63,535 nucleotides of DNA, taken from NCBI GenBank assembly GCA_025358295.1, contig JANYJY010000044.1, forward strand, positions 1 through 63,535, written 5' to 3'. Positions within the stretch are counted from its first letter, which is position 1. Each line of letters opens with the position of its first letter. Positions 1 to 63,535 of the stretch are shown here, piece by piece. A program made the translations under genes and the position numbers. The notes under the pieces are model-generated. The model made no database searches. It saw only the letters and a program-made list of their open reading frames with translations, and was not told the origin of the DNA. The stretch comes from Gammaproteobacteria bacterium (lineage in GTDB: Bacteria > Pseudomonadota > Gammaproteobacteria > Steroidobacterales > Steroidobacteraceae).

Positions 1-2
1 CC

Positions 3-1736
3 GTTCCCATCGTGATCGGCGGCATCGAGGCGAGCTTGCGGCGTATCGCGCACTACGACTACTGGTCGGAGCATGTGCGCCGCTCGGTGCTGGTGGACTC
101 GAAAGCCGATCTTCTGGTGTATGGCAATGCGGAGCGCCAAATCGGCACCATTGCGCAGCGCCTGGATGCGGGCGAAGCCATTGACACCATCACGGATTTG
201 CGCGGCACGGCGTACTTGCGCCGCGGCATGCCGGCGGGCTGGGTGGAAATCGACTCGAGCGAGTTGGATGCACCCGGCGCCCTGAATCCACCCATCGATC
301 CGTACGCCAGTGAGCAGGAGCGCAGATCCGCGGCGAGCGCCGATGCGCCACCTTCCGGCGACATCAAGGTGGTCAAGTTCTTCCGCAAGGTTCCCAACGC
401 CCAGCGCGAACACAGCGTCATCCGATTACCGTCCTTTGAACAGGTGAACGCAGATGCGGTTCTGTACGCGCACGCATCGCGAATTTTGCATCTGGAGGCG
501 AATCCCGGAAACGCGCGTGCCCTGGTGCAGCGTCACGGCAACATGGAACTTTGGCTGAATCCGCCGCCGATTCCTCTAGCCACCGCGGACATGGACGCCG
601 TCTACGAATTGCCGTACGCGCGCCGGCCGCACCCCTCGTACGGAACCGCGAAAATTCCCGCTTATCACATGATTCGCTTTTCGGTGGCGATTCAGCGGGG
701 CTGTTTCGGCGGCTGCACTTTTTGCTCCATCACCGAGCATGAGGGACGCATCATTCAGAGCCGTTCCGAGGATTCGGTCATTCGGGAAATCGAGACCATA
801 CGCGACAAGGTCGGCGGATTCACCGGCGTCATTTCCGATCTCGGCGGCCCAACCGCCAATATGTACCGCCTGCATTGCAAGAGTCCGGCGATCGAGTCCG
901 CCTGCCGCCGCCCTTCCTGTGTGTATCCGGGCGTGTGCCCAAACCTCAACACCGATCACGCGCCGCTCATCAGTTTGTACCGGCGTGCGCGGGCACTGAA
1001 GGGCATTAAAAAAGTCCTCATCGCTTCGGGGGTGCGCTACGACCTCGCCATCGAATCGCCGGAGTACGTGCGCGAGCTCGCGACCCATCACACCGGCGGA
1101 TATCTAAAAATCGCGCCCGAGGCCATCGGCGAGGGCCCGCTGTCGAAAATGATGAAGCCGGGAGTCGGTGCTTACCATCGATTCAAGGAATTGTTCGACA
1201 AATTCTCGAAGGAAGCGGGCAAAGAGCAGTACCTCATCCCGTATTTCATTGCGGCTCACCCAGGCACCCGCGATCAGGACATGCTCGAGTTGGCCGTGTG
1301 GCTCAAGAAGAATGGTTTCCGTGCGGATCAGGTGCAGGCGTTTCTTCCCTCGCCGATGGCCACGGCAACGGCCATGTATCACTCGGGCAAGAATCCTCTC
1401 AAGCGCGTCAGCCGCGTCAGCGAGGAGGTCGTCATCCCGAAGGGGATCAAAGTTCGCCGCCTGCACAAGGCCTTCCTGCGCTATCACGATCCGGAAAATT
1501 GGCCCGTGCTGCGCGAAGCACTGAAACGCATGGGCCGCGCGGATTTGATCGGCAACGGCAAGCAGCATTTGATACCGGCATATCAGCCGGTGGGGACGGG
1601 CGTGCGCAACGGATCCCCCCGCGCTGCGCCGGCGTTGCCGTTTCGGACCCAGCATACCGGTCTACCCAAATCGGGCCGTGGCCGCAGCGGCAAGCCGGCG
1701 TCCGGTGTCGATGGCCCGAGGCGCGGCCGGCCCTGA
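3..1736 (+). CDS. ygiQ: YgiQ family radical SAM protein (5' end missing)
   Basis: This is the C-terminal 577 residues of a YgiQ-type radical SAM protein; the frame is open to the first base, so the true start lies upstream. The fragment opens with the conserved stretch [18 protein letters not shown] typical of the N-terminal UPF0313 region. The radical SAM cluster motif is CFGGCTFC at about residues 234-241, which would bind a [4Fe-4S] cluster and S-adenosylmethionine. The C-terminal 40 or so residues are rich in Gly, Arg and Pro and look disordered. The family's reaction is not established as far as I know. The gene stands alone: about 146 bases separate it from thrA. The family call is confident; the biological role is not known. 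Confidence 0.93.
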
Positions 1737-1882
1737 GGCTCTCCGGCGAACGGAATCGCTTGCTAGGCTCCCCGCGGTGCGATTAAAGTTCCGGGCTGTC
1801 TAGCGGTTTCCTGCCGCAATTCATCAACTTATATGGTTTGGGAGCGGTCAGAACGCCCAAGTCGCAAGGGCGCGTGTAAAGC

Positions 1883-4354
1883 ATGGACAAATGGATCGTA
1901 CATAAATTTGGTGGTTCCAGCGTCGCCGACGCTGGCTGTTTCCGGCGAGTCGCTGAAATTGTCGAGGCCTCCCCCAATCCGCGTGAAGCCATTGTGCTGT
2001 CCGCCTGCCGTGGGGTGACTGATGCATTGCTGAACCTCGTTGTGCTGGCGGAGAAGCCCGGGGAAGAGTTCACGCCGGCCATCGACGCGATCAAAACGCG
2101 GCACATCGAACTTGCCGCCGCGCTGATTTCCAAGGAAGCCTGCGCGCGCTACTACACACAGTTGGAGCGCGATTGCCGCGACGTCGCCGGCATGCTGCAG
2201 ACCGTGCGCCTCATCCGTTCGTCCACGCAATCGATGCGCGATGTGATTTCCGGCTACGGCGAGATTTGGTCGACGCGCCTGTTTGCGCCTTTCTTGCGCG
2301 AGCGCGCGCGAATCAAGGGCGACGTGGTGTGGATCGACGCTCGCGAGGTCGTGATCATCGAATGGGGCCCGTTGGGGCCGGCCGTGCAATGGCCGGTCTC
2401 GGAAGCGAATATGAATCGTCTGGTGGCGCCGGACTTCACCGGCCGCCTCATTGTGACTGGCTTCGTGGCGAGCACGACCAAGGGCAACCAGACGACCCTG
2501 GGTCGAAACGGCAGCGATTTTTCCGGCTCCATCTTTGGTGCCTTGCTCGGCGCCGCGGAAATCATCATCTGGACCGATGTCGACGGCGTGTTGTCAGCCG
2601 ATCCGCGGCTGGTGCCGAACGCCCAAGTCATCGATCAGCTGTCGTACAACGAGGCCATGGAACTCGCGTATTTCGGCGCCAAGGTGATTCACCCGCAGAC
2701 CATGGAGCCGGCGGTGGCGCGCGATATTCCGATATATATCCGCAACACCTTTGCGCCGCAAAAGCCCGGCACTTTGATCTGCGCCAAGCCTCAGTCGGCA
2801 CTCAAAGTGAAAGGCATAACGACCATTGACCCGGTCGCGCTCGTCAACCTCGAGGGAGCCGGCATGATCGGGGTTCCCGGAACCGCGCATCGCTTGTTCG
2901 GCGCACTGCGCGATTCGGGCATTTCGGTGATCCTGATTTCCCAGGGCAGTTCCGAGCATTCGATCTGCTTCGCCATCCCGGAGGCGCAAGCGGCGCGCGC
3001 CGAGGACGCCGTGCGGCGCGCGTTCGATGCGGAATTACGCGACGGTCAAATTCAGCATGTGGACGTCGCGCTGGGCATGTGCATTCTTGCCGTGGTCGGC
3101 GACGGCATGGCCGGCGCGCATGGAGTCGCGGCCAATGTGTTCAATTCATTGGGCGATGCGGCCATCAGCGTGCGCGCGATTGCGCAGGGCGCCTCGGAGC
3201 GCAATATTTCGGTGGTAGTGGATGGCAAGGTCGGCGCCAAGGCGCTGCGCGCCGTGCATGCGGCGTTCTACTTGTCGCCCAATACCTTATCCATCGGCTT
3301 GATCGGGCCGGGTACGGTCGGCCGGGTGCTGCTGGCGCAGATTGCGACGCAGGTCGAGCGTCTGCGTGCGCTGAATTTGGATTTGCGGGTGCGCGCAATA
3401 GCGGGTTCCAAGCGCATGCTCCTGGAAGAGTCGGCGATCGACCTTGAGCGATGGGCCGAGCGACTCGCCGAAGCGGGCGAGCCCCTGGATCTGGAGAAAT
3501 TTGCCGATCACGTGCAGGCTGACTACATCCCGCACACGGCCATCGTCGATTGCACGGCGAGCGCAGAGGTGGGCAAGAGCTACGTTGCCTGGCTGAGCCG
3601 AGGCATTCATGTCGTGACGCCCAATAAGAAAGCCAACAGCGGTTCGATGCCGTACTACCGTGCATTGCAGGAAGCCGGGCGCGCGGCGGGAACGCATTTT
3701 TTGTACGAGGCGACGGTGGGGGCGGGATTGCCCGTGATTCAAACCCTGCGCGATCTGCGACAGACCGGCGATGAAGTCACGCGTATCGAGGGTATTTTCT
3801 CGGGCACGTTGGCCTATTTATTCAACGTTTTCGACGGACGCGAAGCGTTTTCCTCGATCGTGCGCGACGCGAAGGCCCGGGGATATACCGAACCGGATCC
3901 GCGCGACGATTTATCTGGAATGGACGTTGCGCGAAAGCTCATCATCCTCGCCCGCGAAATGGGTTTGACGATGGAATTGTCGGACGTTCAAGTCACGGGA
4001 TTGGTGCCGAAGGCGCTCGAAGATTGCAGCGTCGAGGAATTCATGGCCCGCCTGCCCGAATTCGACGACATGATGGCGCAGAAGCTGGCCGATGCCGTGA
4101 AGAAGGATCAAGTGTTGCGCTATGTCGGCCGCGTCGATGCCGACGGCAAGGCGACGGTCGAACTCATGCATCTGGACGCCAAGCATGCCTTTGCCAATAT
4201 CGCGCTGACCGACAACGTGGTGCGCTATGCGACTCGCCGGTACTGCGACAATCCCTTGATCGTGCAGGGTCCCGGCGCCGGACCGGAAGTCACGGCAGGT
4301 GGCGTCTTCTCGGATCTGTTGCGCCTGTCGGCCTACCTGGGAGCTCATTTGTAA
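1883..4354 (+). CDS. thrA: Bifunctional aspartokinase / homoserine dehydrogenase
   Basis: The 823-residue protein has both ends of the ThrA fusion. The N-terminal aspartokinase begins with KFGGSSVA (residues 8-15) and phosphorylates aspartate. A central pair of ACT-like regulatory segments follows (about residues 310-460; for example the GAGMIGVPG stretch), where threonine feedback would be expected. The C-terminal homoserine dehydrogenase starts at about residue 468 with the Rossmann motif GLIGPGTVGRV and reduces aspartate semialdehyde to homoserine. The length matches the E. coli enzyme (820). The ATG is preceded by a weak AAGGG. The stop codon overlaps the thrB start by one base (TAATG). 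I see no Thr/Ile-rich leader peptide upstream. Confidence 0.97.
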   Translation: MDKWIVHKFGGSSVADAGCFRRVAEIVEASPNPREAIVLSACRGVTDALLNLVVLAEKPGEEFTPAIDAIKTRHIELAAALISKEACARYYTQLERDCRDVAGMLQTVRLIRSSTQSMRDVISGYGEIWSTRLFAPFLRERARIKGDVVWIDAREVVIIEWGPLGPAVQWPVSEANMNRLVAPDFTGRLIVTGFVASTTKGNQTTLGRNGSDFSGSIFGALLGAAEIIIWTDVDGVLSADPRLVPNAQVIDQLSYNEAMELAYFGAKVIHPQTMEPAVARDIPIYIRNTFAPQKPGTLICAKPQSALKVKGITTIDPVALVNLEGAGMIGVPGTAHRLFGALRDSGISVILISQGSSEHSICFAIPEAQAARAEDAVRRAFDAELRDGQIQHVDVALGMCILAVVGDGMAGAHGVAANVFNSLGDAAISVRAIAQGASERNISVVVDGKVGAKALRAVHAAFYLSPNTLSIGLIGPGTVGRVLLAQIATQVERLRALNLDLRVRAIAGSKRMLLEESAIDLERWAERLAEAGEPLDLEKFADHVQADYIPHTAIVDCTASAEVGKSYVAWLSRGIHVVTPNKKANSGSMPYYRALQEAGRAAGTHFLYEATVGAGLPVIQTLRDLRQTGDEVTRIEGIFSGTLAYLFNVFDGREAFSSIVRDAKARGYTEPDPRDDLSGMDVARKLIILAREMGLTMELSDVQVTGLVPKALEDCSVEEFMARLPEFDDMMAQKLADAVKKDQVLRYVGRVDADGKATVELMHLDAKHAFANIALTDNVVRYATRRYCDNPLIVQGPGAGPEVTAGGVFSDLLRLSAYLGAHL

Positions 4355-5286
4355 TGCTGACCGACGTCACCGCTTTCGCTCCGGCCACCGTCGCCAATGT
4401 CGGGATAGGTTTCGATATCCTCGGGCACACTGTGGAGGCCGTTGGCGACAAAGTGCGCCTGCGGCGCATCGATGAGCCGGTGGTGCGAATTCACTCTATT
4501 ACCGGGATTGCGGGGGATTTGCCGGTGGAGCCGGCGCAGAACACGGCGGGCCGCGCGGTGCAGGCCATGCACGCGGCGCTGGGGCTGGATTTCGGCTTCG
4601 AAATGGACATCGACAAGGGCATTCCGCTCGGTTCGGGGTTGGGGGGGTCGGCGGCTTCCGCGGTGGCGGCGGTCGTGGCGGCGAACGCGCTGCTGCATAC
4701 CCCGTTGACGCGCCTGCAGCTCCTGAAATTCGCGATGGAGGGAGAAATCGTCGCCAGCGGCTCCGCGCACATCGACAATATCGCTCCCTGTCTGTTTGGC
4801 GGGCTGACCCTCACCGTCGGCATCGATAATCCGCGCGTGAAACAAATTCCCGTGCCACCTTCGCTGCGCTGTGTGCTGGCGCACCCACATATGTATCTCG
4901 GTACCCGCGAGGCACGCGCCATACTCAAGACCGATATCACCCGGTCCGATTTCGTTTGGGCGAGCGCCAACCTGGCGGGGTTCATCAGTGGTTGCTACTC
5001 GAACGACTTGGACATGATTCGCGATTCATTCAACGATGTAATCATCGAGCCGCAGCGCCACTCCATGATTCCAGGTTTCAAGGACGTGCAAAGAGGCGCC
5101 ATGTCGGCGGGAGCTTTGGGCTGCTCTATCTCCGGTGCCGGTCCGACGGTGTTCGCATGGGCCGAGATTCAATACGCTGAAGCGGTGCGCGGCGCCATGG
5201 TGGCGGCTTTCGCGGAACACAAACTGCAGTCGGACTGCTGGATTTCCGGGATTGAGAATTTCGGCGCAAGAGTGGTGAAGGCCTGA
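4354..5286 (+). CDS. thrB: Homoserine kinase
   Basis: The product (310 residues) is a GHMP-family kinase that phosphorylates homoserine with ATP, the second step of threonine synthesis from homoserine. The N-terminus MLTDVTAFAPATVANVG is typical, and the glycine-rich ATP loop IPLGSGLGGSAAS lies at about residues 90-102. A second glycine-rich segment, GCSISGAGPTVFAW, lies near the C-terminus. An open frame continues far upstream of the ATG, but homology begins at 4354, where the ATG overlaps the thrA stop by one base. The stop likewise overlaps thrC by one base, so translation of all three genes is probably coupled. Confidence 0.97.
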   Translation: MLTDVTAFAPATVANVGIGFDILGHTVEAVGDKVRLRRIDEPVVRIHSITGIAGDLPVEPAQNTAGRAVQAMHAALGLDFGFEMDIDKGIPLGSGLGGSAASAVAAVVAANALLHTPLTRLQLLKFAMEGEIVASGSAHIDNIAPCLFGGLTLTVGIDNPRVKQIPVPPSLRCVLAHPHMYLGTREARAILKTDITRSDFVWASANLAGFISGCYSNDLDMIRDSFNDVIIEPQRHSMIPGFKDVQRGAMSAGALGCSISGAGPTVFAWAEIQYAEAVRGAMVAAFAEHKLQSDCWISGIENFGARVVKA

Positions 5287-6593
5287 TGTCGGATCTGAGG
5301 TTCGTCAGCACGCGTGGCGGGGCGCCGCCGGTTGCCCTGAGTGACGCGATCGCGCAAGGGCTCGCGCCCGATGGTGGCCTGTACATTCCGAGTGCGCTGC
5401 CGAGCGTGAGCCCCGGTGATTTCACGGGCCTTGCGACATTGCCGCAGATCGCGCGCGCAGCACTGCGTGGGTTTGTGGCAGGCGACCGCCTGCAACCGCT
5501 CCTCGGCGAGATCGCCGACGCGGCGCTGGATTTGGCGGCTCCGACGACGGCGGTGACGGCATGCGAGGATCCGCTGTTTGCGCTCGAGCTTTATCACGGC
5601 CCGACTGCGGCTTTTAAAGACTTTGGCGCACGCTTCCTAGCCGAGAGCCTGCAGCGCATTCAGCCGCCTGCGTCGCAACCTCTGACCATCTTGGTCGCGA
5701 CCTCAGGGGACACCGGCGGCGCAGTTGCCGCAGCCTTTCACCGGCGTCCGTGGGTGCGAGTGGTCATTCTTTACCCCGCCGGCTTGGTGAGTCCGCGGCA
5801 GGAGCAGCAGCTGACTTGCTGGGGAGACAATGTCTCCTCGCTGCGGGTTGCAGGCAACTTCGATGATTGCCAGCGATTGGTGAAAGAAGCGTTCGGTGAT
5901 CCGGCTCTAGGCGTACAACACCGCTTCAGTTCGGCGAACAGCATCAATATCGGCCGACTGCTGCCGCAGATGGTCTACTACGTGGCATCGAGCCTGGAGG
6001 TCGAGCGCCGCACGCGGGCCAAGGCGTCGTACATCATTCCCGCGGGCAATCTCGGCAACGCTTTTGCGGCGGTGTGGGCCAGGGCTCTCGGATTCCCGAT
6101 TGCACGAATTATTCTGGCGCACAACATCAATCGGACCGTTCCTGATTTCCTGAAAACCGGTGTGTGGCAGCCGCGCCCGAGCATCGCCACCCTGGCGTCG
6201 GCCATGGACGTCGGGAATCCCAGCAATATGGAGCGCATACGGGCTCTGTATCCGCACATGGAGGAAATGCGCCAACAATTGAGCGCACAGAGTGTCGATG
6301 ACGCTACAATTCGAGCACGTATCGGAGAGGACTTCATGCAGTATGGACGCGAATGGTGTCCGCACACCGCGACCGCAGCGGAAGTCTATGCGCGCCTGAG
6401 CGCGGCCGAGCGGCACGATCACCCCTGGGTGGTGGTTTCCACGGCACACCCCGCCAAGTTCAATGAAATCGTCGAACCCATCATCGGCAAGCCCGTGGCG
6501 GTCCCTGAGAGCTTGGATCGACTGCTGCACCTACCGCGGCATGCGTTGGATGTGCCGCCCACGCTCGAGGCCCTGGCCGCAGCAATCGAATGA
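5286..6593 (+). CDS. thrC: Threonine synthase
   Basis: The 435-residue product is a pyridoxal-phosphate enzyme that converts O-phosphohomoserine to threonine and phosphate. The cofactor-binding lysine is K111 in the motif HGPTAAFKDFGARF. A phosphate-binding loop, ATSGDTGGAVAAAF, and the SANSINIGRLLPQ segment are typical of the shorter bacterial ThrC. The ATG shares one base with the thrB stop (TGATG). The end overlaps the next gene by four bases (ATGA), so a NERD-domain gene appears to be part of the operon. With thrA and thrB this completes the route from aspartyl phosphate to threonine, apart from aspartate semialdehyde dehydrogenase, which is not in this window. Confidence 0.97.
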   Translation: MSDLRFVSTRGGAPPVALSDAIAQGLAPDGGLYIPSALPSVSPGDFTGLATLPQIARAALRGFVAGDRLQPLLGEIADAALDLAAPTTAVTACEDPLFALELYHGPTAAFKDFGARFLAESLQRIQPPASQPLTILVATSGDTGGAVAAAFHRRPWVRVVILYPAGLVSPRQEQQLTCWGDNVSSLRVAGNFDDCQRLVKEAFGDPALGVQHRFSSANSINIGRLLPQMVYYVASSLEVERRTRAKASYIIPAGNLGNAFAAVWARALGFPIARIILAHNINRTVPDFLKTGVWQPRPSIATLASAMDVGNPSNMERIRALYPHMEEMRQQLSAQSVDDATIRARIGEDFMQYGREWCPHTATAAEVYARLSAAERHDHPWVVVSTAHPAKFNEIVEPIIGKPVAVPESLDRLLHLPRHALDVPPTLEALAAAIE

Positions 6594-7189
6594 CCAGCTT
6601 TGAAATAGACCCTGAATGGATTTTTATCGGCGTGGGCCTGCTGCTGCTGGCAGCCGTCGGCTATTGGGCGTGGCGCGCCTATCAACGCCGCGCGCGCCGC
6701 ACCGCCTTGCTCGCGCGCTTGGGCGGGGTTGCATTCGAGACCGCCCATCAGATCCTCGTGCCAGACGGCATGGGCGGCTGCATTCATATCGACCATTTGC
6801 TGCTGACGCCGCGAGGCGTGCTGGTGCTCGACACGCGCCGCGTAGTGGGCCTCATTTTCGGCGGCGATCAGATGAGCGATTGGACCGTGATGGGGCGCAA
6901 CAGCCGCTACACCTTCGATAATCCGCAGCCCGCTCTGTACGATCGCATCGCCGCGGTAAAGGCTTTGGTGGGCGAGGTGCCAGTAGAAGGTCGCTTGTTG
7001 TTCTCAAACGCGGGTAAGTTCACCAAGGGCATTCCGAAGTGGGTGCTGATGCTCGACGGCATTGAAGTCGAGTTTCCACCGGTCGATAACGGCTTGAAAT
7101 CTACGCCTGAATTTGCCCCATTCATCGAGGCCTGGAGCCGTTTGATATCGCAGTTGCGGCCGAGCCCGCACCTGTTTACCAATCTTTAG
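6590..7189 (+). CDS. Membrane-anchored NERD-domain protein
   Basis: This 199-residue protein has one N-terminal membrane helix (about residues 11-28) followed by basic residues, then a domain that resembles NERD (nuclease-related domain). The supporting segment is IDHLLLTPRGVLVLDTRR followed by GLIFGG (about residues 65-90), which fits the family pattern of Asp-His, a hydrophobic strand ending in Asp/Glu-Thr, then Gly. The usual Lys after the Thr of the nuclease-like core is Arg here. No substrate is known. The start overlaps the thrC stop (ATGA), so it is probably co-translated with the threonine genes. The 3' end overlaps the convergent tatD stop by four bases. Confidence 0.72.
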   Translation: MTSFEIDPEWIFIGVGLLLLAAVGYWAWRAYQRRARRTALLARLGGVAFETAHQILVPDGMGGCIHIDHLLLTPRGVLVLDTRRVVGLIFGGDQMSDWTVMGRNSRYTFDNPQPALYDRIAAVKALVGEVPVEGRLLFSNAGKFTKGIPKWVLMLDGIEVEFPPVDNGLKSTPEFAPFIEAWSRLISQLRPSPHLFTNL

Positions 7190-7986
7190 ATTCCAACGAG
7201 GCCGAAGAAGCGGCCGGCGTTGCGGGTGGTCGCCGCCGCGACGCTCTGCAGCGATTCACCGCGCAAATTCGCCACGCTCTGCGCGATATGAGGCAGATAA
7301 CAAGGTTCATTACGCCGCGTTTTGGGATGCGGCGCCAGATCGCGGGGCAGCAGATAGGGAGCGTCGGTCTCGACCATCAACCGATCGGCGGGAATGTGCG
7401 CGACGGCCTCGCGCAAGGACTGGCCGCGGCGCTCATCGTTCACCCAGCCGGTCACCCCGATGTGCAAATCGAGCATCAGATACTCCTCAAGTTCGGACCG
7501 CCCACCGGTGAAGCAATGCGCGACGCCGCCGACCAGGCGGCTGCGGAATTCCTTCAGTATGGCCACGAAGTCGCCATGCGCATCGCGCTGGTGCAGGAAC
7601 ACGGGTTTGCGCACTTCGGCGGCGATTTCCAATTGTGCGGCAAAGGCCGTGCGCTGCGCATCGGGAGGCGAGAAATTGCGGTGGTAGTCCAGGCCGCATT
7701 CCCCGACGGCAACAACCTGCGGCCGGCGCAGCAGTCCATACAGCTCTTCGCGCAGCGCGGCATCGAAGCTGCTTGCATGGTGAGGATGCACGCCTGCGGT
7801 GCTCGACAAGACAGCAGGGTTTGATTCAGCCAGTGCTGCCGCCTGCCGGGAGCCGGCGAGATCGGCGCCTGTGACGATCTGACGCCGCACGCCGGCCTCG
7901 ATCGCCCGCGCAATCACCGTGTCACGATCGTCTGCGAAGCTGTCGTGGGTAAGATTCGACCCTATATCAATTAATGTTATCTTCAT
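7186..7986 (-). CDS. tatD: TatD family 3'-5' DNase / metal-dependent hydrolase
   Basis: The product (266 residues) aligns by eye along its whole length with E. coli TatD rather than with YcfH or YjjV. Its N-terminus reads DIGSNLTHDSF, where other TatD relatives carry an HxH motif. Other metal-site segments are STAGVHPHH, VGECGLDYHRNF, FLHQRDAH, AHCFTGG and VETDAPYLLPRD. E. coli TatD is reported as a Mg-dependent 3'-5' exonuclease linked to DNA repair. The gene is convergent with the NERD gene and shares its terminal bases, leaving no room for a separate terminator. There is no Tat export operon nearby. Confidence 0.93.
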   Translation of the reverse strand: MKITLIDIGSNLTHDSFADDRDTVIARAIEAGVRRQIVTGADLAGSRQAAALAESNPAVLSSTAGVHPHHASSFDAALREELYGLLRRPQVVAVGECGLDYHRNFSPPDAQRTAFAAQLEIAAEVRKPVFLHQRDAHGDFVAILKEFRSRLVGGVAHCFTGGRSELEEYLMLDLHIGVTGWVNDERRGQSLREAVAHIPADRLMVETDAPYLLPRDLAPHPKTRRNEPCYLPHIAQSVANLRGESLQSVAAATTRNAGRFFGLVGI

Positions 7987-8038
7987 GCGTCATTGTAATC
8001 GCGGGCGCCCGTGTAAATTGTGGCGCGGAGGTTGGTGA

Positions 8039-8785
8039 ATGTTGGTCGCCAAGAAACTCATGGTAGCGGCGCTGCTCTTATTCGCGGCTGCCTCGCAGGC
8101 CCAGGAAGGAGGCGATCTGCAAGCACAGATCCTCTACGCATTTCAAAGCGAGGATACCAACACTCTGGCTAATTTGATCCAGGATTTGAGCTCGCAGGTC
8201 AATGGGGACGAGGGTGCGGCGTCACTGCGTTATCACCTGGCCCATGCTCAGTATCGGCGCGGCCTGCTTGCCGCCGCCGCCGGGTCGCGCGGTTCAGAGT
8301 CCGCGTTTTCTGACTGCATTGATGAACTAAAACCGCTCGTGTCGCAAGATGTTAAATCGGTTGAAGCGATGGTCCTGCAGTCGGCTTGCTACGCCGGCCT
8401 GGCGGCCCAAAGAAAACTCGAGTCGGTGCTGCTGCGGGCTCGCTCCGACGAGCGGCTCAAGGTCGCGCTGGCGCTGGTGCCACGCAATCCGCGCGCGGTG
8501 TACTTTTCGAGCCTCGAGGGCCTGCGTCAGGCCAAGCCAGGTTCCGCGGAGCGCCAGCATGCTTTCGCACAATTGCAGCTTGCGGTGCAAATATTCGACG
8601 CGACGTCGGCGACTAGCATCGACACGCCGGGTTGGGGTCATGCCGAGGCGTATCTGGCTCTTGGGCGCGAACTTCAGGCACGCGGCGACCAACTGGGCGC
8701 GCGCAATTGGATCGAGAAAGCCTTGATCGCCGCGCCGGACTACAAGGCGGCGCAGCGGCAGCTGGCGTTATTGGTGCGCCACTGA
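8039..8785 (+). CDS. Secreted helical-repeat (TPR-like) protein, function unknown
   Basis: The 248-residue protein starts with a clear Sec signal peptide (about residues 1-21, ending SQAQE), so it should be periplasmic or exported. The mature part is almost all alpha-helical, and the last third (ALGRELQARGDQLGARNWIEKAL and following) reads as tetratricopeptide-like repeats. I do not recognise a named family. The ATG has a good ribosome site, GGAGG at about 8028-8032. It is followed 48 bases later by the YgjP-type metallopeptidase gene on the same strand. A role in protein-protein contact in the envelope is a guess from the repeat fold only. Confidence 0.7.
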   Translation: MLVAKKLMVAALLLFAAASQAQEGGDLQAQILYAFQSEDTNTLANLIQDLSSQVNGDEGAASLRYHLAHAQYRRGLLAAAAGSRGSESAFSDCIDELKPLVSQDVKSVEAMVLQSACYAGLAAQRKLESVLLRARSDERLKVALALVPRNPRAVYFSSLEGLRQAKPGSAERQHAFAQLQLAVQIFDATSATSIDTPGWGHAEAYLALGRELQARGDQLGARNWIEKALIAAPDYKAAQRQLALLVRH

Positions 8786-8833
8786 GCGCGACTGCTGCGG
8801 ATAGCCCGGCCTAACCTGGTATGATTCGGCTCG

Positions 8834-9562
8834 ATGAAGCCACAAGGCACGCAGTTGTCGCTGTTCGAGACCCGTAGCTCCAGCGATCCATTCGCCGTTC
8901 GAGTCAGCCCGCGCGCGCGGCGTTTGACGGCGCGCGTGCATGTCGGTGGCCGCGTAGAAATCGTCGTGCCCATGGGCGTTCACGCCCACATTGTCAGAGA
9001 TTTCGTCAAGCGATTCACGCCGTGGATCGATCGCAAGGTCGCGGCCATGCAATCTTTCGTGGCGCCAAGCGAGCCGGTCCCGGGAAGCATCGAGTTTGCG
9101 CTTACCGAGGAGCGGTTCGCGGTGGAATGGCGCAGGGAGTCGAAGCGCGGCCTCGATCAGGGCACGGACAGAATCGTGGTGCGGGCCTCGGACGAAGGGG
9201 GTGCGCGCGCATTGCTGCAGGCCTGGCTGAAGAAAGCTGCCTACGAACGCCTGGCGCCCCGCTTGCTGCAGTTGGCGCAGGAATTGAATTGCTCGGTGGA
9301 CCGAGTCGCCATCCGCTGCCAGCGCACGCGCTGGGGAAGCTGCTCGACGCGCGGCACGGTGAGCTTGAATTGCTCGCTGCTTTTCCTGCCGCTGGAAGTC
9401 GTGCGCTATTTATTCGTGCACGAGCTGGCGCATACCAAACACATGAATCATTCGCCGAAATTTTGGGGCTTGGTGGAGAAGATCGAACCGGATTACCGGC
9501 GATTGGACCGCGCCCTGCTGGCCGGCTGGCGCACGGTTCCCGGCTGGGTCTTCAAGACTTAG
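8834..9562 (+). CDS. YgjP/DUF45-type M48-like metallopeptidase
   Basis: This 242-residue protein carries the zinc motif HELAH at about residues 196-200, within FVHELAHTKHMNHSPKFW, and the upstream conserved segment RWGSCSTRGTVSLN. Both are diagnostic of the YgjP-like (DUF45/WLM) group of metal-dependent hydrolases. No signal peptide is present, so it is probably cytoplasmic. Only two bases separate its stop from the start of tryptophan 2,3-dioxygenase, so the two are likely co-transcribed. The in vivo substrate is not evident from sequence. Confidence 0.9.
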   Translation: MKPQGTQLSLFETRSSSDPFAVRVSPRARRLTARVHVGGRVEIVVPMGVHAHIVRDFVKRFTPWIDRKVAAMQSFVAPSEPVPGSIEFALTEERFAVEWRRESKRGLDQGTDRIVVRASDEGGARALLQAWLKKAAYERLAPRLLQLAQELNCSVDRVAIRCQRTRWGSCSTRGTVSLNCSLLFLPLEVVRYLFVHELAHTKHMNHSPKFWGLVEKIEPDYRRLDRALLAGWRTVPGWVFKT

Positions 9563-9564
9563 CA

Positions 9565-10422
9565 ATGGAAGAGACCACGCCCCAGGTCAAGCCTTTCGTC
9601 GATTTGAGCGACGAGCAGGTTCATTGGGACTTGGGCGAGTCCTTAAGCTATGCGCAGTACCTCAATCTCGACAAATTGCTCGCTGCGCAGCATCCATTGT
9701 CCTATCAGCACGATGAAATGCTGTTCATCATCATTCATCAGGTTTCAGAGTTATGGATGAAGCTGTGCCTGCACGAGCTCGGCGCGACGCTGGATTGCGT
9801 GCGGCGCGACGATCTGGGCCCGACCTTCAAGATGCTGGCGCGGGTGTCGACTATCCAACAGCAGCTGCTGCAATCCTGGGACGTGCTGGCGACGATCACC
9901 CCGCACGATTACTCGGCTTTTCGCAACACGCTCGGGAAATCCTCCGGTTTCCAATCGCCCCAGTACCGGTTGCTGGAATTTCTCATCGGCAATAGGAACG
10001 CGGACACGATCAAGGTGTTTCGAGGCGACCCCGCGACCTATGAGATCCTGGAGCGCGCATTACGCGCACCCAGCCTGTACGATGAGGTCCTGCGCCTGTT
10101 GAGCCGCCGCGGCCTGGATGTGCCGGCGGAGGCCATCGATCGCGACTTCACACAGCCGTACCAGGCCAGCAAACAAGTGGCTGCAGCCTGGCTCAGCGTT
10201 TATCACAATTCGGTCAAGGAATGGGATTTGTACGAACTCGCCGAACGCTTGGTCGATCTGGATTATAAATTCCAGTTATGGCGATTTGCCCACGTTAAGA
10301 CGGTGGAGCGCATCATCGGCAACAAGCGCGGCACGGGCGGCACGGGCGGCGTGTCGTATTTGACCAAGGCGCTGGAACTGAAATTCTTTCCCGAGCTTTG
10401 GACCATCAGAACATCGATGTAG
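9565..10422 (+). CDS. kynA: Tryptophan 2,3-dioxygenase
   Basis: The 285-residue product is a heme enzyme that opens the indole ring of L-tryptophan to N-formylkynurenine. Diagnostic segments are LSYAQYLNLDKLL, HDEMLFIIIHQVSELW (distal histidine), PHDYSAFRNTLGKSSGFQS and RFAHVKTVERIIG (proximal heme histidine at about residue 242), then the flexible glycine loop GTGGTGGVSYL. The open frame extends far upstream through the ygjP-like gene in another frame, but family homology begins at the ATG at 9565. No other kynurenine-pathway gene is in the window. It is followed after eight bases by a DAHP synthase, placing tryptophan breakdown beside aromatic synthesis. Confidence 0.96.
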   Translation: MEETTPQVKPFVDLSDEQVHWDLGESLSYAQYLNLDKLLAAQHPLSYQHDEMLFIIIHQVSELWMKLCLHELGATLDCVRRDDLGPTFKMLARVSTIQQQLLQSWDVLATITPHDYSAFRNTLGKSSGFQSPQYRLLEFLIGNRNADTIKVFRGDPATYEILERALRAPSLYDEVLRLLSRRGLDVPAEAIDRDFTQPYQASKQVAAAWLSVYHNSVKEWDLYELAERLVDLDYKFQLWRFAHVKTVERIIGNKRGTGGTGGVSYLTKALELKFFPELWTIRTSM

Positions 10423-10430
10423 GCTTTACT

Positions 10431-11498
10431 GTGACGAATATTCAAGATCAATTGCAAAACGTCAATGTCGCATCCAGCGATCTATTGGCAACTCCCGAAG
10501 AAGTCAAACGGCGTCTGCCGCTGACGCCGCGCGCGGCCGAGACGGTGCTTAAATCTCGCGAGGCCGTGCGGGCGATATTGGAACGACGTGATCCACGGCT
10601 GTTCGTGGTGGTCGGACCCTGCTCGATCCACGATGTGGTTGCGGCGCGCGAGTATGCCGGTCGCCTCAAAGAGCTGGCCGCGCGCGTCGATTCGACTCTG
10701 TTGCCCATCATGCGGGTGTATTTCGAGAAGCCGCGCACCACCGTAGGTTGGAAGGGATTGATCAACGATCCGGACATGGACGATTCCTTTCATATCGAGA
10801 AGGGCATCCTCGTGGCGCGCGAGCTGCTGTTGCATATCGCCGAACAGGGCCTGCCCGCCGGCACAGAAGCCCTCGATCCCATCATGCCGCAGTACCTCTC
10901 GGAACTGATTACGTGGACGGCCATCGGCGCGCGCACCACCGAGTCGCAGACTCATCGGGAAATGGCGAGCGGACTGTCCACGCCGGTGGGATTCAAGAAC
11001 GGCACCGATGGATCGCTCGGGACATCCATCAACGCCTTGCAGTCGGTGCGCCATCCGCATCATTTCCTCGGCATCACTCAGCAGGGGCAGTCGGCGGTGT
11101 TTCGAACCCGCGGCAACTCACATGCGCATCTCGTGCTGCGCGGTGGCGGCGGCCGTGCGAACTACGATGCCGTCAGCATTGCCGCTGCGGAACGCGAGTT
11201 GGCGACGGCGGATTTGCCCGCGAACGTGGTGGTCGACTGCAGTCACGGAAATTCCAATAAGGATCCCGGCATGCAGCCGCAAGTGGCCGAAAGTTGCGTC
11301 GCTCAGATTCTCGACGGCAACCGTTCCATCGTCGGACTGATGCTCGAGAGTAATTTGAAAGCGGGCAAACAGTCCATCCCGAAGGATTTGAGCCAGCTCG
11401 AATACGGTGTATCCATCACCGATCCATGCATCGATTGGGCGAGCACAGAGAGTTTGCTGCTCAAGCTCCATCAGTCCTTGCAAAGCGTGCGGCGCTGA
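10431..11498 (+). CDS. aroG: 3-deoxy-7-phosphoheptulonate synthase, class I (AroG/F/H type)
   Basis: The product (355 residues from the GTG) condenses phosphoenolpyruvate and erythrose 4-phosphate, the first step of the shikimate pathway. Family segments include VVVGPCSIHD, MRVYFEKPRTTVGWKGLIN, GARTTESQTHREMASGLS, VGFKNGTDG and VDCSHGNSNKD. An upstream in-frame TTG exists at 10398 but would run into the dioxygenase gene; GTG at 10431 sits eight bases behind the tryptophan dioxygenase stop and suits the family length. Which aromatic amino acid inhibits it cannot be read with confidence. The 3' end overlaps the convergent msrQ by 38 bases, and an unrelated class II DAHP synthase is encoded at 33958. 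Confidence 0.95.
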   Translation: MTNIQDQLQNVNVASSDLLATPEEVKRRLPLTPRAAETVLKSREAVRAILERRDPRLFVVVGPCSIHDVVAAREYAGRLKELAARVDSTLLPIMRVYFEKPRTTVGWKGLINDPDMDDSFHIEKGILVARELLLHIAEQGLPAGTEALDPIMPQYLSELITWTAIGARTTESQTHREMASGLSTPVGFKNGTDGSLGTSINALQSVRHPHHFLGITQQGQSAVFRTRGNSHAHLVLRGGGGRANYDAVSIAAAERELATADLPANVVVDCSHGNSNKDPGMQPQVAESCVAQILDGNRSIVGLMLESNLKAGKQSIPKDLSQLEYGVSITDPCIDWASTESLLLKLHQSLQSVRR

Positions 11499-12114
11499 CC
11501 CGCGCCGTCGAATTGCGCTGCTTCCATAGTCGATAGCCGAGCAGTAGGGTGAGGCCGCAGGCATACAGAAGCGGCTCGCGAATGTCCTTTTTGACCTGCC
11601 ACCAGAAGTGCCAGACGCCGAGAATGGCGATCACGTAGATCAGGCGATGCAGCTGGATCCAACGCCTTCCCAGACGGCGCTGCGCGCGTGCGGTGGAAGT
11701 GACCCCCAAAGGGATCAGCAGCAACAGGCCGAGCATGCCGATGGTGATGTAGGGCCTTTTGACGATGTCCTGCCACAGCGCATCCAGCCGACCACTCTGA
11801 TCGAGCAACAAGTACACCGTAAAATGCAGCGAGACGTAAAAGAGCGCAAATAGTCCGAACATGCGCCGAAACCTGAGCCAGAGCAGCGAGCGCGTCAGAT
11901 CGCGCAGCGGCGTCATGCACAGTGTGATCATCAGGAAGTTCAGCGTCCAGCGGCCGCAAGTGTGCAGCATGACCTTCACCGGGTCGGCGCCGAGCGAAAC
12001 ATTGCCCACGTGCGGCAGGCCGGCGGCATTCAGTGCGCCCAGTGCCAAATGCAGGGCGGGAATCAGGCAGGCAAGAAATACGATGGGCTTCAACACCCAA
12101 CGAACCTGCCACAT
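11461..12114 (-). CDS. msrQ: MsrQ heme-binding membrane subunit of the MsrPQ methionine sulfoxide reductase
   Basis: The 217-residue protein has about six membrane helices and the histidines expected of the ferric-reductase-like fold (for example SLHFTVYLL, LHRLIYVIAILGVWHFWW). MsrQ passes electrons from the respiratory chain to MsrP in the periplasm. The open frame continues upstream inside msrP, but the ATG at 12114 starts the recognisable protein ([13 protein letters not shown]) and overlaps the msrP stop by one base, so the two subunits are translationally coupled. The basic C-terminal tail runs 38 bases into the convergent DAHP synthase gene. Confidence 0.95.
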   Translation of the reverse strand: MWQVRWVLKPIVFLACLIPALHLALGALNAAGLPHVGNVSLGADPVKVMLHTCGRWTLNFLMITLCMTPLRDLTRSLLWLRFRRMFGLFALFYVSLHFTVYLLLDQSGRLDALWQDIVKRPYITIGMLGLLLLIPLGVTSTARAQRRLGRRWIQLHRLIYVIAILGVWHFWWQVKKDIREPLLYACGLTLLLGYRLWKQRNSTARVSAARFARTDGA

Positions 12115-13076
12115 CAATAGTATTTCCGCAGGTCCATCCCGCTGTAGAGCCCCGCAACTTGAGCCGCGTAGCCGTTGAACGGCAGCGTGGGCCGCCGCGG
12201 CCCGAAGGCATTCGCGCCGATATGACGTTCGGTCGCCTGGCTCCAGCGCGGATGATCGACCTCGGGATTCACATTGGCAAAGAAACCGTATTCGTTCGCT
12301 GCCGAACCTGCCCAGGTCGTGCGCGGCGCGCGCTCGGTGAATTTGATGCTGACGATGGACTTGATACCCTTGAAGCCGTATTTCCAGGGAACGATCAGGC
12401 GCAGCGGGGCGCCGTTTTGATTCGGCAGCACTTTCCCATACAGGCCGACCGCCATGAGGGCCAGAGGATGCATAGCTTCGTCCATGCGCAGCCCCTCCAC
12501 ATAAGGCCATTCCAGCACGCGGGCACGCTGTCCCGGCATTTGCTTGGGATCGTAGAGGGTCTTAAATTCGACGAACTTTGCTTTGGATGTGGGCTTAAAG
12601 CGCTTGAGTAAATCGCCCAGCGGGAACCCGATCCAGGGAATGACCATGGACCATGCTTCGACACAACGCAGTCGGTATACCCGCTCTTCCAAGGGGTGTG
12701 GTTTGAGAATGTCCTCGAGATTGAATGTCCCCGTCAGCTCGGCTTCGCCGCCGATGGTGACGTTCCACGGCCGTGTGTGAAAATTCTGCGCATTTTCCGA
12801 CGGATCCGATTTGTCGGTGCCGAACTCGTAATAATTGTTATAGGTGGTGATATCGGTGTAAGTATTCGGCTGCTCCGTGACGCTGAATGCGGCGTTGTGT
12901 GTAAAGGCAAGGGCGCCGGCCGATTGAGCGGAGGCGCGGCGGGTAACGCCTGCCAAGCCCTGGGCGGCGACAAGACCAATTCCGCCCGCGAGCAACGTGC
13001 GCCGCGACAGGTACTGCCGGTGCGGCGTGATGTCCGAGGGCGCGATCCGGCCGGAATCGGCGAATTTTTTGCTCAT
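12114..13076 (-). CDS. msrP: MsrP (YedY) periplasmic molybdenum-dependent methionine sulfoxide reductase
   Basis: The product (320 residues) is the catalytic subunit of MsrPQ, which repairs oxidised methionines in envelope proteins. A twin-arginine signal is present (SRRTLLAGG at residues 24-32, cleavage near ASA-Q), so it folds with its molybdopterin cofactor before export. The Mo-ligand cysteine is in [19 protein letters not shown]. Other family segments are [18 protein letters not shown] and [18 protein letters not shown]. The length fits the family (about 300-335). It is the first gene of a two-gene minus-strand operon with msrQ. No HOCl-responsive two-component genes are next to it. Confidence 0.96.
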
Positions 13077-13155
13077 AATCTTGCTCCGCTATTCTCGAGA
13101 GTTGGTCTATCGAGTAGACCGGGGGAGGTGCCGATTTGTTTCCGCCGGCGTCTCT

Positions 13156-13836
13156 TTAAGTCCACTCGGCCGTTGGAATACCCCATTGCGACGCCAGGGT
13201 ACGTGCGGCGGCATTACCGTTGACCAGCAATGCACGGTCGGCATGGCGCATATGGTCCACGTCGGACGCGCTGTTGCCGTAGGCCACGACAGCGATATCC
13301 GGGTATTGGGTGCGCAGCCAGTTGAGGCAGAGCAATTTTTCGGCACCCTGGCGGTTGGGTGTTTTCAGTTTACCGTCGAGGTGTTCTCCCTGCCAGAGGA
13401 TCTCGGTGCAAATGGTACGCTCGACACCCAACGCCCGGCCGATGCGTGGCACGTATAAATCCGGACTGGCGGACAGCAGTACCAGGTGATCGCCCGCTGC
13501 GCGATGTGCTTCGAGTACGGCAAGAGCGGCCGGCCGAAAACGATGGTGTGGCAGCAAGCCGTCCACAAACCCCGCGGCGCAAGCCTCGACTTGCGAGCGG
13601 GAGGCGCCGCCCATGACCATGCGAATGACCTTGGACTTGAGCCTGCCGCGATCTCGATCGACCGCAATGAAGCTCAACAGCGCGACCGGCAGGCGCCATA
13701 GTCCGAGGATGCGTAGCGGATGGCGGCGCAGAAAACTCAGCAGGAACTCCCCCAACGTGTCGCGCCAGGTGAGGGTGCCATCGAGATCGAAGAGCGCTAC
13801 CCAGCGGCGCTGCGCGGAATTTTCCGGAGCTATCAT
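13156..13836 (-). CDS. HAD-IB family phosphatase (SerB-like)
   Basis: The 226-residue product belongs to the HAD superfamily, subfamily IB. Motif I is FDLDGTL (nucleophile D17 and D19), motif II is LLSASPDLYV, and the last metal motif is GNSASDVDH, where GNS replaces the more common GDS. Proteins of this size and pattern are often annotated as phosphoserine phosphatase-like or as lyso-lipid or sugar phosphatases. The substrate cannot be assigned. It stands upstream of msrP on the same strand with 79 bases between, and it is divergent from creD across an AT-rich spacer. Confidence 0.88.
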   Translation of the reverse strand: MIAPENSAQRRWVALFDLDGTLTWRDTLGEFLLSFLRRHPLRILGLWRLPVALLSFIAVDRDRGRLKSKVIRMVMGGASRSQVEACAAGFVDGLLPHHRFRPAALAVLEAHRAAGDHLVLLSASPDLYVPRIGRALGVERTICTEILWQGEHLDGKLKTPNRQGAEKLLCLNWLRTQYPDIAVVAYGNSASDVDHMRHADRALLVNGNAAARTLASQWGIPTAEWT

Positions 13837-13841
13837 GGGTG

Positions 13842-13890
13842 AAATATATAGTAATTAATACAATTAGTTAAGATAATTATCTCGAATTTG
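13842..13890. promoter_or_regulatory. AT-rich divergent promoter region with a 12-bp palindrome
   Basis: This short stretch between the HAD phosphatase and creD is strikingly AT-rich against the GC-rich surroundings. It contains a perfect palindrome, AGATAATTATCT, at 13871-13882, and several TATA-like hexamers on both strands. It is a plausible operator or pair of divergent promoters. The CreB tag described for E. coli creD (repeated TTCAC) is not visible here. Regulation is inferred from position and composition only. Confidence 0.35.
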
Positions 13891-13983
13891 TATCACGGCC
13901 TGTGCGCCACATTTGATCACTATCCTGCCATCGAATCGGCACTGCCGCTGCGCAGAATGTGGCTTTCGTCTAGGGAGGTCGTC

Positions 13984-15312
13984 ATGTCGAATTTCTTTCC
14001 ACTCAACCCATTGCTGGCAAAGATTCTCACCATTTTATTGCTCACGTTGGTGTTGCTGATTCCACTCGGCCGGGTGCAGGTGCTGATCGCGGAACGCGCC
14101 GCGCTGCGCGATACCGCCGTGGCGCGCGTCGCCAACGGCGTCGGTCATGCGCAGCGGATCGGTGCCGCGATGATGATAGTGCCGGTGACCCGCTCGTGGG
14201 TCGACGGTGGCAAGGAATACTCGCAGACCACGCGTCATCGCGTGCTGGCAGACACGGTCGATGTGGGCGGCACTGCCGCCACGGGCTTGCGCAGCTCCGG
14301 CATATACACCGTTCCGACGTTCCAGGCGGCACTTCACGTGTCGGGTTCGATCTCCGACGAATTGTTGAAGCCGGCGCTGGCGCCCGAGCCGGGAATCACC
14401 AAAAAGATCGGCAGAGCGACCTTGTTTCTGGCGGTGTCGGATCCGAGCGGGATCCGCGCCTTGGAGGGGATACGCATCGACGGCACTGTGATGCCAGTGT
14501 CCGCAGCGAACGAAGGAGGGCTGCAGGGAGTGTCAGCGGCTCTCGATGCCCTTGCGGGCGACGCACCGCGCCGCATTGTGTTTGCCGCGGATCTGGCCGT
14601 CTCAGGAACCGAGCGCCTGCAGTTTCTGCCTTTTGCGCAAGCCACGCATGTGCATCTGGCGTCAGCGTGGGCGGATCCGAGTTTCAGCGGCGCATTCTCT
14701 CCGGATGCCGCACCCAGCGTCGGGCCGAACGGATTCGCCGCCGATTGGCGCGTCCTGGAGATCAATCGCGAATATCCGCAGAGCTGGGTCGATGACGCCG
14801 TGAGCCAGGCGCAGGCGACGAAGTCCGCGTTCGGCGTGGATTTCTACCAGCCGGTCGATACGTATCAGCGCGATTATCGGGCCATTCACTACGCCGTCCT
14901 GTTTATTGCACTGACCTTCCTGGTGCTGTTTCTGTGGGAGCACACCTTGGGCACGCCGATCCACTCTCTGCAGTACGCCATGACCGGTGTGGCGTTGTCG
15001 GTTTTCTACCTGGTCTTGACTGCGCTCAGCGAACACATGAATTTCGCGGGCTCCTATACACTGGCGGCATCCGCGATGACGCTGCTGTTGTCCGTTTACT
15101 TTAGCGGTGTGTTGAAGTCGCGCGCGGCGGGATTGCTCACCGGCGGACTGGCCGGAGTTTGCTATTCTTTACTCTACCTGCTCGTGCTGTCGGAGGATTA
15201 CGCCTTGTTGTTCGGCGCTCTGGCGATATTTTTCCTGCTGGCCCTCACCATGATCGGTACCCGTAAGCTCGATTGGTATCGGGTGGCGGAATCCCACCGA
15301 TCGAGGCCATGA
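13984..15312 (+). CDS. creD: CreD family inner-membrane protein
   Basis: The 442-residue product fits CreD in length (E. coli 450) and layout: one N-terminal membrane helix (about residues 13-30), a long periplasmic region containing RVANGVGHAQRIGAAMMIVP, and a bundle of membrane helices in the last 150 residues with LFIALTFLVLFLWEHT. CreD is an envelope protein of unclear function controlled by CreBC in E. coli. The upstream frame is open to 13888, but AGGGAGG at 13972-13978, five bases before the ATG at 13984, fixes the start. No creB or creC gene lies nearby. The stop overlaps the next start by ATGA. Confidence 0.92.
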   Translation: MSNFFPLNPLLAKILTILLLTLVLLIPLGRVQVLIAERAALRDTAVARVANGVGHAQRIGAAMMIVPVTRSWVDGGKEYSQTTRHRVLADTVDVGGTAATGLRSSGIYTVPTFQAALHVSGSISDELLKPALAPEPGITKKIGRATLFLAVSDPSGIRALEGIRIDGTVMPVSAANEGGLQGVSAALDALAGDAPRRIVFAADLAVSGTERLQFLPFAQATHVHLASAWADPSFSGAFSPDAAPSVGPNGFAADWRVLEINREYPQSWVDDAVSQAQATKSAFGVDFYQPVDTYQRDYRAIHYAVLFIALTFLVLFLWEHTLGTPIHSLQYAMTGVALSVFYLVLTALSEHMNFAGSYTLAASAMTLLLSVYFSGVLKSRAAGLLTGGLAGVCYSLLYLLVLSEDYALLFGALAIFFLLALTMIGTRKLDWYRVAESHRSRP

Positions 15313-16271
15313 GCCGTTCAGTCGCCATTGTGGGTGCGGGTGCCATCGGCGCGTGGATCGCCGACGCTTTCGACCGCTCCGGCTGGAGTGTGTCGATGTT
15401 GGCGCGCGGTGCGACCTTGGCGGCCTTGCGCTCGCAAGGCCTGATCGTCGAGCGGGGCGGGGAGACGCGGCGCAGCCGGCTGCGGGCAGGCTCGGCGACC
15501 GAACTCGGTGTGCATGACTATGTGTTCCTCACCGTCAAGGCGCAGATACTCTCCGATCTCGCGCCGTCGTTGAGTCCCCTGATTGGCCCGGCAAGCATGG
15601 TCATCAGCGGCAGCAACGGCATTCCCTGGTGGTTCTTCCATGACTTCGGCGGCGTGTGGGCGAATCGGCCGCTGGACTCCGTCGATCCGGGCGGCGTGCA
15701 GGATCGAGTGTTCCCGCGCGGACGCATCCTTGGCTCAGTCGTGCATGCGTCGGCGCGGGTCCCGGCCCCGGCACATGTGCAAGTCGTGGCGGCCGATAAA
15801 TTGCTGTTGGGCGAGCCGGACGGCGCGATGACGCAACGACTCGAGGAAGTGGTCGACGGATTGCTCCGCGGCGGTATCAATGCGCAGGCCTCGCCGCATA
15901 TCCGTCAGGACGTGTGGGCCAAACTCTGGGGCAACATGAACATGAACCCCGTGAGCGCCCTGACGCGTTGTGGAACCGCTAGTATTCTCGCGGATGCCGA
16001 CGTCCGTGAACTGTGCATTCGCATGATGGAGGAGATGCAGGAGTGCGCGCGGCGATTGGATTTGAGCGTGGGCATGTCGCCGCTCGAGCGCATCGCCGTT
16101 ACCCAGCGCCTCGGCGATTTCAAGACGTCGATGTTGGCGGATCTGGAGGCCGGACGTCCGCTCGAATTGGCACCGCAGCTGGGTGCGGTCGCTGAGATTG
16201 CTGAGCGCCTCGATGTTCCCGCGCCATTTGTGCGCTCGATTCTGGGATTGACGAGGCTGCTCGGCGTGTAG
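15309..16271 (+). CDS. Ketopantoate reductase-like (PanE/ApbA family) NADPH oxidoreductase
   Basis: The 320-residue protein opens with the dinucleotide motif VGAGAIGAWIADAF and has the C-terminal PanE domain with WAKLWGNMNMNPVSALTRC, in which the Lys and Asn residues correspond to the family's catalytic and substrate-binding residues. Authentic PanE reduces 2-dehydropantoate for coenzyme A synthesis. Many family members act on other 2-keto acids, and none of the other pantothenate genes is nearby. The insert NGIPWWFFHDFGG is typical of the larger paralog group often annotated simply as 2-dehydropantoate 2-reductase. The ATG at 15309 overlaps the creD stop. Confidence 0.85.
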   Translation: MSRSVAIVGAGAIGAWIADAFDRSGWSVSMLARGATLAALRSQGLIVERGGETRRSRLRAGSATELGVHDYVFLTVKAQILSDLAPSLSPLIGPASMVISGSNGIPWWFFHDFGGVWANRPLDSVDPGGVQDRVFPRGRILGSVVHASARVPAPAHVQVVAADKLLLGEPDGAMTQRLEEVVDGLLRGGINAQASPHIRQDVWAKLWGNMNMNPVSALTRCGTASILADADVRELCIRMMEEMQECARRLDLSVGMSPLERIAVTQRLGDFKTSMLADLEAGRPLELAPQLGAVAEIAERLDVPAPFVRSILGLTRLLGV

Positions 16272-16366
16272 GACGCGCGCTTCTGACGAAGTCCGGACGG
16301 TCGCCGAATAAGCATCTACAATGAGCGCCGCTGAACGCGACGCAGCGTTTATGAAGGGGAAGAAGT

Positions 16367-17770
16367 ATGGTCGAGAAGTTCAAATTTTCGTTGCAGGCGG
16401 CTCTGGCGGCTTGGTTGAGCTACGCCGGTGCGGCGGCTTTCGGCGCCGATACGGTCTCCCGTCCGCCGACGGTGGCGGGTTTTACCGCCATAAAATCATT
16501 CGCCGGGATCGATGAATATCGGCTGGATTCAAACGGGCTTACGGTGCTTCTGGTGGCCGACCACTCCGCGCCGGTGGTGACGTTTCAAGTGACGTATCAA
16601 GTCGGCTCCCGCAACGAGGTCACGGGTACGACCGGAGCTACGCATATCCTCGAACATCTGATGTTCAAGGGCAGCGAGAATTTCAATGACCCGAAGGGCA
16701 ACAGCATCAAGCAATACCTTGAGCATGTCGGCGGCCAGTTCAACGCCACGACGTCTTTCGACCGGACCAATTACTTTGCGACCATCGGCCGTGAGAACCT
16801 CGAGGGTTATATCGCCATCGAAGCCGACCGGATGCGCCACCTGTGGCTGCGCGATGTCGATCGACAGGCGGAAATGACGGTGGTGCGCAATGAATACGAG
16901 CGCGGCAAGAACGACCCGGACAATGTGCTGCTGGAAGAAGTGACCGCGGCCGCTTACGTGGCGCTGCCGTACCATCATCCGACCATCGGCTGGAAGAGCG
17001 ACATCGAGCATGTGCCCATCGCCAAGTTGCACGAATTCTACGACACTTTTTATTGGCCCAATAACGCGACGGTGACGGTGATCGGTGATGTCGAACCCGC
17101 CGCGGCGCTGGGGCTGGTGAAAAAATATTACGGGAGCTATGCGCATTCTCCCGCGGCCATTCCCGCGGTCTACACGGAGGAACCGGCGCAGAGCGGCGAA
17201 CGCCGTGTCACGGTGCGGCGACCCGGTGAGATCGGTACGGTCATCATCGCGCACAAAGTGCCGAACGGACGCGACGCTGATCAGCCGGCACTCGATGTGC
17301 TCGATGCCATCATGAGTTCCGGCAAGAATGCGCGGCTGTATAGGGCGCTGGTGGATCAAGGCCTGGCGCTGAATGCGGGCGCGGGCACCGATCTGCATCG
17401 CGACCTGTCTCTGCACACGGTATACGCCGTGCTTGCGCCCGGAGTGACGCACACAGCGGTCGAAAAGTCGCTGCTTGCTGAAATTGCCAAAATCAAGACC
17501 GATGGCGTGAGCGCGGCGGAAGTCGCGCGCGTGAAGCGGCAATATATTGCTGCCGACGCTTACAAGCGCGACGGCACCGCTGCGGTTGCCTCCGAAATCA
17601 ACGAGTGGATTGCCGTGGGCGACTGGACCCTGTACGTGACATTCCCGCAGAAGGTGCAGTTGGTGACTCCCGCGGACGTGCAACGGGTCGCCAAGGAATA
17701 TCTCAAAGAGGATCAGAGCACGACGGGCTGGTTCATCCCAGTGCCGCCGACTGCGGAGAAAGGCTCGTGA
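16367..17770 (+). CDS. M16 family zinc peptidase, catalytic subunit
   Basis: The 467-residue protein has a signal peptide (about residues 1-27) and the inverted zinc motif HILEH (residues 93-97) of M16 peptidases (pitrilysin, insulinase and mitochondrial processing peptidase group). The third zinc ligand is probably a Glu in NEYERGKNDPDNVLLEE. The C-terminal M16C half follows. It should act as a periplasmic peptidase on short or unfolded peptides. The start is supported by AAGGGGA six bases upstream. A second M16 gene without the motif overlaps its stop by four bases (GTGA), which is the usual arrangement of a heterodimeric M16B peptidase. Confidence 0.93.
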   Translation: MVEKFKFSLQAALAAWLSYAGAAAFGADTVSRPPTVAGFTAIKSFAGIDEYRLDSNGLTVLLVADHSAPVVTFQVTYQVGSRNEVTGTTGATHILEHLMFKGSENFNDPKGNSIKQYLEHVGGQFNATTSFDRTNYFATIGRENLEGYIAIEADRMRHLWLRDVDRQAEMTVVRNEYERGKNDPDNVLLEEVTAAAYVALPYHHPTIGWKSDIEHVPIAKLHEFYDTFYWPNNATVTVIGDVEPAAALGLVKKYYGSYAHSPAAIPAVYTEEPAQSGERRVTVRRPGEIGTVIIAHKVPNGRDADQPALDVLDAIMSSGKNARLYRALVDQGLALNAGAGTDLHRDLSLHTVYAVLAPGVTHTAVEKSLLAEIAKIKTDGVSAAEVARVKRQYIAADAYKRDGTAAVASEINEWIAVGDWTLYVTFPQKVQLVTPADVQRVAKEYLKEDQSTTGWFIPVPPTAEKGS

Positions 17771-19101
17771 AGCGACATCAAATTCGACATTGTGTGGCGG
17801 CGGGGTTGATTCTGGTGAGCAGCGCCGCGGCGGCCAATGTGGCAGACCACAGCAGCCGCGCGGCGGTTGCAGGCATCGACCTTGTGACCTACCGCACCGA
17901 TGTGAAACAGGTGGTGGTGATTCTGGGTTCGCTGCCGGCGGGCGACGCGATGGCCGAGACCGGCAATATCGCAATCCCGACGCTGGCGGGCATGATGCTC
18001 GATCGTGGGACCAAGGCTCTCGATAAATTTGCCATCACGGAGCAATTGGACAATGTCGGCGCCCAGATTGCCTTCAGCGTCGGCACGCAATCGTTGGAGA
18101 TTCGCGCCAAGTGCCTCAAGAAGGACATGCCGCTGGTGATCGGGCTGATTGCCGCGGAACTGCGCACGCCGGCTTTGCAGACCGCGGAGTTCAACAAGGC
18201 CAAGAAGCAGTTCATCGGCGCCCTGCAGGCGTCGGCGCAAAATACCGAGGCGCGTGCGCAGGAGGCATTCAGGCGTGCGATCTTCCCACCAGGCCATCCG
18301 AATCGGCCGCATACGGTGGATGAGTACGAAGCGGCTGCGCAGGCCGCGACTCTCGATGAGATTAAAGCCTTTTATGCGAAGTACTACGGCCCCGCGCACA
18401 TGACCCTCGTGGCGGTGGGCGACGTCACAGCTGCTGATACTCAGGCCGAAGTCGCCAAGGCCTTTTCCGGCTGGAGCGGCGGTCAGGACTATCTGCATCC
18501 CGCAACGCCGGCCGTGTTGGCGGCGGCAAACGCAGTATCCGTGCCTCTTGCCGACAAGCCCAGTGTCTCAGTGATCATCGGCCAGCCGACGGGGTTGCGT
18601 TATAAGGATCCCGATACTCTGGCGCTACGAGTGGGCACAGCGATTTTCGGCAGCGGCTTCACGGGCCGCTTGATGGGTACGGTGCGCGACAAGGAAGGAC
18701 TTACCTACAATATCGGCGCAGGCGTCTCCGAAGACAGCATCGTCGATGGAATCTGGGACATTTCGGCAAGCTTTGCTCCGGCACTTTTGGATAAGGGCAT
18801 CGCCTCGACGCGCCGCGAACTCGATCAATGGTGGCAGACGGGCGTCTCGGACCAGGAATTGACTGCTCGCAAACAGGGAATGATCGGCAGTTATTTGGTC
18901 GGGCTGTCGACTACCGCGGGTCTGGCGAACGCCATCCAGATCAACCTACAGCGTGGCTACGATGTGACCCGGCTGGACGAATATCCCAAGGCTGTCGATG
19001 CGCTGACGCGGGATCAGGTGAACGGCGCCATCAAGACTCACCTCAAGCCCAGCATCATGGTGTTGGTCAAGGCGGGGAGCGTGCCGCCGGCCGCCCACTA
19101 G
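17767..19101 (+). CDS. M16 family peptidase-like protein, non-catalytic partner
   Basis: The 444-residue protein has a short signal peptide and both M16 halves, but where the catalytic partner has HxxEH this one reads IAIPTLAGMMLDRGTKALDK, with no zinc ligands. The C-terminal half keeps the RxxY-type segment (FTGRLMGTVRDKEGLTYNIG). It is therefore expected to be the substrate-binding or structural subunit of a heterodimer with the preceding gene. The start is the GTG at 17767, overlapping the upstream stop (GTGA); an upstream open frame inside the first peptidase gene is not used. Confidence 0.9.
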   Translation: MKRHQIRHCVAAGLILVSSAAAANVADHSSRAAVAGIDLVTYRTDVKQVVVILGSLPAGDAMAETGNIAIPTLAGMMLDRGTKALDKFAITEQLDNVGAQIAFSVGTQSLEIRAKCLKKDMPLVIGLIAAELRTPALQTAEFNKAKKQFIGALQASAQNTEARAQEAFRRAIFPPGHPNRPHTVDEYEAAAQAATLDEIKAFYAKYYGPAHMTLVAVGDVTAADTQAEVAKAFSGWSGGQDYLHPATPAVLAAANAVSVPLADKPSVSVIIGQPTGLRYKDPDTLALRVGTAIFGSGFTGRLMGTVRDKEGLTYNIGAGVSEDSIVDGIWDISASFAPALLDKGIASTRRELDQWWQTGVSDQELTARKQGMIGSYLVGLSTTAGLANAIQINLQRGYDVTRLDEYPKAVDALTRDQVNGAIKTHLKPSIMVLVKAGSVPPAAH

Positions 19102-19144
19102 CGTTGGGTCGGATCGGGCTGCGCAAGCGGCGCTCCCGCCGGGC

Positions 19145-19651
19145 TTAAGTCTTGCCCAGATAGTCCTGCTTGCCGACCTCCAGTCCCGCCTGGCGCAGAA
19201 TGTCGTACGCCGTCGTGACATGGAAAAAGACGTTCGGCAGCACGTGGTGAAACAGGTAGGGTGCGCCCTGCATGGTCTTCGTGGAGGTCCGGGTCTGCCA
19301 GGTCATCGTACGGTCCTCGGATCCTTCAAACTGCGCGGGCTGCAGAGACTCAAGATACGCAACCGAGCCTCGCGTAGTTGCGATCCATTCGGCGAAGGTC
19401 CGCTGCTTTTGTTCGAGCACAGGCACTTCCACCCCCGCCAGGCGCGCCGCGCCGCTTTGCGCAATGTCATTGGCGATGTATATCTGAGTGCTCAAGGGCA
19501 GCATGTCGGGAAACAGCCGCGTATTGAGCAAGACCGCAGGATCGATCTTGCGCGCTTCGGCATAGGCAGCCGCCTTCTCCAAAATGGCGATCAGGCTGGT
19601 CAACGTACGGGTACAGGTCGGCACGGTGGCCGTATGCATAGTGAGTGACAT
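19145..19651 (-). CDS. DUF1993 family protein
   Basis: The 168-residue protein matches the DUF1993 family pattern as I know it: an N-terminal helix with LTSLIAILEKAAAYAEARK, the segment LNTRLFPDMLPLSTQIYIA, and a C-terminal FHHVLPNVFFHVTTAYDILR with conserved histidines. The fold is expected to be a DinB-like four-helix bundle. No function is known. It follows acnA with three bases between on the same strand, so it is probably the last gene of the mnmA-acnA transcript. Confidence 0.88.
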   Translation of the reverse strand: MSLTMHTATVPTCTRTLTSLIAILEKAAAYAEARKIDPAVLLNTRLFPDMLPLSTQIYIANDIAQSGAARLAGVEVPVLEQKQRTFAEWIATTRGSVAYLESLQPAQFEGSEDRTMTWQTRTSTKTMQGAPYLFHHVLPNVFFHVTTAYDILRQAGLEVGKQDYLGKT

Positions 19652-19654
19652 GAG

Positions 19655-22345
19655 TTAGGCCGCCTTGCTTGCTGTGGCGAGTTGCCGCAATACGTATTGC
19701 AGTATCCCGCCGTGTTGGTAGTAGTCGAGTTCTTTCGGCGTGTCGATACGCAGGCGCGCTTCGAATTCCGTGATCTTCCCGTCATCCGACTTGGCGACGA
19801 CCGTGACGATCTTGGCCGCGCCCCGATTCAATCCGACGATTTCAAAAGATTCCTTGCCGGTGAGGCCGAGGCTTTGCGCGCTCTGACCGTCATTGTATTG
19901 CAGCGGCAGCACACCCATGCCGATGAGGTTGGAGCGATGAATACGTTCGAAGCTCTCGGCAATCACCGCCTTGACGCCCAGCAGCATGGTGCCCTTGGCT
20001 GCCCAGTCGCGCGAGCTGCCGGTGCCGTATTCCTTACCCGCCAGGATCACGAGTCCCGTTCCCGCCGCCTTGTACCTGACCGACGCGTCGAAGATGGACA
20101 GCTGCTCGCCGCTGGGGATGTGCAGAGTCACGCCCCCTTCCGTGCCCGGCAGCAGCAAGTTACGCAAGCGAATATTGGCAAAGGTGCCGCGCATCATCAC
20201 TTCGTGATTGCCGCGGCGCGCGCCATAAGAATTGAAATCCACCGCCTGCACGCCCAGCGAAATCAGGTATTTTGCGGCAGGACTGGATTTGGAAATGTTG
20301 CCGGCCGGAGAGATGTGATCGGTGGTCACCGAATCGCCGAGCATGGCCAGAACACGCGCTCCCTTGATATCAGCTACCGGCGTCGGCGTCATGCTCATGC
20401 CGTCGAAGTAGGGCGGATTCTTCACATAGGTCGACTTGTCGTCCCAGGCGTAGATCTTACCCGCCGGTGTTTTGAGGGCGCTCCAGTTGGCATCGCCGGT
20501 GAACACGTTGGCGTAGCCTTTCTTGAACATGTTCGAGTCCACGGACGCGGCCACCGCGGCCGCCACATCTTGCGAACTAGGCCAGATGTCCTTCAGGTAG
20601 ACCGGCTTGCCGTCCTTGCCCTGTCCAAGCGCCTCGGTGGTGATATCGATGTCCAAACTTCCCGCCAGCGCATAGGCGACGACCAGGGGTGGTGAGGCGA
20701 GGAAATTCATTTTGATTTCAGGGTGAACGCGACCCTCGAAATTGCGATTGCCGGACAGCACCGAGCAGGCGACCACGTCGCCCGCCCTGACCGCCTCTGA
20801 GATTTCCGGCTTCAAGGGCCCGGAGTTGCCGATGCACGTGGTGCAGCCGTAGCCAACAGTGTAGAAGCCAAGCGCCTCTAGTTCCATCAGCAAGCCGGCT
20901 TTTTGCAAGTAGTCGGTCACTACGCGCGAGCCCGGCGCCAGCGAGGTTTTGACCCAGGGCTTGGACGTAAGTCCGCGCGCGCGCGCATTGCGCGCCAATA
21001 GTCCCGCCGCCACCAGCACCGCGGGGTTCGAGGTGTTGGTACAGCTGGTGATGGCCGCAATCAACACCGCGCCGTCGCGCACCGGGAAACTCTCACCGGC
21101 GACGGTGGCGTGGCCGATGCCGGTGGCCTGCGGATTTTTCTGTTCGCGCTCTTCCGCCATTTTCTTCACGCTGTTTTCGTAGATGCTCTTGGCCTTGTGC
21201 AGCGGCACCCGGTCCTGCGGCCGCTTTGGGCCGGCGAGCGAGGGCTCGACGGTCGACAGGTCGAGTTCCACGATGCTGGTGTAGTCGGCTGCCGGCGCGC
21301 CGTTGACGCGCCAGAGTCCCTGCGCCTTGGCGTAGGCTTCGACCAGCGCAATCTGGTCAGGCGCTCTACCCGTGAGTTCCAAGTAGCGGATCGTTTCCTC
21401 ATCGATGGGGAAGATCGCGCAGGTGGAACCAAATTCCGGCGACATATTGGCAATGGTGGCGCGGTCGGCGAGAGGCAGGCCCTTGAGACCGTCGCCGAAG
21501 AATTCCACGAATTTATCAACGACGCCGTGCTTGCGCAGCATTTCCGTGACGGTTAACACCAGATCCGTGGCCGTGGTGCCTGCGGGCAAGCTGCCGACCA
21601 ACTTGAATCCGATCACTTGGGGAATCAGCATGGTCACCGGCTGTCCCAGCATCGCGGCCTCTGCCTCGATTCCGCCCACGCCCCAGCCGAGCACGCCGAG
21701 ACCGTTGACCATGGTGGTGTGAGAATCAGTGCCCACCAAGGTGTCGGGATAGGCGATTTTCTTGTCGCCGCCGTCGGAGAAGATCACCCGCGCCAGGCGT
21801 TCTATGTTGACTTGATGAACGATTCCCGTGTTCGGCGGCACGACTTTGAAGTTGCTGAATGCCGTTTGGCCCCAGCGCAAAAACATGTAGCGTTCGCCGT
21901 TGCGAGTGAATTCGATTTCATTGTTGTGCTTGAGCGAGTCGGCTGTGCCGTATTCGTCCACTTGTACGGAGTGGTCGATGACCAACTCGGCGGGCGCCAA
22001 TGGATTGACGCGTTGCGGGTCCCCTCCGAGCTTGACGATGGCTTCGCGCATGGCCGCCAAATCGACGATGCAGGGAACCCCGGTGAAGTCCTGCATGATG
22101 ACTCGCGCGGGTGTGAATGCGATTTCATGGCTGGGTGCGGCCTTCGAGTCCCATTTCAGCAGAGCGTCGATATCGCTCTTCGTGACATTGACGCCGTCTT
22201 CGAAACGCAGGAGGTTTTCCAGAAGGATCTTCAGGGAAAACGGCAGGCGGTCTACGTTGAGCGACTTGAGCGCGTTGAGACTGAGAATTTCGTATTGCTC
22301 TGCGCCCACCTTGAGTGCCGTTCTTGCCTTGAAGCTATCCGTCAT
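19655..22345 (-). CDS. acnA: Aconitate hydratase A
   Basis: The product (896 residues) is the AcnA/IRP-type aconitase that interconverts citrate and isocitrate through a [4Fe-4S] cluster. Cluster cysteines are seen in [10 protein letters not shown] and [12 protein letters not shown]. Other conserved stretches are [32 protein letters not shown] and [14 protein letters not shown] in the swivel domain. The length is typical. The ATG overlaps the mnmA stop by four bases (ATGA), which is an unusual partnership between a TCA enzyme and a tRNA-modifying enzyme. Fumarase is encoded nearby at 25713 on the other strand. Confidence 0.97.
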
Positions 22346-23529
22346 GACCCCTCCATCGTAAAAAGAGAATTATAAGTGATTCCGCCGGCTGCGGGCGCCA
22401 TGCTGGAATTGAATCGTTGGGCAATCACGCCGCCGCCCAGGCAGCGTGCACCACTGTAGAACACGGCATACTGCCCGGGAGTGACCGCGCGGGCCGGTTG
22501 GCGCAGGCTGACGCGCCAGACGGAACCTTCCGCGGTGGTTTCGGCAGCGCACCGGCGCAGCGTGCACTCAAGATCGTTCTGCCGGTAGCGGGTCTTGACA
22601 GAGCACTCGATCGGCTGAACCGCCGCGTCGGCGTCGCTCAACCAGTGCATGTGTTGGACATCGAATGCATCGGACAGCAGCAGGGGATGATCCTGGTCTT
22701 GCACGACGATGAGGGCATTGCGGGCCGTGTCCTTGGCCGCCACGTACCAGGGTGCGGCGGCAGTTCCCGCTCGACCACCGATGCCGAGGCCCGAGCGCTG
22801 ACCGAGAGTGTACAGCGCCAGCCCCCGATGCTCCCCAACCACCTCGCCGGCATTGTTTTCTATGGGTCCGGGTGCGGTGCGAAGATAGCGGCTCAGGAAT
22901 TCTTGAAAGGGTCTCTCGCCAATAAAGCATATGCCGGTGCTGTCCGGCTTGTCGTATACCGGCAAGCCCGCCGCATGCGCGAGTTTGCGGACCTCGGATT
23001 TACGCAGTTCTCCCAGCGGGAAAAGTGTTTTGGCAAGCGCCGCTGTGGCGACTCCGTGCAGAAAGTAACTCTGATCCTTGGCAGTGTCCGCCGCCTTCAA
23101 CAGCTGCGTGCCCGTCGGAGTGTGCCGCAGGCGAGCATAGTGGCCGGTCGCAATCCAGGAAGCGCCCAGGCGGTGCAGGTAGTCCAGGCATACGCCAAAC
23201 TTGATTTCGCGATTGCAGAGCACGTCTGGGTTTGGGGTTCGACCGGCGGCGTATTCACGCAGAAAATGCGCGAAGACTCGTTCTCGATACTGCTCGGCAA
23301 AACTCACGCGATGCAGAGCCAGTCCTAAGGTTTCGCAGACTCGGCGGGCATCCTGAAAATCGGCGGCGGTGGTGCAGTAGGCGTCGTCATCGTCCTCCCA
23401 GTTGGACATGAACAGTCCCTGAACGGCATAGCCGGCGCGCTGCAACAGGAGTGCGGCCACGGCCGAATCGACGCCGCCGGACATTCCGACGACCACCGTG
23501 CCTGCTGATTCGGGGGGAGGGCCCTGCAT
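22342..23529 (-). CDS. mnmA: tRNA-specific 2-thiouridylase
   Basis: The 395-residue product installs sulfur at uridine 34 of the Lys, Glu and Gln tRNAs. It has the ATP-pyrophosphatase loop [14 protein letters not shown] (about residues 15-28), the catalytic cysteine in [13 protein letters not shown] and the second cysteine in [13 protein letters not shown]. The C-terminal domain ends with [19 protein letters not shown] and then an extra tail of about 25 residues that runs into the acnA start. A perfect TATAAT lies just six bases upstream of the ATG, so either the mRNA is leaderless or a start a few codons downstream is used. Confidence 0.95.
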
Positions 23530-23535
23530 CCCCCC

Positions 23536-23541
23536 ATTATA
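23536..23541 (-). promoter_or_regulatory. Consensus -10 box immediately upstream of mnmA
   Basis: On the minus strand the sequence reads TATAAT followed by six G residues and then the mnmA ATG. No good -35 box is seen at 16-18 bases. With a normal -10 to start distance, transcription would begin at or next to the A of the ATG, giving a leaderless message. It could also be a chance match. Confidence 0.45.
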
Positions 23542-23568
23542 GCGGGGCGCGGATGCCGGAACCGACAG

Positions 23569-24126
23569 CTACATGAGCATTTGTCGCATTTGCGATTCTT
23601 GCATGCTCGTCTGCCAAACCTCATCGAAAAAATTCAAGTAGCGGCGCACCACCGCGGGATCGTTCAAATCGGAAATGCCGTCCCAGCGGTCCGCCTGCAA
23701 TCGGTAGACCAGTGCCTTGTCGTCCGCGATGATGAATGCGCCGGCGCTGGCCGGATATTCGGGGCTCATCGCGCGCATATCGATGCAGCTGGTCAGGCGG
23801 CGCGCCAGTGAAAGAAATCGGTTGTTGTCCACCATGGCGCGCGACGGATCGGCTAGCAAAACGCGCACCTTGGCATAGGAACGCGCCAATACCAGCCGCT
23901 TGATGGCCTCGAGAAAGGGTTCCTCGCCGTAAATCAGCGGTTCCAAATCCTGAGTGAAAATCGACAGCAACCGCTGGGCGGATTTGGCTACTTTGAGGCT
24001 GGCTTCGCGCACCTCGGGCATGGTGGTGAGGATGGTGCGGGTACCCGAACCCGAGGGCTGGTCGCCGCCAGCCACCGGCGCTCGCTCCGTCATCGGTTTC
24101 GTTCGTTCTTCCTTGTTGCCCGTCAT
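23569..24126 (-). CDS. Hypothetical protein of unknown function
   Basis: The 185-residue protein has a disordered, charged first 30 residues and then a compact alpha/beta domain. Segments such as IFTQDLEPLIYGEEPFLEAIKR, YAKVRVLLADPSRAMVD and RLTSCIDMRAMSPEY resemble the domain found at the end of some gammaproteobacterial GNAT acetyltransferases (DUF7931-like), with a phospholipase-D-like look but no HKD motif. This assignment is from memory and is tentative. It lies between purB and mnmA on the same strand, 39 bases before mnmA; synteny with mnmA may suggest a housekeeping role. Confidence 0.6.
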   Translation of the reverse strand: MTGNKEERTKPMTERAPVAGGDQPSGSGTRTILTTMPEVREASLKVAKSAQRLLSIFTQDLEPLIYGEEPFLEAIKRLVLARSYAKVRVLLADPSRAMVDNNRFLSLARRLTSCIDMRAMSPEYPASAGAFIIADDKALVYRLQADRWDGISDLNDPAVVRRYLNFFDEVWQTSMQESQMRQMLM

Positions 24127-24258
24127 AATCTAAGCCTCAATGGGAGGTATACGGGCGCATTTCCCGACCTCGCGTACTTTGAGGAATAGTACCGTTTGCC
24201 CAGCAAGGGCCCGTGCTAACTGCGTCACGTTTCGGACGCCCGGCAAGCAAAGGTTAGG

Positions 24259-25635
24259 CTAAGACCGCAACGGGCGTTTCGCAAGGGTCGCCGCCAAACC
24301 CACATAATCCCTGGGTTCCAGGCGCAGCAGGCGATCCTTCTCGGCCTGCGGCAAATCCAGCGACGCGATGAATTCCCGCATGGCGGCCTTGTCGATCGGG
24401 CGGCCCCGGGTAAACGATTTCAATTGGTCATATGCCCCAGGGATCCCGTGGGTCCGCATAACGGTTTGCACCGCTTCGCCCAACACCTCCCAGGCGCCTT
24501 GCAGATCCTCCGCCACCCGCGCCTCGTCGAGCTCTATTTTGCCGAGACCGGCGGCCAAGGAGCCGTAGCTCAACATGGCGTGGCCGAGCGCCACGCCCAA
24601 ATTGCGCAGCACCGTCGAGTCCGTCAAGTCGCGCTGCAAGCGCGAAACCGGCAGTTTATCGGCGAAGTGTCCGAGCAAGACATTGGCCAATCCGAGGTTG
24701 CCTTCGGCATTCTCGAAGTCGATGGGGTTCACCTTGTGCGGCATGGTGGAGGAGCCGACCTCGCCGTCGACCGCGCGCTGTTTGAAATACCCCACCGAGA
24801 TGTAACTCCACATGTCGCGCGCCAAATCGAAAAGTACGGTGTTGGCCCGCATCAGCGCGTGGCAATACTCGGCAATCCAGTCGTGCGGCTCGATTTGGGT
24901 CGTGTGGGCGTTGGAGGCCAACCCGAGAGATTCGACGAAGCCTCGGCTGAACTCGAGCCAATCGACTTGCGGCAACGCCGCGACATGCGCATTGAAATTG
25001 CCCACTGCGCCGTTCATTTTGCCGAGAATGACCACGCGCTCGATGCCGGCGCGTTGGGATCGAAGCCGTGCGGCGACATTCGCGAGTTCCTTGCCCACCG
25101 TGGTGGGCGTGGCCGTCTGGCCGTGAGTGCGCGCCAACATCGGCGTCGCGGCATGACGTTCGGCCAGAGACTCGAGCAGTTTTCCCAGGGTATCCAGCAT
25201 GGGCAGGAGCAAGTTCGCGCGCGCCGCTTTCAGCATCAGTGCATAGGCGAGGTTATTGATATCCTCTGAAGTGCAGCCGAAATGCACCCACTCCAGATCG
25301 GCAACGCTCGCCCCGCGCGCCTTGAGTTCGCCGCGCAGCCAGATCTCCACGGCCTTCACATCATGATTGGTGCGCGCTTCTATTTGTTTGATGGCAGGCA
25401 CGTCGGCGCCGCTCGGGTCCTTCGACAGCGCGCTCAACAAGTCGTGCGCCGCGCGCGGCAGCTTGGCGAGCGCGGCGGCGGCCGGACCTTGGGCGAGCGC
25501 CAGCAACCAGGCGCATTCCACCCGCACCCGTTCACGCATCAGGCCCGCTTCACTGAATACATAGCGGACCGCTGCGAGTTTACCGGCGTAGCGGCCGTCG
25601 AGGGGTGAGAGCGCGTCGATAGGAGAGGTTGCCAT
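24259..25635 (-). CDS. purB: Adenylosuccinate lyase
   Basis: The product (458 residues) is the fumarase/aspartase-superfamily enzyme that releases fumarate from adenylosuccinate and from SAICAR in purine synthesis. It has the family signature SSTMPHKVNPIDFENAEGN, the upstream segment HFGCTSEDINNLAYALM and the active-site histidine region RTHGQTATPTTVGKE. Length and order match E. coli PurB (456). It is divergent from fumC, another member of the same superfamily, across 77 bases that must hold both promoters. In many gammaproteobacteria purB follows mnmA and a small gene; here mnmA also lies close by. Confidence 0.97.
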   Translation of the reverse strand: MATSPIDALSPLDGRYAGKLAAVRYVFSEAGLMRERVRVECAWLLALAQGPAAAALAKLPRAAHDLLSALSKDPSGADVPAIKQIEARTNHDVKAVEIWLRGELKARGASVADLEWVHFGCTSEDINNLAYALMLKAARANLLLPMLDTLGKLLESLAERHAATPMLARTHGQTATPTTVGKELANVAARLRSQRAGIERVVILGKMNGAVGNFNAHVAALPQVDWLEFSRGFVESLGLASNAHTTQIEPHDWIAEYCHALMRANTVLFDLARDMWSYISVGYFKQRAVDGEVGSSTMPHKVNPIDFENAEGNLGLANVLLGHFADKLPVSRLQRDLTDSTVLRNLGVALGHAMLSYGSLAAGLGKIELDEARVAEDLQGAWEVLGEAVQTVMRTHGIPGAYDQLKSFTRGRPIDKAAMREFIASLDLPQAEKDRLLRLEPRDYVGLAATLAKRPLRS

Positions 25636-25712
25636 CGGGGGTTAATGCCGCATTAAGTGTAGAATCTCGCAATATTACCGTAAACGACCCGGAACCAGCG
25701 GAGTAAGGCGCG

Positions 25713-27113
25713 ATGACAGCAACCACTCGCGTCGAGCATGACAGTATGGGCGCGCTCGACGTGCCGGCAAACGCGCTTTGGGGCGCTCAAACCCAGCGCG
25801 CCGTGCAGAACTTTCCGGCCACGGGACTGCGCATGCCGCGGGCCTTCATCCGGGCGCTGGGGCTCATCAAGCATGCGGCGGCCGGGGCCAACCGAGAAAT
25901 CGGCGATCTGCCGCGCGATCTGTCGGCGGCGATTCAAGCCGCGGCGCTCGACGTTGCCGCAGGCCGCCATGACGAGCAATTTCCCGTCGATGTTTTTCAG
26001 ACGGGGTCGGGCACCAGCAGCAACATGAATGCCAATGAGGTGATTGCCGCGCTCGCGGCACGATCGCTGTCCGTTGCCGTGCACCCGAACGATCATGTGA
26101 ACATGAGTCAGAGCAGCAACGATGTGGTGCCCACGGCGATTCATGTCGCCGCGGCGCTGCTGCTCAAAGAGACGCTGCTGCCGGCGCTTGAGCACCTGCA
26201 AGCTGTCTTGGGTCGCAGGGCGGCCGAGTTCGCGGACGTGGTGAAGACCGGTCGCACTCATCTGATGGATGCGGTGCCCATCACGCTGGCGCAGGAATTG
26301 ACCGGCTGGCAGTGCCAGATCAGTCGCGCCGCTGCAAGGCTGCAATCGGTCGGGCCGCGCCTGCACCAGCTTGCGCAGGGCGGCACGGCCGTCGGTACCG
26401 GCATCAACGCAAGGCCGGAATTCGCCGCGGCATTCGCGCGCGTGCTGTCGGCTCAAACCGGCGTTGCGTTTCGGCCCAGCGATAACTATTTCGAAGCGCT
26501 TTCGAGCCAGGACACGGCTCTGGAACTGTCCGGTCAGCTTAAGGTCCTGGCCGCGGGCTTGATGAAAATATCCAATGACCTACGCTGGATGAACAGCGGC
26601 CCATTGGCCGGCCTGGGTGAGATTGCCCTGCCTGCGTTGCAGCCCGGCAGCAGCATCATGCCGGGCAAAGTGAATCCCGTGGTGCCGGAATCGGTGGCCA
26701 TGATCGCCGCGCAAGTGATGGGTAACGATGTGACGATTGCAATCGCCGCCGCATCGGGAAATTTTCAGCTCAATGTCATGCTGCCGGTGATCGCCTATGA
26801 CCTGATCCAGAGCCTGGAATTGCTCTCGATCGGCAGCCTCAATCTGGCCGACCACGCGCTGGCCGGGTTCACCGTGAACAGAGACAAGCTGGAGGAGGCG
26901 CTGGCGCACAATCCCATCCTGGTCACGGCGCTGAACCCAGTCATCGGTTATGAGAAGGGCGCGGCCATCGCCAAGAAAGCCTACGCCGAAGGCCGGCCGA
27001 TCCTGGATGTGGCGGGGCAAATGACCGACTTGAGCATCGATGACTTGCGTCGGCTGCTCGATCCCAAGACACTGACCGAAGGCGGCATCCATGGCGCCGG
27101 TTCAAGCAGCTAG
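25713..27113 (+). CDS. fumC: Fumarate hydratase, class II
   Basis: The 466-residue product is the iron-independent, oxygen-stable fumarase. The superfamily signature is GSSIMPGKVNPVVPE, and other sites are TGSGTSSNMNANEVIA, HPNDHVNMSQSSNDVVPTA and KTGRTHLMDAVPITLAQE. The length is usual for FumC. The ATG follows a GGAGTAAGG ribosome site. It is divergent from purB and is followed within five bases by nudL, so a fumC-nudL-mazG-hrpA transcript is plausible. Confidence 0.97.
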   Translation: MTATTRVEHDSMGALDVPANALWGAQTQRAVQNFPATGLRMPRAFIRALGLIKHAAAGANREIGDLPRDLSAAIQAAALDVAAGRHDEQFPVDVFQTGSGTSSNMNANEVIAALAARSLSVAVHPNDHVNMSQSSNDVVPTAIHVAAALLLKETLLPALEHLQAVLGRRAAEFADVVKTGRTHLMDAVPITLAQELTGWQCQISRAAARLQSVGPRLHQLAQGGTAVGTGINARPEFAAAFARVLSAQTGVAFRPSDNYFEALSSQDTALELSGQLKVLAAGLMKISNDLRWMNSGPLAGLGEIALPALQPGSSIMPGKVNPVVPESVAMIAAQVMGNDVTIAIAAASGNFQLNVMLPVIAYDLIQSLELLSIGSLNLADHALAGFTVNRDKLEEALAHNPILVTALNPVIGYEKGAAIAKKAYAEGRPILDVAGQMTDLSIDDLRRLLDPKTLTEGGIHGAGSSS

Positions 27114-27117
27114 TTCG

Positions 27118-27765
27118 ATGGATCCTCTGTACTCGAAAGCACATATCCGCGCCTCTCTCGATCCACGACCCTCGTCGCCCGAGCAGGACTTGCAATGGCT
27201 GGCCGGCGCGTCTGCCGAGGTCTTGTTGCAGGTGCGCGCCGCGCTGCCGGAATCACGGGTGCCGGCGGCAGTGCTCGTTCCCTTGGTGGAGCGCGAGACG
27301 GGACTGACGGTGCTGCTCACCCAGCGCGCCCAAACGCTCAGAGATCACGCCGGCCAAATCAGTTTTCCCGGCGGGCGGATCGAGCCCGACGACCACGATG
27401 CTTGGTATGCAGCGCTGCGCGAGGCGCACGAAGAAATCGGCCTGCTACCGAGTTTCGTGGAATTCGCGGGTTACCTGCCCGATCACCATGTGATCACGGG
27501 CTTTCGAGTGACGCCGGTAGTCGGCTTCGTGAGTCCCGACTACCAGCTGCGGATCGCGGAGGCAGAAGTCCACGATGTATTCGAAGTACCGTTGGACTTC
27601 ATACTGGATGCCACCAATCACAAATCCCGCCAGCGTCAGGTGGCGGGCTTGACCATTGATGTGCACGACATTCCCTATGGCGATCGCAATATCTGGGGCG
27701 CCACCGCCGGCATGCTCATGACCCTGCGCCGTATGCTGCAAACGCGCGGTGGCCAGTCACGATGA
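27118..27765 (+). CDS. nudL: NUDIX hydrolase, CoA pyrophosphatase type (NudL-like)
   Basis: The 215-residue product has a NUDIX box, GGRIEPDD followed by the helix ALREAHEEIGL, matching the GX5EX7REUXEEXGU pattern. The upstream LLTQRAQTLRDHAGQISFPG and downstream FRVTPVVGFV segments mark the coenzyme A diphosphatase subgroup, which cleaves CoA to phosphopantetheine and 3',5'-ADP. An alternative ATG at 27091 lies inside the end of fumC and has a GAAGG upstream, so the start is not certain. The stop overlaps mazG by ATGA, pairing two nucleotide-pool hydrolases. Confidence 0.88.
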   Translation: MDPLYSKAHIRASLDPRPSSPEQDLQWLAGASAEVLLQVRAALPESRVPAAVLVPLVERETGLTVLLTQRAQTLRDHAGQISFPGGRIEPDDHDAWYAALREAHEEIGLLPSFVEFAGYLPDHHVITGFRVTPVVGFVSPDYQLRIAEAEVHDVFEVPLDFILDATNHKSRQRQVAGLTIDVHDIPYGDRNIWGATAGMLMTLRRMLQTRGGQSR

Positions 27766-28553
27766 GCGCCGATCCCGCGGCCGCGGGCCGCATGCGCGAG
27801 CTGCTTGCCATCATGTCGCGCCTGCGTGCCGCCGATGGGTGTCCCTGGGACAAGGAACAATCTTTTGCCAGCATTGCGCCGTACACCATCGAGGAAGCCT
27901 ATGAAGTGGCGGATGCAGCCGAGCGCGGCGACATGCAGCATCTGAAGGACGAATTGGGCGATTTGTTGTTTCAAGTTGTATTCCATTCGCAGCTGGCGAG
28001 CGAGGCAAATCATTTCGATTTTGAAGCGGTCGCGGGAGCCATCTGCGACAAGCTGGTGCGCCGCCACCCGCACGTGTTTGGAAATGGCGGACCGACGACT
28101 CCCGCCGAACAGAGCGTCCTGTGGGAGGAGATCAAGGCGCAAGAGCGCGGCGCTGCCGGCGGCTCGCAATCCGGGCACCTGGACGGCGTGCCCCAGGCTC
28201 TGCCGGCGCTGATGCGCGCCTACAAGCTCAGCAAACGTGCCGCCCGCGTGGGCTTCGATTTCGAACATTCCAGCCAGAGCGCGGATAAGGTGGCGGAGGA
28301 ACTGGCGGAGGTGCGCGACGCCGCCGGCGCTGCCGCAACCTTCGAGGAAGTGGGCGATCTATTGTTCGCCGCGGCAAATTTGGCGCGCAAGCTCGATGTT
28401 GATGCCGAGGCGGCATTGCGTTCGGCGAATGCCAAGTTCGAGCGGCGATTTCGCGCCATGGAATCCTTGGCGGCGCGGCGCGGCGAAGTATTCGCGCAAT
28501 TGACGCTCGAGGCGCAAGAAAGACTCTGGGCAGAGGTCAAGCGTGGCGAGTGA
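27762..28553 (+). CDS. mazG: Nucleoside triphosphate pyrophosphohydrolase MazG
   Basis: The 263-residue protein has the two MazG domains of the long bacterial form. The first carries CPWDKEQSF, the metal site TIEEAYEVADA and the segment DELGDLLFQVVFH. The second repeats the pattern with EELAEVRDAAG and EEVGDLLFAAANLARKL. MazG hydrolyses NTPs and dNTPs to monophosphates and, in E. coli, affects ppGpp levels. There is no mazE or mazF toxin-antitoxin pair nearby. It overlaps nudL by four bases and hrpA by eleven. Confidence 0.95.
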   Translation: MSADPAAAGRMRELLAIMSRLRAADGCPWDKEQSFASIAPYTIEEAYEVADAAERGDMQHLKDELGDLLFQVVFHSQLASEANHFDFEAVAGAICDKLVRRHPHVFGNGGPTTPAEQSVLWEEIKAQERGAAGGSQSGHLDGVPQALPALMRAYKLSKRAARVGFDFEHSSQSADKVAEELAEVRDAAGAAATFEEVGDLLFAAANLARKLDVDAEAALRSANAKFERRFRAMESLAARRGEVFAQLTLEAQERLWAEVKRGE

Positions 28554-31500
28554 GCGGCGAGCGGCTGCCGCCGTTCGCGGCGCGGTCCCGCTCGTCTTCA
28601 AGCACGATGCCGAGTTGCCGATCTCGGCGCGACGCGAGGCTATCATGGAGGCGCTGCGGCGCAGCCAGGTATTAATCGTCGCCGGCGACACCGGATCCGG
28701 TAAAAGCACGCAATTGCCGCAGTATTGCCTGGAGCTGGGGCTGGGCATCGATGCGCTGATTGCGCACACCCAGCCGCGACGCTTGGCGGCGCGCGCATTG
28801 GCCGCGCGCATTGCTGAGGAAGTCGGACAGCCGGTGGGGCGCAGCGTAGGTTTTCGCGTGCGTTTCGCCGATCAGGTATCTGAAGCCACGCGCCTGGTGC
28901 TGATGACCGACGGACTGCTGCTGGCTGAGCTGACCTCCGATCCACAGCTGCGCCGATACGACACCATCATCGTCGACGAGGCACACGAACGAACGCTGAA
29001 CGTTGACCTGCTGATGGGGGTGCTGAAGGGGCTCTTGCCGCGGCGTCCGGATCTTAAAGTGATCGTGACCTCGGCCACCCTGGACGTCGAGCGCATCTCG
29101 CGCTTCTTCAACGACGCGCCAATTCTCACCGTGAGCGGCCGCAGCCATCCCATCGAGGTTCGCTATCGCGAAACGCAAGACGATGCGGAAGATCCGGATC
29201 TGCCCATCGCCGTGCTCGAGGCGTGTCTGGAGATCGCGACTGAACCGGGTCAGATCGGCAGCGGCGATATTCTGGTATTTCTGCCCGGCGAGCGTGAGAT
29301 ACGCGATGTGGGAGAGCTGCTGCAGCGCGAATTGCCCAAGGACGTGGAGGTGCTGGAACTATATTCGCGTCTCTCGTGGGAGCAGCAGAGCAAAATATTT
29401 CAACGTGGCTCGCGCCAGCGCATCGTCCTGGCAACCAATGTGGCTGAGACGTCGATCACCGTGCCGGGAATTCGCTCGGTCATCGATTCGGGGCTGGCGC
29501 GGATCAGCCGCTACAGCCCACGCAACCGGCTACAGCGCCTCCCCATCGAGTCCATATCGCGGGCCAGCGCCGATCAGCGCAAGGGCCGCTGCGGGCGCCT
29601 GGCGCCGGGGCTGTGTCTGCGGCTCTACCCGTCGGTGGACTTCGAGGCGCGCGAGGCCTTCACCGAGCCGGAAGTTCTGCGCACCAATTTGGCGGCGCTG
29701 CTGCTGCGTCTCGCGGCTGACGGCTTGGGAGCGGCGGAGAATTTTCCCTTCATCGATGCGCCTGATTCGCGCGCGCTCAGCGATGGTTACCGTGTGCTGC
29801 AGGAGCTCGAAGCGCTCGATGCCGAACGGCGCATCACTCGCCGGGGCCGCGCCATGGCACGGCTGCCTCTCGATCCCCGGCTGGCGCGCGCCCTGCTCGA
29901 GAGCAAGCGGTTTCGGGCCGAGAGTGAAGTGCTCGCCATCGTCGCGGGCCTGAGCGTGCCCGATGTGCGCATCTCGGCAGCGGGGAATCCGGCTGTGCCT
30001 GGTTCGAGCGATGTTACGGCGCTCAACGCGACTTTCGAGGACAATAAATCCGAATTCTCGGCGGTGTTCAAGGTGTGGAAGGCCTACCGCAAGGCGCGCG
30101 AGGGACCGCGCCGTGAATTGCGGCGCTGGTGCAAGGAGCGGCAGTTTTCTCTTCTGCGGCTGTCAGAATGGGACGATGTTTACTCCCAGGTGGCCGAGCG
30201 GGCCGCGGATATTGGTATTGTTGCCCAAAGCCAGGCGGCGAGCTACACCGGAGTGCACCGTTCGCTGCTCGCGGGCTTTTGCACCACGGTCGGTCTGCGG
30301 GGCGATGAGGGTGCGTATCTCGGCACTCGCGGAGTGCAATTCCATATCTTTCCCGGATCCTCGTTGGCGCGGCGGCGGCCGCGCTGGATCATGGCGGCGA
30401 ATATCGTCGAGACATCAAGGGTATTCGCCCGACGCGTCGCAGAGATCGAGCCGCAATGGATCGAGGCGGCGGCCGCGCACCTGCTCAAGCGCGAGTATCT
30501 CGAGCCCGATTGGGACGAGGGCCGGGAGGAAGTCGTGGCGCGCGAACGCGTCGGCTTCCTCGGCTTGATACTCAGCGCCAATCGCATGGTCAATTACGGG
30601 CCGATCGCGCCGGAAGAATCGCGCCGCATTTTCGCCCGCGAGGGTTTGGTCTATCGGCGGCTGCAGCGCAGACCGGAGTGGCTCCTCGCAAACGACGCCG
30701 CCATCCGCGCTGCACAGCAGCTGGAGGAGCGCTTGCGGACCCGCGACCTGCTGCACAATGCCGAGGCCTTCGTCGATTTCTACGACCGCGTGCTGCCGCG
30801 CCAGGTATCGAGCGCCGCCACCCTGGAATACTTCACCCGGCATCTGTCGGACGCGGATAAGCAATCCCTGCGCCTGGGACCGGAGCAGATATTCGCGCGC
30901 CTGCCCGACCCCGATTCGCTGGCGCAGTTTCCCGAAGTAGCCCGCATCGATGCCCTGTCCATCCCGGTCGAATACCGCTTTACGCCGGGGGAGTCCGGCG
31001 ACGGCGCCAACCTGCACATACCGCTGCTGGCGCTGCCCGGACTGAGCCGCGCGGCGGTCGATGCCGCCGTGCCGGGACATGCCGAGCCACGTATCGAGGC
31101 CCTGCTTAGATCGCTGCCCAAGGAGGCGCGCCGCAATCTGATTCCGATCGGCGACACGGCGGCGCAGTTTCTGGCCCGCATGCAGTCCGGGACGGGCGGG
31201 GCCGCGGACCTCGCCAACCTCCGTACCTGGTTGCAGGAAGAGCGTGGCATTGCCGATGCTTTGCTGCGATTTGATTTGTCAGCTGTGCCGGCGCACCTGA
31301 TGCCGCAGCTTGCCGTGACCAGCGAGGGTCGGGACATTGCACAGCGCAAAACCTTGGTGGAATTGCGGCGCGCCAGCGCTGCCGAGGCGCGTGCCGAGCT
31401 TGATCGGCGCGCACGTGCCGCGTATGCGCTGACCGGAGCTTGGGACAAATTCGAGATCGACGAACTGCCGGAGTCCGTGCCGCTGGCGCTCGAGCAAGGG

Positions 31501-32307
31501 ACGGTCAGGGTGTATCCGACGCTGCAGCGTGTCGGTGTCGCGCTGGAGGTGCGCTACGAATGGTCGGCCGCCGAGGCTGCCCGCAGTTGGCGGCGCGGCG
31601 CGGCGCAATTGGCGGGCAATATGCTCAAAGCTCAGGCGCGCGATCTCGCCAAACAGCTGGCGGGCAACTCGGCGCTGCTGCTCGCCGCGAGCCCCTATGT
31701 GCAGAGCCGCGAGTTCAGCGAGGCGCTGGTGCAATTGGCGTTTCGCAGCGCCTGCTTCGATGATGCCGCGGCGCCGCGCAGCCGCGAAATGTTCAACCGC
31801 AAAGTCGATCTCGGCAGAGCGCGCTTGCATCCCTGCCTGGAGGAAATCATGGCCGCCGCCATGATCTGGTTCACCCAAGCACGCGCCGTGCGTCGCGCGC
31901 TCGACGATCCTCGCACGGCATTGATGGCCGATGTCGTCGCGGAAAGCAACGAGCATTTGCGCAGCTTGTTGAGCGGCGACACGCTGCAATCCCTGGAAGT
32001 GGATTGGCTGCGCCAATTGCCGCGCTATTTGAAGGCCGAAGAGCGGCGCTGGCAGCGCAATGCCGCGCGCGGTTCGGAGCCTGCGACCATTGCCCGGGAG
32101 CTTCGCGAGTGGTCGGCGCGCCATCGCTATTTGGCGGGCCAGGTTGGCGCGGAGATGCGCTGGATTGCGCAACTCGACGATTTGAAGAATTGGATCGAAG
32201 AATACCGGGTGTCCCTGTACGCCCAGGAACTTAAAACCTTGGGTCCGATCTCGGCGGCTCGTTTACAGCAACGTGCCGCCGAGATTGAAGCCTGGATTGC
32301 GCGCTAA
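28543..32307 (+). CDS. hrpA: ATP-dependent RNA helicase HrpA
   Basis: The product (1254 residues) is a DEAH-box helicase; E. coli HrpA has 1300. Motif I is GDTGSGKSTQLPQ, motif II VDEAHERTLNVD, motif III TSATLD and motif VI QRKGRCGR. The helicase-associated and OB-fold domains are followed by the long HrpA-specific C-terminal region (DUF3418). HrpA has been linked to mRNA processing and, more recently, rescue of stalled ribosomes. The start is a GTG 11 bases inside mazG; a later start near residue 35 would still keep motif I, so the N-terminus is approximate. Confidence 0.95.
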   Translation: MASERRAAAAVRGAVPLVFKHDAELPISARREAIMEALRRSQVLIVAGDTGSGKSTQLPQYCLELGLGIDALIAHTQPRRLAARALAARIAEEVGQPVGRSVGFRVRFADQVSEATRLVLMTDGLLLAELTSDPQLRRYDTIIVDEAHERTLNVDLLMGVLKGLLPRRPDLKVIVTSATLDVERISRFFNDAPILTVSGRSHPIEVRYRETQDDAEDPDLPIAVLEACLEIATEPGQIGSGDILVFLPGEREIRDVGELLQRELPKDVEVLELYSRLSWEQQSKIFQRGSRQRIVLATNVAETSITVPGIRSVIDSGLARISRYSPRNRLQRLPIESISRASADQRKGRCGRLAPGLCLRLYPSVDFEAREAFTEPEVLRTNLAALLLRLAADGLGAAENFPFIDAPDSRALSDGYRVLQELEALDAERRITRRGRAMARLPLDPRLARALLESKRFRAESEVLAIVAGLSVPDVRISAAGNPAVPGSSDVTALNATFEDNKSEFSAVFKVWKAYRKAREGPRRELRRWCKERQFSLLRLSEWDDVYSQVAERAADIGIVAQSQAASYTGVHRSLLAGFCTTVGLRGDEGAYLGTRGVQFHIFPGSSLARRRPRWIMAANIVETSRVFARRVAEIEPQWIEAAAAHLLKREYLEPDWDEGREEVVARERVGFLGLILSANRMVNYGPIAPEESRRIFAREGLVYRRLQRRPEWLLANDAAIRAAQQLEERLRTRDLLHNAEAFVDFYDRVLPRQVSSAATLEYFTRHLSDADKQSLRLGPEQIFARLPDPDSLAQFPEVARIDALSIPVEYRFTPGESGDGANLHIPLLALPGLSRAAVDAAVPGHAEPRIEALLRSLPKEARRNLIPIGDTAAQFLARMQSGTGGAADLANLRTWLQEERGIADALLRFDLSAVPAHLMPQLAVTSEGRDIAQRKTLVELRRASAAEARAELDRRARAAYALTGAWDKFEIDELPESVPLALEQGTVRVYPTLQRVGVALEVRYEWSAAEAARSWRRGAAQLAGNMLKAQARDLAKQLAGNSALLLAASPYVQSREFSEALVQLAFRSACFDDAAAPRSREMFNRKVDLGRARLHPCLEEIMAAAMIWFTQARAVRRALDDPRTALMADVVAESNEHLRSLLSGDTLQSLEVDWLRQLPRYLKAEERRWQRNAARGSEPATIARELREWSARHRYLAGQVGAEMRWIAQLDDLKNWIEEYRVSLYAQELKTLGPISAARLQQRAAEIEAWIAR

Positions 32308-32317
32308 ATGGCGCGCC

Positions 32318-33844
32318 TCAGACGTTGAAGCGAATTCCCTGAGCGAGCGGCAACTGCGAACTCCAGTTGATGGTATTCGTCTGGCGTCGCATGTACGCCT
32401 TCCAGGAATCCGAACCCGCCTCGCGTCCGCCGCCCGTGTCCTTCTCGCCGCCGAATGCGCCGCCGATTTCAGCGCCGGAGGTGCCCAGATTGACGTTGGC
32501 GATGCCGCAATCACTGCCGTCGGCGGCCAGGAAGCGTTCGGCGATCTGCAGCCGGTCGGTGAAGACCGCTGAGGACAGGCCATACGGAACCGAGTTCTGT
32601 ATGGCGACGGCTTCCTCGAGTGTGTCATACGAAATCAGGTAGAGAATGGGCGCAAATGTCTCGGTGCGCACCACGTCCATGCCGGCATTGGCGCGAATGA
32701 TGGTGGGCTCGACAAAATTGCCCTCGCGCGGCAGTACCTTGCCGCCGCACAGCAGCTGGCCGCCTTCGGCCTGTGCCGTGTCGATGGCCGCCGAATAGCG
32801 GGATACCGACCCCGCATCGATCAGCGGTCCCATGAGCGTGTCGGCCGCCAAGGGGTCCCCGATCCGTACCTGCCCGTAGGCCGCGACCAGGCGTCGTTCG
32901 AGTTCGGCAGCGCGTGAGCGATGCACCAGCACGCGGCGCGTGGTGGTGCAGCGTTGTCCGGCCGTGCCGACCGCGCCGAACACGATGCCCGGCACCGCCA
33001 GATCGAGATTGGCGCTCTCATCGACGATGATGGCGTTGTTGCCGCCAAGTTCCAGCAGGCTCTTGCCGAGCCTCTCGGCCACTTTCACGCCGATTTGCCG
33101 GCCCACATGCGTCGAGCCCGTAAAGGAGACCAGGGCCACGCGGCGGTCTTCCACGAAACGCATCGCCAGCTCGGTGCCGGCGTCGATGAAGATCTGAAAG
33201 ATCGCGGGCAATGCATGGCGTTCCAACACGCGGTTGCAGATGTGCTGCACGGCGAGCGAACATAGCGCGGTCTTGGGCGAGGGCTTCCACACCGTCGCAT
33301 TGCCGCTGATGGCCGCCAAAAAGGCATTCCAGGACCACACCGCCACCGGAAAATTGAAGGCGGAAATGACGCCCACCACGCCGAGCGGATGCCATTGTTC
33401 ATACATGCGGTGCTGAGGCCGTTCGGAGTGCATGGTGAGGCCGTACAGCATGCGCGACTGGCCCACCGCGAAATCGGCGATATCGATCATTTCCTGCACT
33501 TCGCCGTCGCCTTCCGCCTTGATCTTGCCGTTCTCCATGGAGATTAAGCTGCCCAGAGCATCCTTGTACTTGCGCAGTTCCTCGCCCATGAGCCGTACGG
33601 CCTCACCGCGTTTCGGCGCCGGCACCTGCCGCCAAGCGGTTGCCGCCGCGGCAGCGGCAGCCATCACATGGTCGTAGTCCGCGGCCGTGGCGCCGCGAAC
33701 CTGCGCCAGCCGCTGGCCGGTGGAGGGATTGATCGAATCAATCAGGGGGCCGCCGGTTTGCTGACTCCACCCATGGCTGCCGGACCACGTTCCCGGGTTG
33801 ATCTCGTGAAGCCCCAGGGCCTGCAATACGTTGCTTGTTGGCAT
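32318..33844 (-). CDS. ALDH7-type aldehyde dehydrogenase (aminoadipate/piperideine-6-carboxylate semialdehyde dehydrogenase-like)
   Basis: The 508-residue product is an NAD(P)-dependent aldehyde dehydrogenase. The catalytic Cys is in [16 protein letters not shown], the general base Glu in [12 protein letters not shown], and the cofactor loop is [16 protein letters not shown]. The segments [19 protein letters not shown] and [15 protein letters not shown], with an N-terminal extension beginning [13 protein letters not shown], match the antiquitin (ALDH7) group, whose bacterial members (AmaB/Pcd) oxidise alpha-aminoadipate semialdehyde in lysine catabolism. No other lysine-catabolism gene is present, so the substrate is inference. 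It converges on hrpA with ten bases between stops. Confidence 0.9.
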
Positions 33845-33957
33845 AATGAAATTCCAAGTGTTTTGCGACTGATCGGGCAGGCGCCGCCACCCGGCGGCCG
33901 CCCCTTAGTTGGGCGCGCATTTTGACTTGGGTTGGGCGACAACGCTAGCATCCCGCC

Positions 33958-35340
33958 ATGTCGAAAAGCCCCGTCTTGACAAATTGGCACCCTGCCAGCT
34001 GGCAGAGCCGTCGTGTGACCCAGCAACCCGCCTACGCCGATCCGGTGGCGTTGGAGCGCGCCGTCGGCGCACTGAGCCGCTTGCCGCCGCTGGTGGTTTC
34101 CTGGGAAGTGGAGGCTCTGCGCGCGAAACTCGCCCAGGCGCAGCGCGGCGAGCAGTTTTTACTGCAGGGCGGCGACTGCGCCGAGAGTTTCGCGGATTGC
34201 GAATCCGACAACATCGCCAAACGTCTGAAGATTCTGCTGCAGATGAGCTTGGTGCTGCTGCAGGGGTTGAAGAAGCCCATCATTCGAGTCGGCCGCTTTG
34301 CCGGGCAATATGCAAAGCCGCGATCCGCGGACACGGAAACGCGCGACGGCGTGACCCTGCCGTGCTACCGCGGCGATAATGTCAATCGTCCGGGATTCTC
34401 CGCCGCCGAGCGCGAGCCAGATCCGGAGCTGCTGCTGCGAGGCTATGAACGGGCCTCACTGACCTTGAATTTCGTGCGCGCCTTGATCGACGGCGGCTTT
34501 GCCGATCTGCATCATCCGGAATACTGGGATCTGAGTTTTCTGCGCCACGCGGCGCTGCGCGACGGGTATCAGAAAATTGTCGACTCCATCGCCGAATCGC
34601 TGGATTTCTTTGAGTCAATGAGCGGTCAGCGCGTGCACGCAGCCACGCGCGGCGATTTCTATACCAGCCACGAAGGGCTGCATTTACTGTCCGAGCAGGC
34701 GCAGACACGCTACATAGAGCGCCAGAAGCACTGGTACAACTTGTCCACGCATATGCCTTGGATCGGCATGCGCACCGCCCACATCGACGGCGCGCACATC
34801 GAATATTTCCGCGGCATCTCCAATCCCATCGGCGTGAAAGTCGGAGCGGCGATGAGTGGCGAATGGCTGCAAGAATTGGTTCAAGTGCTGAATCCGCAGA
34901 ACGAGGCGGGCCGCTTGACCTTGGTGCACCGTTTCGGCGTGAAGGACATCGAGCAGAAGTTGCCTGCGATGATCAAGGCTGTGCGCGCCACCGGCTCCCA
35001 GGTGCTGTGGGTTTGCGATCCCATGCATGGCAACACAGAGACGACGGCGGGGGGCGTGAAGACCCGCCGCTTCGACAATATTCTCGGTGAGGTCGAGGCG
35101 GCGTTCCGCATTCACGAAGAGCAGGGCTCCATGCTGGGTGGGGTCCACATTGAGCTCACCGGCGAGGACGTCACCGAATGCATCGGCGGCGCGCGTGGAC
35201 TGGCGGAGGCCGATCTGGCGCGCGCCTATAAGTCGCAAGTCGACCCGCGACTAAACGCCGAACAGGCATTGGAATTGGCCATGCTGATCGCCCGACGGGC
35301 CGGGACCAGCAGGCGCCTCGGCAAAACCCCCAAACTCTGA
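33958..35340 (+). CDS. 3-deoxy-7-phosphoheptulonate synthase, class II (plant type)
   Basis: The 460-residue product is the class II DAHP synthase, unrelated in sequence to the class I enzyme encoded at 10431 but catalysing the same reaction. Diagnostic segments are LLQGGDCAESFADC, RVGRFAGQYAKPRS, TSHEGLHLLSEQ, HMPWIGMRTAHIDGAHIEY, VGAAMSGEWLQ and WVCDPMHGNTE. The length fits the family. It has its own promoter space downstream of the divergent aldehyde dehydrogenase. Class II enzymes serve either general aromatic synthesis or dedicated secondary pathways; no phenazine or similar genes are visible here. Confidence 0.96.
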   Translation: MSKSPVLTNWHPASWQSRRVTQQPAYADPVALERAVGALSRLPPLVVSWEVEALRAKLAQAQRGEQFLLQGGDCAESFADCESDNIAKRLKILLQMSLVLLQGLKKPIIRVGRFAGQYAKPRSADTETRDGVTLPCYRGDNVNRPGFSAAEREPDPELLLRGYERASLTLNFVRALIDGGFADLHHPEYWDLSFLRHAALRDGYQKIVDSIAESLDFFESMSGQRVHAATRGDFYTSHEGLHLLSEQAQTRYIERQKHWYNLSTHMPWIGMRTAHIDGAHIEYFRGISNPIGVKVGAAMSGEWLQELVQVLNPQNEAGRLTLVHRFGVKDIEQKLPAMIKAVRATGSQVLWVCDPMHGNTETTAGGVKTRRFDNILGEVEAAFRIHEEQGSMLGGVHIELTGEDVTECIGGARGLAEADLARAYKSQVDPRLNAEQALELAMLIARRAGTSRRLGKTPKL

Positions 35341-35466
35341 TGGACGGAGCCGCCGCCGAGGCTTTGGCTCGGTGTGGATATCTTATATATTTTATTTAAA
35401 AACAATAAGATAGAATATTAAATTAGATTTCACTTAACTGTACGGCAGCGTTTTTGCAAAGCCGAC
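35341..35466. other. Intergenic region with AT-rich hairpin after the class II DAHP synthase
   Basis: No gene is seen here. A short inverted repeat CCGAG/CTCGG lies just after the stop. It is followed by a very AT-rich stretch (35378-35430) containing TATCTTAT (35379-35386) and its exact complement ATAAGATA (35405-35412), an 8-bp stem with an 18-base loop. This could help end transcription of the upstream gene or act as an upstream element for the small RNA promoter at 35467; neither is proven. Confidence 0.35.
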
Positions 35467-35494
35467 TTGCCTCGATGCGTGCAGATGCTATTCT
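35467..35494 (+). promoter_or_regulatory. Sigma-70-like promoter for the candidate small RNA
   Basis: TTGCCT (35467-35472) and TATTCT (35489-35494) are separated by 16 bases, with AT-rich DNA upstream that could act as an UP element. The expected start is near 35501. The match is moderate (four of six bases at the -35 and four of six at the -10). Confidence 0.5.
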
Positions 35495-35500
35495 GACTCG

Positions 35501-35722
35501 CGAACCTTTCCCGCCCCTTGAGATTGAGTGTCGCTAGGCTCCAGCAGCTAAGACGACCAGCAAATAAATAGTGACGCATTGCGCGGAATTTTTAGCGCCG
35601 CAGTGGGTCTGACGGGTTCCGGCCCATAAGTTCTGGGCAAAGGTTGGGTTGCGCTCGGGTTAGTCCAAAGCCGCGCGTGATCGATGGCGGGCTACGCGGA
35701 GTTTCCGCGTAGCCCGTTTTTT
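35501..35722 (+). ncRNA. Candidate structured small RNA of about 220 nt
   Basis: Between the class II DAHP synthase and udgB there is no convincing reading frame, but there is a promoter-like pair, several compensable stems and a very strong intrinsic terminator. AACCTTTCCCG (35503-35513) can pair with TGGGCAAAGGTT (35634-35645) with one bulged C, closing a long domain. A GTGTCGCT/AGTGACGC stem lies inside this domain, and GCCCA (35622-35626) can alternatively pair with TGGGC (35634-35638). The 3' end is the terminator at 35688-35722. I looked for the 6S, tmRNA, RNase P and common riboswitch signatures and did not find them. An independent sRNA is more likely than a leader, because the terminator sits just before udgB. 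Confidence 0.5.
35688..35722 (+). terminator. Strong rho-independent terminator
   Basis: A perfect 13-bp stem (CGGGCTACGCGGA at 35688-35700 with TCCGCGTAGCCCG at 35704-35716) with a GTT loop is followed directly by six T residues. It is the clearest intrinsic terminator in the window and lies 35 bases upstream of the udgB start. Confidence 0.93.
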
Positions 35723-35756
35723 ATTGCGCCCATTGAGAACCGCGACCGCCTGCCTG

Positions 35757-36392
35757 ATGAACTCTACTTTCGATATCGATTGCCGGCGCTGTGCGCGATT
35801 GGCGGTGTTTCTCGATGCCGTGCATCTCAAGGAGCCCGGCTACTTTTGCAGACCCGTACCCGCTTTCGGTGATCCGCAGGCAAGATTGCTCATCGTTGGA
35901 TTGGCTCCCGGCATGCATGGCGCGAATCGCACCGGCAGACCATTTACCGGCGACCATGCCGGGATACTGCTGTACGCCACACTGCACAAGTTCGGTTTCG
36001 CATCCGGGCCGATTTCCACCGCCGCGGATGACGGCCTGAAGCTGCTGGATGCACGCATCACCAATGCGGTTAAATGTCTACCCCCGGAAAACAAGCCATT
36101 ACCTATGGAAATCAAGGCTTGCAATGATTTTCTTCGTGTAGAGCTTGAGCGGAGTCCCAAGGTCCGGGTTATTCTCGCGCTGGGCACAGTGGCGCACGCC
36201 GCGACCCTGCGTGCCTGCGGTTTAGGCCCGGCAGCGCACCGCTTCGCGCACGCGGCGGAGCATCCGTTGAGCGCAGACCGAGTGTTGCTGGATTCTTATC
36301 ATTGCAGCCGCTACAACACCCAGACCCGGCGGCTTACCACCCCCATGTTCGAGAGCGTCTTCGGTAGGGCGAGTGAGCTCGTTCGACGCTAA
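35757..36392 (+). CDS. udgB: Family 5 uracil-DNA glycosylase (UdgB)
   Basis: The 211-residue product has the family 5 motif GLAPGMHGANRTGRPFTGD, the cluster-cysteine spacing of the iron-sulfur uracil glycosylases (C9 and C12 near the N-terminus, then a pair in VKCLPPENKPLPMEIKAC), and the C-terminal motif SYHCSRYNTQTRRLT. Family 5 enzymes remove uracil and other deaminated bases from DNA. An upstream TTG at 35724 sits against the terminator T-tract, so the ATG at 35757 is preferred. The end overlaps uvrC by 20 bases, joining base-excision and nucleotide-excision repair genes in one transcript. Confidence 0.92.
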   Translation: MNSTFDIDCRRCARLAVFLDAVHLKEPGYFCRPVPAFGDPQARLLIVGLAPGMHGANRTGRPFTGDHAGILLYATLHKFGFASGPISTAADDGLKLLDARITNAVKCLPPENKPLPMEIKACNDFLRVELERSPKVRVILALGTVAHAATLRACGLGPAAHRFAHAAEHPLSADRVLLDSYHCSRYNTQTRRLTTPMFESVFGRASELVRR

Positions 36393-38190
36393 GTCCTTCG
36401 TCGATAGCCTGCCGGCTCGGCCGGGCGTCTACCGGATGCTGGATGCGGACGGTGAGATTCTTTATGTCGGCAAGGCCCGCAATCTCAAGAGCCGGGTCGG
36501 TTCCTACTTTCAAGCGAGCAATGTGCACCCGAAGGTTCAGGCGCTGGTGGTCAAAACCGCCGCCATGGAAGTCACCATCACGAACTCGGACACCGAGGCG
36601 CTGCTGCTCGAGTTCAACCTCATCAAAAAACACCGGCCGCGCTTCAATGTGGTGTTGCGCGACGACAAGAGTTTTCCCTATCTACATTTTGAGACGGCTC
36701 ACGAGTTTCCGCGGCTAACCTTTTATCGCGGCTCGCGCAAGGAGCCGGGACGATTCTTCGGCCCTTACCCCTCCGCCGGCGCGGTGCGTGAAACTCTGCA
36801 GCAATTGCAGAAATTGTTTCGGCTGCGAAATTGCGACGACACGTATTTTTCGAACCGGTCGAGGCCCTGCTTGCAATACCAGATCCAGCGCTGCACGGCC
36901 CCGTGCGTGGGGCTGATTTCCAAGGAGGACTACGCGCGCGACGTGGGGGCCGCAATCAAAGTGCTGGAGGGGCGCAATGACGAAGTGAATCAGGATCTGG
37001 CGGGTCGCATGGAGGCAGCCGCCGAGCGTCTGCAATTCGAAGAGGCCGCGCGGCTTCGCGACCAATTGGCGAAGCTCAAAGCCGTACAGGCGCAGCAAAT
37101 TGTCACGGCCGACGCCGATCATGATGCCGACGTGATTGCCATCGTGGCCGGCAACGGCGAGTTTTGCGTGGCCCTGATGTTCATTCGCGCCGGCCGCAGC
37201 CTCGGCAGTACCACATTTTTTCCCAAGGCGCCGTTTGCGGAACTGCCCGAAGTTCTTGCGGCATTCGTCGCTCAGTACTATTTGGAGCGCGAGTCGCCGC
37301 CGGAAATCATCGTCGAGTCGGAATTCGACGAACGGGCTCTGCTCGAGGCGACGCTTGCCGAACGCTCCGGGCACAAGGTCCGCATCGCCTTCTCGGTGCG
37401 CGGCATTCGCGCCCGCTGGCTGGAGATGATGCATAACAACGCCGAGCAGGCGCTTGCCATGCGCCGCCTGGCGCGCGCCAGCATCGAGTCCAGCCTGGAG
37501 GATTTGCGCGAGGCCTTCGACCTGGAGGAGACCCCGAATCGCATTGAATGCTTCGACATCAGCCATACGGGAGGCACAGACACGGTGGCCTCCTGCGTGG
37601 TGTTCGGCGAGGAGGGCCCGCTGAAGGCCGATTATCGTCGCTTCAACATCAGCGGCATTCAGCCCGGTGATGACTACGCCGCCATGTATCAAGCCCTCAC
37701 CCGCCGCTATAAACGGGTGCGCGACGGGGAGATTGTCGCGCCGGATGTGCTGCTGATCGATGGCGGCAAGGGGCAGCTTGCAGAGGCCCGCAAGGTGCTC
37801 GATGAGCTCGGAATCGTCGGCATCACCTTGATCGGCGTCGCCAAGGGTGCCGACCGGCGACCCGGCCAGGAGCAGCTTTTCTTGTTGGGCCGGGACACGC
37901 CCACTATACTGGCTGCGGACTCGCGCGCATTGCACCTGATTCAGCGCGTCCGTGACGAAGCACACCGCTTCGCCATCACGGGCCATCGGCGCAAGCGGGC
38001 GAAGCGTCATAGCCAGTCGATACTTGAAACCATTCCGGGTTTGGGACCCGTCAAACGACGCGAGTTGCTGAAACAGTTCGGTGGCTTGCAGGGGATCTTG
38101 CGTGCAGGCATCGATGATTTCGTGCAAATCCGCGGTCTGGGGCGAGACCTCGCCGAGGTAATTTATGAGCACCTCCACCCCGGGCGCTGA
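36373..38190 (+). CDS. uvrC: Excinuclease ABC subunit C
   Basis: The 605-residue product makes the two incisions of nucleotide excision repair. The GIY-YIG nuclease is at the N-terminus (PGVYRMLDADGEILYVGKA), then a cysteine-containing segment (CLQYQIQRCTAPCVG), the UVR motif near residues 205-240, the RNase H-like endonuclease with ECFDISHTGG, and a helix-hairpin-helix pair at the end (ETIPGLGPVKRRELLKQFGG). The start is GTG at 36373, inside udgB, with AGGG upstream. It overlaps pgsA by 26 bases; uvrC-pgsA order is conserved in E. coli, where uvrY precedes. Confidence 0.97.
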   Translation: MSSFDAKSFVDSLPARPGVYRMLDADGEILYVGKARNLKSRVGSYFQASNVHPKVQALVVKTAAMEVTITNSDTEALLLEFNLIKKHRPRFNVVLRDDKSFPYLHFETAHEFPRLTFYRGSRKEPGRFFGPYPSAGAVRETLQQLQKLFRLRNCDDTYFSNRSRPCLQYQIQRCTAPCVGLISKEDYARDVGAAIKVLEGRNDEVNQDLAGRMEAAAERLQFEEAARLRDQLAKLKAVQAQQIVTADADHDADVIAIVAGNGEFCVALMFIRAGRSLGSTTFFPKAPFAELPEVLAAFVAQYYLERESPPEIIVESEFDERALLEATLAERSGHKVRIAFSVRGIRARWLEMMHNNAEQALAMRRLARASIESSLEDLREAFDLEETPNRIECFDISHTGGTDTVASCVVFGEEGPLKADYRRFNISGIQPGDDYAAMYQALTRRYKRVRDGEIVAPDVLLIDGGKGQLAEARKVLDELGIVGITLIGVAKGADRRPGQEQLFLLGRDTPTILAADSRALHLIQRVRDEAHRFAITGHRRKRAKRHSQSILETIPGLGPVKRRELLKQFGGLQGILRAGIDDFVQIRGLGRDLAEVIYEHLHPGR

Positions 38191-38767
38191 TGGTCCTTCG
38201 TATTGGAATGTGCCGAACACTCTGACGTGGCTGCGCATTTTAATGATCCCCGCGATTCTGGCGCTGTTTTACCTGCTGCCCTTTCCATACGCCGATCCGG
38301 CAGCCTGCGCAGCGTTCGCTCTCGCCGGCATCACCGACAGCTTGGATGGCTATTACGCGCGCAAATTGGGGCAAACCTCGCGTCTCGGCGCGTTCTTGGA
38401 TCCGGTCGCCGATAAGCTCATCGTGGCTGCCGCATTGGTACTCATCGTCAGTAAGGATCCACGCTGGTTTGTGGTCATTGCCGCCGTGGTCATCATCGGC
38501 CGGGAAATTGCGGTGTCGGCACTGCGGGAATGGATGGCCGAGATCGGCGCCCGCGGTCGCATCAAGGTGACGATCTTGGCCAAGTACAAGACCATCATGC
38601 AAATCGTCGGTCTGTCCTTCTTGTTGTTTAGGCAGGATCTGCTGGGATTGCCAATTTATAAGCTTGGATTGGCGCTGACGGCGGTCGCGGCGGTGCTCAC
38701 CCTGTGGTCCATGGTCCAGTACTTGCGTCTGGCATGGCCGGAATTGCGCGGCAGCTCAAGTCTCTAG
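38165..38767 (+). CDS. pgsA: CDP-diacylglycerol-glycerol-3-phosphate 3-phosphatidyltransferase
   Basis: The 200-residue membrane enzyme makes phosphatidylglycerol phosphate. It carries the full CDP-alcohol phosphotransferase motif, D-x2-DG-x2-AR-x8-G-x3-D-x3-D, seen as DSLDGYYARKLGQTSRLGAF followed by LDPVADK (about residues 58-84). The N-terminal NVPNTLTWLRI and about five membrane helices fit PgsA. It overlaps the end of uvrC by 26 bases and precedes tRNA-Gly and tRNA-Cys, the same order as in E. coli. A second, distinct CDP-alcohol phosphotransferase is encoded at 40543. Confidence 0.96.
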   Translation: MSTSTPGADGPSYWNVPNTLTWLRILMIPAILALFYLLPFPYADPAACAAFALAGITDSLDGYYARKLGQTSRLGAFLDPVADKLIVAAALVLIVSKDPRWFVVIAAVVIIGREIAVSALREWMAEIGARGRIKVTILAKYKTIMQIVGLSFLLFRQDLLGLPIYKLGLALTAVAAVLTLWSMVQYLRLAWPELRGSSSL

Positions 38768-38774
38768 CCGCGAT

Positions 38775-38794
38775 GGGCTAGGGAGCCCTTATTT
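38775..38794 (+). terminator. Possible weak terminator after pgsA
   Basis: GGGCT, a four-base loop and AGCCC are followed by TTATTT. The stem is only five bp, so it may be a weak terminator or pause site for the udgB-uvrC-pgsA transcript. Confidence 0.3.
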
Positions 38795-38873
38795 GGTGCC
38801 GATGGCCTGACGCAAGTAAGCCGGAATTGCGGGCCGGTTCAAGGCTTTAGCATTATTTTGCGCCGCGTTGTCC

Positions 38874-38901
38874 TTGACTCCGGGCGGTACGGCCCTACAA
38901 T
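38874..38901 (+). promoter_or_regulatory. Strong sigma-70 promoter of the tRNA-Gly/tRNA-Cys operon
   Basis: TTGACT (38874-38879) and TACAAT (38896-38901) are separated by 16 bases; each matches consensus at five of six positions. The predicted start is near 38908, about ten bases before tRNA-Gly. The G/C-rich stretch right after the -10 box is typical of stable-RNA promoters under stringent control. Confidence 0.78.
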
Positions 38902-38917
38902 TGCGCGTCTGTTTAGG

Positions 38918-38993
<76 letters not shown>

Positions 38994-39003
38994 GTTCCTG
39001 AAC

Positions 39004-39036
39004 GGCGCCCCAGATTCAGCGGGGTTCGCCATTTTT
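39004..39036 (+). terminator. Terminator-like hairpin between tRNA-Gly and tRNA-Cys
   Basis: GGCGCCCC (39004-39011) can pair with GGGG (39021-39024) and CGCC (39027-39030) around a two-base bulge, followed by five T residues. It could attenuate read-through to tRNA-Cys or simply be a processing spacer. Confidence 0.3.
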
Positions 39037-39042
39037 GACCTA

Positions 39043-39116
39043 GGCTAGGTGGCAGAGTGGTCATGCAGCGGCCTGCAAAGCCGCGTACAGCGGTTCGATT
39101 CCGCTCCTAGCCTCCA
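39043..39116 (+). tRNA. tRNA-Cys (anticodon GCA)
   Basis: The 74-base cloverleaf has acceptor stem GGCTAGG/CCTAGCC, the short D-arm GGCAGAGTGG typical of tRNA-Cys, anticodon stem GCGGC/GCCGC with anticodon GCA at 39075-39077, T-loop TTCGATT and encoded CCA. It corresponds to cysT of E. coli. Confidence 0.98.
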
Positions 39117-39435
39117 GCCAACAGTGTTCCTCGATCGGATGGCCGACGACTAAGCCGCCGGGCACTCGGATCGGGCCTGCATCGGTGTGCGCAATTACAC
39201 CCATGCCAGTAGTTAACCGACGTCTTCGCGGACTCTGTTTACCTCTCGATCGAGTTCACGTGAGAGACCCCGCACGCTGCTCGGTCCCAGTCTCTGCAAC
39301 CGCTCGACCCAGCCAACGGCGGCGTGCATCCGGCGCGCAAAAAGGGGAATAGGGGCCCCATTCGCGGTAAAATGACGCCGACTAGGCGATTGATACCGAG
39401 TGGGGTGCCGCGCCGAACCGCATTTGGAGTAGCCG
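39117..39435. other. Intergenic region between tRNA-Cys and the Rieske oxygenase gene
   Basis: About 320 bases hold no gene I can support. In E. coli the neighbouring tRNA-Leu would lie here. A minus-strand open frame covers part of it but has no ribosome site or recognisable family. GGTAAAATG near 39366 could serve as a -10 box for the downstream gene; there is no good -35. An octamer palindrome GGGGCCCC occurs near 39352. No direct repeat of the tRNA-Cys 3' end, which would mark an integration site, is seen. Confidence 0.4.
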
Positions 39436-40533
39436 ATGTCGGAAGATGGATCGAAGCTGATCAACGTTCGCGCCGCGAACACGAACGATGCGGTTGACTT
39501 GCGCCGCATTGGCGCGCACCCGGATCATTGGTACCCCGTCGCGTGGTCCGAGGAATTGAAAATACGCAAGGCGCTTGGCCGCCGCTTCGCTGAATTGCCC
39601 ATTGTGCTGTATCGGGGTGAGAGCGGACAGGTGTTTGCACTCGAAGACCGCTGCGCCCACAGGCAGGTACCCTTGCATCTCGGCGTTGTCAGCGGCGATG
39701 AGATCAAGTGCCATTATCACGGTTGGTCCTACAATCGCACCGGTAAGTGCGTGAACGTGCCTTACCTTGGGACGGACCGGCTTCCCACCGGCGTCAAAAG
39801 CTATCCCGCGCGCGAAGTGGACGGGCTGATCTTTATTTTCCCCGGTGATGCGGCCTTGTCTGACAGCCGCCTGCCATCGGGATTGGGCTCCTCGCAGCGC
39901 AAGGACTACAAGACTCGGCGGCTGAATCGCGAAGTGGCCTGCCACTACACGTTCATGCACGAGAATTTGTTCGATATGAATCATCAGTTCATGCATCGCA
40001 AGCAGATGGGTTCCATCAGGGCGAGGTGCCTTGGGCGGCAGCATGGCGAGAATTGGGCTCAGGTTGAATACAGCTTCAGCCGCACCGAGGGAAAATCCTC
40101 CGTGGGCGAGCAGGTCATCGTGGACCTGATGCGCAAGCGCGGCGAGGCAAAGAAGGATTTCTCGGATCACATGAGAATACGCACCGACTACCCGAGCCAA
40201 AGCCTCAAGGTCTGGGTGGGCCGTGATATCCAACAATCGGATGATCCGGTGCTGGATGTGTGGCTGGGCTATACGCCGCTGGACGCCGCACAACGCACCA
40301 ATCGTACCTATGGCTACCTGTCGGTGAAGAAGCCGAAAATGCCGGGGCTCATTCACGCGGTGTGGCCCTTCGTGACCTGGTTTACCGAGAATATTTTTCG
40401 CGAAGACAAGGAAATAGTGGAACACGAGCAGAGCGCCTATGACGCTCAAGGCGCGGATTGGAACAACGAGGTGTTTCCGCCCATACGCGATCTTCGCAGC
40501 GTACTAGCCCGCTGCGGGAAGCCCATCAATTAA
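39436..40533 (+). CDS. Rieske [2Fe-2S] non-heme iron oxygenase
   Basis: The 365-residue protein has an N-terminal Rieske domain with CxH (DRCAHRQVPLHLG) and CxxH (IKCHYHGWSYN) cluster ligands at about residues 72-97. Its catalytic domain has the mononuclear iron site in ENLFDMNHQFMHRKQ (two His) with an acidic ligand expected later, perhaps in FREDKEIVEHEQ. Such enzymes hydroxylate, demethylate or desaturate small molecules using electrons from a separate reductase, which is not encoded nearby. It resembles VanA-type or choline-type monooxygenases more than ring dioxygenases. A TGGAG site precedes the ATG. It heads a six-gene run with lipid-type enzymes, so its substrate may be a head group or lipid intermediate. 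Confidence 0.88.
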   Translation: MSEDGSKLINVRAANTNDAVDLRRIGAHPDHWYPVAWSEELKIRKALGRRFAELPIVLYRGESGQVFALEDRCAHRQVPLHLGVVSGDEIKCHYHGWSYNRTGKCVNVPYLGTDRLPTGVKSYPAREVDGLIFIFPGDAALSDSRLPSGLGSSQRKDYKTRRLNREVACHYTFMHENLFDMNHQFMHRKQMGSIRARCLGRQHGENWAQVEYSFSRTEGKSSVGEQVIVDLMRKRGEAKKDFSDHMRIRTDYPSQSLKVWVGRDIQQSDDPVLDVWLGYTPLDAAQRTNRTYGYLSVKKPKMPGLIHAVWPFVTWFTENIFREDKEIVEHEQSAYDAQGADWNNEVFPPIRDLRSVLARCGKPIN

Positions 40534-40542
40534 ATCCGATTC

Positions 40543-41205
40543 ATGGCAACCTCCAAATCAACATCGAAGTCCGGATCCGTGGCCGAGCGCCCGTGGGATG
40601 CGCGCCTCGCACGCCGCCTGGTGGCGCCACTCACGGACAGCTGGGTCACACCCAATCATCTGACCACGGTTCGTTTGGCCGTGGGGATGGCCGCGGCGGC
40701 GGCATTCATTCCCGGCACCTACGGCTGGTCGAACCTGGCGGCGCTGCTGCTGATCCTGTCGAATTTTCTGGATCATACGGACGGCGAATTGGCGCGCATG
40801 AGCGGCAAGACCAGCCGCCTAGGGCATGTGTACGACCTCGCCAGCGACGCCGTCGTGACAATTTTGCTGTTTGTCGCCATCGGCATCGGCGTCGGCGCGA
40901 CTGCCCGGGCACCACTGCAAATCGCACCGGCGGTGCTGGGTTTGATTGCCGGCTGCGCGATCGCGCTCATCTTCTTTTTGCGCATGCGCATCGAGGACAT
41001 GGCCGGTAAGACAGCGAGCCGGCAGGCCTCGGTGGGCGGATTCGAGACCGAAGATGTGTTGTATCTATTGCCGCTGGTGACGCTCAGTAATTCCGTCATG
41101 CCGTTTCTGGTTGCAGCGGCATTGTGCGCGCCGCTGTTTGCGATCTGGGTGATCATCGATTACCGCCGTGTCCTGTGGCGCCAGGCAACGCAGGTCGCGG
41201 TCTGA
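40543..41205 (+). CDS. CDP-alcohol phosphotransferase family membrane protein
   Basis: The 220-residue protein has five or six membrane helices and an intact CDP-alcohol phosphotransferase motif, D-x2-DG-x2-AR-x8-G-x3-D-x3-D, read as DHTDGELARMSGKTSRLG then HVYDLASD (about residues 79-104). Such enzymes displace CMP from a CDP-linked alcohol and join the phospho-alcohol to a second hydroxyl group. It lacks the N-terminal pattern of PgsA and PssA and is unlike the pgsA product nearby. The nucleotidyltransferase gene at 42984 could supply its CDP-activated substrate. It sits nine bases after the Rieske gene and directly abuts the next gene. Confidence 0.88.
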   Translation: MATSKSTSKSGSVAERPWDARLARRLVAPLTDSWVTPNHLTTVRLAVGMAAAAAFIPGTYGWSNLAALLLILSNFLDHTDGELARMSGKTSRLGHVYDLASDAVVTILLFVAIGIGVGATARAPLQIAPAVLGLIAGCAIALIFFLRMRIEDMAGKTASRQASVGGFETEDVLYLLPLVTLSNSVMPFLVAAALCAPLFAIWVIIDYRRVLWRQATQVAV

Positions 41206-41979
41206 ATGGCCGCGATTCATTCAGGGAGCGATCCGCTCCCGCGTGAAATTGCGTCCAACGCCGATCGTGCAACTGCGGCGCGTCTGCGGCAATTCGACAT
41301 GCGCGCATTGCGCCGCGAATACGTCGAGCAGGGCGCCTTCGTGTATCAGCCGGATTTCTTGGCGCCCGAGATCACGGCTCAATTGGTAGCCGATGTCGCG
41401 GCCGTCACGCCGTCGGTGAACCGCAATTATCTTCCGGGTCATAAGCAAGGCGGGAGTGTCAGCCGCCACACCATCGATCGGTTGGCGCCTGCCATCGGGG
41501 AGTTGTATCGCTCGCCGGCATTGATCGCCTGGTTGGGGGAGTTGGCGGGCGAGCGCCTGCAGTTCTCTCCGAGCGATGATCCACACGCCTATGCGCTCTA
41601 TTTCTATACCCGGCCCGGGGACCACATCGGCTGGCACTACGACACCTCTTACTATGTCGGGCGCCGCTACACCGTGTTACTGGGCGTCATCGATGAGTCG
41701 TCATGCCGGCTCGATTATGAACTGCATACGCGTGAGACAGGCGCCACCGCGAAGCCCGGATCGGTGCAGATTCCGCCGGGCGGGTTGGTGTTTTTCGACG
41801 GCGACAAATTGCGCCATCGCATTTCGCCGCTGGCCGAGAATGAAATGCGCGTGTCGCTGACTTTTGAATATGTGACTGATCCTTCCATGCGTCCGTGGCG
41901 GCGGTTCATGTCCAATATGAAGGACGCGGTCGCGTATTTTGGTTTTCGTCAGGTATTTCGCCGACGCGGACGCGCATGA
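41206..41979 (+). CDS. Fe(II)/2-oxoglutarate-dependent oxygenase related to the BesD/HalD group
   Basis: The 257-residue protein has a jelly-roll oxygenase pattern. Iron ligands are H144 and D146 in GWHYDTSYY and H204 in KLRHRISPL; R215 in MRVSLTF should bind 2-oxoglutarate. The overall sequence (YFYTRPGDHIGWHYDTSYY, VLLGVIDESSC) recalls the BesD/HalD amino-acid halogenases, but those have Gly in place of the Asp ligand so that chloride can bind. With Asp present a hydroxylase is predicted. Its ATG follows the previous stop directly, and its stop overlaps the next ATG (ATGA). The substrate is unknown; a CDP-alcohol or its lipid product is a reasonable guess from context. Confidence 0.82.
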   Translation: MAAIHSGSDPLPREIASNADRATAARLRQFDMRALRREYVEQGAFVYQPDFLAPEITAQLVADVAAVTPSVNRNYLPGHKQGGSVSRHTIDRLAPAIGELYRSPALIAWLGELAGERLQFSPSDDPHAYALYFYTRPGDHIGWHYDTSYYVGRRYTVLLGVIDESSCRLDYELHTRETGATAKPGSVQIPPGGLVFFDGDKLRHRISPLAENEMRVSLTFEYVTDPSMRPWRRFMSNMKDAVAYFGFRQVFRRRGRA

Positions 41980-42950
41980 CTCGAGCGGCGACCTGGGCTC
42001 TGTCGGCGGGCGTACTCCTGTTCATCGGCGTGCTCGCCTCCCAGGGTTTGCCGGCCATCGTGGCCACACTGGCGCTGGCGGGCTGGGGATTACTGCTGGT
42101 CGCCCTTTTCCACTTGATTCCTCTGGTGCTCGACGCGATTGCGATACGCGTGTTGTTCAATGAGGGCGAAGGCACCTTGAAGGACGCGTTGTTGGCGCGT
42201 TGGGCGGGGGAGTCGGCCAATAGCCTGATGCCCGCAGGGCAGATCGGCGGGCCTGTCCTGATGGCCCGCCATCTGGCGCAACGCGGCTTGCCGATGCAGG
42301 ACGCTGCCGCCGCCATTACCGTGAGCACGACGTTGCAGACCTTTGCGCAAATCGCCTTCGCGCTGCTCGGGGTGATCTTGCTCGGTGCGCAGGCGACGCA
42401 AATTTCGCAGCACTCGGTGCGCATGTCGGCATTGATTGCCAGCGGGCTGCTGGCCCTGCAGGTGGGCGGTTTCTATTGGCTGCAGCGACGCGGATTCTTC
42501 AGCAAGCTGATGCGCGCCGCCACGCGATTTTCCGGCAAGCGTGACTGGTCGCAATGGATGAGCCAGGCCGAGGCAATCGATATGGCCGTGCAGCGCGCCT
42601 ATGCTCGGGGCGGACCGGTCGCCGCCAGCTTTCTGCTCAGCTCGGTGGGCTGGCTGGTGGGGACGGGCGAGGTGTACCTGATACTGCAGATGATTCATCA
42701 CCCCGCCGGTTGGATGGACTCACTATTGCTCGAGAGCCTGGGTCAGGCCATTCGTGGCGCAGCTTTCGCAATTCCCGGCGCGCTTGGCGTCCAGGAGGGC
42801 GGCTATTTATTACTCGCGCCCATGGTCGGCTTGCCTCCGGACGCGGCATTGGCCCTGTCCCTGGCCAAGCGTACCCGTGAGCTCCTGCTGGGCTTGCCCG
42901 GACTGTTGTACCTGTACCTTTCTTCGCGCGCCGCCGCCGCCGCCGTGTAA
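41976..42950 (+). CDS. HpnL/MprF-type (lysylphosphatidylglycerol synthase TM region) membrane protein
   Basis: The 324-residue protein has about eight membrane helices and the family landmarks AGESANSLMPAGQIGG and the C-terminal segments ESLGQAIRGAAFAIPGALG and VQEGGYLLLAP. These match the flippase-like domain of MprF and, more closely, the HpnL proteins seen near hopanoid genes. No aminoacyl-transferase domain is present, so it more likely moves or accommodates a lipid than modifies it. Homology starts at the ATG that overlaps the oxygenase stop. The C-terminus ends in a run of alanines encoded by GCC repeats. No squalene or hopanoid gene occurs in the window. Confidence 0.83.
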   Translation: MTRAATWALSAGVLLFIGVLASQGLPAIVATLALAGWGLLLVALFHLIPLVLDAIAIRVLFNEGEGTLKDALLARWAGESANSLMPAGQIGGPVLMARHLAQRGLPMQDAAAAITVSTTLQTFAQIAFALLGVILLGAQATQISQHSVRMSALIASGLLALQVGGFYWLQRRGFFSKLMRAATRFSGKRDWSQWMSQAEAIDMAVQRAYARGGPVAASFLLSSVGWLVGTGEVYLILQMIHHPAGWMDSLLLESLGQAIRGAAFAIPGALGVQEGGYLLLAPMVGLPPDAALALSLAKRTRELLLGLPGLLYLYLSSRAAAAAV

Positions 42951-42983
42951 AATTCCGGAACCCTTGGTATTGAAAGGAAATTA

Positions 42984-43751
42984 ATGCGCGCCATTATTCT
43001 GGCAGCCGGCCGCGGACTGCGCTTGCAGCAAGCCGACGATAGGCAGATGCCCAAGTGTTTGCTGCAGTTCGGCGGCATGAGCCTGCTCGAGCGGCATTTG
43101 CGCATGCTCAAAAACGCCGGCATCGACGAGGTGGTATTGGCGCTCGGCTATCGTCATGAACGAGTCGAGGCCGAACTCGACCGGTTGAACTGGCAGCCGC
43201 GTCCGGAGATCGTTCTTAATCCGCAGTTCGAGCTGGGCAGCGTTCTGACCGTCCACACGGTCGCGGATGCCATGACCCGCGGTGGCGACGTGCTGTTGAT
43301 GGATGCAGACGTGTTGTACGACGAACGCATCACTTCGGCTCTGGTGGCAGGGGCGGGGCCGGTCAACCGTGTGCTGATCGACCGTGATTTCGAAGCCGGC
43401 GAAGAGCCCGTCAAGCTCTGCATCAGCGGTGGCGTACCCATCGAACTGCGCAAGAAGCTCGAGCCGGAATTGCGTTACGACACCATCGGCGAGTCGGTGG
43501 GCTTTTTCCGTTTCGATCAGGCCGCCGCGCGCCGCCTGGCCGAACTGGTGGCGCAGTACGTCGCGAGCGATCGTGCAAACCTGCCGCACGAAGAGGCCGT
43601 GCGCGATCTGCTGCGCGAGCGCAGTCAAATCTTCGACGTGGCCGACGTGACCGGTGCACCGTGGATTGAAATTGATTTCCCCATCGATGTCGTGCGCGCC
43701 GCGCACGAAGTCCTGCCGCAACTTGAGCCGCTGTCGGCACCCAAACAATGA
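42984..43751 (+). CDS. LicC/PntC-like nucleotidyltransferase
   Basis: The 255-residue protein begins with the NTP-transferase loop MRAIILAAGRGLRL and PKCLL (residues 23-27). The metal-site aspartates fit D107 and D109 in LLMDADVLYD and D231 or D235 in WIEIDFPID. This combination recalls CTP:phosphocholine (LicC) and CTP:2-aminoethylphosphonate (PntC) cytidylyltransferases and inositol-phosphate cytidylyltransferases, rather than sugar-nucleotide enzymes. It probably activates a small phospho- or phosphono-alcohol with CTP for the CDP-alcohol phosphotransferase at 40543. An AAAGGA site precedes the ATG. The actual substrate and nucleotide are inferred. Confidence 0.83.
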   Translation: MRAIILAAGRGLRLQQADDRQMPKCLLQFGGMSLLERHLRMLKNAGIDEVVLALGYRHERVEAELDRLNWQPRPEIVLNPQFELGSVLTVHTVADAMTRGGDVLLMDADVLYDERITSALVAGAGPVNRVLIDRDFEAGEEPVKLCISGGVPIELRKKLEPELRYDTIGESVGFFRFDQAAARRLAELVAQYVASDRANLPHEEAVRDLLRERSQIFDVADVTGAPWIEIDFPIDVVRAAHEVLPQLEPLSAPKQ

Positions 43752-45070
43752 ATGCAGCACCGTCGCGCAGCGTGGGCCGCTCGGCGCGTTCGTGGCTGCT
43801 TGTTGCACTGCTGGCATCCGGCGCCCGGGCGGCCGCGTACGACGACGGCCCGGCCCAGGCGCCCGCACCCGGACCCATCGCGCCGCCGCCTTCGTCGGAA
43901 CCCACGGGATTGGCCAGATGGTTCAATCCCTCGACCGCGCCTTTCATTCCGGTGCCTGAAATTGCCGTCGATCCGGACAGCGGCACGACGCTGGGGGTCA
44001 TTCCGACTTGGATACAGGCCGATGAGAATCATCAGATCCGCCGCATCATCGCCCCCGATATCATTTACAACCCCAATTTCGGTATCGGCGCGCACGGCCG
44101 CGTATACGGCTATACGTCGGGCGACGAGCAATGGTCGGTCGAGGCGGGCATCAAGCAGCGCGTCGAGCGCGAGCTCGATGCCGAATATGAATTCGGTCGG
44201 CAGCGCCAGGGACGCTGGTCTTTCAATACCACACTGATCTACGACATCAACGGTACGCCGCGTTTCTACGGATACCGCAATAATTCGCGCAAAAGCAACG
44301 AGACGAACTACACCAACCATCAAGAACGCGCGCAAATGCAGGTGGGTCTGAATTTAAATCACGCTTGGCAGCTGCTCTATACGGCGCGCTATCAAGTGGT
44401 GGACGTAAGGCCCGGAACCCTGGACAAGATCCCTTCGATCGAAACTCGCTTCGGCAATGCGCGACTCGGGACAAACAAGCTGTTGCTGAACCGCCTGTCC
44501 CTGGTCTACGACACGCGCGATGATTTAACCGTGCCGAGCCGCGGAATGGAGTTGATCGCCTATGGCGGAGCGGCGAGCCGCCACGGTTTGCTGAATGAAT
44601 CCCTTTATAGTGAGGCCGGGGCAGACGGGCGCATATTTTGGCCGGTCGCAGCGGACACCGTCCTCGTGGGTCATATGGCGATACACTATTTGCCGAGTAC
44701 TCACCACGTGCCGTTTTGGGCGCTCAGCAATATCGGCGGCGGAGATAGCGTGGTTGGCGGAGAACAGACTTTACGGGGCTTCGGCGCCGGTCGTTTCTAT
44801 GATCGGAACTCGTTCTCCAGCAGCGTCGAAATGCGCCGCAAGATCCTGACCTTCGACGCTACCTCGAGTCTGGTCGATGTGGAATTCACGCCCTTCATAG
44901 ACGTCGGCCGGGTGTTCGCGCACTCGGGTGCTTTCCCCTTTAAGCAGCTGCACTACGTCGGCGGCGTGGGATTTCGCGGCATTGCCCGGCCCTTCGTGGT
45001 CGGATACGTAGACATCGGCTACGGCAGCGAAGGCGTTGCGGCATTCACGGGACTCAACTATCCCTTTTGA
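43748..45070 (+). CDS. Omp85/BamA-type outer-membrane beta-barrel (surface-antigen domain, no POTRA)
   Basis: The 440-residue protein has a signal peptide (about residues 1-29), a Pro/Ala-rich linker and then alternating strands to a C-terminal YPF, typical of an outer-membrane barrel. LRGFGAGRFYDRN at about residues 342-354 matches the conserved L6 loop motif of the Omp85 superfamily, and RLSLVYDTRDDLTVPSRGMEL matches the surface-antigen domain. POTRA domains are absent, as in the PatA-like and lipid-linked single-barrel members. The ATG overlaps the nucleotidyltransferase stop, so it belongs to the same operon and may export or place that pathway's product. Confidence 0.87.
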   Translation: MNAAPSRSVGRSARSWLLVALLASGARAAAYDDGPAQAPAPGPIAPPPSSEPTGLARWFNPSTAPFIPVPEIAVDPDSGTTLGVIPTWIQADENHQIRRIIAPDIIYNPNFGIGAHGRVYGYTSGDEQWSVEAGIKQRVERELDAEYEFGRQRQGRWSFNTTLIYDINGTPRFYGYRNNSRKSNETNYTNHQERAQMQVGLNLNHAWQLLYTARYQVVDVRPGTLDKIPSIETRFGNARLGTNKLLLNRLSLVYDTRDDLTVPSRGMELIAYGGAASRHGLLNESLYSEAGADGRIFWPVAADTVLVGHMAIHYLPSTHHVPFWALSNIGGGDSVVGGEQTLRGFGAGRFYDRNSFSSSVEMRRKILTFDATSSLVDVEFTPFIDVGRVFAHSGAFPFKQLHYVGGVGFRGIARPFVVGYVDIGYGSEGVAAFTGLNYPF

Positions 45071-45093
45071 GGGCATGACGTGGAGTTTCGGCT

Positions 45094-46065
45094 TTAGTTT
45101 GTGCAGAAATGTCGAATGCGCTCGGTGGGATGGCGCAGATAATTGTCCAAATAGTAGCCGATGAGCGTCCGTGCGTAGCTCACGTCCTTGGAGTCGGTGA
45201 GCATGGGTGCATCGCCTATCCACCCTTCGATACAGCGGCTGTTGGCTGCATCGCCCGCGGCGCACTCCAGCAAATTGGAAAATGCACGGCGATAGGCTGC
45301 GAATGCCGCGGGTTGCATTGGTGCTCCATGTCCGGGCACCAGCCAAGTGAAGCGTTGTTTCGCGAGATGCGCCAATGAGTCGCGCCAGCGCGAAGGACAG
45401 GCACTTTCGAAAAAGGGCGCCGGCAGCGTGACCAAGTCCCCCGCCAGCAGCACGCGGGTCGCTGGATCGAAAACCCAAATGTCGCCGGCCGTTACGGCAC
45501 GTGATTCAAGGTGCAATTGCAAGGATCGTCCGGCAATGGTCGATGGCGCGGATTTGGCAACCACATCGGTCGGCCCGAGCGCGGCGCCGGCGTCGATCAG
45601 CTCGATCTCCGTGCGCATGGAGGCTTGCGCCGCAGGATTGTTGGCCGGCCGAGCGATTTCGGCCTCCAATTGAGCGCGATAGTCGGCGAGAAATCCACGG
45701 CGCGCGGCATCAATGGCCGAGCTGGCGTAGACGTGGATGTCTGGAAACGCCGCACGCAGGCGTGGATTACCGCCGACGTGATCCAAGTGCCAGTGCGAAT
45801 TGATGATGGCCGCAATGGGCCGAGACTGCTCCCGGGCGAATTTCAGTATTTGTTCGGCATGCTCCTTGTACCGGCCGGTATCGAAGACGATCAAGCCTTT
45901 CGGCGACGAAATGACGATACTGTTGCCATCGGGTTGACGATTCGGGGTCGCTTCGCCCGGGATAAGATAGGTGTCGGGCGCAATCAGCGAGGCGGCTGGG
46001 CAAGCGCCGCCGAACAGAGCCGCCAGTACTAAACTTCTTGCTGAGAGCGAAAGTAGTGAAGTCAT
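45094..46065 (-). CDS. Secreted metallo-beta-lactamase-fold hydrolase
   Basis: The 323-residue protein has a signal peptide (about residues 1-25) and the zinc motif H91-x-H93-x-D95-H96 in NSHWHLDHVGG, with a further His/Asp pair probable in LLAGDLVTLPAPFF and VPGHGAP. It fits the wide group of periplasmic MBL-fold hydrolases; no residue pattern marks it as a true carbapenemase. It is the third gene of a minus-strand operon with a cupin and a double thioredoxin, overlapping the latter by four bases. It ends 23 bases from the convergent barrel gene. Confidence 0.88.
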   Translation of the reverse strand: MTSLLSLSARSLVLAALFGGACPAASLIAPDTYLIPGEATPNRQPDGNSIVISSPKGLIVFDTGRYKEHAEQILKFAREQSRPIAAIINSHWHLDHVGGNPRLRAAFPDIHVYASSAIDAARRGFLADYRAQLEAEIARPANNPAAQASMRTEIELIDAGAALGPTDVVAKSAPSTIAGRSLQLHLESRAVTAGDIWVFDPATRVLLAGDLVTLPAPFFESACPSRWRDSLAHLAKQRFTWLVPGHGAPMQPAAFAAYRRAFSNLLECAAGDAANSRCIEGWIGDAPMLTDSKDVSYARTLIGYYLDNYLRHPTERIRHFCTN

Positions 46066-47105
46066 TGGCCGGCTTGCGCGAGCGCCGTTCGCAGCGCCGC
46101 GTCATCCTGCGTGGCATTGCCTTCCATCCGGCGCATGATGCGGCCGGATGCATCGGCGATGAGTACGGTTGGAACATCGTTAACTCGAAACATGCGAAAA
46201 GTTACGCCTGAGGAATCCAAGGTGAGCGGAATCGCCACCTTGTACTGAGTTCGATACTCGCGTAAATCGTCCGAATTCGCCCACAGGCCGGATGCCACTC
46301 CGATCCATCTCACCCGTGGATCGCCGGCCAGGGCGTTGACCTGCTCGCGGGCACTGCGGCAATCGGCGGATACCTCGGGGCGCGTCGTGGCCAAGTACGA
46401 CTCGCACCATGGCGACAAGAAAACCAGAGCCGTCAATGTCCGCGCCCCGGCATCCGGCTGCAATTCGAAGCGCTGCCCGTCCAAGGTTCGCAACGACCTC
46501 TTCGGCAGGCGATCGCCTATAACTATGGGCCGCGAGTCGGCGATCGCGGGGGCCTTCGCGGCAGGGCCGCGCGCGCTGGGGTTTCTCGCCGCCAGCAAGG
46601 CGTCATCGAGTTCCTTATCCGCCAGGTGACCGACATACTGTATGCGGCCGTCTCGTCCGATGATGACGTGAGTAGGAGTGACCCTGAGGCGGAAGGCCGC
46701 TCCGATACTGCCGTCGTCGAAGACGATGGGCATCTTGATTCCGAGCTTGGTCTGATAGGCCCGCACTGCTGCCACGGAATCGTTGAAGCCGACGTCGACG
46801 GCGATGACCGCCATATCCGCTCCCGCCGTCTCGTAAGCATGCTCGAAATGCGGCATCTGTTGCCGGCAGGGCACGCACCAAGTCGCCCAGAACTTCAAGT
46901 ACACAGCTTTCTTACCGTACAAGCCGGCGAGGTCGATGGGTTCGCCATCGATCGTCTTGAGCATCAGCCGGGGCGCGGGTGTGCCCATGATCGCGCGGCC
47001 GGCGGATTGTGCACGCTGTTGACCCGAGACTTCCGCCAGCGCCGGCGTGCCGCAGAGCGCCGAGCAGACTAGCGCCAGACAGCCGATTGTCCTGAGGGTT
47101 CTCAT
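46062..47105 (-). CDS. Periplasmic double-thioredoxin-domain protein (TlpA/redoxin-like)
   Basis: The 347-residue protein has a signal peptide (residues 1-24). The first thioredoxin-like domain has the active site W76-CVPC-80 and VTPTHVIIGRDGRIQYVG. The second domain (from about residue 200) has PWCESYL with a single cysteine and another cysteine 14 residues later, plus VNDVPTVLIADASGRI. The first domain should exchange disulfides; the second may have a peroxiredoxin-like or degenerate site. It overlaps the cupin gene upstream and the MBL gene downstream by four bases each. Confidence 0.87.
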   Translation of the reverse strand: MRTLRTIGCLALVCSALCGTPALAEVSGQQRAQSAGRAIMGTPAPRLMLKTIDGEPIDLAGLYGKKAVYLKFWATWCVPCRQQMPHFEHAYETAGADMAVIAVDVGFNDSVAAVRAYQTKLGIKMPIVFDDGSIGAAFRLRVTPTHVIIGRDGRIQYVGHLADKELDDALLAARNPSARGPAAKAPAIADSRPIVIGDRLPKRSLRTLDGQRFELQPDAGARTLTALVFLSPWCESYLATTRPEVSADCRSAREQVNALAGDPRVRWIGVASGLWANSDDLREYRTQYKVAIPLTLDSSGVTFRMFRVNDVPTVLIADASGRIMRRMEGNATQDDAALRTALAQAGQ

Positions 47106-47551
47106 TTGAGGTCTGCGGGCGTGACGCCGCGCGTGACGGGTGCGTTCTGAGCCTTCAGTATGAATACGAGAATCTTTGCCGGCATCGTCTTGCTGGCGTT
47201 GGCCGAGATCGTGTGTATGTCGGTCGGGTTCTCATAGAACGTTTCGCCTTGGCGCAGGGTAACTGCGGGACTGCCGGCGACCTGCATCGTGAGTTCGCCT
47301 TGCAGCACGTACACGAACACCTGGGCGTCGTGCCGGTGGGGCAACGATGCGCCGCCGGGTGGATACTCCACAGTCAGCATCAGCAATTCCTTGTCGGGGG
47401 CTCCCGCTAAAGCCTTGTCCATCAATTGCTTGACGACTGCGTTCGGTGGTGCGGCGGGTGCGTCCGCTGCATGGGAGCCGGCTTGACATAGTGCAAGAGC
47501 GGCGATCGCTGCGCTGCGTAAATGAATGTGGGACAAAGTTATCTCCCCCAA
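47102..47551 (-). CDS. Exported cupin-domain protein
   Basis: The 149-residue protein has a signal-like N-terminus (to about residue 28, SHAADA) and a single cupin barrel. The motif PHRHDAQVFVYVLQGEL supplies the usual two His and downstream Glu metal ligands, and FYENPTDIHTIS supplies the last His. Cupins of this type bind a divalent metal; the substrate is unknown. It is first in the cupin-thioredoxin-MBL operon, divergent from the alpha/beta hydrolase gene. An alternative start a few codons downstream is possible because the first residues before the hydrophobic stretch are polar. Confidence 0.86.
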   Translation of the reverse strand: MGEITLSHIHLRSAAIAALALCQAGSHAADAPAAPPNAVVKQLMDKALAGAPDKELLMLTVEYPPGGASLPHRHDAQVFVYVLQGELTMQVAGSPAVTLRQGETFYENPTDIHTISANASKTMPAKILVFILKAQNAPVTRGVTPADLK

Positions 47552-47681
47552 AGAATTGTAGCGCTATAACACCCATCAGTGCGGTCAGGCGAATGCCTAA
47601 ATCACGGCCGTCTTGCGTCTGATCAATGCCAGCCTGTAGATTGTATATCCGGCATGCAGCCAACCTCCAGGAAACCCGCTC

Positions 47682-48503
47682 GTGAATACGATAATCACCA
47701 AGGACGGAACAGAGATCTATTACAAGGATTGGGGTAGCGGGCAACCCGTCGTCTTCAGCCATGGCTGGCCCCTGTCCGCGGACGCATTCGAGGACCAGAT
47801 GTTCTTTCTCGCCGCGCGAGGGTTCCGATGCATTGCGCATGATCGCCGCGGTCATGGACGCTCGGGCCAACCGTGGCAGGGCAATGACTTGGATACCTAC
47901 GCCGATGATCTGGCCGAGCTGGTCACGGCGCTTGATTTGAAGAACGCCGTGCACGTGGGGCATTCCACGGGCGGGGGCGAGGTTGCGCGCTACATCGGTA
48001 GGCATGGCACCCGTCGGGTGGCTAAGGCGGTACTGATCGGCGCCATTCCTCCGCTCATGCTCAAAACGGCCGCGAACCCCGGTGGTCTGCCCATTGAGGT
48101 ATTCGACGGGCTGCGTGCTGCCGTCGTTGGGGATCGCTCGGCGTTCTGGAAGGAACTGAGCCTGGCTTTCTATGGCTACAACCGACCCGGCGCCAAGATC
48201 TCCGTGGGCGTGCGCGAATCATTCTGGCTGCAGAGCATGATGGCCGGATTTCCGGCGTCGTACTTTTGCATCAAGGCTTTTTCCGAAACCGATCTGACCG
48301 AGGACCTGAAAAAATTCGATGTGCCCACGTTGGTGTTGCATGGGGACGATGATCAAATCGTGCCCATCGGTGCCTCCGCCATGTTGTCGTCGAAGATCAT
48401 CAAGAACGCGAAATTGAAGGTCGTCACGGGAGCGCCGCACGGAATGTGCACCACGCACAAACAGCTGGTCAATGAAGAACTTCTGGCGTTTCTCAAGGCG
48501 TGA
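47682..48503 (+). CDS. Alpha/beta hydrolase, cofactor-free haloperoxidase/arylesterase type
   Basis: The 273-residue protein has the alpha/beta hydrolase core: oxyanion segment [15 protein letters not shown], nucleophile S95 in [14 protein letters not shown], acid in [10 protein letters not shown] and His in GAPHGMC. This pattern is typical of the non-heme chloroperoxidase/arylesterase subgroup, which hydrolyses esters and can show perhydrolase activity. No signal peptide is present. Its stop overlaps the start of a class III cyclase gene (GTGA). A TTGCGT/TAGATT pair 18 bases apart near 47614-47643 could be the promoter. Confidence 0.9.
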
Positions 48504-49189
48504 ATACCGAACGGCGAGTTGGGCGTCCCCGATTGCGTGCTGCAGGCTCGATGATCGTCACTAGGATTCGTTCCCCTGCAGTGGTGCGCACTGAGCGCGC
48601 GACCGTCCTGTTCGCCGATTTGCGCGGCTACACGGGCATGGCAGAGCGGCTTCCCGCCGTCAGCGTCGTGCCTCTCCTCGATGAATTTTTCCGGGTGCTC
48701 GCCGTCGCCACTGAGACGCATGGCGGCAAAGTATTCCACATGGCCGGCGACGGCATGATGGCCGGATTCGGACTGAATACGGAGGATGCCGGCGGTGCCC
48801 GCGAAGCCCTTGCCGCCGGTCACGCCATTTTGCAAGGCTTTGCGCCCATTGCGGCGCGCTGGCGCAGCGATCTTGCGATCGATGCGGGAGTCGGGGTCGG
48901 ATTGCACCTGGGAGATGTCGCCGTGGGCGTGCTTGGCCCGCCTCGCCACCGCGCCACTACGCTGGTGGGCGACACGGTCAATGTGGCTGCGCGACTCTGC
49001 AGCCGTGCCCGCGCCGGCGAAGTATTGTTTTCCTGCACGGTGGCCACGGCGCTGGACGGCGCGGCGGGAAATGCCAGCCCCCTTATGGGGTCGGCGCCGT
49101 TTCTGCAATTACCGCAATTCGAATTGCGTGGGCGTCGCGGACCCATCGATATTTGGTGTGTGCCGGCACTGGAGCGAGTCGCGCTCTAG
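48500..49189 (+). CDS. Class III adenylate/guanylate cyclase-domain protein
   Basis: The 229-residue protein is essentially one cyclase catalytic domain with a short basic N-terminal extension. Metal-binding Asp residues are D40 ([14 protein letters not shown]) and D84 (GDGMMAGFG), and the transition-state region is [15 protein letters not shown]. The position that normally holds a substrate-selecting Lys (four residues before the second Asp) is His80, so ATP use is not assured. No membrane or sensor domain is attached. It starts at GTG overlapping the hydrolase stop and ends 70 bases before tRNA-Leu. Confidence 0.86.
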
Positions 49190-49259
49190 GCAGTGGATTG
49201 GCTGGAGGTTCGCCCGCAATGTAAGCAGCCGCCGAAGCTGCTAGACTTTCCGTCTTTAG

Positions 49260-49346
49260 GCCCTCGTGGCGGAATCGGTAGACGCAACGGACTTAAAATC
49301 CGTTGGGCGAAAGCCCATCCCGGTTCGAGTCCGGGCGAGGGCACCA
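49260..49346 (+). tRNA. tRNA-Leu (anticodon TAA)
   Basis: The 87-base sequence has acceptor stem GCCCTCG/CGAGGGC, anticodon stem ACGGA/TCCGT with anticodon TAA at 49294-49296, the long variable arm of a class II tRNA (TGGGCGAAAGCCCA), T-loop TTCGAGT and encoded CCA. It corresponds to leuZ, which in E. coli follows tRNA-Gly and tRNA-Cys directly; here it is about 10 kb away. Confidence 0.98.
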
Positions 49347-49387
49347 CCGCACGTCTTGCGCCTATATCCTCGCCGGAGCCCGACGTC

Positions 49388-51283
49388 TTGTTTCGCTACT
49401 TCGAAAGACTCGTTGCGCCTTATCCCAGTTCCACGCCGCCGGCGTTGCCCCAGGGATTCTTCGCTTTTCTCTGGGCGTGTGCCCGGGGGGTTCGCCGCTA
49501 CATCGCCGCTATGACCTTGTTCACCGCTGTGATCGGTGTGTTCGAGGCCATGCTTTTCGGGGCTCTGGGCCGGATCGTCGACTGGCTGGCCAAGGTCGAG
49601 CCGTCACGGTTGTGGGCCGAGCAGCGCGGGCATCTATTACTGCTGGTCGGGGTGCTTGCCGGCAGCACCGCTTTGATCGCGCTGCAAAGTCTGTTCAAGC
49701 AGCAGACCCTGGCCGGAAACTTCACCATGCGGTTGCGCTGGAATTTCCATCGCAACATGCTCGCCCAAAGCTTGAGCTTCTATCACGATGAATTTGCCGG
49801 CCGTGTCGCCGCCAAGCTCATGCAGACCGCGCTCGCGGTCCGCGATACCTGGATGATACTCACCGATATCATGGTGTTTATCGTGATTTATTTCGTCACG
49901 ATTGCGTTGGTGGTCGGTAATTTCAATCTGTGGCTGCTGGCGCCTTTTCTGGGCTGGTTGGGCATTTATAGCCTCGCCATGCTGTACTTCGTGCCGCGTT
50001 TGGGCGCTGTCGCCATGGCGCAGGCCGATGCGCGCTCGATGATGACGGGCCGCATCACGGATGCCTATACCAATATCACGACGGTCAAGCTGTTCTCGCA
50101 CACGCATCGCGAAGCCAGCTATGTGCAAACCGCCATGGCGGAATTCTTAGGGACGGTGTATCGCCAGATGCGCATGGTCACCAGCTTCGAGGTGGTCAAC
50201 CACGCGCTCAGCATGGGGTTGGTCGCCAGCACCGCCGGCGTCACCTTGTGGCTGTGGACCGAAGGCCGGGTGGGAGTCGGTGCGTTGGCGGCGTCTACCG
50301 CGATGGCGCTGCGGCTCAACGGCATTTCGCATTGGGTGATGTGGGAGATGGCCTCGCTGTTCGAGCAAATCGGCACAGTGCAGGACGGTATCGGCACCCT
50401 GGCGCGTGCTCCCACCGTGGTGGATCGTCCGGATGCCGAGCCGCTTCGCGTCACCCGCGGCGACATACGTTTCGAGGAAGTCAGTTTCGCCTATGGCGCG
50501 GCGCCAGGCGCGGCGCGACCGGTGATCGACAATCTGAATCTTTACATTCGCCCTGGCGAGAAAATCGGCTTGGTCGGGCGCTCCGGCGCGGGCAAGAGCA
50601 CCATCGTCAATTTATTGCTGCGCTTCTACGACATTCCGCAGGGGCGGGTGCTGATCGATGGCCAGGACATCGCGCTGGCGACTCAGGACAGTCTGCGTGC
50701 GCAAATTGGGATGGTGACCCAGGACACTTCGTTGTTGCATCGATCGGTCAGCGACAATATTCGCTACGGGCGGCCGGAGGCCGGCGAGGCTGACATGGTG
50801 GCGGCGGCAAAGCGCGCCGAAGCGCACGAATTCATCGTCACATTGAGCGATGCCGCCGGGCGCGTGGGTTATGACGCCCATGTGGGCGAGCGGGGTGTGA
50901 AGTTGAGCGGCGGCCAGCGGCAACGCATCGCCATTGCCCGGGTGATGCTCAAGGATGCACCCATACTGCTGCTCGATGAGGCCACCAGTGCGCTCGACAG
51001 CGAAGTGGAGGCAGCCATTCAGCAGAGTCTCAATCGTCTCATGGACGGCAAAACCGTCGTGGCTATTGCGCATCGTCTCTCGACCATCGCCGCCATGGAC
51101 CGGCTCATCGTGCTCGACAAGGGCCAGGTGGTCGAGGAGGGCAGTCACTATGCCCTGTTGGCGCAAAACGGCCTTTATGCGCGGTTGTGGGCGCACCAAA
51201 GCGGCGGATTCTTGGGCGAAGAGGCGGATGAGTCGAACCCGATTCGGCGTCAAATCTCGGCCGCCACCTTCAGTCCTTCGTAG
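49388..51283 (+). CDS. ABC exporter (fused permease and ATPase)
   Basis: The 631-residue half-transporter has about six membrane helices (residues 40-340) and a C-terminal ATPase with Walker A GRSGAGKSTIVNLLL, signature LSGGQRQRIAIAR, Walker B ILLLDEATSALD and the switch His in AIAHRLSTIA. It should work as a homodimer and export a lipid, peptide or drug. The open frame runs back through tRNA-Leu, which rules out the longest start; TTG at 49388 gives MFRYFERLVAPYP, the N-terminus I recall for this subgroup. The last 34 bases overlap the convergent flavoenzyme gene. Confidence 0.92.
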   Translation: MFRYFERLVAPYPSSTPPALPQGFFAFLWACARGVRRYIAAMTLFTAVIGVFEAMLFGALGRIVDWLAKVEPSRLWAEQRGHLLLLVGVLAGSTALIALQSLFKQQTLAGNFTMRLRWNFHRNMLAQSLSFYHDEFAGRVAAKLMQTALAVRDTWMILTDIMVFIVIYFVTIALVVGNFNLWLLAPFLGWLGIYSLAMLYFVPRLGAVAMAQADARSMMTGRITDAYTNITTVKLFSHTHREASYVQTAMAEFLGTVYRQMRMVTSFEVVNHALSMGLVASTAGVTLWLWTEGRVGVGALAASTAMALRLNGISHWVMWEMASLFEQIGTVQDGIGTLARAPTVVDRPDAEPLRVTRGDIRFEEVSFAYGAAPGAARPVIDNLNLYIRPGEKIGLVGRSGAGKSTIVNLLLRFYDIPQGRVLIDGQDIALATQDSLRAQIGMVTQDTSLLHRSVSDNIRYGRPEAGEADMVAAAKRAEAHEFIVTLSDAAGRVGYDAHVGERGVKLSGGQRQRIAIARVMLKDAPILLLDEATSALDSEVEAAIQQSLNRLMDGKTVVAIAHRLSTIAAMDRLIVLDKGQVVEEGSHYALLAQNGLYARLWAHQSGGFLGEEADESNPIRRQISAATFSPS

Positions 51284-53202
51284 ACCGCCTCTTCGGCCGT
51301 GCGCGGAGACGCCGCATCGCCGATGAGGTGCGTCTCTATTTGCAGGTCTTCCAGCGCGCTCGAGAGTTCATCCACCGGGGTATGTCCGGTGCATAAGACC
51401 AGCGTATCGACCTTATCAATGACGACTGCTTCGCCGCTGCTGACATGCTGCAGGAAGACGCTGTCGGAATCGCTGCCGTACAGCCGCATGTAGGTGAGCA
51501 CTTTGACCCCGAGTTTGTGCAAAGTGGCCACGGCTTGATCTCGCACATAGAACGGCAGGGTTTCTCCCGCGGCAACGCCACTGACCGCAAGCCGTACGCT
51601 CCTTCCTTGCAGTGCCAGATGTTCGGCGATGCCGATTCCGATCCAGTCCGCGCGCCAGTCAATGACCACGATGGATTGACCCAGCGTGGCTTCGCCGCGC
51701 AGCACAGCCCATGCGTCCACGATTTGCAACGCTCCTTCTTGGGGAAATTCCGGCCGGTACGGCACGGCGCCGGTGGCGAGCAGCACTACCTCCGGCGTCG
51801 CGGCGGTGATGATTGCTCGATCGACGCGCGTATTCTTGTGGACCCGCACGCCGGCCAGCTCCATTTCGCGTTGCAGATTGGTGATGATGCCGCCGAACTC
51901 CGCCCGCCCGGGCAGCATTTGCGCCAGCAGCGCCTGACCGCCCAGTCGCCGTTCGGCTTCGTACAAAGCGACCTCATGGCCTCGCTCGGCTGCGATTGCG
52001 GCGGCCTTCATTCCGGCAGGTCCTCCGCCGACGATCATCACTCGCTTGCGCCGTGAGGCCGCTGGCAGGGTGCCGAAGCGCAGTTCCCGCCCGCTCACCG
52101 GGTTTTGTATGCAAGAGATCGGAAAGCCCTTGTGGAAGTGCCCGATGCAGGCTTGATTACAAGCGATGCAGGCCCGAATGTCCTCGAGCGCGCCGCGTGC
52201 CGTCTTGTTCGGCATTTCGGGATCGCAGATCAGCGCGCGGGTCATGCCGCAGACATCGGCATGGCCTGCCGCAATCACGGCGTCCGCCACTTGAGGCTGA
52301 TTGATGCGTCCGGTCACAAAAACCGGAATTCGCGACTGGCGTTTGATGCGGGCGGCGTAGGGCACTACGTAGGCCGTCTTGAAGGCCATCGGCGGCGCGA
52401 TATGAATGGCCCCGCCCAGGCTGGCCGACGTCCCCACGGTGATGTGCACGTAGTCGATGCTATCGTCAAGTCGCGTCACCGCATCGAGAGTCTCCTCCGC
52501 GGTGAGTCCTTGCTCGTCTGCTTCCGAGCCCGAGATACGAAGTCCCACCACGAACCCGTCGGTCACCTTGGAGCGGATATTAGCGATGATCTCGCGCAGA
52601 AATTTTAGGCGCCTCTGCATGTCGCCGCCGTATGCATCGTCACGCAGGTTGACACGAGGATTGAGAAACTGTGCCGGCAGGTAGCCGTGACTCGCGACGA
52701 TTTCAACGCCGTCGATACCCGCCGACTGCATACGCCGCGCGGCGTCGCCGTAGCCGTGCACGATCGCGTCTATCAAGGGTTGCTTGAGGGCGCGCGGCAT
52801 GACGTGGAATCGTTCGTTCGGCACCGAAGAGGGCGCATAGGCTACGCTCAGCAGACCGCCGTCCGCCTCGGCAATTTCGCGTCCCGGGTGAAATAGCTGC
52901 GCGAACAGCGCTGTGCCGTGGCGATGCACGGCCTCGGCGACGCTGCGATAGCCGGCGATCGAACTGTCGGCCGTCGCCATCAGCACATGATTGGTGTAGC
53001 GGGCCGTTTCATGAACGCCGGATACCTGCAGGACGATCAGTCCGACTCCACCGCGGGCCCGCGCTTCTTGATAAGCCACGAGCGGCGCGTTGACCGTGCC
53101 ATCCACCGGCAGTGTCGTGTCATGTCCGCTGGACATGATGCGATTCTTGAGCGTACAGCCGCGGATGCGCAGCGGTTCAAATAAATGGGTGAATGCGGTC
53201 AT
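51250..53202 (-). CDS. NADH:flavin oxidoreductase, 2,4-dienoyl-CoA reductase/trimethylamine dehydrogenase type
   Basis: The 650-residue protein has an FMN-binding old-yellow-enzyme barrel (LFEPLRIRGCTLKNRIMSSG; SHGYLPAQFLNPRVN), a [4Fe-4S] site (CIACNQACIGHF then CIQNP) and an FAD/NAD(H) domain starting VMIVGGGPAGMKAAAIAAERG. This three-part layout is that of FadH, trimethylamine dehydrogenase and related enzymes. Substrate cannot be fixed: FadH-like and steroid- or bile-acid-type reductases share it. A longer frame begins at 53301 inside the divergent MFS gene; homology starts at the Met at 53202, which I prefer. Confidence 0.9.
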   Translation of the reverse strand: MTAFTHLFEPLRIRGCTLKNRIMSSGHDTTLPVDGTVNAPLVAYQEARARGGVGLIVLQVSGVHETARYTNHVLMATADSSIAGYRSVAEAVHRHGTALFAQLFHPGREIAEADGGLLSVAYAPSSVPNERFHVMPRALKQPLIDAIVHGYGDAARRMQSAGIDGVEIVASHGYLPAQFLNPRVNLRDDAYGGDMQRRLKFLREIIANIRSKVTDGFVVGLRISGSEADEQGLTAEETLDAVTRLDDSIDYVHITVGTSASLGGAIHIAPPMAFKTAYVVPYAARIKRQSRIPVFVTGRINQPQVADAVIAAGHADVCGMTRALICDPEMPNKTARGALEDIRACIACNQACIGHFHKGFPISCIQNPVSGRELRFGTLPAASRRKRVMIVGGGPAGMKAAAIAAERGHEVALYEAERRLGGQALLAQMLPGRAEFGGIITNLQREMELAGVRVHKNTRVDRAIITAATPEVVLLATGAVPYRPEFPQEGALQIVDAWAVLRGEATLGQSIVVIDWRADWIGIGIAEHLALQGRSVRLAVSGVAAGETLPFYVRDQAVATLHKLGVKVLTYMRLYGSDSDSVFLQHVSSGEAVVIDKVDTLVLCTGHTPVDELSSALEDLQIETHLIGDAASPRTAEEAVYEGLKVAAEI

Positions 53203-53278
53203 GCTCGAATTGTAATCGAATTTTGCGCCTCGCCTCGCAGCGCGTTTTCGACTACCATGAGCCACACCTAGCGGCATC

Positions 53279-54598
53279 ATGAATTCAGCAATTTTTCGCA
53301 AATGGCTGCCGGAACGGTGGCTGAATCACTTCGCGCTTGCGCCCAGCGATCTGCTGCGCGATGCAACGTATCGAAGGCTGTGGACCTCGATTTTGATTTC
53401 GTCCTTCGGCGGCCAGGTAACCTTGCTCGCGCTGCCGCTGACCGCCGCCGTGCTGCTGCACGCCTCTCCGACCCAAATGGGTTTGCTGACGGCGATGGAA
53501 ATAATACCGTTTGCGCTGTTTTCCCTGCCGACGGGTGTGTGGCTCGATCGAGTCCGAAAATTGCCGGTGTACGTGGTGGGTGAATTGTCGATCGCGCTGG
53601 CCGTGGCGACGGTGCCCGCGGCGTGGTGGTTTGGCTGGCTGTCGATGCGCTGGCTGTACATCGTCGCTTTTTTGATCGGCGCCGTGAACACCACCGCCGG
53701 CAGCGCGGCGCAAATCGTCTTGACCCAGATTGTGCCGCGCGAGCGCCTGGTGGAGGCGCATGCCAAGAACGCGCTGGCGACATCGGCCGCGGAAGTCACC
53801 GGGCCGGGCGCTGCCGGCGCATTGATCAAATTGACTGGCGCCCCGGTTGCGCTGCTGGCGGATGCCTTATTGTTGCTGATCTCGGCGGCGATACTGCGCG
53901 GCGTGCCGGTCAAGGAAAATCCCATTCGCCGCGGTGCCCCTTTCTGGGCTGCCATGCGCGAGGGGGTAAACTTCGTGCGCAGCAATCCCCTGTTGGTGAC
54001 CATGGCGAGCTGTGTCGGCGCTTGGCAGATGTGCAATCAGGCGGCGATGGTGGTGCAAATCCTGTTCGCCACGCGCCAGCTTGGTTTATCGGAACGAGGC
54101 GTGGGCTTAAGCTATGTGACCCTCGGTGTGGGCACCGTTCTGGCCAGCGCCAACGGCTATCGAGTAGTGCGCCGCTTCGGCCCCGGACCGACACTGGTGC
54201 TGGGATTCGCCATCTCCGGTGCCGGTTGGCTATTGCTGAGCCTTGCGCCTCTCAACGCGCTCGGCGTCGCCGCCTATGCGCTGATGTTGATGATGTTCGG
54301 CATGGGAGCGGTGTTTATATTCATCAACTTTCTGTCGCTGCGCCAGTCGGTCACGCCGGGGCCGATGTTGGGACGTATGACCAGCACCATGCGTTGGCTG
54401 ATACTGATTCCGGCGGGGCCGGGCGCCCTGCTCGGCGGCTGGCTGGGCGAGCACCTGGGCCTGCGCTTCGCAATGGGTTTCGCCGGGGCGGCCGCACTAA
54501 TACTGGCGATGATTGCCTGGCGTCTGCCGGTGATCCGCAGCGTCACGACATTACCGACTCTTAAGGCTGAGGCCGTTACTCCCTATTCTTCAGACTGA
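53279..54598 (+). CDS. MFS transporter (drug:proton antiporter-3-like)
   Basis: The 439-residue protein has about twelve membrane helices. The loop between helices 2 and 3 reads PTGVWLDRVRKLPVYV, a form of the MFS motif A, and QIVPRERLVEAHAKNALATSAAEVTGP is typical of the DHA3 efflux group (enterobactin- or macrolide-exporter-like). It likely exports small molecules in exchange for protons. It is divergent from the flavoenzyme gene with 76 bases between. No regulator is adjacent. Confidence 0.88.
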   Translation: MNSAIFRKWLPERWLNHFALAPSDLLRDATYRRLWTSILISSFGGQVTLLALPLTAAVLLHASPTQMGLLTAMEIIPFALFSLPTGVWLDRVRKLPVYVVGELSIALAVATVPAAWWFGWLSMRWLYIVAFLIGAVNTTAGSAAQIVLTQIVPRERLVEAHAKNALATSAAEVTGPGAAGALIKLTGAPVALLADALLLLISAAILRGVPVKENPIRRGAPFWAAMREGVNFVRSNPLLVTMASCVGAWQMCNQAAMVVQILFATRQLGLSERGVGLSYVTLGVGTVLASANGYRVVRRFGPGPTLVLGFAISGAGWLLLSLAPLNALGVAAYALMLMMFGMGAVFIFINFLSLRQSVTPGPMLGRMTSTMRWLILIPAGPGALLGGWLGEHLGLRFAMGFAGAAALILAMIAWRLPVIRSVTTLPTLKAEAVTPYSSD

Positions 54599-54730
54599 TC
54601 AATGGCTTATACGGCGCGATCCGTCACGGCCAGGCGGCTCGGTCCGACAGAACCTGCAGTGCCGTCAACCCGCGATATGTGCACTGCGTTTGAGTAGTAA
54701 GTTCGACCCGGGGGTCGGACATCATCTCAA

Positions 54731-54737
54731 GAAGGAG
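54731..54737 (+). promoter_or_regulatory. Strong ribosome-binding site for the YXWGXW-repeat gene
   Basis: GAAGGAG at 54731-54737 is followed by six bases and the ATG at 54744. It decides the start over an upstream in-frame ATG/GTG region at 54690, and places the signal peptide at the N-terminus. A short CGACC/GGTCG inverted repeat lies just upstream (54704-54717). Confidence 0.7.
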
Positions 54738-54743
54738 TGTGAA

Positions 54744-55055
54744 ATGAAGTCTTCTCGAAAAGCATTGCTGCTGGGGATGATGATGGCCGCGGGCGCGCTT
54801 GCCGCCCCCGGCCTTGCCTCAGCCGGAATCCTGATCGATATCGATGTGGCGCCGCCGCCCATTCGCGTCGAGACCATGCCCCCGCCTCGGGTCGGGTATG
54901 TATGGGCTCCCGGTTACTGGGAGTGGCGGGATCATGCGCACTTATGGGTCGCCGGCCGTTACATTGTCGAGCGGCGCGGCTATCGCTGGGTTCCCGATCA
55001 TTGGGAGCAGCGCGGCCCGCATTGGCACCATGAACGCGGACACTGGGAGCGTTAA
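54744..55055 (+). CDS. Secreted YXWGXW-repeat protein
   Basis: The 103-residue protein has a signal peptide (about residues 1-26, MKSSRKALLLGMMM onward, ending ASAG) and then repeats rich in Tyr, Trp, Pro and Gly: YVWAPGYWEW, LWVAGRYI, YRWVPDHWEQRG and HWHHERGHWER. This is the YXWGXW (BcpO-related) family of small exported proteins whose function is unknown. It is alone on its strand, between the MFS gene and a phosphoesterase gene. Confidence 0.87.
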   Translation: MKSSRKALLLGMMMAAGALAAPGLASAGILIDIDVAPPPIRVETMPPPRVGYVWAPGYWEWRDHAHLWVAGRYIVERRGYRWVPDHWEQRGPHWHHERGHWER

Positions 55056-55145
55056 GCGGCATTCATAGGTCGGCTTATTTCTGCGGCGGTGGGCGGCGTG
55101 GCCATCGCGCCCCTGCCGCCGCTGCTGCGATAGAATAGGTGGCCT

Positions 55146-55619
55146 ATGAACTCCAGCGGAAATCTTTGCGTCGGACTAGTCTCAGACACTCACGGACTGC
55201 TGCGACCTGAGGCGCGCGCCTTCCTGGTCGGTTGCGACTATGTCGTGCATGGCGGCGATGTCGGCGAGCCTAAGATTCTCGAGGAACTGGCGGCCATGGC
55301 GCCGCTGATCGCGGTCAGGGGCAATAACGACACGGGGCCTTGGGCGCGACATCTGCGTGAGACGGAGTTAATCCGTGTCGGCAACGTCTTCGTCTACGTC
55401 ATTCACAATATCGAGGATCTCGATCTGGACCCCGGTGCCGCAGGAGTAAGCGTCGTGGTGTCAGGACATTCGCATCAGCCGCTGGTCGAGACGCGCGATG
55501 GAATTCTATACGTCAATCCGGGCAGCTGCGGGCCGCGACGGTTCAAGCTGCCGATTTCGGTCGGCGAGCTAGTTGTGTCGGGCAGCGCAGTCGAGGCGCG
55601 CACTATCGAATTGATCTGA
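55146..55619 (+). CDS. YfcE/MJ0936-type metallophosphoesterase
   Basis: The 157-residue protein has the short calcineurin-like phosphoesterase pattern: LVSDTHG (metal site D and H), VHGGDVGEPKIL, VRGNNDTG (Asn-Asp), VIHNIEDLD where the usual GH is replaced, VVSGHSHQP (His ligands) and VNPGSCGPRRF. Members bind two metal ions and hydrolyse phosphodiesters such as bis-pNPP; the natural substrate is unknown. It is followed after seven bases by the DUF1272 gene. Confidence 0.92.
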   Translation: MNSSGNLCVGLVSDTHGLLRPEARAFLVGCDYVVHGGDVGEPKILEELAAMAPLIAVRGNNDTGPWARHLRETELIRVGNVFVYVIHNIEDLDLDPGAAGVSVVVSGHSHQPLVETRDGILYVNPGSCGPRRFKLPISVGELVVSGSAVEARTIELI

Positions 55620-55626
55620 GGCATTC

Positions 55627-55866
55627 ATGCTGCAACTTCGCCCAACATGTGAGTGCTGCGACATCGCACTGCCGGCAGATTCAAGCGACGCTCGAATCTG
55701 TTCGTTCGAGTGCACGTTCTGCGCGACCTGCGCGGACCAGGTATTGCAGGGCCGCTGCCCCAACTGCGGCGGAGAATTACTGCCGCGGCCCAGGCGTCCG
55801 CCCAGCAAATTGGCGTCCTACCCAGCATCAACCGAGCGTATTCACAAGCCGGGAGGCTGCAATTAA
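55627..55866 (+). CDS. DUF1272 cysteine-rich protein
   Basis: The 79-residue protein begins [19 protein letters not shown] and has a further [19 protein letters not shown], giving eight or more cysteines in CxxC-like pairs that should bind zinc. This is the DUF1272 family; its function is unknown. It follows the phosphoesterase gene by seven bases and overlaps the convergent aqpZ stop by four. Confidence 0.9.
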
Positions 55867-56579
55867 GGACTCTTAAGTTCCTGGCCCCGTTCCGTCGTGA
55901 GCACGCGGTAGATCAATGCCCCGAGCGCCCCGCCCAGCAAGGGCGCGGCCCAGAACAACCAGAGCTGAGTAAGCGCCCAGCCCTGAACAAACACCGCCGG
56001 TCCGGTGCTCCTGGCAGGATTCACCGATGTGTTGGTCACGGGGATGCTGATCAAATGAATGAGGGTGAGCGCCAGCCCGATTGCCAGGGGCGCGAAGCCG
56101 GCCGGCGCCCGCTTGTCGGTAGCGCCCATGATCACGAACAGGAATATGGCGGTCATTACCACTTCGCAGACGAAGGCGGCAGGCATGGCGTAGTGGCCGG
56201 GCGAATGGTCGCCGAAGCCATTGGCGGCCAGGCCTCCCGCCAGCGGGTCTGTACCGTTACCGCCCGCGATGAACACTAGAACATGTGCCGCGGCGATGGC
56301 GCCCAGCACCTGCACAATCCAGTAGGGCAATAATTCCTTGGCTGGGTGCCGGCCCCCCACGACGAGGCCCAAGGTGACCGCCGGGTTCAAATGGCAACCG
56401 GAAACATGACTGATGGCAAAGGCCATGGTGACCACGGTCAGCCCGAATGCCAATGACACCCCCAACAGTCCAATCCCCACGTGGGGAAATGCCGCGGCCA
56501 GGACCGCGCTGCCGCAGCCCCCGAGAACCAACCAAAATGTGCCGATGAACTCGGCTCCAAGCTTGCGCATGAGGGGCAC
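55863..56579 (-). CDS. aqpZ: Aquaporin Z
   Basis: The 238-residue protein has six membrane helices and both pore motifs, HLNPAVTLG and [10 protein letters not shown], with the AqpZ-type [16 protein letters not shown] at the start. It is a water channel of the inner membrane. The GTG at 56579 (MPLMRKLG) is favoured over the ATG three codons later because TAAGGAG lies six bases upstream of the GTG. It converges on the DUF1272 gene with a four-base overlap. Confidence 0.95.
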
Positions 56580-56585
56580 GTTTAA

Positions 56586-56592
56586 CTCCTTA
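56586..56592 (-). promoter_or_regulatory. Ribosome-binding site that selects the aqpZ GTG start
   Basis: On the minus strand TAAGGAG is followed by six bases and GTG at 56579; the in-frame ATG would be 15 bases away, which is too far for this site. Confidence 0.7.
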
Positions 56593-56784
56593 TTTTTCTA
56601 GATCGTTCTCATGTCGAGTCGTTAACGGGTGCGTCCAGCAACGAAAATAGCAGAATTACAGCCCGAAGTTAAACCTAAACACCAGATGGCAGCACTCACT
56701 GTGCATACCGCGCTTTGCGCGCGCGACGCTTGGGTCTGTGTAGGGGTCCGGGGACGGCGGTTAGACGCCACCGAGGGAGCGACG

Positions 56785-58245
56785 ATGCTTTCAGTCCTGG
56801 TTTGCCATTCGTATTACTTGCGCCTCGACCAAAAGCAAGTAATACGCGCAAAGCCGTATCCGCCGCTTGCCACATTACAGGTGGTTGCGATGCTGCGTGA
56901 GGCCGGGCATCGCGTGACGTTCTTCGATGCGATGCTGGCGGACGGGATCGAAGAATACGAGCGCTGGCTGCAGACCGGCCCGCCCCAGCTTGTGTTGTTC
57001 TACGAGGACAATTTCAACTTTCTGAGCAAAATGTGCTTGAGCGCCATGCGCCGCGCTGCTTGCGAAATGATGACGACCGCACGACGCGCGGGTGCCCGGG
57101 TGATTGCGGCCGGTCCCGACGTCACTGACGCCCCCGCGCCCTACCTCAAAGCCGGCGCGGATCTGGCATTGGTCGGCGAAGGACTGGCTACTTTGTTTGA
57201 AGTGCTGCCGCGGCTTGACTCGAACCCGAATGCCGACAATGCAGATCTCGTTCGAGGGCTCAGCGGCATCGTCTCGCTTAACGGCGGCAAGGTGGTGACC
57301 AATAGCGGAGTGAGGGCCGTAGCTATCGCCACTGATATCGGCTTGGCAGCGTGGGATCTGGTGGACATGGATCGTTATCGTGCGATGTGGCTGAAGGCGC
57401 ACGGCTATTTCAGTTTGAACATGGCTGCCTCGCGCGGCTGTCCCTTCCGCTGTGCGTGGTGCGCGAAACCCATTTGGGGCAATCAATATCTGCAGAGAAA
57501 TGCGTCCGAAGTCGCGTCGGAAATGTCGTATCTGAAGCGTACCTACAATCCCGACCACATTTGGTTTGCGGACGACATTTTCGGATTTCGCGTCGACTGG
57601 GTCAGCGAGTTCGCGGCTTCGGTGCGGGCTGCGGGGGCGCAGATTCCTTTCACCATACAGACGCGCGCGGACTTGGTCAGCGAGCACATGGCTGAAGCGC
57701 TGCAGGGGGCCGGATGCCGGGAGGCATGGATCGGTGCGGAGAGCGGCAGCCAACGAATATTGGACGCAATGAACAAAGGCACCACGGTGACCGAAATCCG
57801 GGTCGCGCGAGATCGGCTCAAGTCCGTCGGCATTCGCGTTGGATTCTTCATCCAGCTGGGATACATGGGTGAACAGCTCACGGACATTCTCGCGACGCGC
57901 GATCTGCTCGACGCCGCACAGCCGGACGAGATCGGCGTCAGCGTCTCATACCCCTTGCCGGGCACCAAATTTTACGATCTGGTCAAGGCGCAACTGCGCG
58001 ATAAGACTCACTGGCATGAGAGCAATGATCTTGAAATGATGTTTCAGGGAACTTACACATCCGATTTCTATCGCGTCGTCAGAAACCTCCTGCATGATCA
58101 GGTGGCGCCTCGGGCGGTCGATTTGCCGGGGGACTTCGACGCACGGGAGCGCGAGCGAAGTGCGCTCGATCAACGCTGGCGGGAATTGCTCAGCCGGGAG
58201 CAGCAGTTTCGATCGCTACCTCGGCAGTCGGCGGCAGCGGGATAG
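56785..58245 (+). CDS. B12-binding-domain-type radical SAM protein
   Basis: The 486-residue protein has an N-terminal cobalamin-binding-like fold (YPPLATLQVVAMLREAGHRV, DLALVGEGLATLFEVL) without the DxHxxG motif, so B12, if bound, would be base-off. The radical SAM core follows, with CPFRCAWC at about residues 219-226 and AWIGAESGSQRILDAMNKGT. Such enzymes include methylases and ring-forming enzymes such as BchE and HpnJ. The frame opens upstream, but GAGGGAG before the ATG at 56785 supports this start. It heads a cluster with a nucleotidyltransferase, methyltransferases and an HprK-like kinase. Confidence 0.88.
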   Translation: MLSVLVCHSYYLRLDQKQVIRAKPYPPLATLQVVAMLREAGHRVTFFDAMLADGIEEYERWLQTGPPQLVLFYEDNFNFLSKMCLSAMRRAACEMMTTARRAGARVIAAGPDVTDAPAPYLKAGADLALVGEGLATLFEVLPRLDSNPNADNADLVRGLSGIVSLNGGKVVTNSGVRAVAIATDIGLAAWDLVDMDRYRAMWLKAHGYFSLNMAASRGCPFRCAWCAKPIWGNQYLQRNASEVASEMSYLKRTYNPDHIWFADDIFGFRVDWVSEFAASVRAAGAQIPFTIQTRADLVSEHMAEALQGAGCREAWIGAESGSQRILDAMNKGTTVTEIRVARDRLKSVGIRVGFFIQLGYMGEQLTDILATRDLLDAAQPDEIGVSVSYPLPGTKFYDLVKAQLRDKTHWHESNDLEMMFQGTYTSDFYRVVRNLLHDQVAPRAVDLPGDFDARERERSALDQRWRELLSREQQFRSLPRQSAAAG

Positions 58246-58258
58246 CGAGGTAGGATAC

Positions 58259-59491
58259 ATGACCACATTTTGTCCCGAGACTCTGGGGCCAAAACGCCTC
58301 GAGGCGACGCTACGCAAGATTACCGAAGGTCTGGCTGAAGAACTAGCATGCCCGACGCGCTGTGCACCCGACTGGTCTGACTTAGATTGGACCGTTGCGC
58401 GCGCCGTGGCCGCCATGCACGGTGTCTCGTCCGTGTTGTCGCGCACTCTGCAATGGCAGGGTCCCGTTGGCTGGATGCAATTTCTGACGGAGCAGCGTGA
58501 TCATACGAGCAGGCGGCATGCGCGCATTGCGACGATGCTCGAGCTCATCGATCAGCGAATGCGCGAGGCGGGCATCGCCGCGACCGCACTGAAAGGCGTC
58601 GCGCTGCATACGCTGGGTATATACGCGGCGGGTGACCGGCCCATGGCCGACATAGATTTGCTGGTGCGGCCGTCGGATGCGGAGAAGGCCGTTCGGGTGA
58701 TCGAATCGTTGAGTTTCCATCAAGTCTATGCCACTTGGAAAGAAGCGGTGTTCATGCCGATTGTCCGGTGCGCTCCGGCCGTATGGGGGGAGCACTCGGA
58801 CAACGACATGAAAATCGAGCTGCACACCCGCATCTGTGAAAAGCTTCCGTGGCGCATCACCGATGTGTCTGAACTGATATTCGCCCCGCGGCCGCGACCC
58901 GGCTTGAATGTCTATCCTTCAATTGCGGCATTGATGACTCATCTGCTGTTACACGCCGCCGGCTCGATGAAGTCCCAAGGATTGAGGCTGATGCAGCTCA
59001 ACGATGTCGCACAACTTTCCTCACGGATGTCGCAAAGCGATTGGGATGAAGTTTTGGCGCACAATTCGCCTGCAGCGCCGCTATGGTGGGCGTTTCCGCC
59101 ACTTAGATTGCTGTCACGCTACTACTCATCCAGCGTTCCGGCCGACGTCCTTGCCGCGCTGGCCGCTGAATGCCCGACGGTGCTTGCGAGGGTTGCCGGG
59201 CAAAAGTGCTTGTACGACGTGTCGTACAGCTACCTTTGGGTCGATGCGTTTCCCGGCATTGAGTGGGCGAGGTCGATCGGCGAGGTGTTGGAATACGTCG
59301 TAAATCGCGTGCGACCCAGCGCGGCGCAGATGGCGCTGCGAGAGCAGTACAGCAAAGACCAATCTGGTGCGAATCAAGATCAATGGATTCGCCTTTCGCA
59401 GACGCGGCGTATTCTGCGGTGGGTAACCTCGCGGCCGACTCGGGTCATCGCCACCCATGCGGTGTATGCGGCGCTCGCCCAGGCACGATGA
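58259..59491 (+). CDS. NTase_5-type nucleotidyltransferase family protein
   Basis: The 410-residue protein carries ALKGVALHTLGIYAAG and RPMADIDLLVRPSDAEKAV (about residues 115-145), a nucleotidyltransferase fold with paired Asp metal ligands in DIDLL and the Gly-Asp-Arg preceding. This matches the uncharacterised NTase_5 family, which is often found in lasso-peptide, HprK-related and surface-polymer clusters. Starts upstream lie inside the radical SAM gene; ATG at 58259 has GAGGTAGG upstream. Its stop overlaps the methyltransferase start by ATGA. The target of transfer is unknown. Confidence 0.8.
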   Translation: MTTFCPETLGPKRLEATLRKITEGLAEELACPTRCAPDWSDLDWTVARAVAAMHGVSSVLSRTLQWQGPVGWMQFLTEQRDHTSRRHARIATMLELIDQRMREAGIAATALKGVALHTLGIYAAGDRPMADIDLLVRPSDAEKAVRVIESLSFHQVYATWKEAVFMPIVRCAPAVWGEHSDNDMKIELHTRICEKLPWRITDVSELIFAPRPRPGLNVYPSIAALMTHLLLHAAGSMKSQGLRLMQLNDVAQLSSRMSQSDWDEVLAHNSPAAPLWWAFPPLRLLSRYYSSSVPADVLAALAAECPTVLARVAGQKCLYDVSYSYLWVDAFPGIEWARSIGEVLEYVVNRVRPSAAQMALREQYSKDQSGANQDQWIRLSQTRRILRWVTSRPTRVIATHAVYAALAQAR

Positions 59492-60345
59492 CTAAGCCAG
59501 CCACTGTGAGTTCGGCATCGCTCACGGGCCTGCTTGGCGATACACCGTTGCGAGATTACTCGCGCAAGTTGAGTCGATTCAATGCGTTCGCCGAACCCGA
59601 ACTGCGGCGCATGATCGCGAGCCTAGGCCTGAGTCCTGGAATGAGGATACTGGATGCGGGATGCGGCACGGGAGAGAGTCTACCGTGGCTGCTCGAGGAG
59701 GTTGAACCTTCCGGACAGGTGGTTGGCATTGATCTGGCGGCGGCCCATGTGGACGTGGCTCGCCGGTACTCATCCGCGAACATTGAAGTCCTTCAGGGAG
59801 ATCTATTGACGGCGCCTCTGGCAACGGCGAGCTTCGACCTCATCTGGTGCATCAATACCATCAACCATTTGCGCGATCCGGTTCGCGGCGTGCGTCGACT
59901 CCAGGGTCTGTTGCGAAACGGTGGGCGCATCGCGCTCGGGCAAAGTTCGCTGCTGCCGGACATGTATTTTGCCTGGGACTCGCGTCTCGAGCGGGTGACC
60001 AATGAGGCGGTGCGTCAGTACTACAGGGCGCGCTACGATCTGGCGGAGCAAGATCTCGCGTCCGTCCGCGCCGTTGTTGGTACGCTGCGAAGCGCCCGTC
60101 TGCGCAATGTCAGCGTGCGCACGGTGGTGATCGAGCGGCTGTTCCCGTTGGATGCGGCGGCAGAATGCTATCTCCTCGAGACAATTTTCCGCGATACCTG
60201 GGGAGAGCGTCTTCGTCCTTATTTATCGGACGGTGATTTCGCCGAACTCATTCACGTGTGCGATCCGCGAGATTCGAGGTACGCATTGCGTCGCCCGGAT
60301 TTCCATGTCCTGCAGAGCTTCACATTGGTGGTGGGCGAACTCTAG
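59488..60345 (+). CDS. Class I SAM-dependent methyltransferase
   Basis: The 285-residue protein has the methyltransferase core with motif I ILDAGCGTGESLPWLL (about residues 53-68), VVGIDLAAAHVDVARRY, the Asp/Trp motif SFDLIWCINTINHLRDP and the downstream LLRNGGRIALGQ. It is expected to methylate a small molecule or peptide. The ATG overlaps the nucleotidyltransferase stop, so the radical SAM, nucleotidyltransferase and methyltransferase genes form one operon. Its stop overlaps the convergent HprK-like gene by four bases. Confidence 0.87.
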   Translation: MTKPATVSSASLTGLLGDTPLRDYSRKLSRFNAFAEPELRRMIASLGLSPGMRILDAGCGTGESLPWLLEEVEPSGQVVGIDLAAAHVDVARRYSSANIEVLQGDLLTAPLATASFDLIWCINTINHLRDPVRGVRRLQGLLRNGGRIALGQSSLLPDMYFAWDSRLERVTNEAVRQYYRARYDLAEQDLASVRAVVGTLRSARLRNVSVRTVVIERLFPLDAAAECYLLETIFRDTWGERLRPYLSDGDFAELIHVCDPRDSRYALRRPDFHVLQSFTLVVGEL

Positions 60346-61379
60346 CGCCGGTGTGGGCCGGTACGAAGCAACGTTTGCAATGATTCGACGGCTTCGATCG
60401 GATGTCGCCCGCGACGCAGCTCGAAAGCATCGAGAGCAGCAACACGCTTGGCAAAGGACGACCATTCGGGTTGATTGGCCGCATAGGATTGCTCAGCCAG
60501 CAATTTCGCCCGGAGTTCGGCTCTGGGCATCCGCCGCAGAAGCGGAGTCCCGGCAGCATTCTGCGCCGACAGGAATGCGATCGCGACGATTTTTAAAGGA
60601 GCGGGGGCGAGTCGGTAGGCGCCTTGCCGCAAATTGACCTCGAACTTCTTCACCCCACTGCGCCGCCGAATAACCGGGGATTTCCGGATTATCGCGGCAT
60701 CACGGGTTCGCCCGAGCCAGCGCAGCGAGTCGGCGCGGACGTGGAGGAAGTTGGCACAGCCGGTCGCAAGCATTGTGTCGGGTTCGACAAAAACGCTGTC
60801 CTCCGCCAAGAAGTCCCAATCCTTCGCCAGGCATTGCAAAGCCACCGTGGACTTCCCGGATCCGCTCGGTCCCACCAGCAAGACTCCGCGACCTGCGTGG
60901 CCGACGCATGCAGCGTGCAGCGGCACCAACTTTTGGGCGCGCGCAGCTAGCGTGAACACCGCGAATTCGATCAATTCGTAACGAGTGTGATAGCCATAGC
61001 GCATCATCTGCGGGGACACGACCACGAGCGCCGACCGTTCGTTGGCGGATATCACCACGAAATTCGATGCGGCCGTCGCGCCGCCGATCAAGCCCGTCGC
61101 GCTCAACATGGCTAGCGGCGGGGGTTCAGTGCGACTGCCGGAATGGGCGTCCGGCGTCAGCAGCAGCTTGACTCGAAAACTCGGCACCGCGCCGGGCAGT
61201 CGATGCGCGGGCAGGCCTGAGTATGCGGCATCCACCTGCCGGAGCAGGCGTCGACTATTGCTTTCGAAATGAAATCGCCCACCCAATACTTGCACGCGTG
61301 TCTCAAAGGGCTGCGCACAGTGCTCTCCAAAGGGATCGGACAATAGATCAGGTACCATAGTGTGCTGCTGAGTGGTCAT
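60342..61379 (-). CDS. HprK-like (HPr kinase-related) P-loop kinase
   Basis: The 345-residue protein has an unrecognised N-terminal half and a C-terminal HPr-kinase-like domain: HAACVGHAGRGVLLVG with the P-loop GPSGSGKST (residues 170-178), then DWDFLAEDSVFVEP, where a Walker-B-like Asp lies. Relatives are frequent in peptide and surface-polymer loci, and one such kinase (PadK of the paeninodin locus) phosphorylates the end of a lasso peptide. No HPr or PTS gene is near, so a sugar-transport role is unlikely. Start is uncertain between 61379 and the Met seven codons later. It is opposite in strand to its neighbours. Confidence 0.8.
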   Translation of the reverse strand: MTTQQHTMVPDLLSDPFGEHCAQPFETRVQVLGGRFHFESNSRRLLRQVDAAYSGLPAHRLPGAVPSFRVKLLLTPDAHSGSRTEPPPLAMLSATGLIGGATAASNFVVISANERSALVVVSPQMMRYGYHTRYELIEFAVFTLAARAQKLVPLHAACVGHAGRGVLLVGPSGSGKSTVALQCLAKDWDFLAEDSVFVEPDTMLATGCANFLHVRADSLRWLGRTRDAAIIRKSPVIRRRSGVKKFEVNLRQGAYRLAPAPLKIVAIAFLSAQNAAGTPLLRRMPRAELRAKLLAEQSYAANQPEWSSFAKRVAALDAFELRRGRHPIEAVESLQTLLRTGPHRR

Positions 61380-61448
61380 TTAATGACGTCAGCATATCGA
61401 GAACGGGACCCATACGGCGACAGAAATTTCCACTCGCTATTTAGAACC

Positions 61449-62297
61449 ATGAATAGACCTCGACGTTCGTCCTCACCATCGCAGGCGGCAGCACCGCTGC
61501 AATTGCGCGATACGCAGGACGCGTTCGACAGCGTTGCATCGGATTACGATGGACCCCGCGGCAACAATGATCTCATCCAAGACATGCGCGGCGAGATGTG
61601 GCGCTGGTTGGATGCCACGTTCGCCACGGACAGCCGCCTGATCGACTTGGGGTGTGGCACCGGTCTCGACGCCGTGCGTATGGCGCAGCGTGGCCATCGC
61701 GTCACTGCAACGGATTGGTCGCGTCAGATGGTGCAGAGGACCCGCGAGCGGGCCCAGCAGGAGCGACTGTCGGATCGAGTTGAAGCACTCGAGATTGGCG
61801 CTCACGAGATGCACTGGTTGGCTGGACCGGGTTCGTACGACGGGGCATATTCTGACTTGGGACCGCTCAACTGTGTGCCTGATCTTGCAGACGTTTCCCG
61901 AGAATGCGCCCGCCTTGTGAAGCCGGGTGGCGCCCTCGTCTTTACCGTAATTGGCCGAATTTGCCCGTGGGAGATCGCGCACTATCTGCGCCGCGGGCGG
62001 TGGGCCAGGGCGATGTTGCGTTTTGCCCGTAGCGTGGTGCCCGTGAGCATGAACAACCACACCATCTGGACGCGCTACTATGGTCCGCGGGAGTTTTATC
62101 GAGCCTTCGAGCAACACTTCACGCTCGAACATTATCGTGGACTTTGCGTATTTGCGCCGCCGCCGTATTTGACCTGGGTGCGCGACGGGCACATGAAGTG
62201 GCACAAGCGGCTTTGGAGCTTGGACCGGCGCGTGTCCGGTTGGCCGCTGATTCGGGGGATGGGGGACCATTTTTTAATGGTGATGAAGAGGCGATGA
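61449..62297 (+). CDS. Class I SAM-dependent methyltransferase
   Basis: The 282-residue protein has AFDSVASDYDGPRGNNDLI, then motif I LIDLGCGTGLDAVRMA at about residues 63-78, followed by RVTATDWSRQMVQRTRERA and ARLVKPGGALVFTVIG. It differs clearly from the methyltransferase at 59488 and so probably acts at another position. ATG at 61383 is an alternative start but would leave only three bases to the divergent HprK-like start; the ATG at 61449 is my choice without strong ribosome-site support. It is divergent from the kinase and upstream of the glycosyltransferase-like gene. Confidence 0.85.
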   Translation: MNRPRRSSSPSQAAAPLQLRDTQDAFDSVASDYDGPRGNNDLIQDMRGEMWRWLDATFATDSRLIDLGCGTGLDAVRMAQRGHRVTATDWSRQMVQRTRERAQQERLSDRVEALEIGAHEMHWLAGPGSYDGAYSDLGPLNCVPDLADVSRECARLVKPGGALVFTVIGRICPWEIAHYLRRGRWARAMLRFARSVVPVSMNNHTIWTRYYGPREFYRAFEQHFTLEHYRGLCVFAPPPYLTWVRDGHMKWHKRLWSLDRRVSGWPLIRGMGDHFLMVMKRR

Positions 62298-62463
62298 AGA
62301 TCCTGAAACGATTTGCAGCCAAGGCCGTGGATCGTTCAATGGGCGGATAGCAGAGCTGACCGAGCAACTTTTGTCGGTTCTTGAGGTACTAACCAAGTTA
62401 GTAAAGGATCTCCCGGCTTCCGGTCGTTGGGTCGATCATTTTCTGCAATATGAGCAAATCTAG
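62293..62463 (+). other. Short open frame without a normal start between methyltransferase and glycosyltransferase genes
   Basis: This frame is open for 56 codons and ends ELTEQLLSVLEVLTKLVKDL then PASGRWVDHFLQYEQI, which reads like a real amphipathic peptide. It has no ATG or GTG; the first TTG is at 62371 and would give 30 residues. A separate 18-codon ATG frame starts at 62294, overlapping the methyltransferase stop (ATGA). It may be a remnant of a small gene, a precursor-peptide gene with a rare start, or chance. Confidence 0.25.
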
Positions 62464-62484
62464 CCTTACCCAATTGTTGGATCA

Positions 62485-63468
62485 TTGCCTATCGGCGTGG
62501 GTGCGCTGGTGATCAGGGCCGTGCACCAAAGGGCTGCACGGACGGTCAAGCGACTCTATTGGCGCGCGCGTGCCGCGGCCCGGCCTGTGCCGGCTCCGAA
62601 ACTTGTGGCGCTCACGGCAACTCGCAATGAAGACTGGGTGCTCGGACTGTCGCTTCGCGTCAGTTTGTCCTACTGCAACGCGGTGGTTGTCACTGATCAT
62701 GGCTCGACAGATCGAACTGCGCAAATCATTCGCGATGCGCAGGCTGAATTTCCCAATTGCCCGATCGATGTGCGTCGGGTGGAGCATACGGAATGGAGGG
62801 AAGCGGACGTTCGGCAGGAGATGCTGGAGCGTGGTCGGCGCCTCGGCGGCACGCATTTCGTCATCGTCGATGCGGACGAGGTGCCCACGGGAAATTTACT
62901 GCCGCAATTGCGCGCCTTAGCACTCGGCGCTGACGTGGGCTGCTGCGCGGCCCTGCCCATGATCGCGACCTATCATTCACCCACTGTGTACCGTTGGGAT
63001 GGGCTTTGGGGCGAGCGAAGCGCCATTCCCTGGGCATTCGGCGATTCCGGGGAATTGTGCTGGAAGTTTTCAAGTGCCTATCAATGGCACCGGCGAGCTC
63101 CCTTCAATGCGATTGACAAGGGGCTCTTGGTTTCCGGTAAGGAACGGGGCGGTTTATTTCATTTGCAGTTCGTCAATAAGAGCCGACTGCAGAGCAAAGC
63201 TGCCTGGTACAAGATGATGGAGACGGTCACCTATCCGGGAAAACGAACCGCCGCAGACCTCAACCAGATGTACGATTGGGCCTTGCGCGAGGAGTCGGCG
63301 AGGCTCGATGTCGTGCCGCAGGAGTGGTGGGCACCGTATCAGCAGCGAGGCTGGCTGCAATTCTTCCGGCCCGATGCGCCGGCCTGGCAACTTGGCGAGG
63401 CAATTAGACTTGCGGCACAGCACGGCCACGAGCGTTTCTCCGGTCTCGAACTCCACGGAATTGTCTAG
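62485..63468 (+). CDS. GT2-like glycosyltransferase family protein
   Basis: The 327-residue protein has VALTATRNEDWVLGLSLRV, then VVTDHGSTDRTAQII (about residues 69-83) and THFVIVDADEVP (about residues 123-134), where the DxD-like DAD would bind the metal and nucleotide-sugar. This is the A-type fold of family 2-related glycosyltransferases, in the subgroup that lacks membrane helices. The start is unclear: TTG at 62485, GTG at 62497 and GTG at 62509 are all in frame and none has a convincing ribosome site. It belongs to the tailoring-type cluster at the end of the window. Confidence 0.78.
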   Translation: MPIGVGALVIRAVHQRAARTVKRLYWRARAAARPVPAPKLVALTATRNEDWVLGLSLRVSLSYCNAVVVTDHGSTDRTAQIIRDAQAEFPNCPIDVRRVEHTEWREADVRQEMLERGRRLGGTHFVIVDADEVPTGNLLPQLRALALGADVGCCAALPMIATYHSPTVYRWDGLWGERSAIPWAFGDSGELCWKFSSAYQWHRRAPFNAIDKGLLVSGKERGGLFHLQFVNKSRLQSKAAWYKMMETVTYPGKRTAADLNQMYDWALREESARLDVVPQEWWAPYQQRGWLQFFRPDAPAWQLGEAIRLAAQHGHERFSGLELHGIV

Positions 63469-63477
63469 GAATCAATC

Positions 63478-63535
63478 ATGTTTCTCGCCAAAGAACTGCG
63501 CGGCCAGAATTTGAGCTATCGGGCGAATGAGTACT
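63478..63535 (+). CDS. Start of an unidentified gene, cut by the window edge
   Basis: An ATG at 63478 follows AGGA by seven bases and opens a frame (MFLAKELRGQNLSYRANEY) to the end of the window. Ten bases separate it from the glycosyltransferase stop, so it is probably the next gene of the same operon. Nineteen residues are too few to name a family. Confidence 0.5.
   Translation, partial: MFLAKELRGQNLSYRANEY

What the first reader, a model, noticed from the sequence alone, without database searches (positions are those of the whole stretch)
39436..45070. Six-gene run that looks like an uncharacterised phospho-alcohol head-group (lipid or surface) pathway
Six plus-strand genes are packed with gaps or overlaps of -4 to 33 bases: Rieske oxygenase, CDP-alcohol phosphotransferase with an intact motif, Fe(II)/2-oxoglutarate oxygenase, HpnL/MprF-like flippase domain, LicC/PntC-like nucleotidyltransferase and Omp85-type barrel. 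Seen in sequence: the motifs and the spacing. Known: cytidylyltransferase plus CDP-alcohol phosphotransferase pairs make phosphocholine-, aminoethylphosphonate- or inositol-phosphate-linked products. Inferred: a CDP-activated small alcohol is joined to a lipid or polymer, oxidised twice by iron enzymes, flipped and placed in the outer membrane. I know of no described pathway with this exact set. No PEP mutase or choline kinase is present, so the activated substrate may be new or come from elsewhere.
Basis: partly seen in the sequence, partly recalled or inferred. Interest (0 to 1): 0.78.

Follow-up and report, generated by a model that had tools for sequence, protein, structure and literature searches.

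The report
Likely phosphonate head-group genes for hopanoids
Six side-by-side bacterial genes look like a kit for putting a small phosphorus-containing head group on a membrane lipid; the core of the kit was already predicted to make phosphonate lipids, but its gene company points to hopanoids, the bacterial cousins of cholesterol, as the lipid.

Summary
The six genes exist as described (39436-45070 +; gaps 9, 0, -4, 33, -4). Four of them (CDP-alcohol phosphotransferase, 2-oxoglutarate oxygenase, HpnL, cytidylyltransferase) keep that order in 78 of 80 named loci, mostly Burkholderiaceae; the other two are cut by a contig end. Many relatives add PEP mutase, phosphonopyruvate decarboxylase and AEP aminotransferase, and some lie inside hopanoid clusters. 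In 369 genomes of the class the cytidylyltransferase occurs in 22: 21 have squalene-hopene cyclase and 20 PEP mutase. The six PEP-mutase genomes without it also lack the cyclase. Its model matches AEP cytidylyltransferase PntC best in the PDB. In a relative the six genes lie between squalene synthase and dxs of the hopanoid locus; here that junction is empty and the genes sit elsewhere. This genome has no PEP mutase but has an AEP-degrading operon, so it may scavenge AEP. Most likely: a cassette making phosphono-hopanoids. Acceptor and product are inferred from gene company, not shown. A 2018 paper already drew the core set as a phosphonolipid cluster, so this is a new variant of a known predicted kind.

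The parts
39436..40533 (+). VanA-type Rieske non-haem iron oxygenase; an accessory found in few relatives. Best NCBIfam model is 4beta-methylsterol monooxygenase SdmA, well below its cut-off.
   Evidence: Pfam PF00355 and PF19112; NF052579 147.5 bits of cut-off 600; PDB best DdmC 3gb4; 84% and 82% identical copies in L061 and L062, 54% in L129 and 51% in L046
40543..41205 (+). CDP-alcohol phosphotransferase: inferred to move the activated phosphonate (or phospho-amine) from its CMP ester to a lipid alcohol
   Evidence: PF01066 53 bits; full motif invariant in 24 of 24; subfamily in 20 of 369 class genomes, all 20 with squalene-hopene cyclase; fused to the oxygenase in 3 of 81 loci with both
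41206..41979 (+). Fe(II)/2-oxoglutarate oxygenase of the BesD/HalD fold with a hydroxylase-type HxD triad; inferred head-group hydroxylase
   Evidence: PF23169 42 bits; AF2 model pLDDT 85, best PDB fold HalD 7u6h, also hydroxylase 7jsd; triad invariant in 23 of 23
41976..42950 (+). HpnL, hopanoid-associated flippase-like membrane protein, cassette type
   Evidence: TIGR03476 310.8 bits over cut-off 195.65; groups with cassette HpnLs and not with the second HpnL of this genome (no support values read)
42984..43751 (+). PntC/LicC-like cytidylyltransferase, inferred to make CMP-2-aminoethylphosphonate or a close analogue
   Evidence: Profile A1 best PDB hit PntC 6pd1 85.6 bits, LicC 64.3, IPCT 57.1; AF2 model pLDDT 93.6, PntC-AEPT ranks 1-7 in Foldseek; D107 and E203 in 98 of 98 rows
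43748..45070 (+). Omp85-superfamily outer-membrane barrel, no POTRA domain matched; role unknown
   Evidence: PF01103 49 bits over the barrel; NF047779 120 of cut-off 200; found after AEPT in L059, L060, L101 and after the cytidylyltransferase in L061, not found in the stretches of the other 76 loci

Best explanation
The six genes are the head-group cassette of a hopanoid-linked phosphonolipid pathway, now standing apart from the hopanoid locus. Proposed working: (1) the PntC-like enzyme activates 2-aminoethylphosphonate (AEP) or a close amine-bearing analogue with CTP; (2) the CDP-alcohol phosphotransferase passes it to an alcohol of a hopanoid polyol, giving a zwitterionic, phosphatidylethanolamine-like hopanoid; (3) the 2-oxoglutarate oxygenase hydroxylates the head group, and in this lineage a Rieske oxygenase adds a second oxidation of unknown position; (4) HpnL flips the product, and the Omp85 barrel belongs to outer-membrane placement. 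This species has no PEP mutase and is inferred to scavenge AEP. Shown: gene content, order, intact motifs, folds, co-occurrence and the different position in a relative. Inferred: substrate, acceptor, order of steps, product, direction of transport, role of the barrel.
For: Cytidylyltransferase nearest to PntC by profile and by fold. Core order in 78 of 80 loci. PEP mutase over cut-off in 45 of 48 cassette genomes given (48 of 80 loci) and squalene-hopene cyclase over cut-off in 47 of the same 48. In 369 class genomes: cytidylyltransferase 22, of which cyclase 21 and PEP mutase 20; phosphotransferase 20, all 20 with cyclase; PEP-mutase genomes without the cytidylyltransferase 6, none with cyclase. 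The 22 lie in 12 families. Hopanoid genes lie within the fetched stretch in 11 of 21 class loci and PEP mutase in 19 of 21. L059, L060 and L101 run hopanoid genes, cassette, PEP mutase, Ppd, AEPT, Omp85 in one direction. In L061 the cassette and Rieske gene lie between squalene synthase and dxs; the same junction here is about 120 bp without them. Own AEP-degrading operon with PhnW 494.7 bits.
Against: No chemistry: nothing shows that a hopanoid carries a phosphonate. This genome has no PEP mutase, so AEP supply is inferred; L061's genome has none over cut-off either. The published reading of the core cluster lists diacylglycerol and alkyl-acylglycerol among its terms. Only 7 of the 80 named loci show a hopanoid gene within the stretch; in P. 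xenovorans the cassette, PEP mutase and cyclase lie far apart on one replicon (positions). G361 has the cytidylyltransferase beside a LicD protein with no cyclase and no PEP mutase, so the enzyme alone is not specific to hopanoids. Genomes are related, so the Fisher p-values overstate the evidence. In PEP-mutase clusters a second cytidylyltransferase-like domain is fused to PEP mutase, so which one feeds the transferase is open. A Rieske reductase partner was not looked for.
Confidence: 0.47

Rival explanations
1. A phosphonolipid pathway with diacylglycerol or alkyl-acylglycerol as acceptor, as the 2018 paper implies; hopanoids only accompany it because both lipids are used together in the same membrane, and HpnL/HpnN serve transport.
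For: Published assignment of the same core set, with DAG, AAG and HAEP in its abbreviation list. CDP-alcohol phosphotransferases commonly use diradylglycerol acceptors (recalled). In P. xenovorans the cassette is far from the cyclase, and 73 of 80 named loci show no hopanoid gene in the stretch.
Against: Diacylglycerol is expected in all these bacteria (recalled), so it does not explain cyclase in 20 of 20 phosphotransferase genomes against 32 of 349 others, nor the phosphotransferase standing next to HpnA among the genes mapped in L031, L032, L039, L041, L050, L059, L060 and L101.
Confidence: 0.22
2. In this PEP-mutase-free lineage the cassette has changed substrate, for example to phosphoethanolamine or another phospho-alcohol, and the Rieske enzyme belongs to the new product. 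The product is a phospho-hopanoid, not a phosphonate.
For: No PEP mutase here or over cut-off in G371, and a short one without Ppd beside it in L062; these three loci share the Rieske gene at 82-84% identity. The AEP operon here is of the degrading type.
Against: 18 of 18 positions checked in the cytidylyltransferase are identical in 98 rows, the window's included; this is weak, because I chose most of them from invariant columns of A1. The window's enzyme is 74-80% identical to those of the PEP-mutase loci L059 and L060. AEP aminotransferase is present here and in G371. Rieske relatives also occur near PEP-mutase clusters, in L046 and L129.
Confidence: 0.2
3. A Lic-like pathway that decorates a surface glycan, with the transferase acting on an undecaprenyl-linked or LPS acceptor.
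For: Relation to LicC; LicD beside the homologue in G361.
Against: The adjoining transferase is an integral-membrane CDP-alcohol phosphotransferase, not LicD, in 78 of 80 loci; cyclase association. LicD was not searched for in the flanks of the 80 loci.
Confidence: 0.07
4. Unrelated neighbours that happen to be packed together.
For: The Rieske and Omp85 genes are variable: Rieske in 3 of 80 and Omp85 in 4 of 80 loci.
Against: Core order in 78 of 80 loci across genera; phosphotransferase-oxygenase fusion in Pandoraea; near-complete co-occurrence.
Confidence: 0.02

Closest known systems
Predicted phosphonolipid gene cluster of lichen Nostoc with its Burkholderia homologue (PMC5987646 Fig. 7, adapted there from Yu et al. 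2013, which I could not read)
   Same: CDP-alcohol phosphatidyltransferase, OG-Fe(II) oxygenase, hpnL and NTP transferase in one set
   Different: Here no pepM in the genome, no ppd or AEPT in the locus; extra Rieske and Omp85 genes; the paper's main text has no 'hopan' or 'squalene'
Pnt pathway: PntC CTP:AEP cytidylyltransferase (Rice et al. 2019, PMC6697681)
   Same: Best profile and fold match; same chemical logic of CMP activation
   Different: Stand-alone, 21-22% identical to PntC over the fold match; Asp at the position of PntC Glu104, as in LicC (my mapping); the adjoining transferase is an integral-membrane phosphotransferase, not LicD
hpn hopanoid biosynthesis clusters (HpnA, G, H, L, M, N, SHC)
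   Same: HpnL here; cassette embedded in hpn clusters of some relatives
   Different: The HpnI-type glycosyltransferase, HpnJ, HpnK and HpnL set of this genome is a separate locus with its own HpnL
IPCT/DIPPS di-myo-inositol-phosphate synthesis
   Same: Same pair of activities; NF041135 is the first NCBIfam hit of the cytidylyltransferase and the second of the phosphotransferase
   Different: Far below cut-off (63.4 and 36.1 of 580); PntC scores higher; inositol genes were not searched for
BesD/HalD amino-acid halogenases and their hydroxylase homologue 7jsd
   Same: Fold of the oxygenase
   Different: HxD in place of the halogenase HxG (the rule is recalled; HalD and BesD show HWG in the alignment)

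Membership tests
PntC (AEP cytidylyltransferase) | Sequence and fold nearest to PntC among solved structures | tested here: met
PntC (AEP cytidylyltransferase) | Preference for AEP over phosphocholine | not testable with these tools
   Needs kinetics; acidic residues at the two amine-facing positions are present (D107, E203; positions mapped by me from the alignment and section 8 of PMC6697681)
PntC (AEP cytidylyltransferase) | PEP mutase in the genome | tested here: not met
   Absent here, present over cut-off in 20 of 22 class genomes with the enzyme
CDP-alcohol phosphotransferases | D-x2-D-G-x2-A-R-x8-G-x3-D-x3-D motif (recalled) | tested here: met
   Invariant in 24 of 24
PgsA / PssA | Score above curated cut-off | tested here: not met
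   27.8 of 109.1 and 20 of 107 bits
HpnL | TIGR03476 over cut-off | tested here: met
   310.8 of 195.65 bits
BesD/HalD halogenases | Iron-site Asp replaced by Gly | tested here: not met
   HYD invariant in 23 of 23
SdmA sterol C-4 demethylase | NF052579 over cut-off | tested here: not met
   147.5 of 600 bits
Predicted phosphonolipid cluster | CDP-APT + OG-Fe(II) + hpnL + NTPT together | tested here: met
   Window genes and 78 of 80 loci; matched by family name, no sequence of the published clusters was compared
Predicted phosphonolipid cluster | pepM, ppd and AEPT available | tested here: not met
   pepM absent; ppd not searched genome-wide; AEPT homologue PhnW present in a degrading operon
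Hopanoid pathway part | Genome makes hopanoids (SHC, HpnH, HpnG) | tested here: met
   SHC 842.4 bits, HpnH 537.5, HpnA 478.3 over cut-offs; HpnG 172.7, under its 187.1
Hopanoid pathway part | Product is a hopanoid | not testable with these tools
   No lipid data

The most novel reading that the evidence does not exclude
There is an unreported class of membrane lipid, the phosphono-hopanoids: hopanoid polyols carrying aminoethylphosphonate or its hydroxylated form, flipped by cassette-type HpnL. It would be the main fate of PEP-mutase phosphonate in the hopanoid-making members of this class (20 of the 26 PEP-mutase genomes in the sample have the cytidylyltransferase and the cyclase), and the window's lineage keeps it alive on scavenged AEP while adding a Rieske oxidation.
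Probability: 0.4. Interest if true: 0.85.

Novelty: new variant of a known kind. Interest (0 to 1): 0.62.

Why it matters
If true, it joins two fields that none of the listings I saw joins: hopanoid lipids (used as molecular fossils) and surface phosphonates. It would give HpnL, whose function is described as not established (PMC12583986, passages), a concrete cargo, name a transferase for a phosphonyl-tailoring pathway, and predict a new lipid in culturable soil bacteria. It also offers an easy test, since phosphonate 31P signals are well separated from phosphate esters (recalled).

Tried and rejected
Considered and dropped. An inositol-phosphate (DIPP) pathway: both proteins hit NF041135 but far below cut-off, and PntC scores higher. 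A halogenase role for the oxygenase: triad is HxD. PgsA/PssA paralogy: scores far below cut-offs. PEP mutase hidden elsewhere in this genome: three PF13714 proteins, all without the motif. MFS and gamma-glutamyltranspeptidase genes downstream of the cassette in Paraburkholderia (seen in L090) as replacement substrate genes: they look unrelated, and PEP mutase is elsewhere in those genomes. First translation of L051-L053 used the wrong strand and was repeated.

Rows dropped before counts. Alignment A1 holds 19 of 22 class cytidylyltransferases, the window's included (L006 and L026 with in-frame stops and L025, a partial copy, left out). A2 has 23 sequences (P0003 plus 22 of 82 found), A3 24 (P0002 plus 23 of 84), A4 and A5 P0001 or P0006 plus 4 of 4. 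The 98-row residue count is P0005 plus 97 of 100; three with stops left out; its 18 positions were chosen by me, mostly from invariant columns of A1. PEP mutase and cyclase were tested in the genomes of 48 of the 80 named loci, chosen by me. Gene maps of loci rest on tblastn at E <= 1e-8, not on annotation, and many stretches end at contig ends.

Not done: no test of Ppd, HpnN, an AEP transporter or a Rieske reductase in the own genome; no tree of the cytidylyltransferase or phosphotransferase; no check of Nostoc genomes; no lipid chemistry. PMC12871164 (Burkholderia flavophos preprint) was searched for 'hopan', 'lipid' and 'PntC' with no occurrence.
Full report
Observation. The six plus-strand genes are at 39436-45070 with gaps 9, 0, -4, 33 and -4. 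Upstream are an ORF that looks like uvrC (recognised by eye, not searched), a CDP-alcohol phosphotransferase of the PgsA position and two tRNA genes; downstream is a minus-strand metallo-beta-lactamase-fold gene. Domain searches confirm Rieske/VanA_C, CDP-OH_P_transf, HalD (with a sub-threshold 2OG-FeII oxygenase match), HpnL (TIGR03476, 310.8 bits over a cut-off of 195.65), NTP_transf_3 and an Omp85 barrel. The window is contig C13 of a 4.02-Mb draft genome, 97.5% complete in 74 contigs. The class is not named by the tools; its named relatives are Gammaproteobacteria.

The hopanoid lead. HpnL pointed to hopanoids. The genome has squalene-hopene cyclase (842.4 bits), HpnA, HpnH, HpnG (172.7 bits, under its cut-off of 187.1), squalene synthase and dxs on contig C3. 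It also has an HpnI-type glycosyltransferase, HpnJ and HpnK with a second HpnL on C20. In a small tree the cassette HpnL groups with cassette HpnLs of other species and not with its own second copy.

Relatives. A search of 369 class genomes with the cytidylyltransferase found 22 at E <= 1e-30. I took stretches around the 21 other than the window's. PEP mutase lies in 19 of 21 stretches and at least one hopanoid gene (SHC, HpnA, G, H, M, N, an HpnI-position glycosyltransferase or squalene synthase) in 11 of 21; several stretches are short contig ends. In L033 the neighbours were identified as PEP mutase fused to an NTP transferase (TIGR02320, 381.6 bits over 319.55, EDKLFPKSNS visible), phosphonopyruvate decarboxylase (431.7 over 312.5) and a class-V aminotransferase, with MMPL (HpnN-like), PhyH, HpnG-like, cyclase, squalene synthase and dxs; other neighbours in L040. 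A copy of the aminotransferase in L062 is over the PhnW-AepZ cut-off.

A scan of named genomes with alignment A1 kept 80 loci, mostly Paraburkholderia, Caballeronia, Cupriavidus and Pandoraea plus five metagenome genomes labelled Gammaproteobacteria or Proteobacteria. The order phosphotransferase, oxygenase, HpnL, cytidylyltransferase is kept in 78 of 80; the other two, L108 and L128, begin at a contig end just upstream of the cytidylyltransferase. PEP mutase is in the same stretch in 31 of 80, a hopanoid gene in 7, Rieske in 3 and Omp85 in 4. PEP mutase is over cut-off somewhere in 45 of the 48 genomes tested and the cyclase in 47 of 48. In the seven Paraburkholderia genomes fetched, PEP mutase, decarboxylase and aminotransferase form a separate locus (L145-L151); in one Caballeronia stretch (L152) PEP mutase and decarboxylase adjoin the cassette.

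Co-occurrence. In the same 369 genomes the cyclase is over cut-off in 52, the phosphotransferase subfamily is in 20 at E <= 1e-15 and PEP mutase is over cut-off in 26. The 14 control genomes gave no cyclase over cut-off and no PEP mutase at the threshold used. Cytidylyltransferase and cyclase: 21 of 22 against 31 of 347 others. Phosphotransferase and cyclase: 20 of 20 against 32 of 349. Of the 26 PEP-mutase genomes, 20 have the cytidylyltransferase and all 20 have the cyclase; the other 6 have neither. One-sided Fisher p-values are 3e-14 or smaller but the genomes are related; the 22 fall in 12 families. The exceptions: G361 has the cytidylyltransferase beside a LicD protein, with no cyclase and no PEP mutase; G008 has the phosphotransferase and cyclase but no cytidylyltransferase or PEP mutase hit and is 75% complete; the window's own genome has no PEP mutase. 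Two cytidylyltransferase genomes besides G361 (G164, G332) gave no phosphotransferase hit.

A cassette in another place. In L061, a metagenome genome whose cassette proteins are 72-85% identical to the window's (Omp85 lower, 65 and 78% in two pieces), the minus-strand genes HpnH, HpnA, HpnG, SHC and squalene synthase are followed on the plus strand by phosphotransferase, oxygenase, HpnL, cytidylyltransferase, Omp85, Rieske and then dxs. In the window's genome squalene synthase and dxs on C3 are transcribed away from each other across about 120 bp with nothing between (123 bp by the ORF ends; one search printed 126, counting the start codon), and the six genes are on C13, with Rieske first. The direction of the move is not decided. 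L059, L060 and L101 show one co-directional run from hopanoid genes through the cassette to PEP mutase, decarboxylase, aminotransferase and Omp85.

Enzymes. The cytidylyltransferase profile hits PntC (6pd1) at 85.6 bits, LicC at 64.3 and inositol-phosphate cytidylyltransferase at 57.1. Its model (pLDDT 93.6) has PntC chains as the first seven Foldseek hits, TM 0.81-0.82 on the query; inositol-phosphate enzymes follow, then LicC. PntC residues Glu104 and Glu196, which face the amine of AEP (PMC6697681 section 8), map in the alignment to D107 and E203 here, both unchanged in 98 of 98 rows; LicC has Asp at both. So an amine-bearing substrate is likely and AEP is the best guess. The phosphotransferase has the full motif. 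The oxygenase has the BesD/HalD fold, whose solved members are shown with lysine, ornithine or glycine (titles), but with HxD, as expected of a hydroxylase. In Pandoraea (L111, L119, L120; 3 of 81 loci with both) phosphotransferase and oxygenase are one reading frame, so they probably act on the same molecule. The Rieske protein's nearest curated model is the sterol C-4 demethylase SdmA and HpnA's second is SdmB; this is a hint that the Rieske enzyme could act on the triterpene part, no more.

Substrate supply. The three PEP-mutase-superfamily proteins here lack the EDKxxxxxNS motif. The genome has an AEP-degrading operon: regulator PhnR, phosphonoacetate hydrolase PhnA, phosphonoacetaldehyde dehydrogenase, a Na/Pi symporter and PhnW, all over at least one curated cut-off. 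That makes external AEP a plausible source; an AEP transporter was not searched for. The alternative is a switched substrate.

Literature. Rice et al. 2019 (abstract, passages, sections 6-8 read) describes PntC and notes clusters with a fused and a separate nucleotidyltransferase; 'hopan' is not in it. PMC5987646 (passages and abbreviation list read; figure not held) draws CDP-APT, OG-Fe(II), NTPT, pepM, ppd, AEPT and hpnL as a phosphonolipid cluster in lichen Nostoc with a Burkholderia homologue, and lists DAG, AAG and HAEP; 'hopan' and 'squalene' are not in its main text. PMC12583986 (passages) calls the function of hpnA, hpnB and hpnL not established. Only one paper of the library holds both 'hopan' and 'phosphonolipid', a Hedgehog review (listing only). 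Of 38 papers with 'hopanoid' and 'phosphonate' I saw 20 titles, none on such a lipid. The listed titles of searches (20 of 176; 20 of 59; 20 of 48; 12 of 12; 11 of 12) showed no phosphono-hopanoid either; PMC5987646 came from 61, 96 and 101. Most subscription papers are not in the library.

Verdict. A real, conserved head-group cassette of four genes with two variable neighbours. The core is already in print as a predicted phosphonolipid cluster; what is added here is genomic evidence that it belongs to hopanoid makers, the case for a hopanoid acceptor, a PEP-mutase-free variant with Rieske and Omp85 genes, and its standing apart from the hopanoid locus. The chemistry is unproven.

Noticed in passing
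G000 contig C64, L157:9398-15637: AEP-degrading operon (phnR, phnA, phosphonoacetaldehyde dehydrogenase, Na/Pi symporter, phnW) in the window's genome, which has no PEP mutase.
   Followed up: partly
L058:8872-13351: HpnI-type glycosyltransferase, HpnJ, HpnK and a second, divergent HpnL in the same genome.
   Followed up: partly
L111, L119, L120, about 7450-8960: Pandoraea: CDP-alcohol phosphotransferase and 2OG oxygenase fused in one reading frame.
   Followed up: yes
G091, G120, G235, G342: These genomes hold two phosphotransferases of this subfamily, in G120 and G342 within a few kilobases of each other, beside two NTP transferase domains. Possibly two transfers or two acceptors.
   Followed up: no
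L045:13124-14889 (G361): Cytidylyltransferase homologue beside a LicD protein in a genome without cyclase or PEP mutase hits: a possible glycan-tailoring use of the same enzyme.
   Followed up: partly
L062:10767-12610: Short PEP-mutase reading frame under the family cut-off, followed by AEP aminotransferase with no decarboxylase found beside it, in a Rieske-bearing relative: phosphonate synthesis may be decaying in this lineage.
   Followed up: partly
L033:14809-15567 and L040:15506-16264: A PhyH-type 2OG oxygenase in the hopanoid-phosphonate cluster, in loci where the HalD-like oxygenase was not found.
   Followed up: no
window:39436-40533 and L028:3142-4122: Rieske protein and HpnA have sterol demethylase proteins SdmA and SdmB among their nearest NCBIfam models, hinting at a shared origin of hopanoid and sterol tailoring.
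   Followed up: no
L128 (Candidatus Paraburkholderia schumanniana): Small 2.4-Mb genome keeps part of the cassette and a partial PEP mutase but gives no cyclase hit.
   Followed up: no
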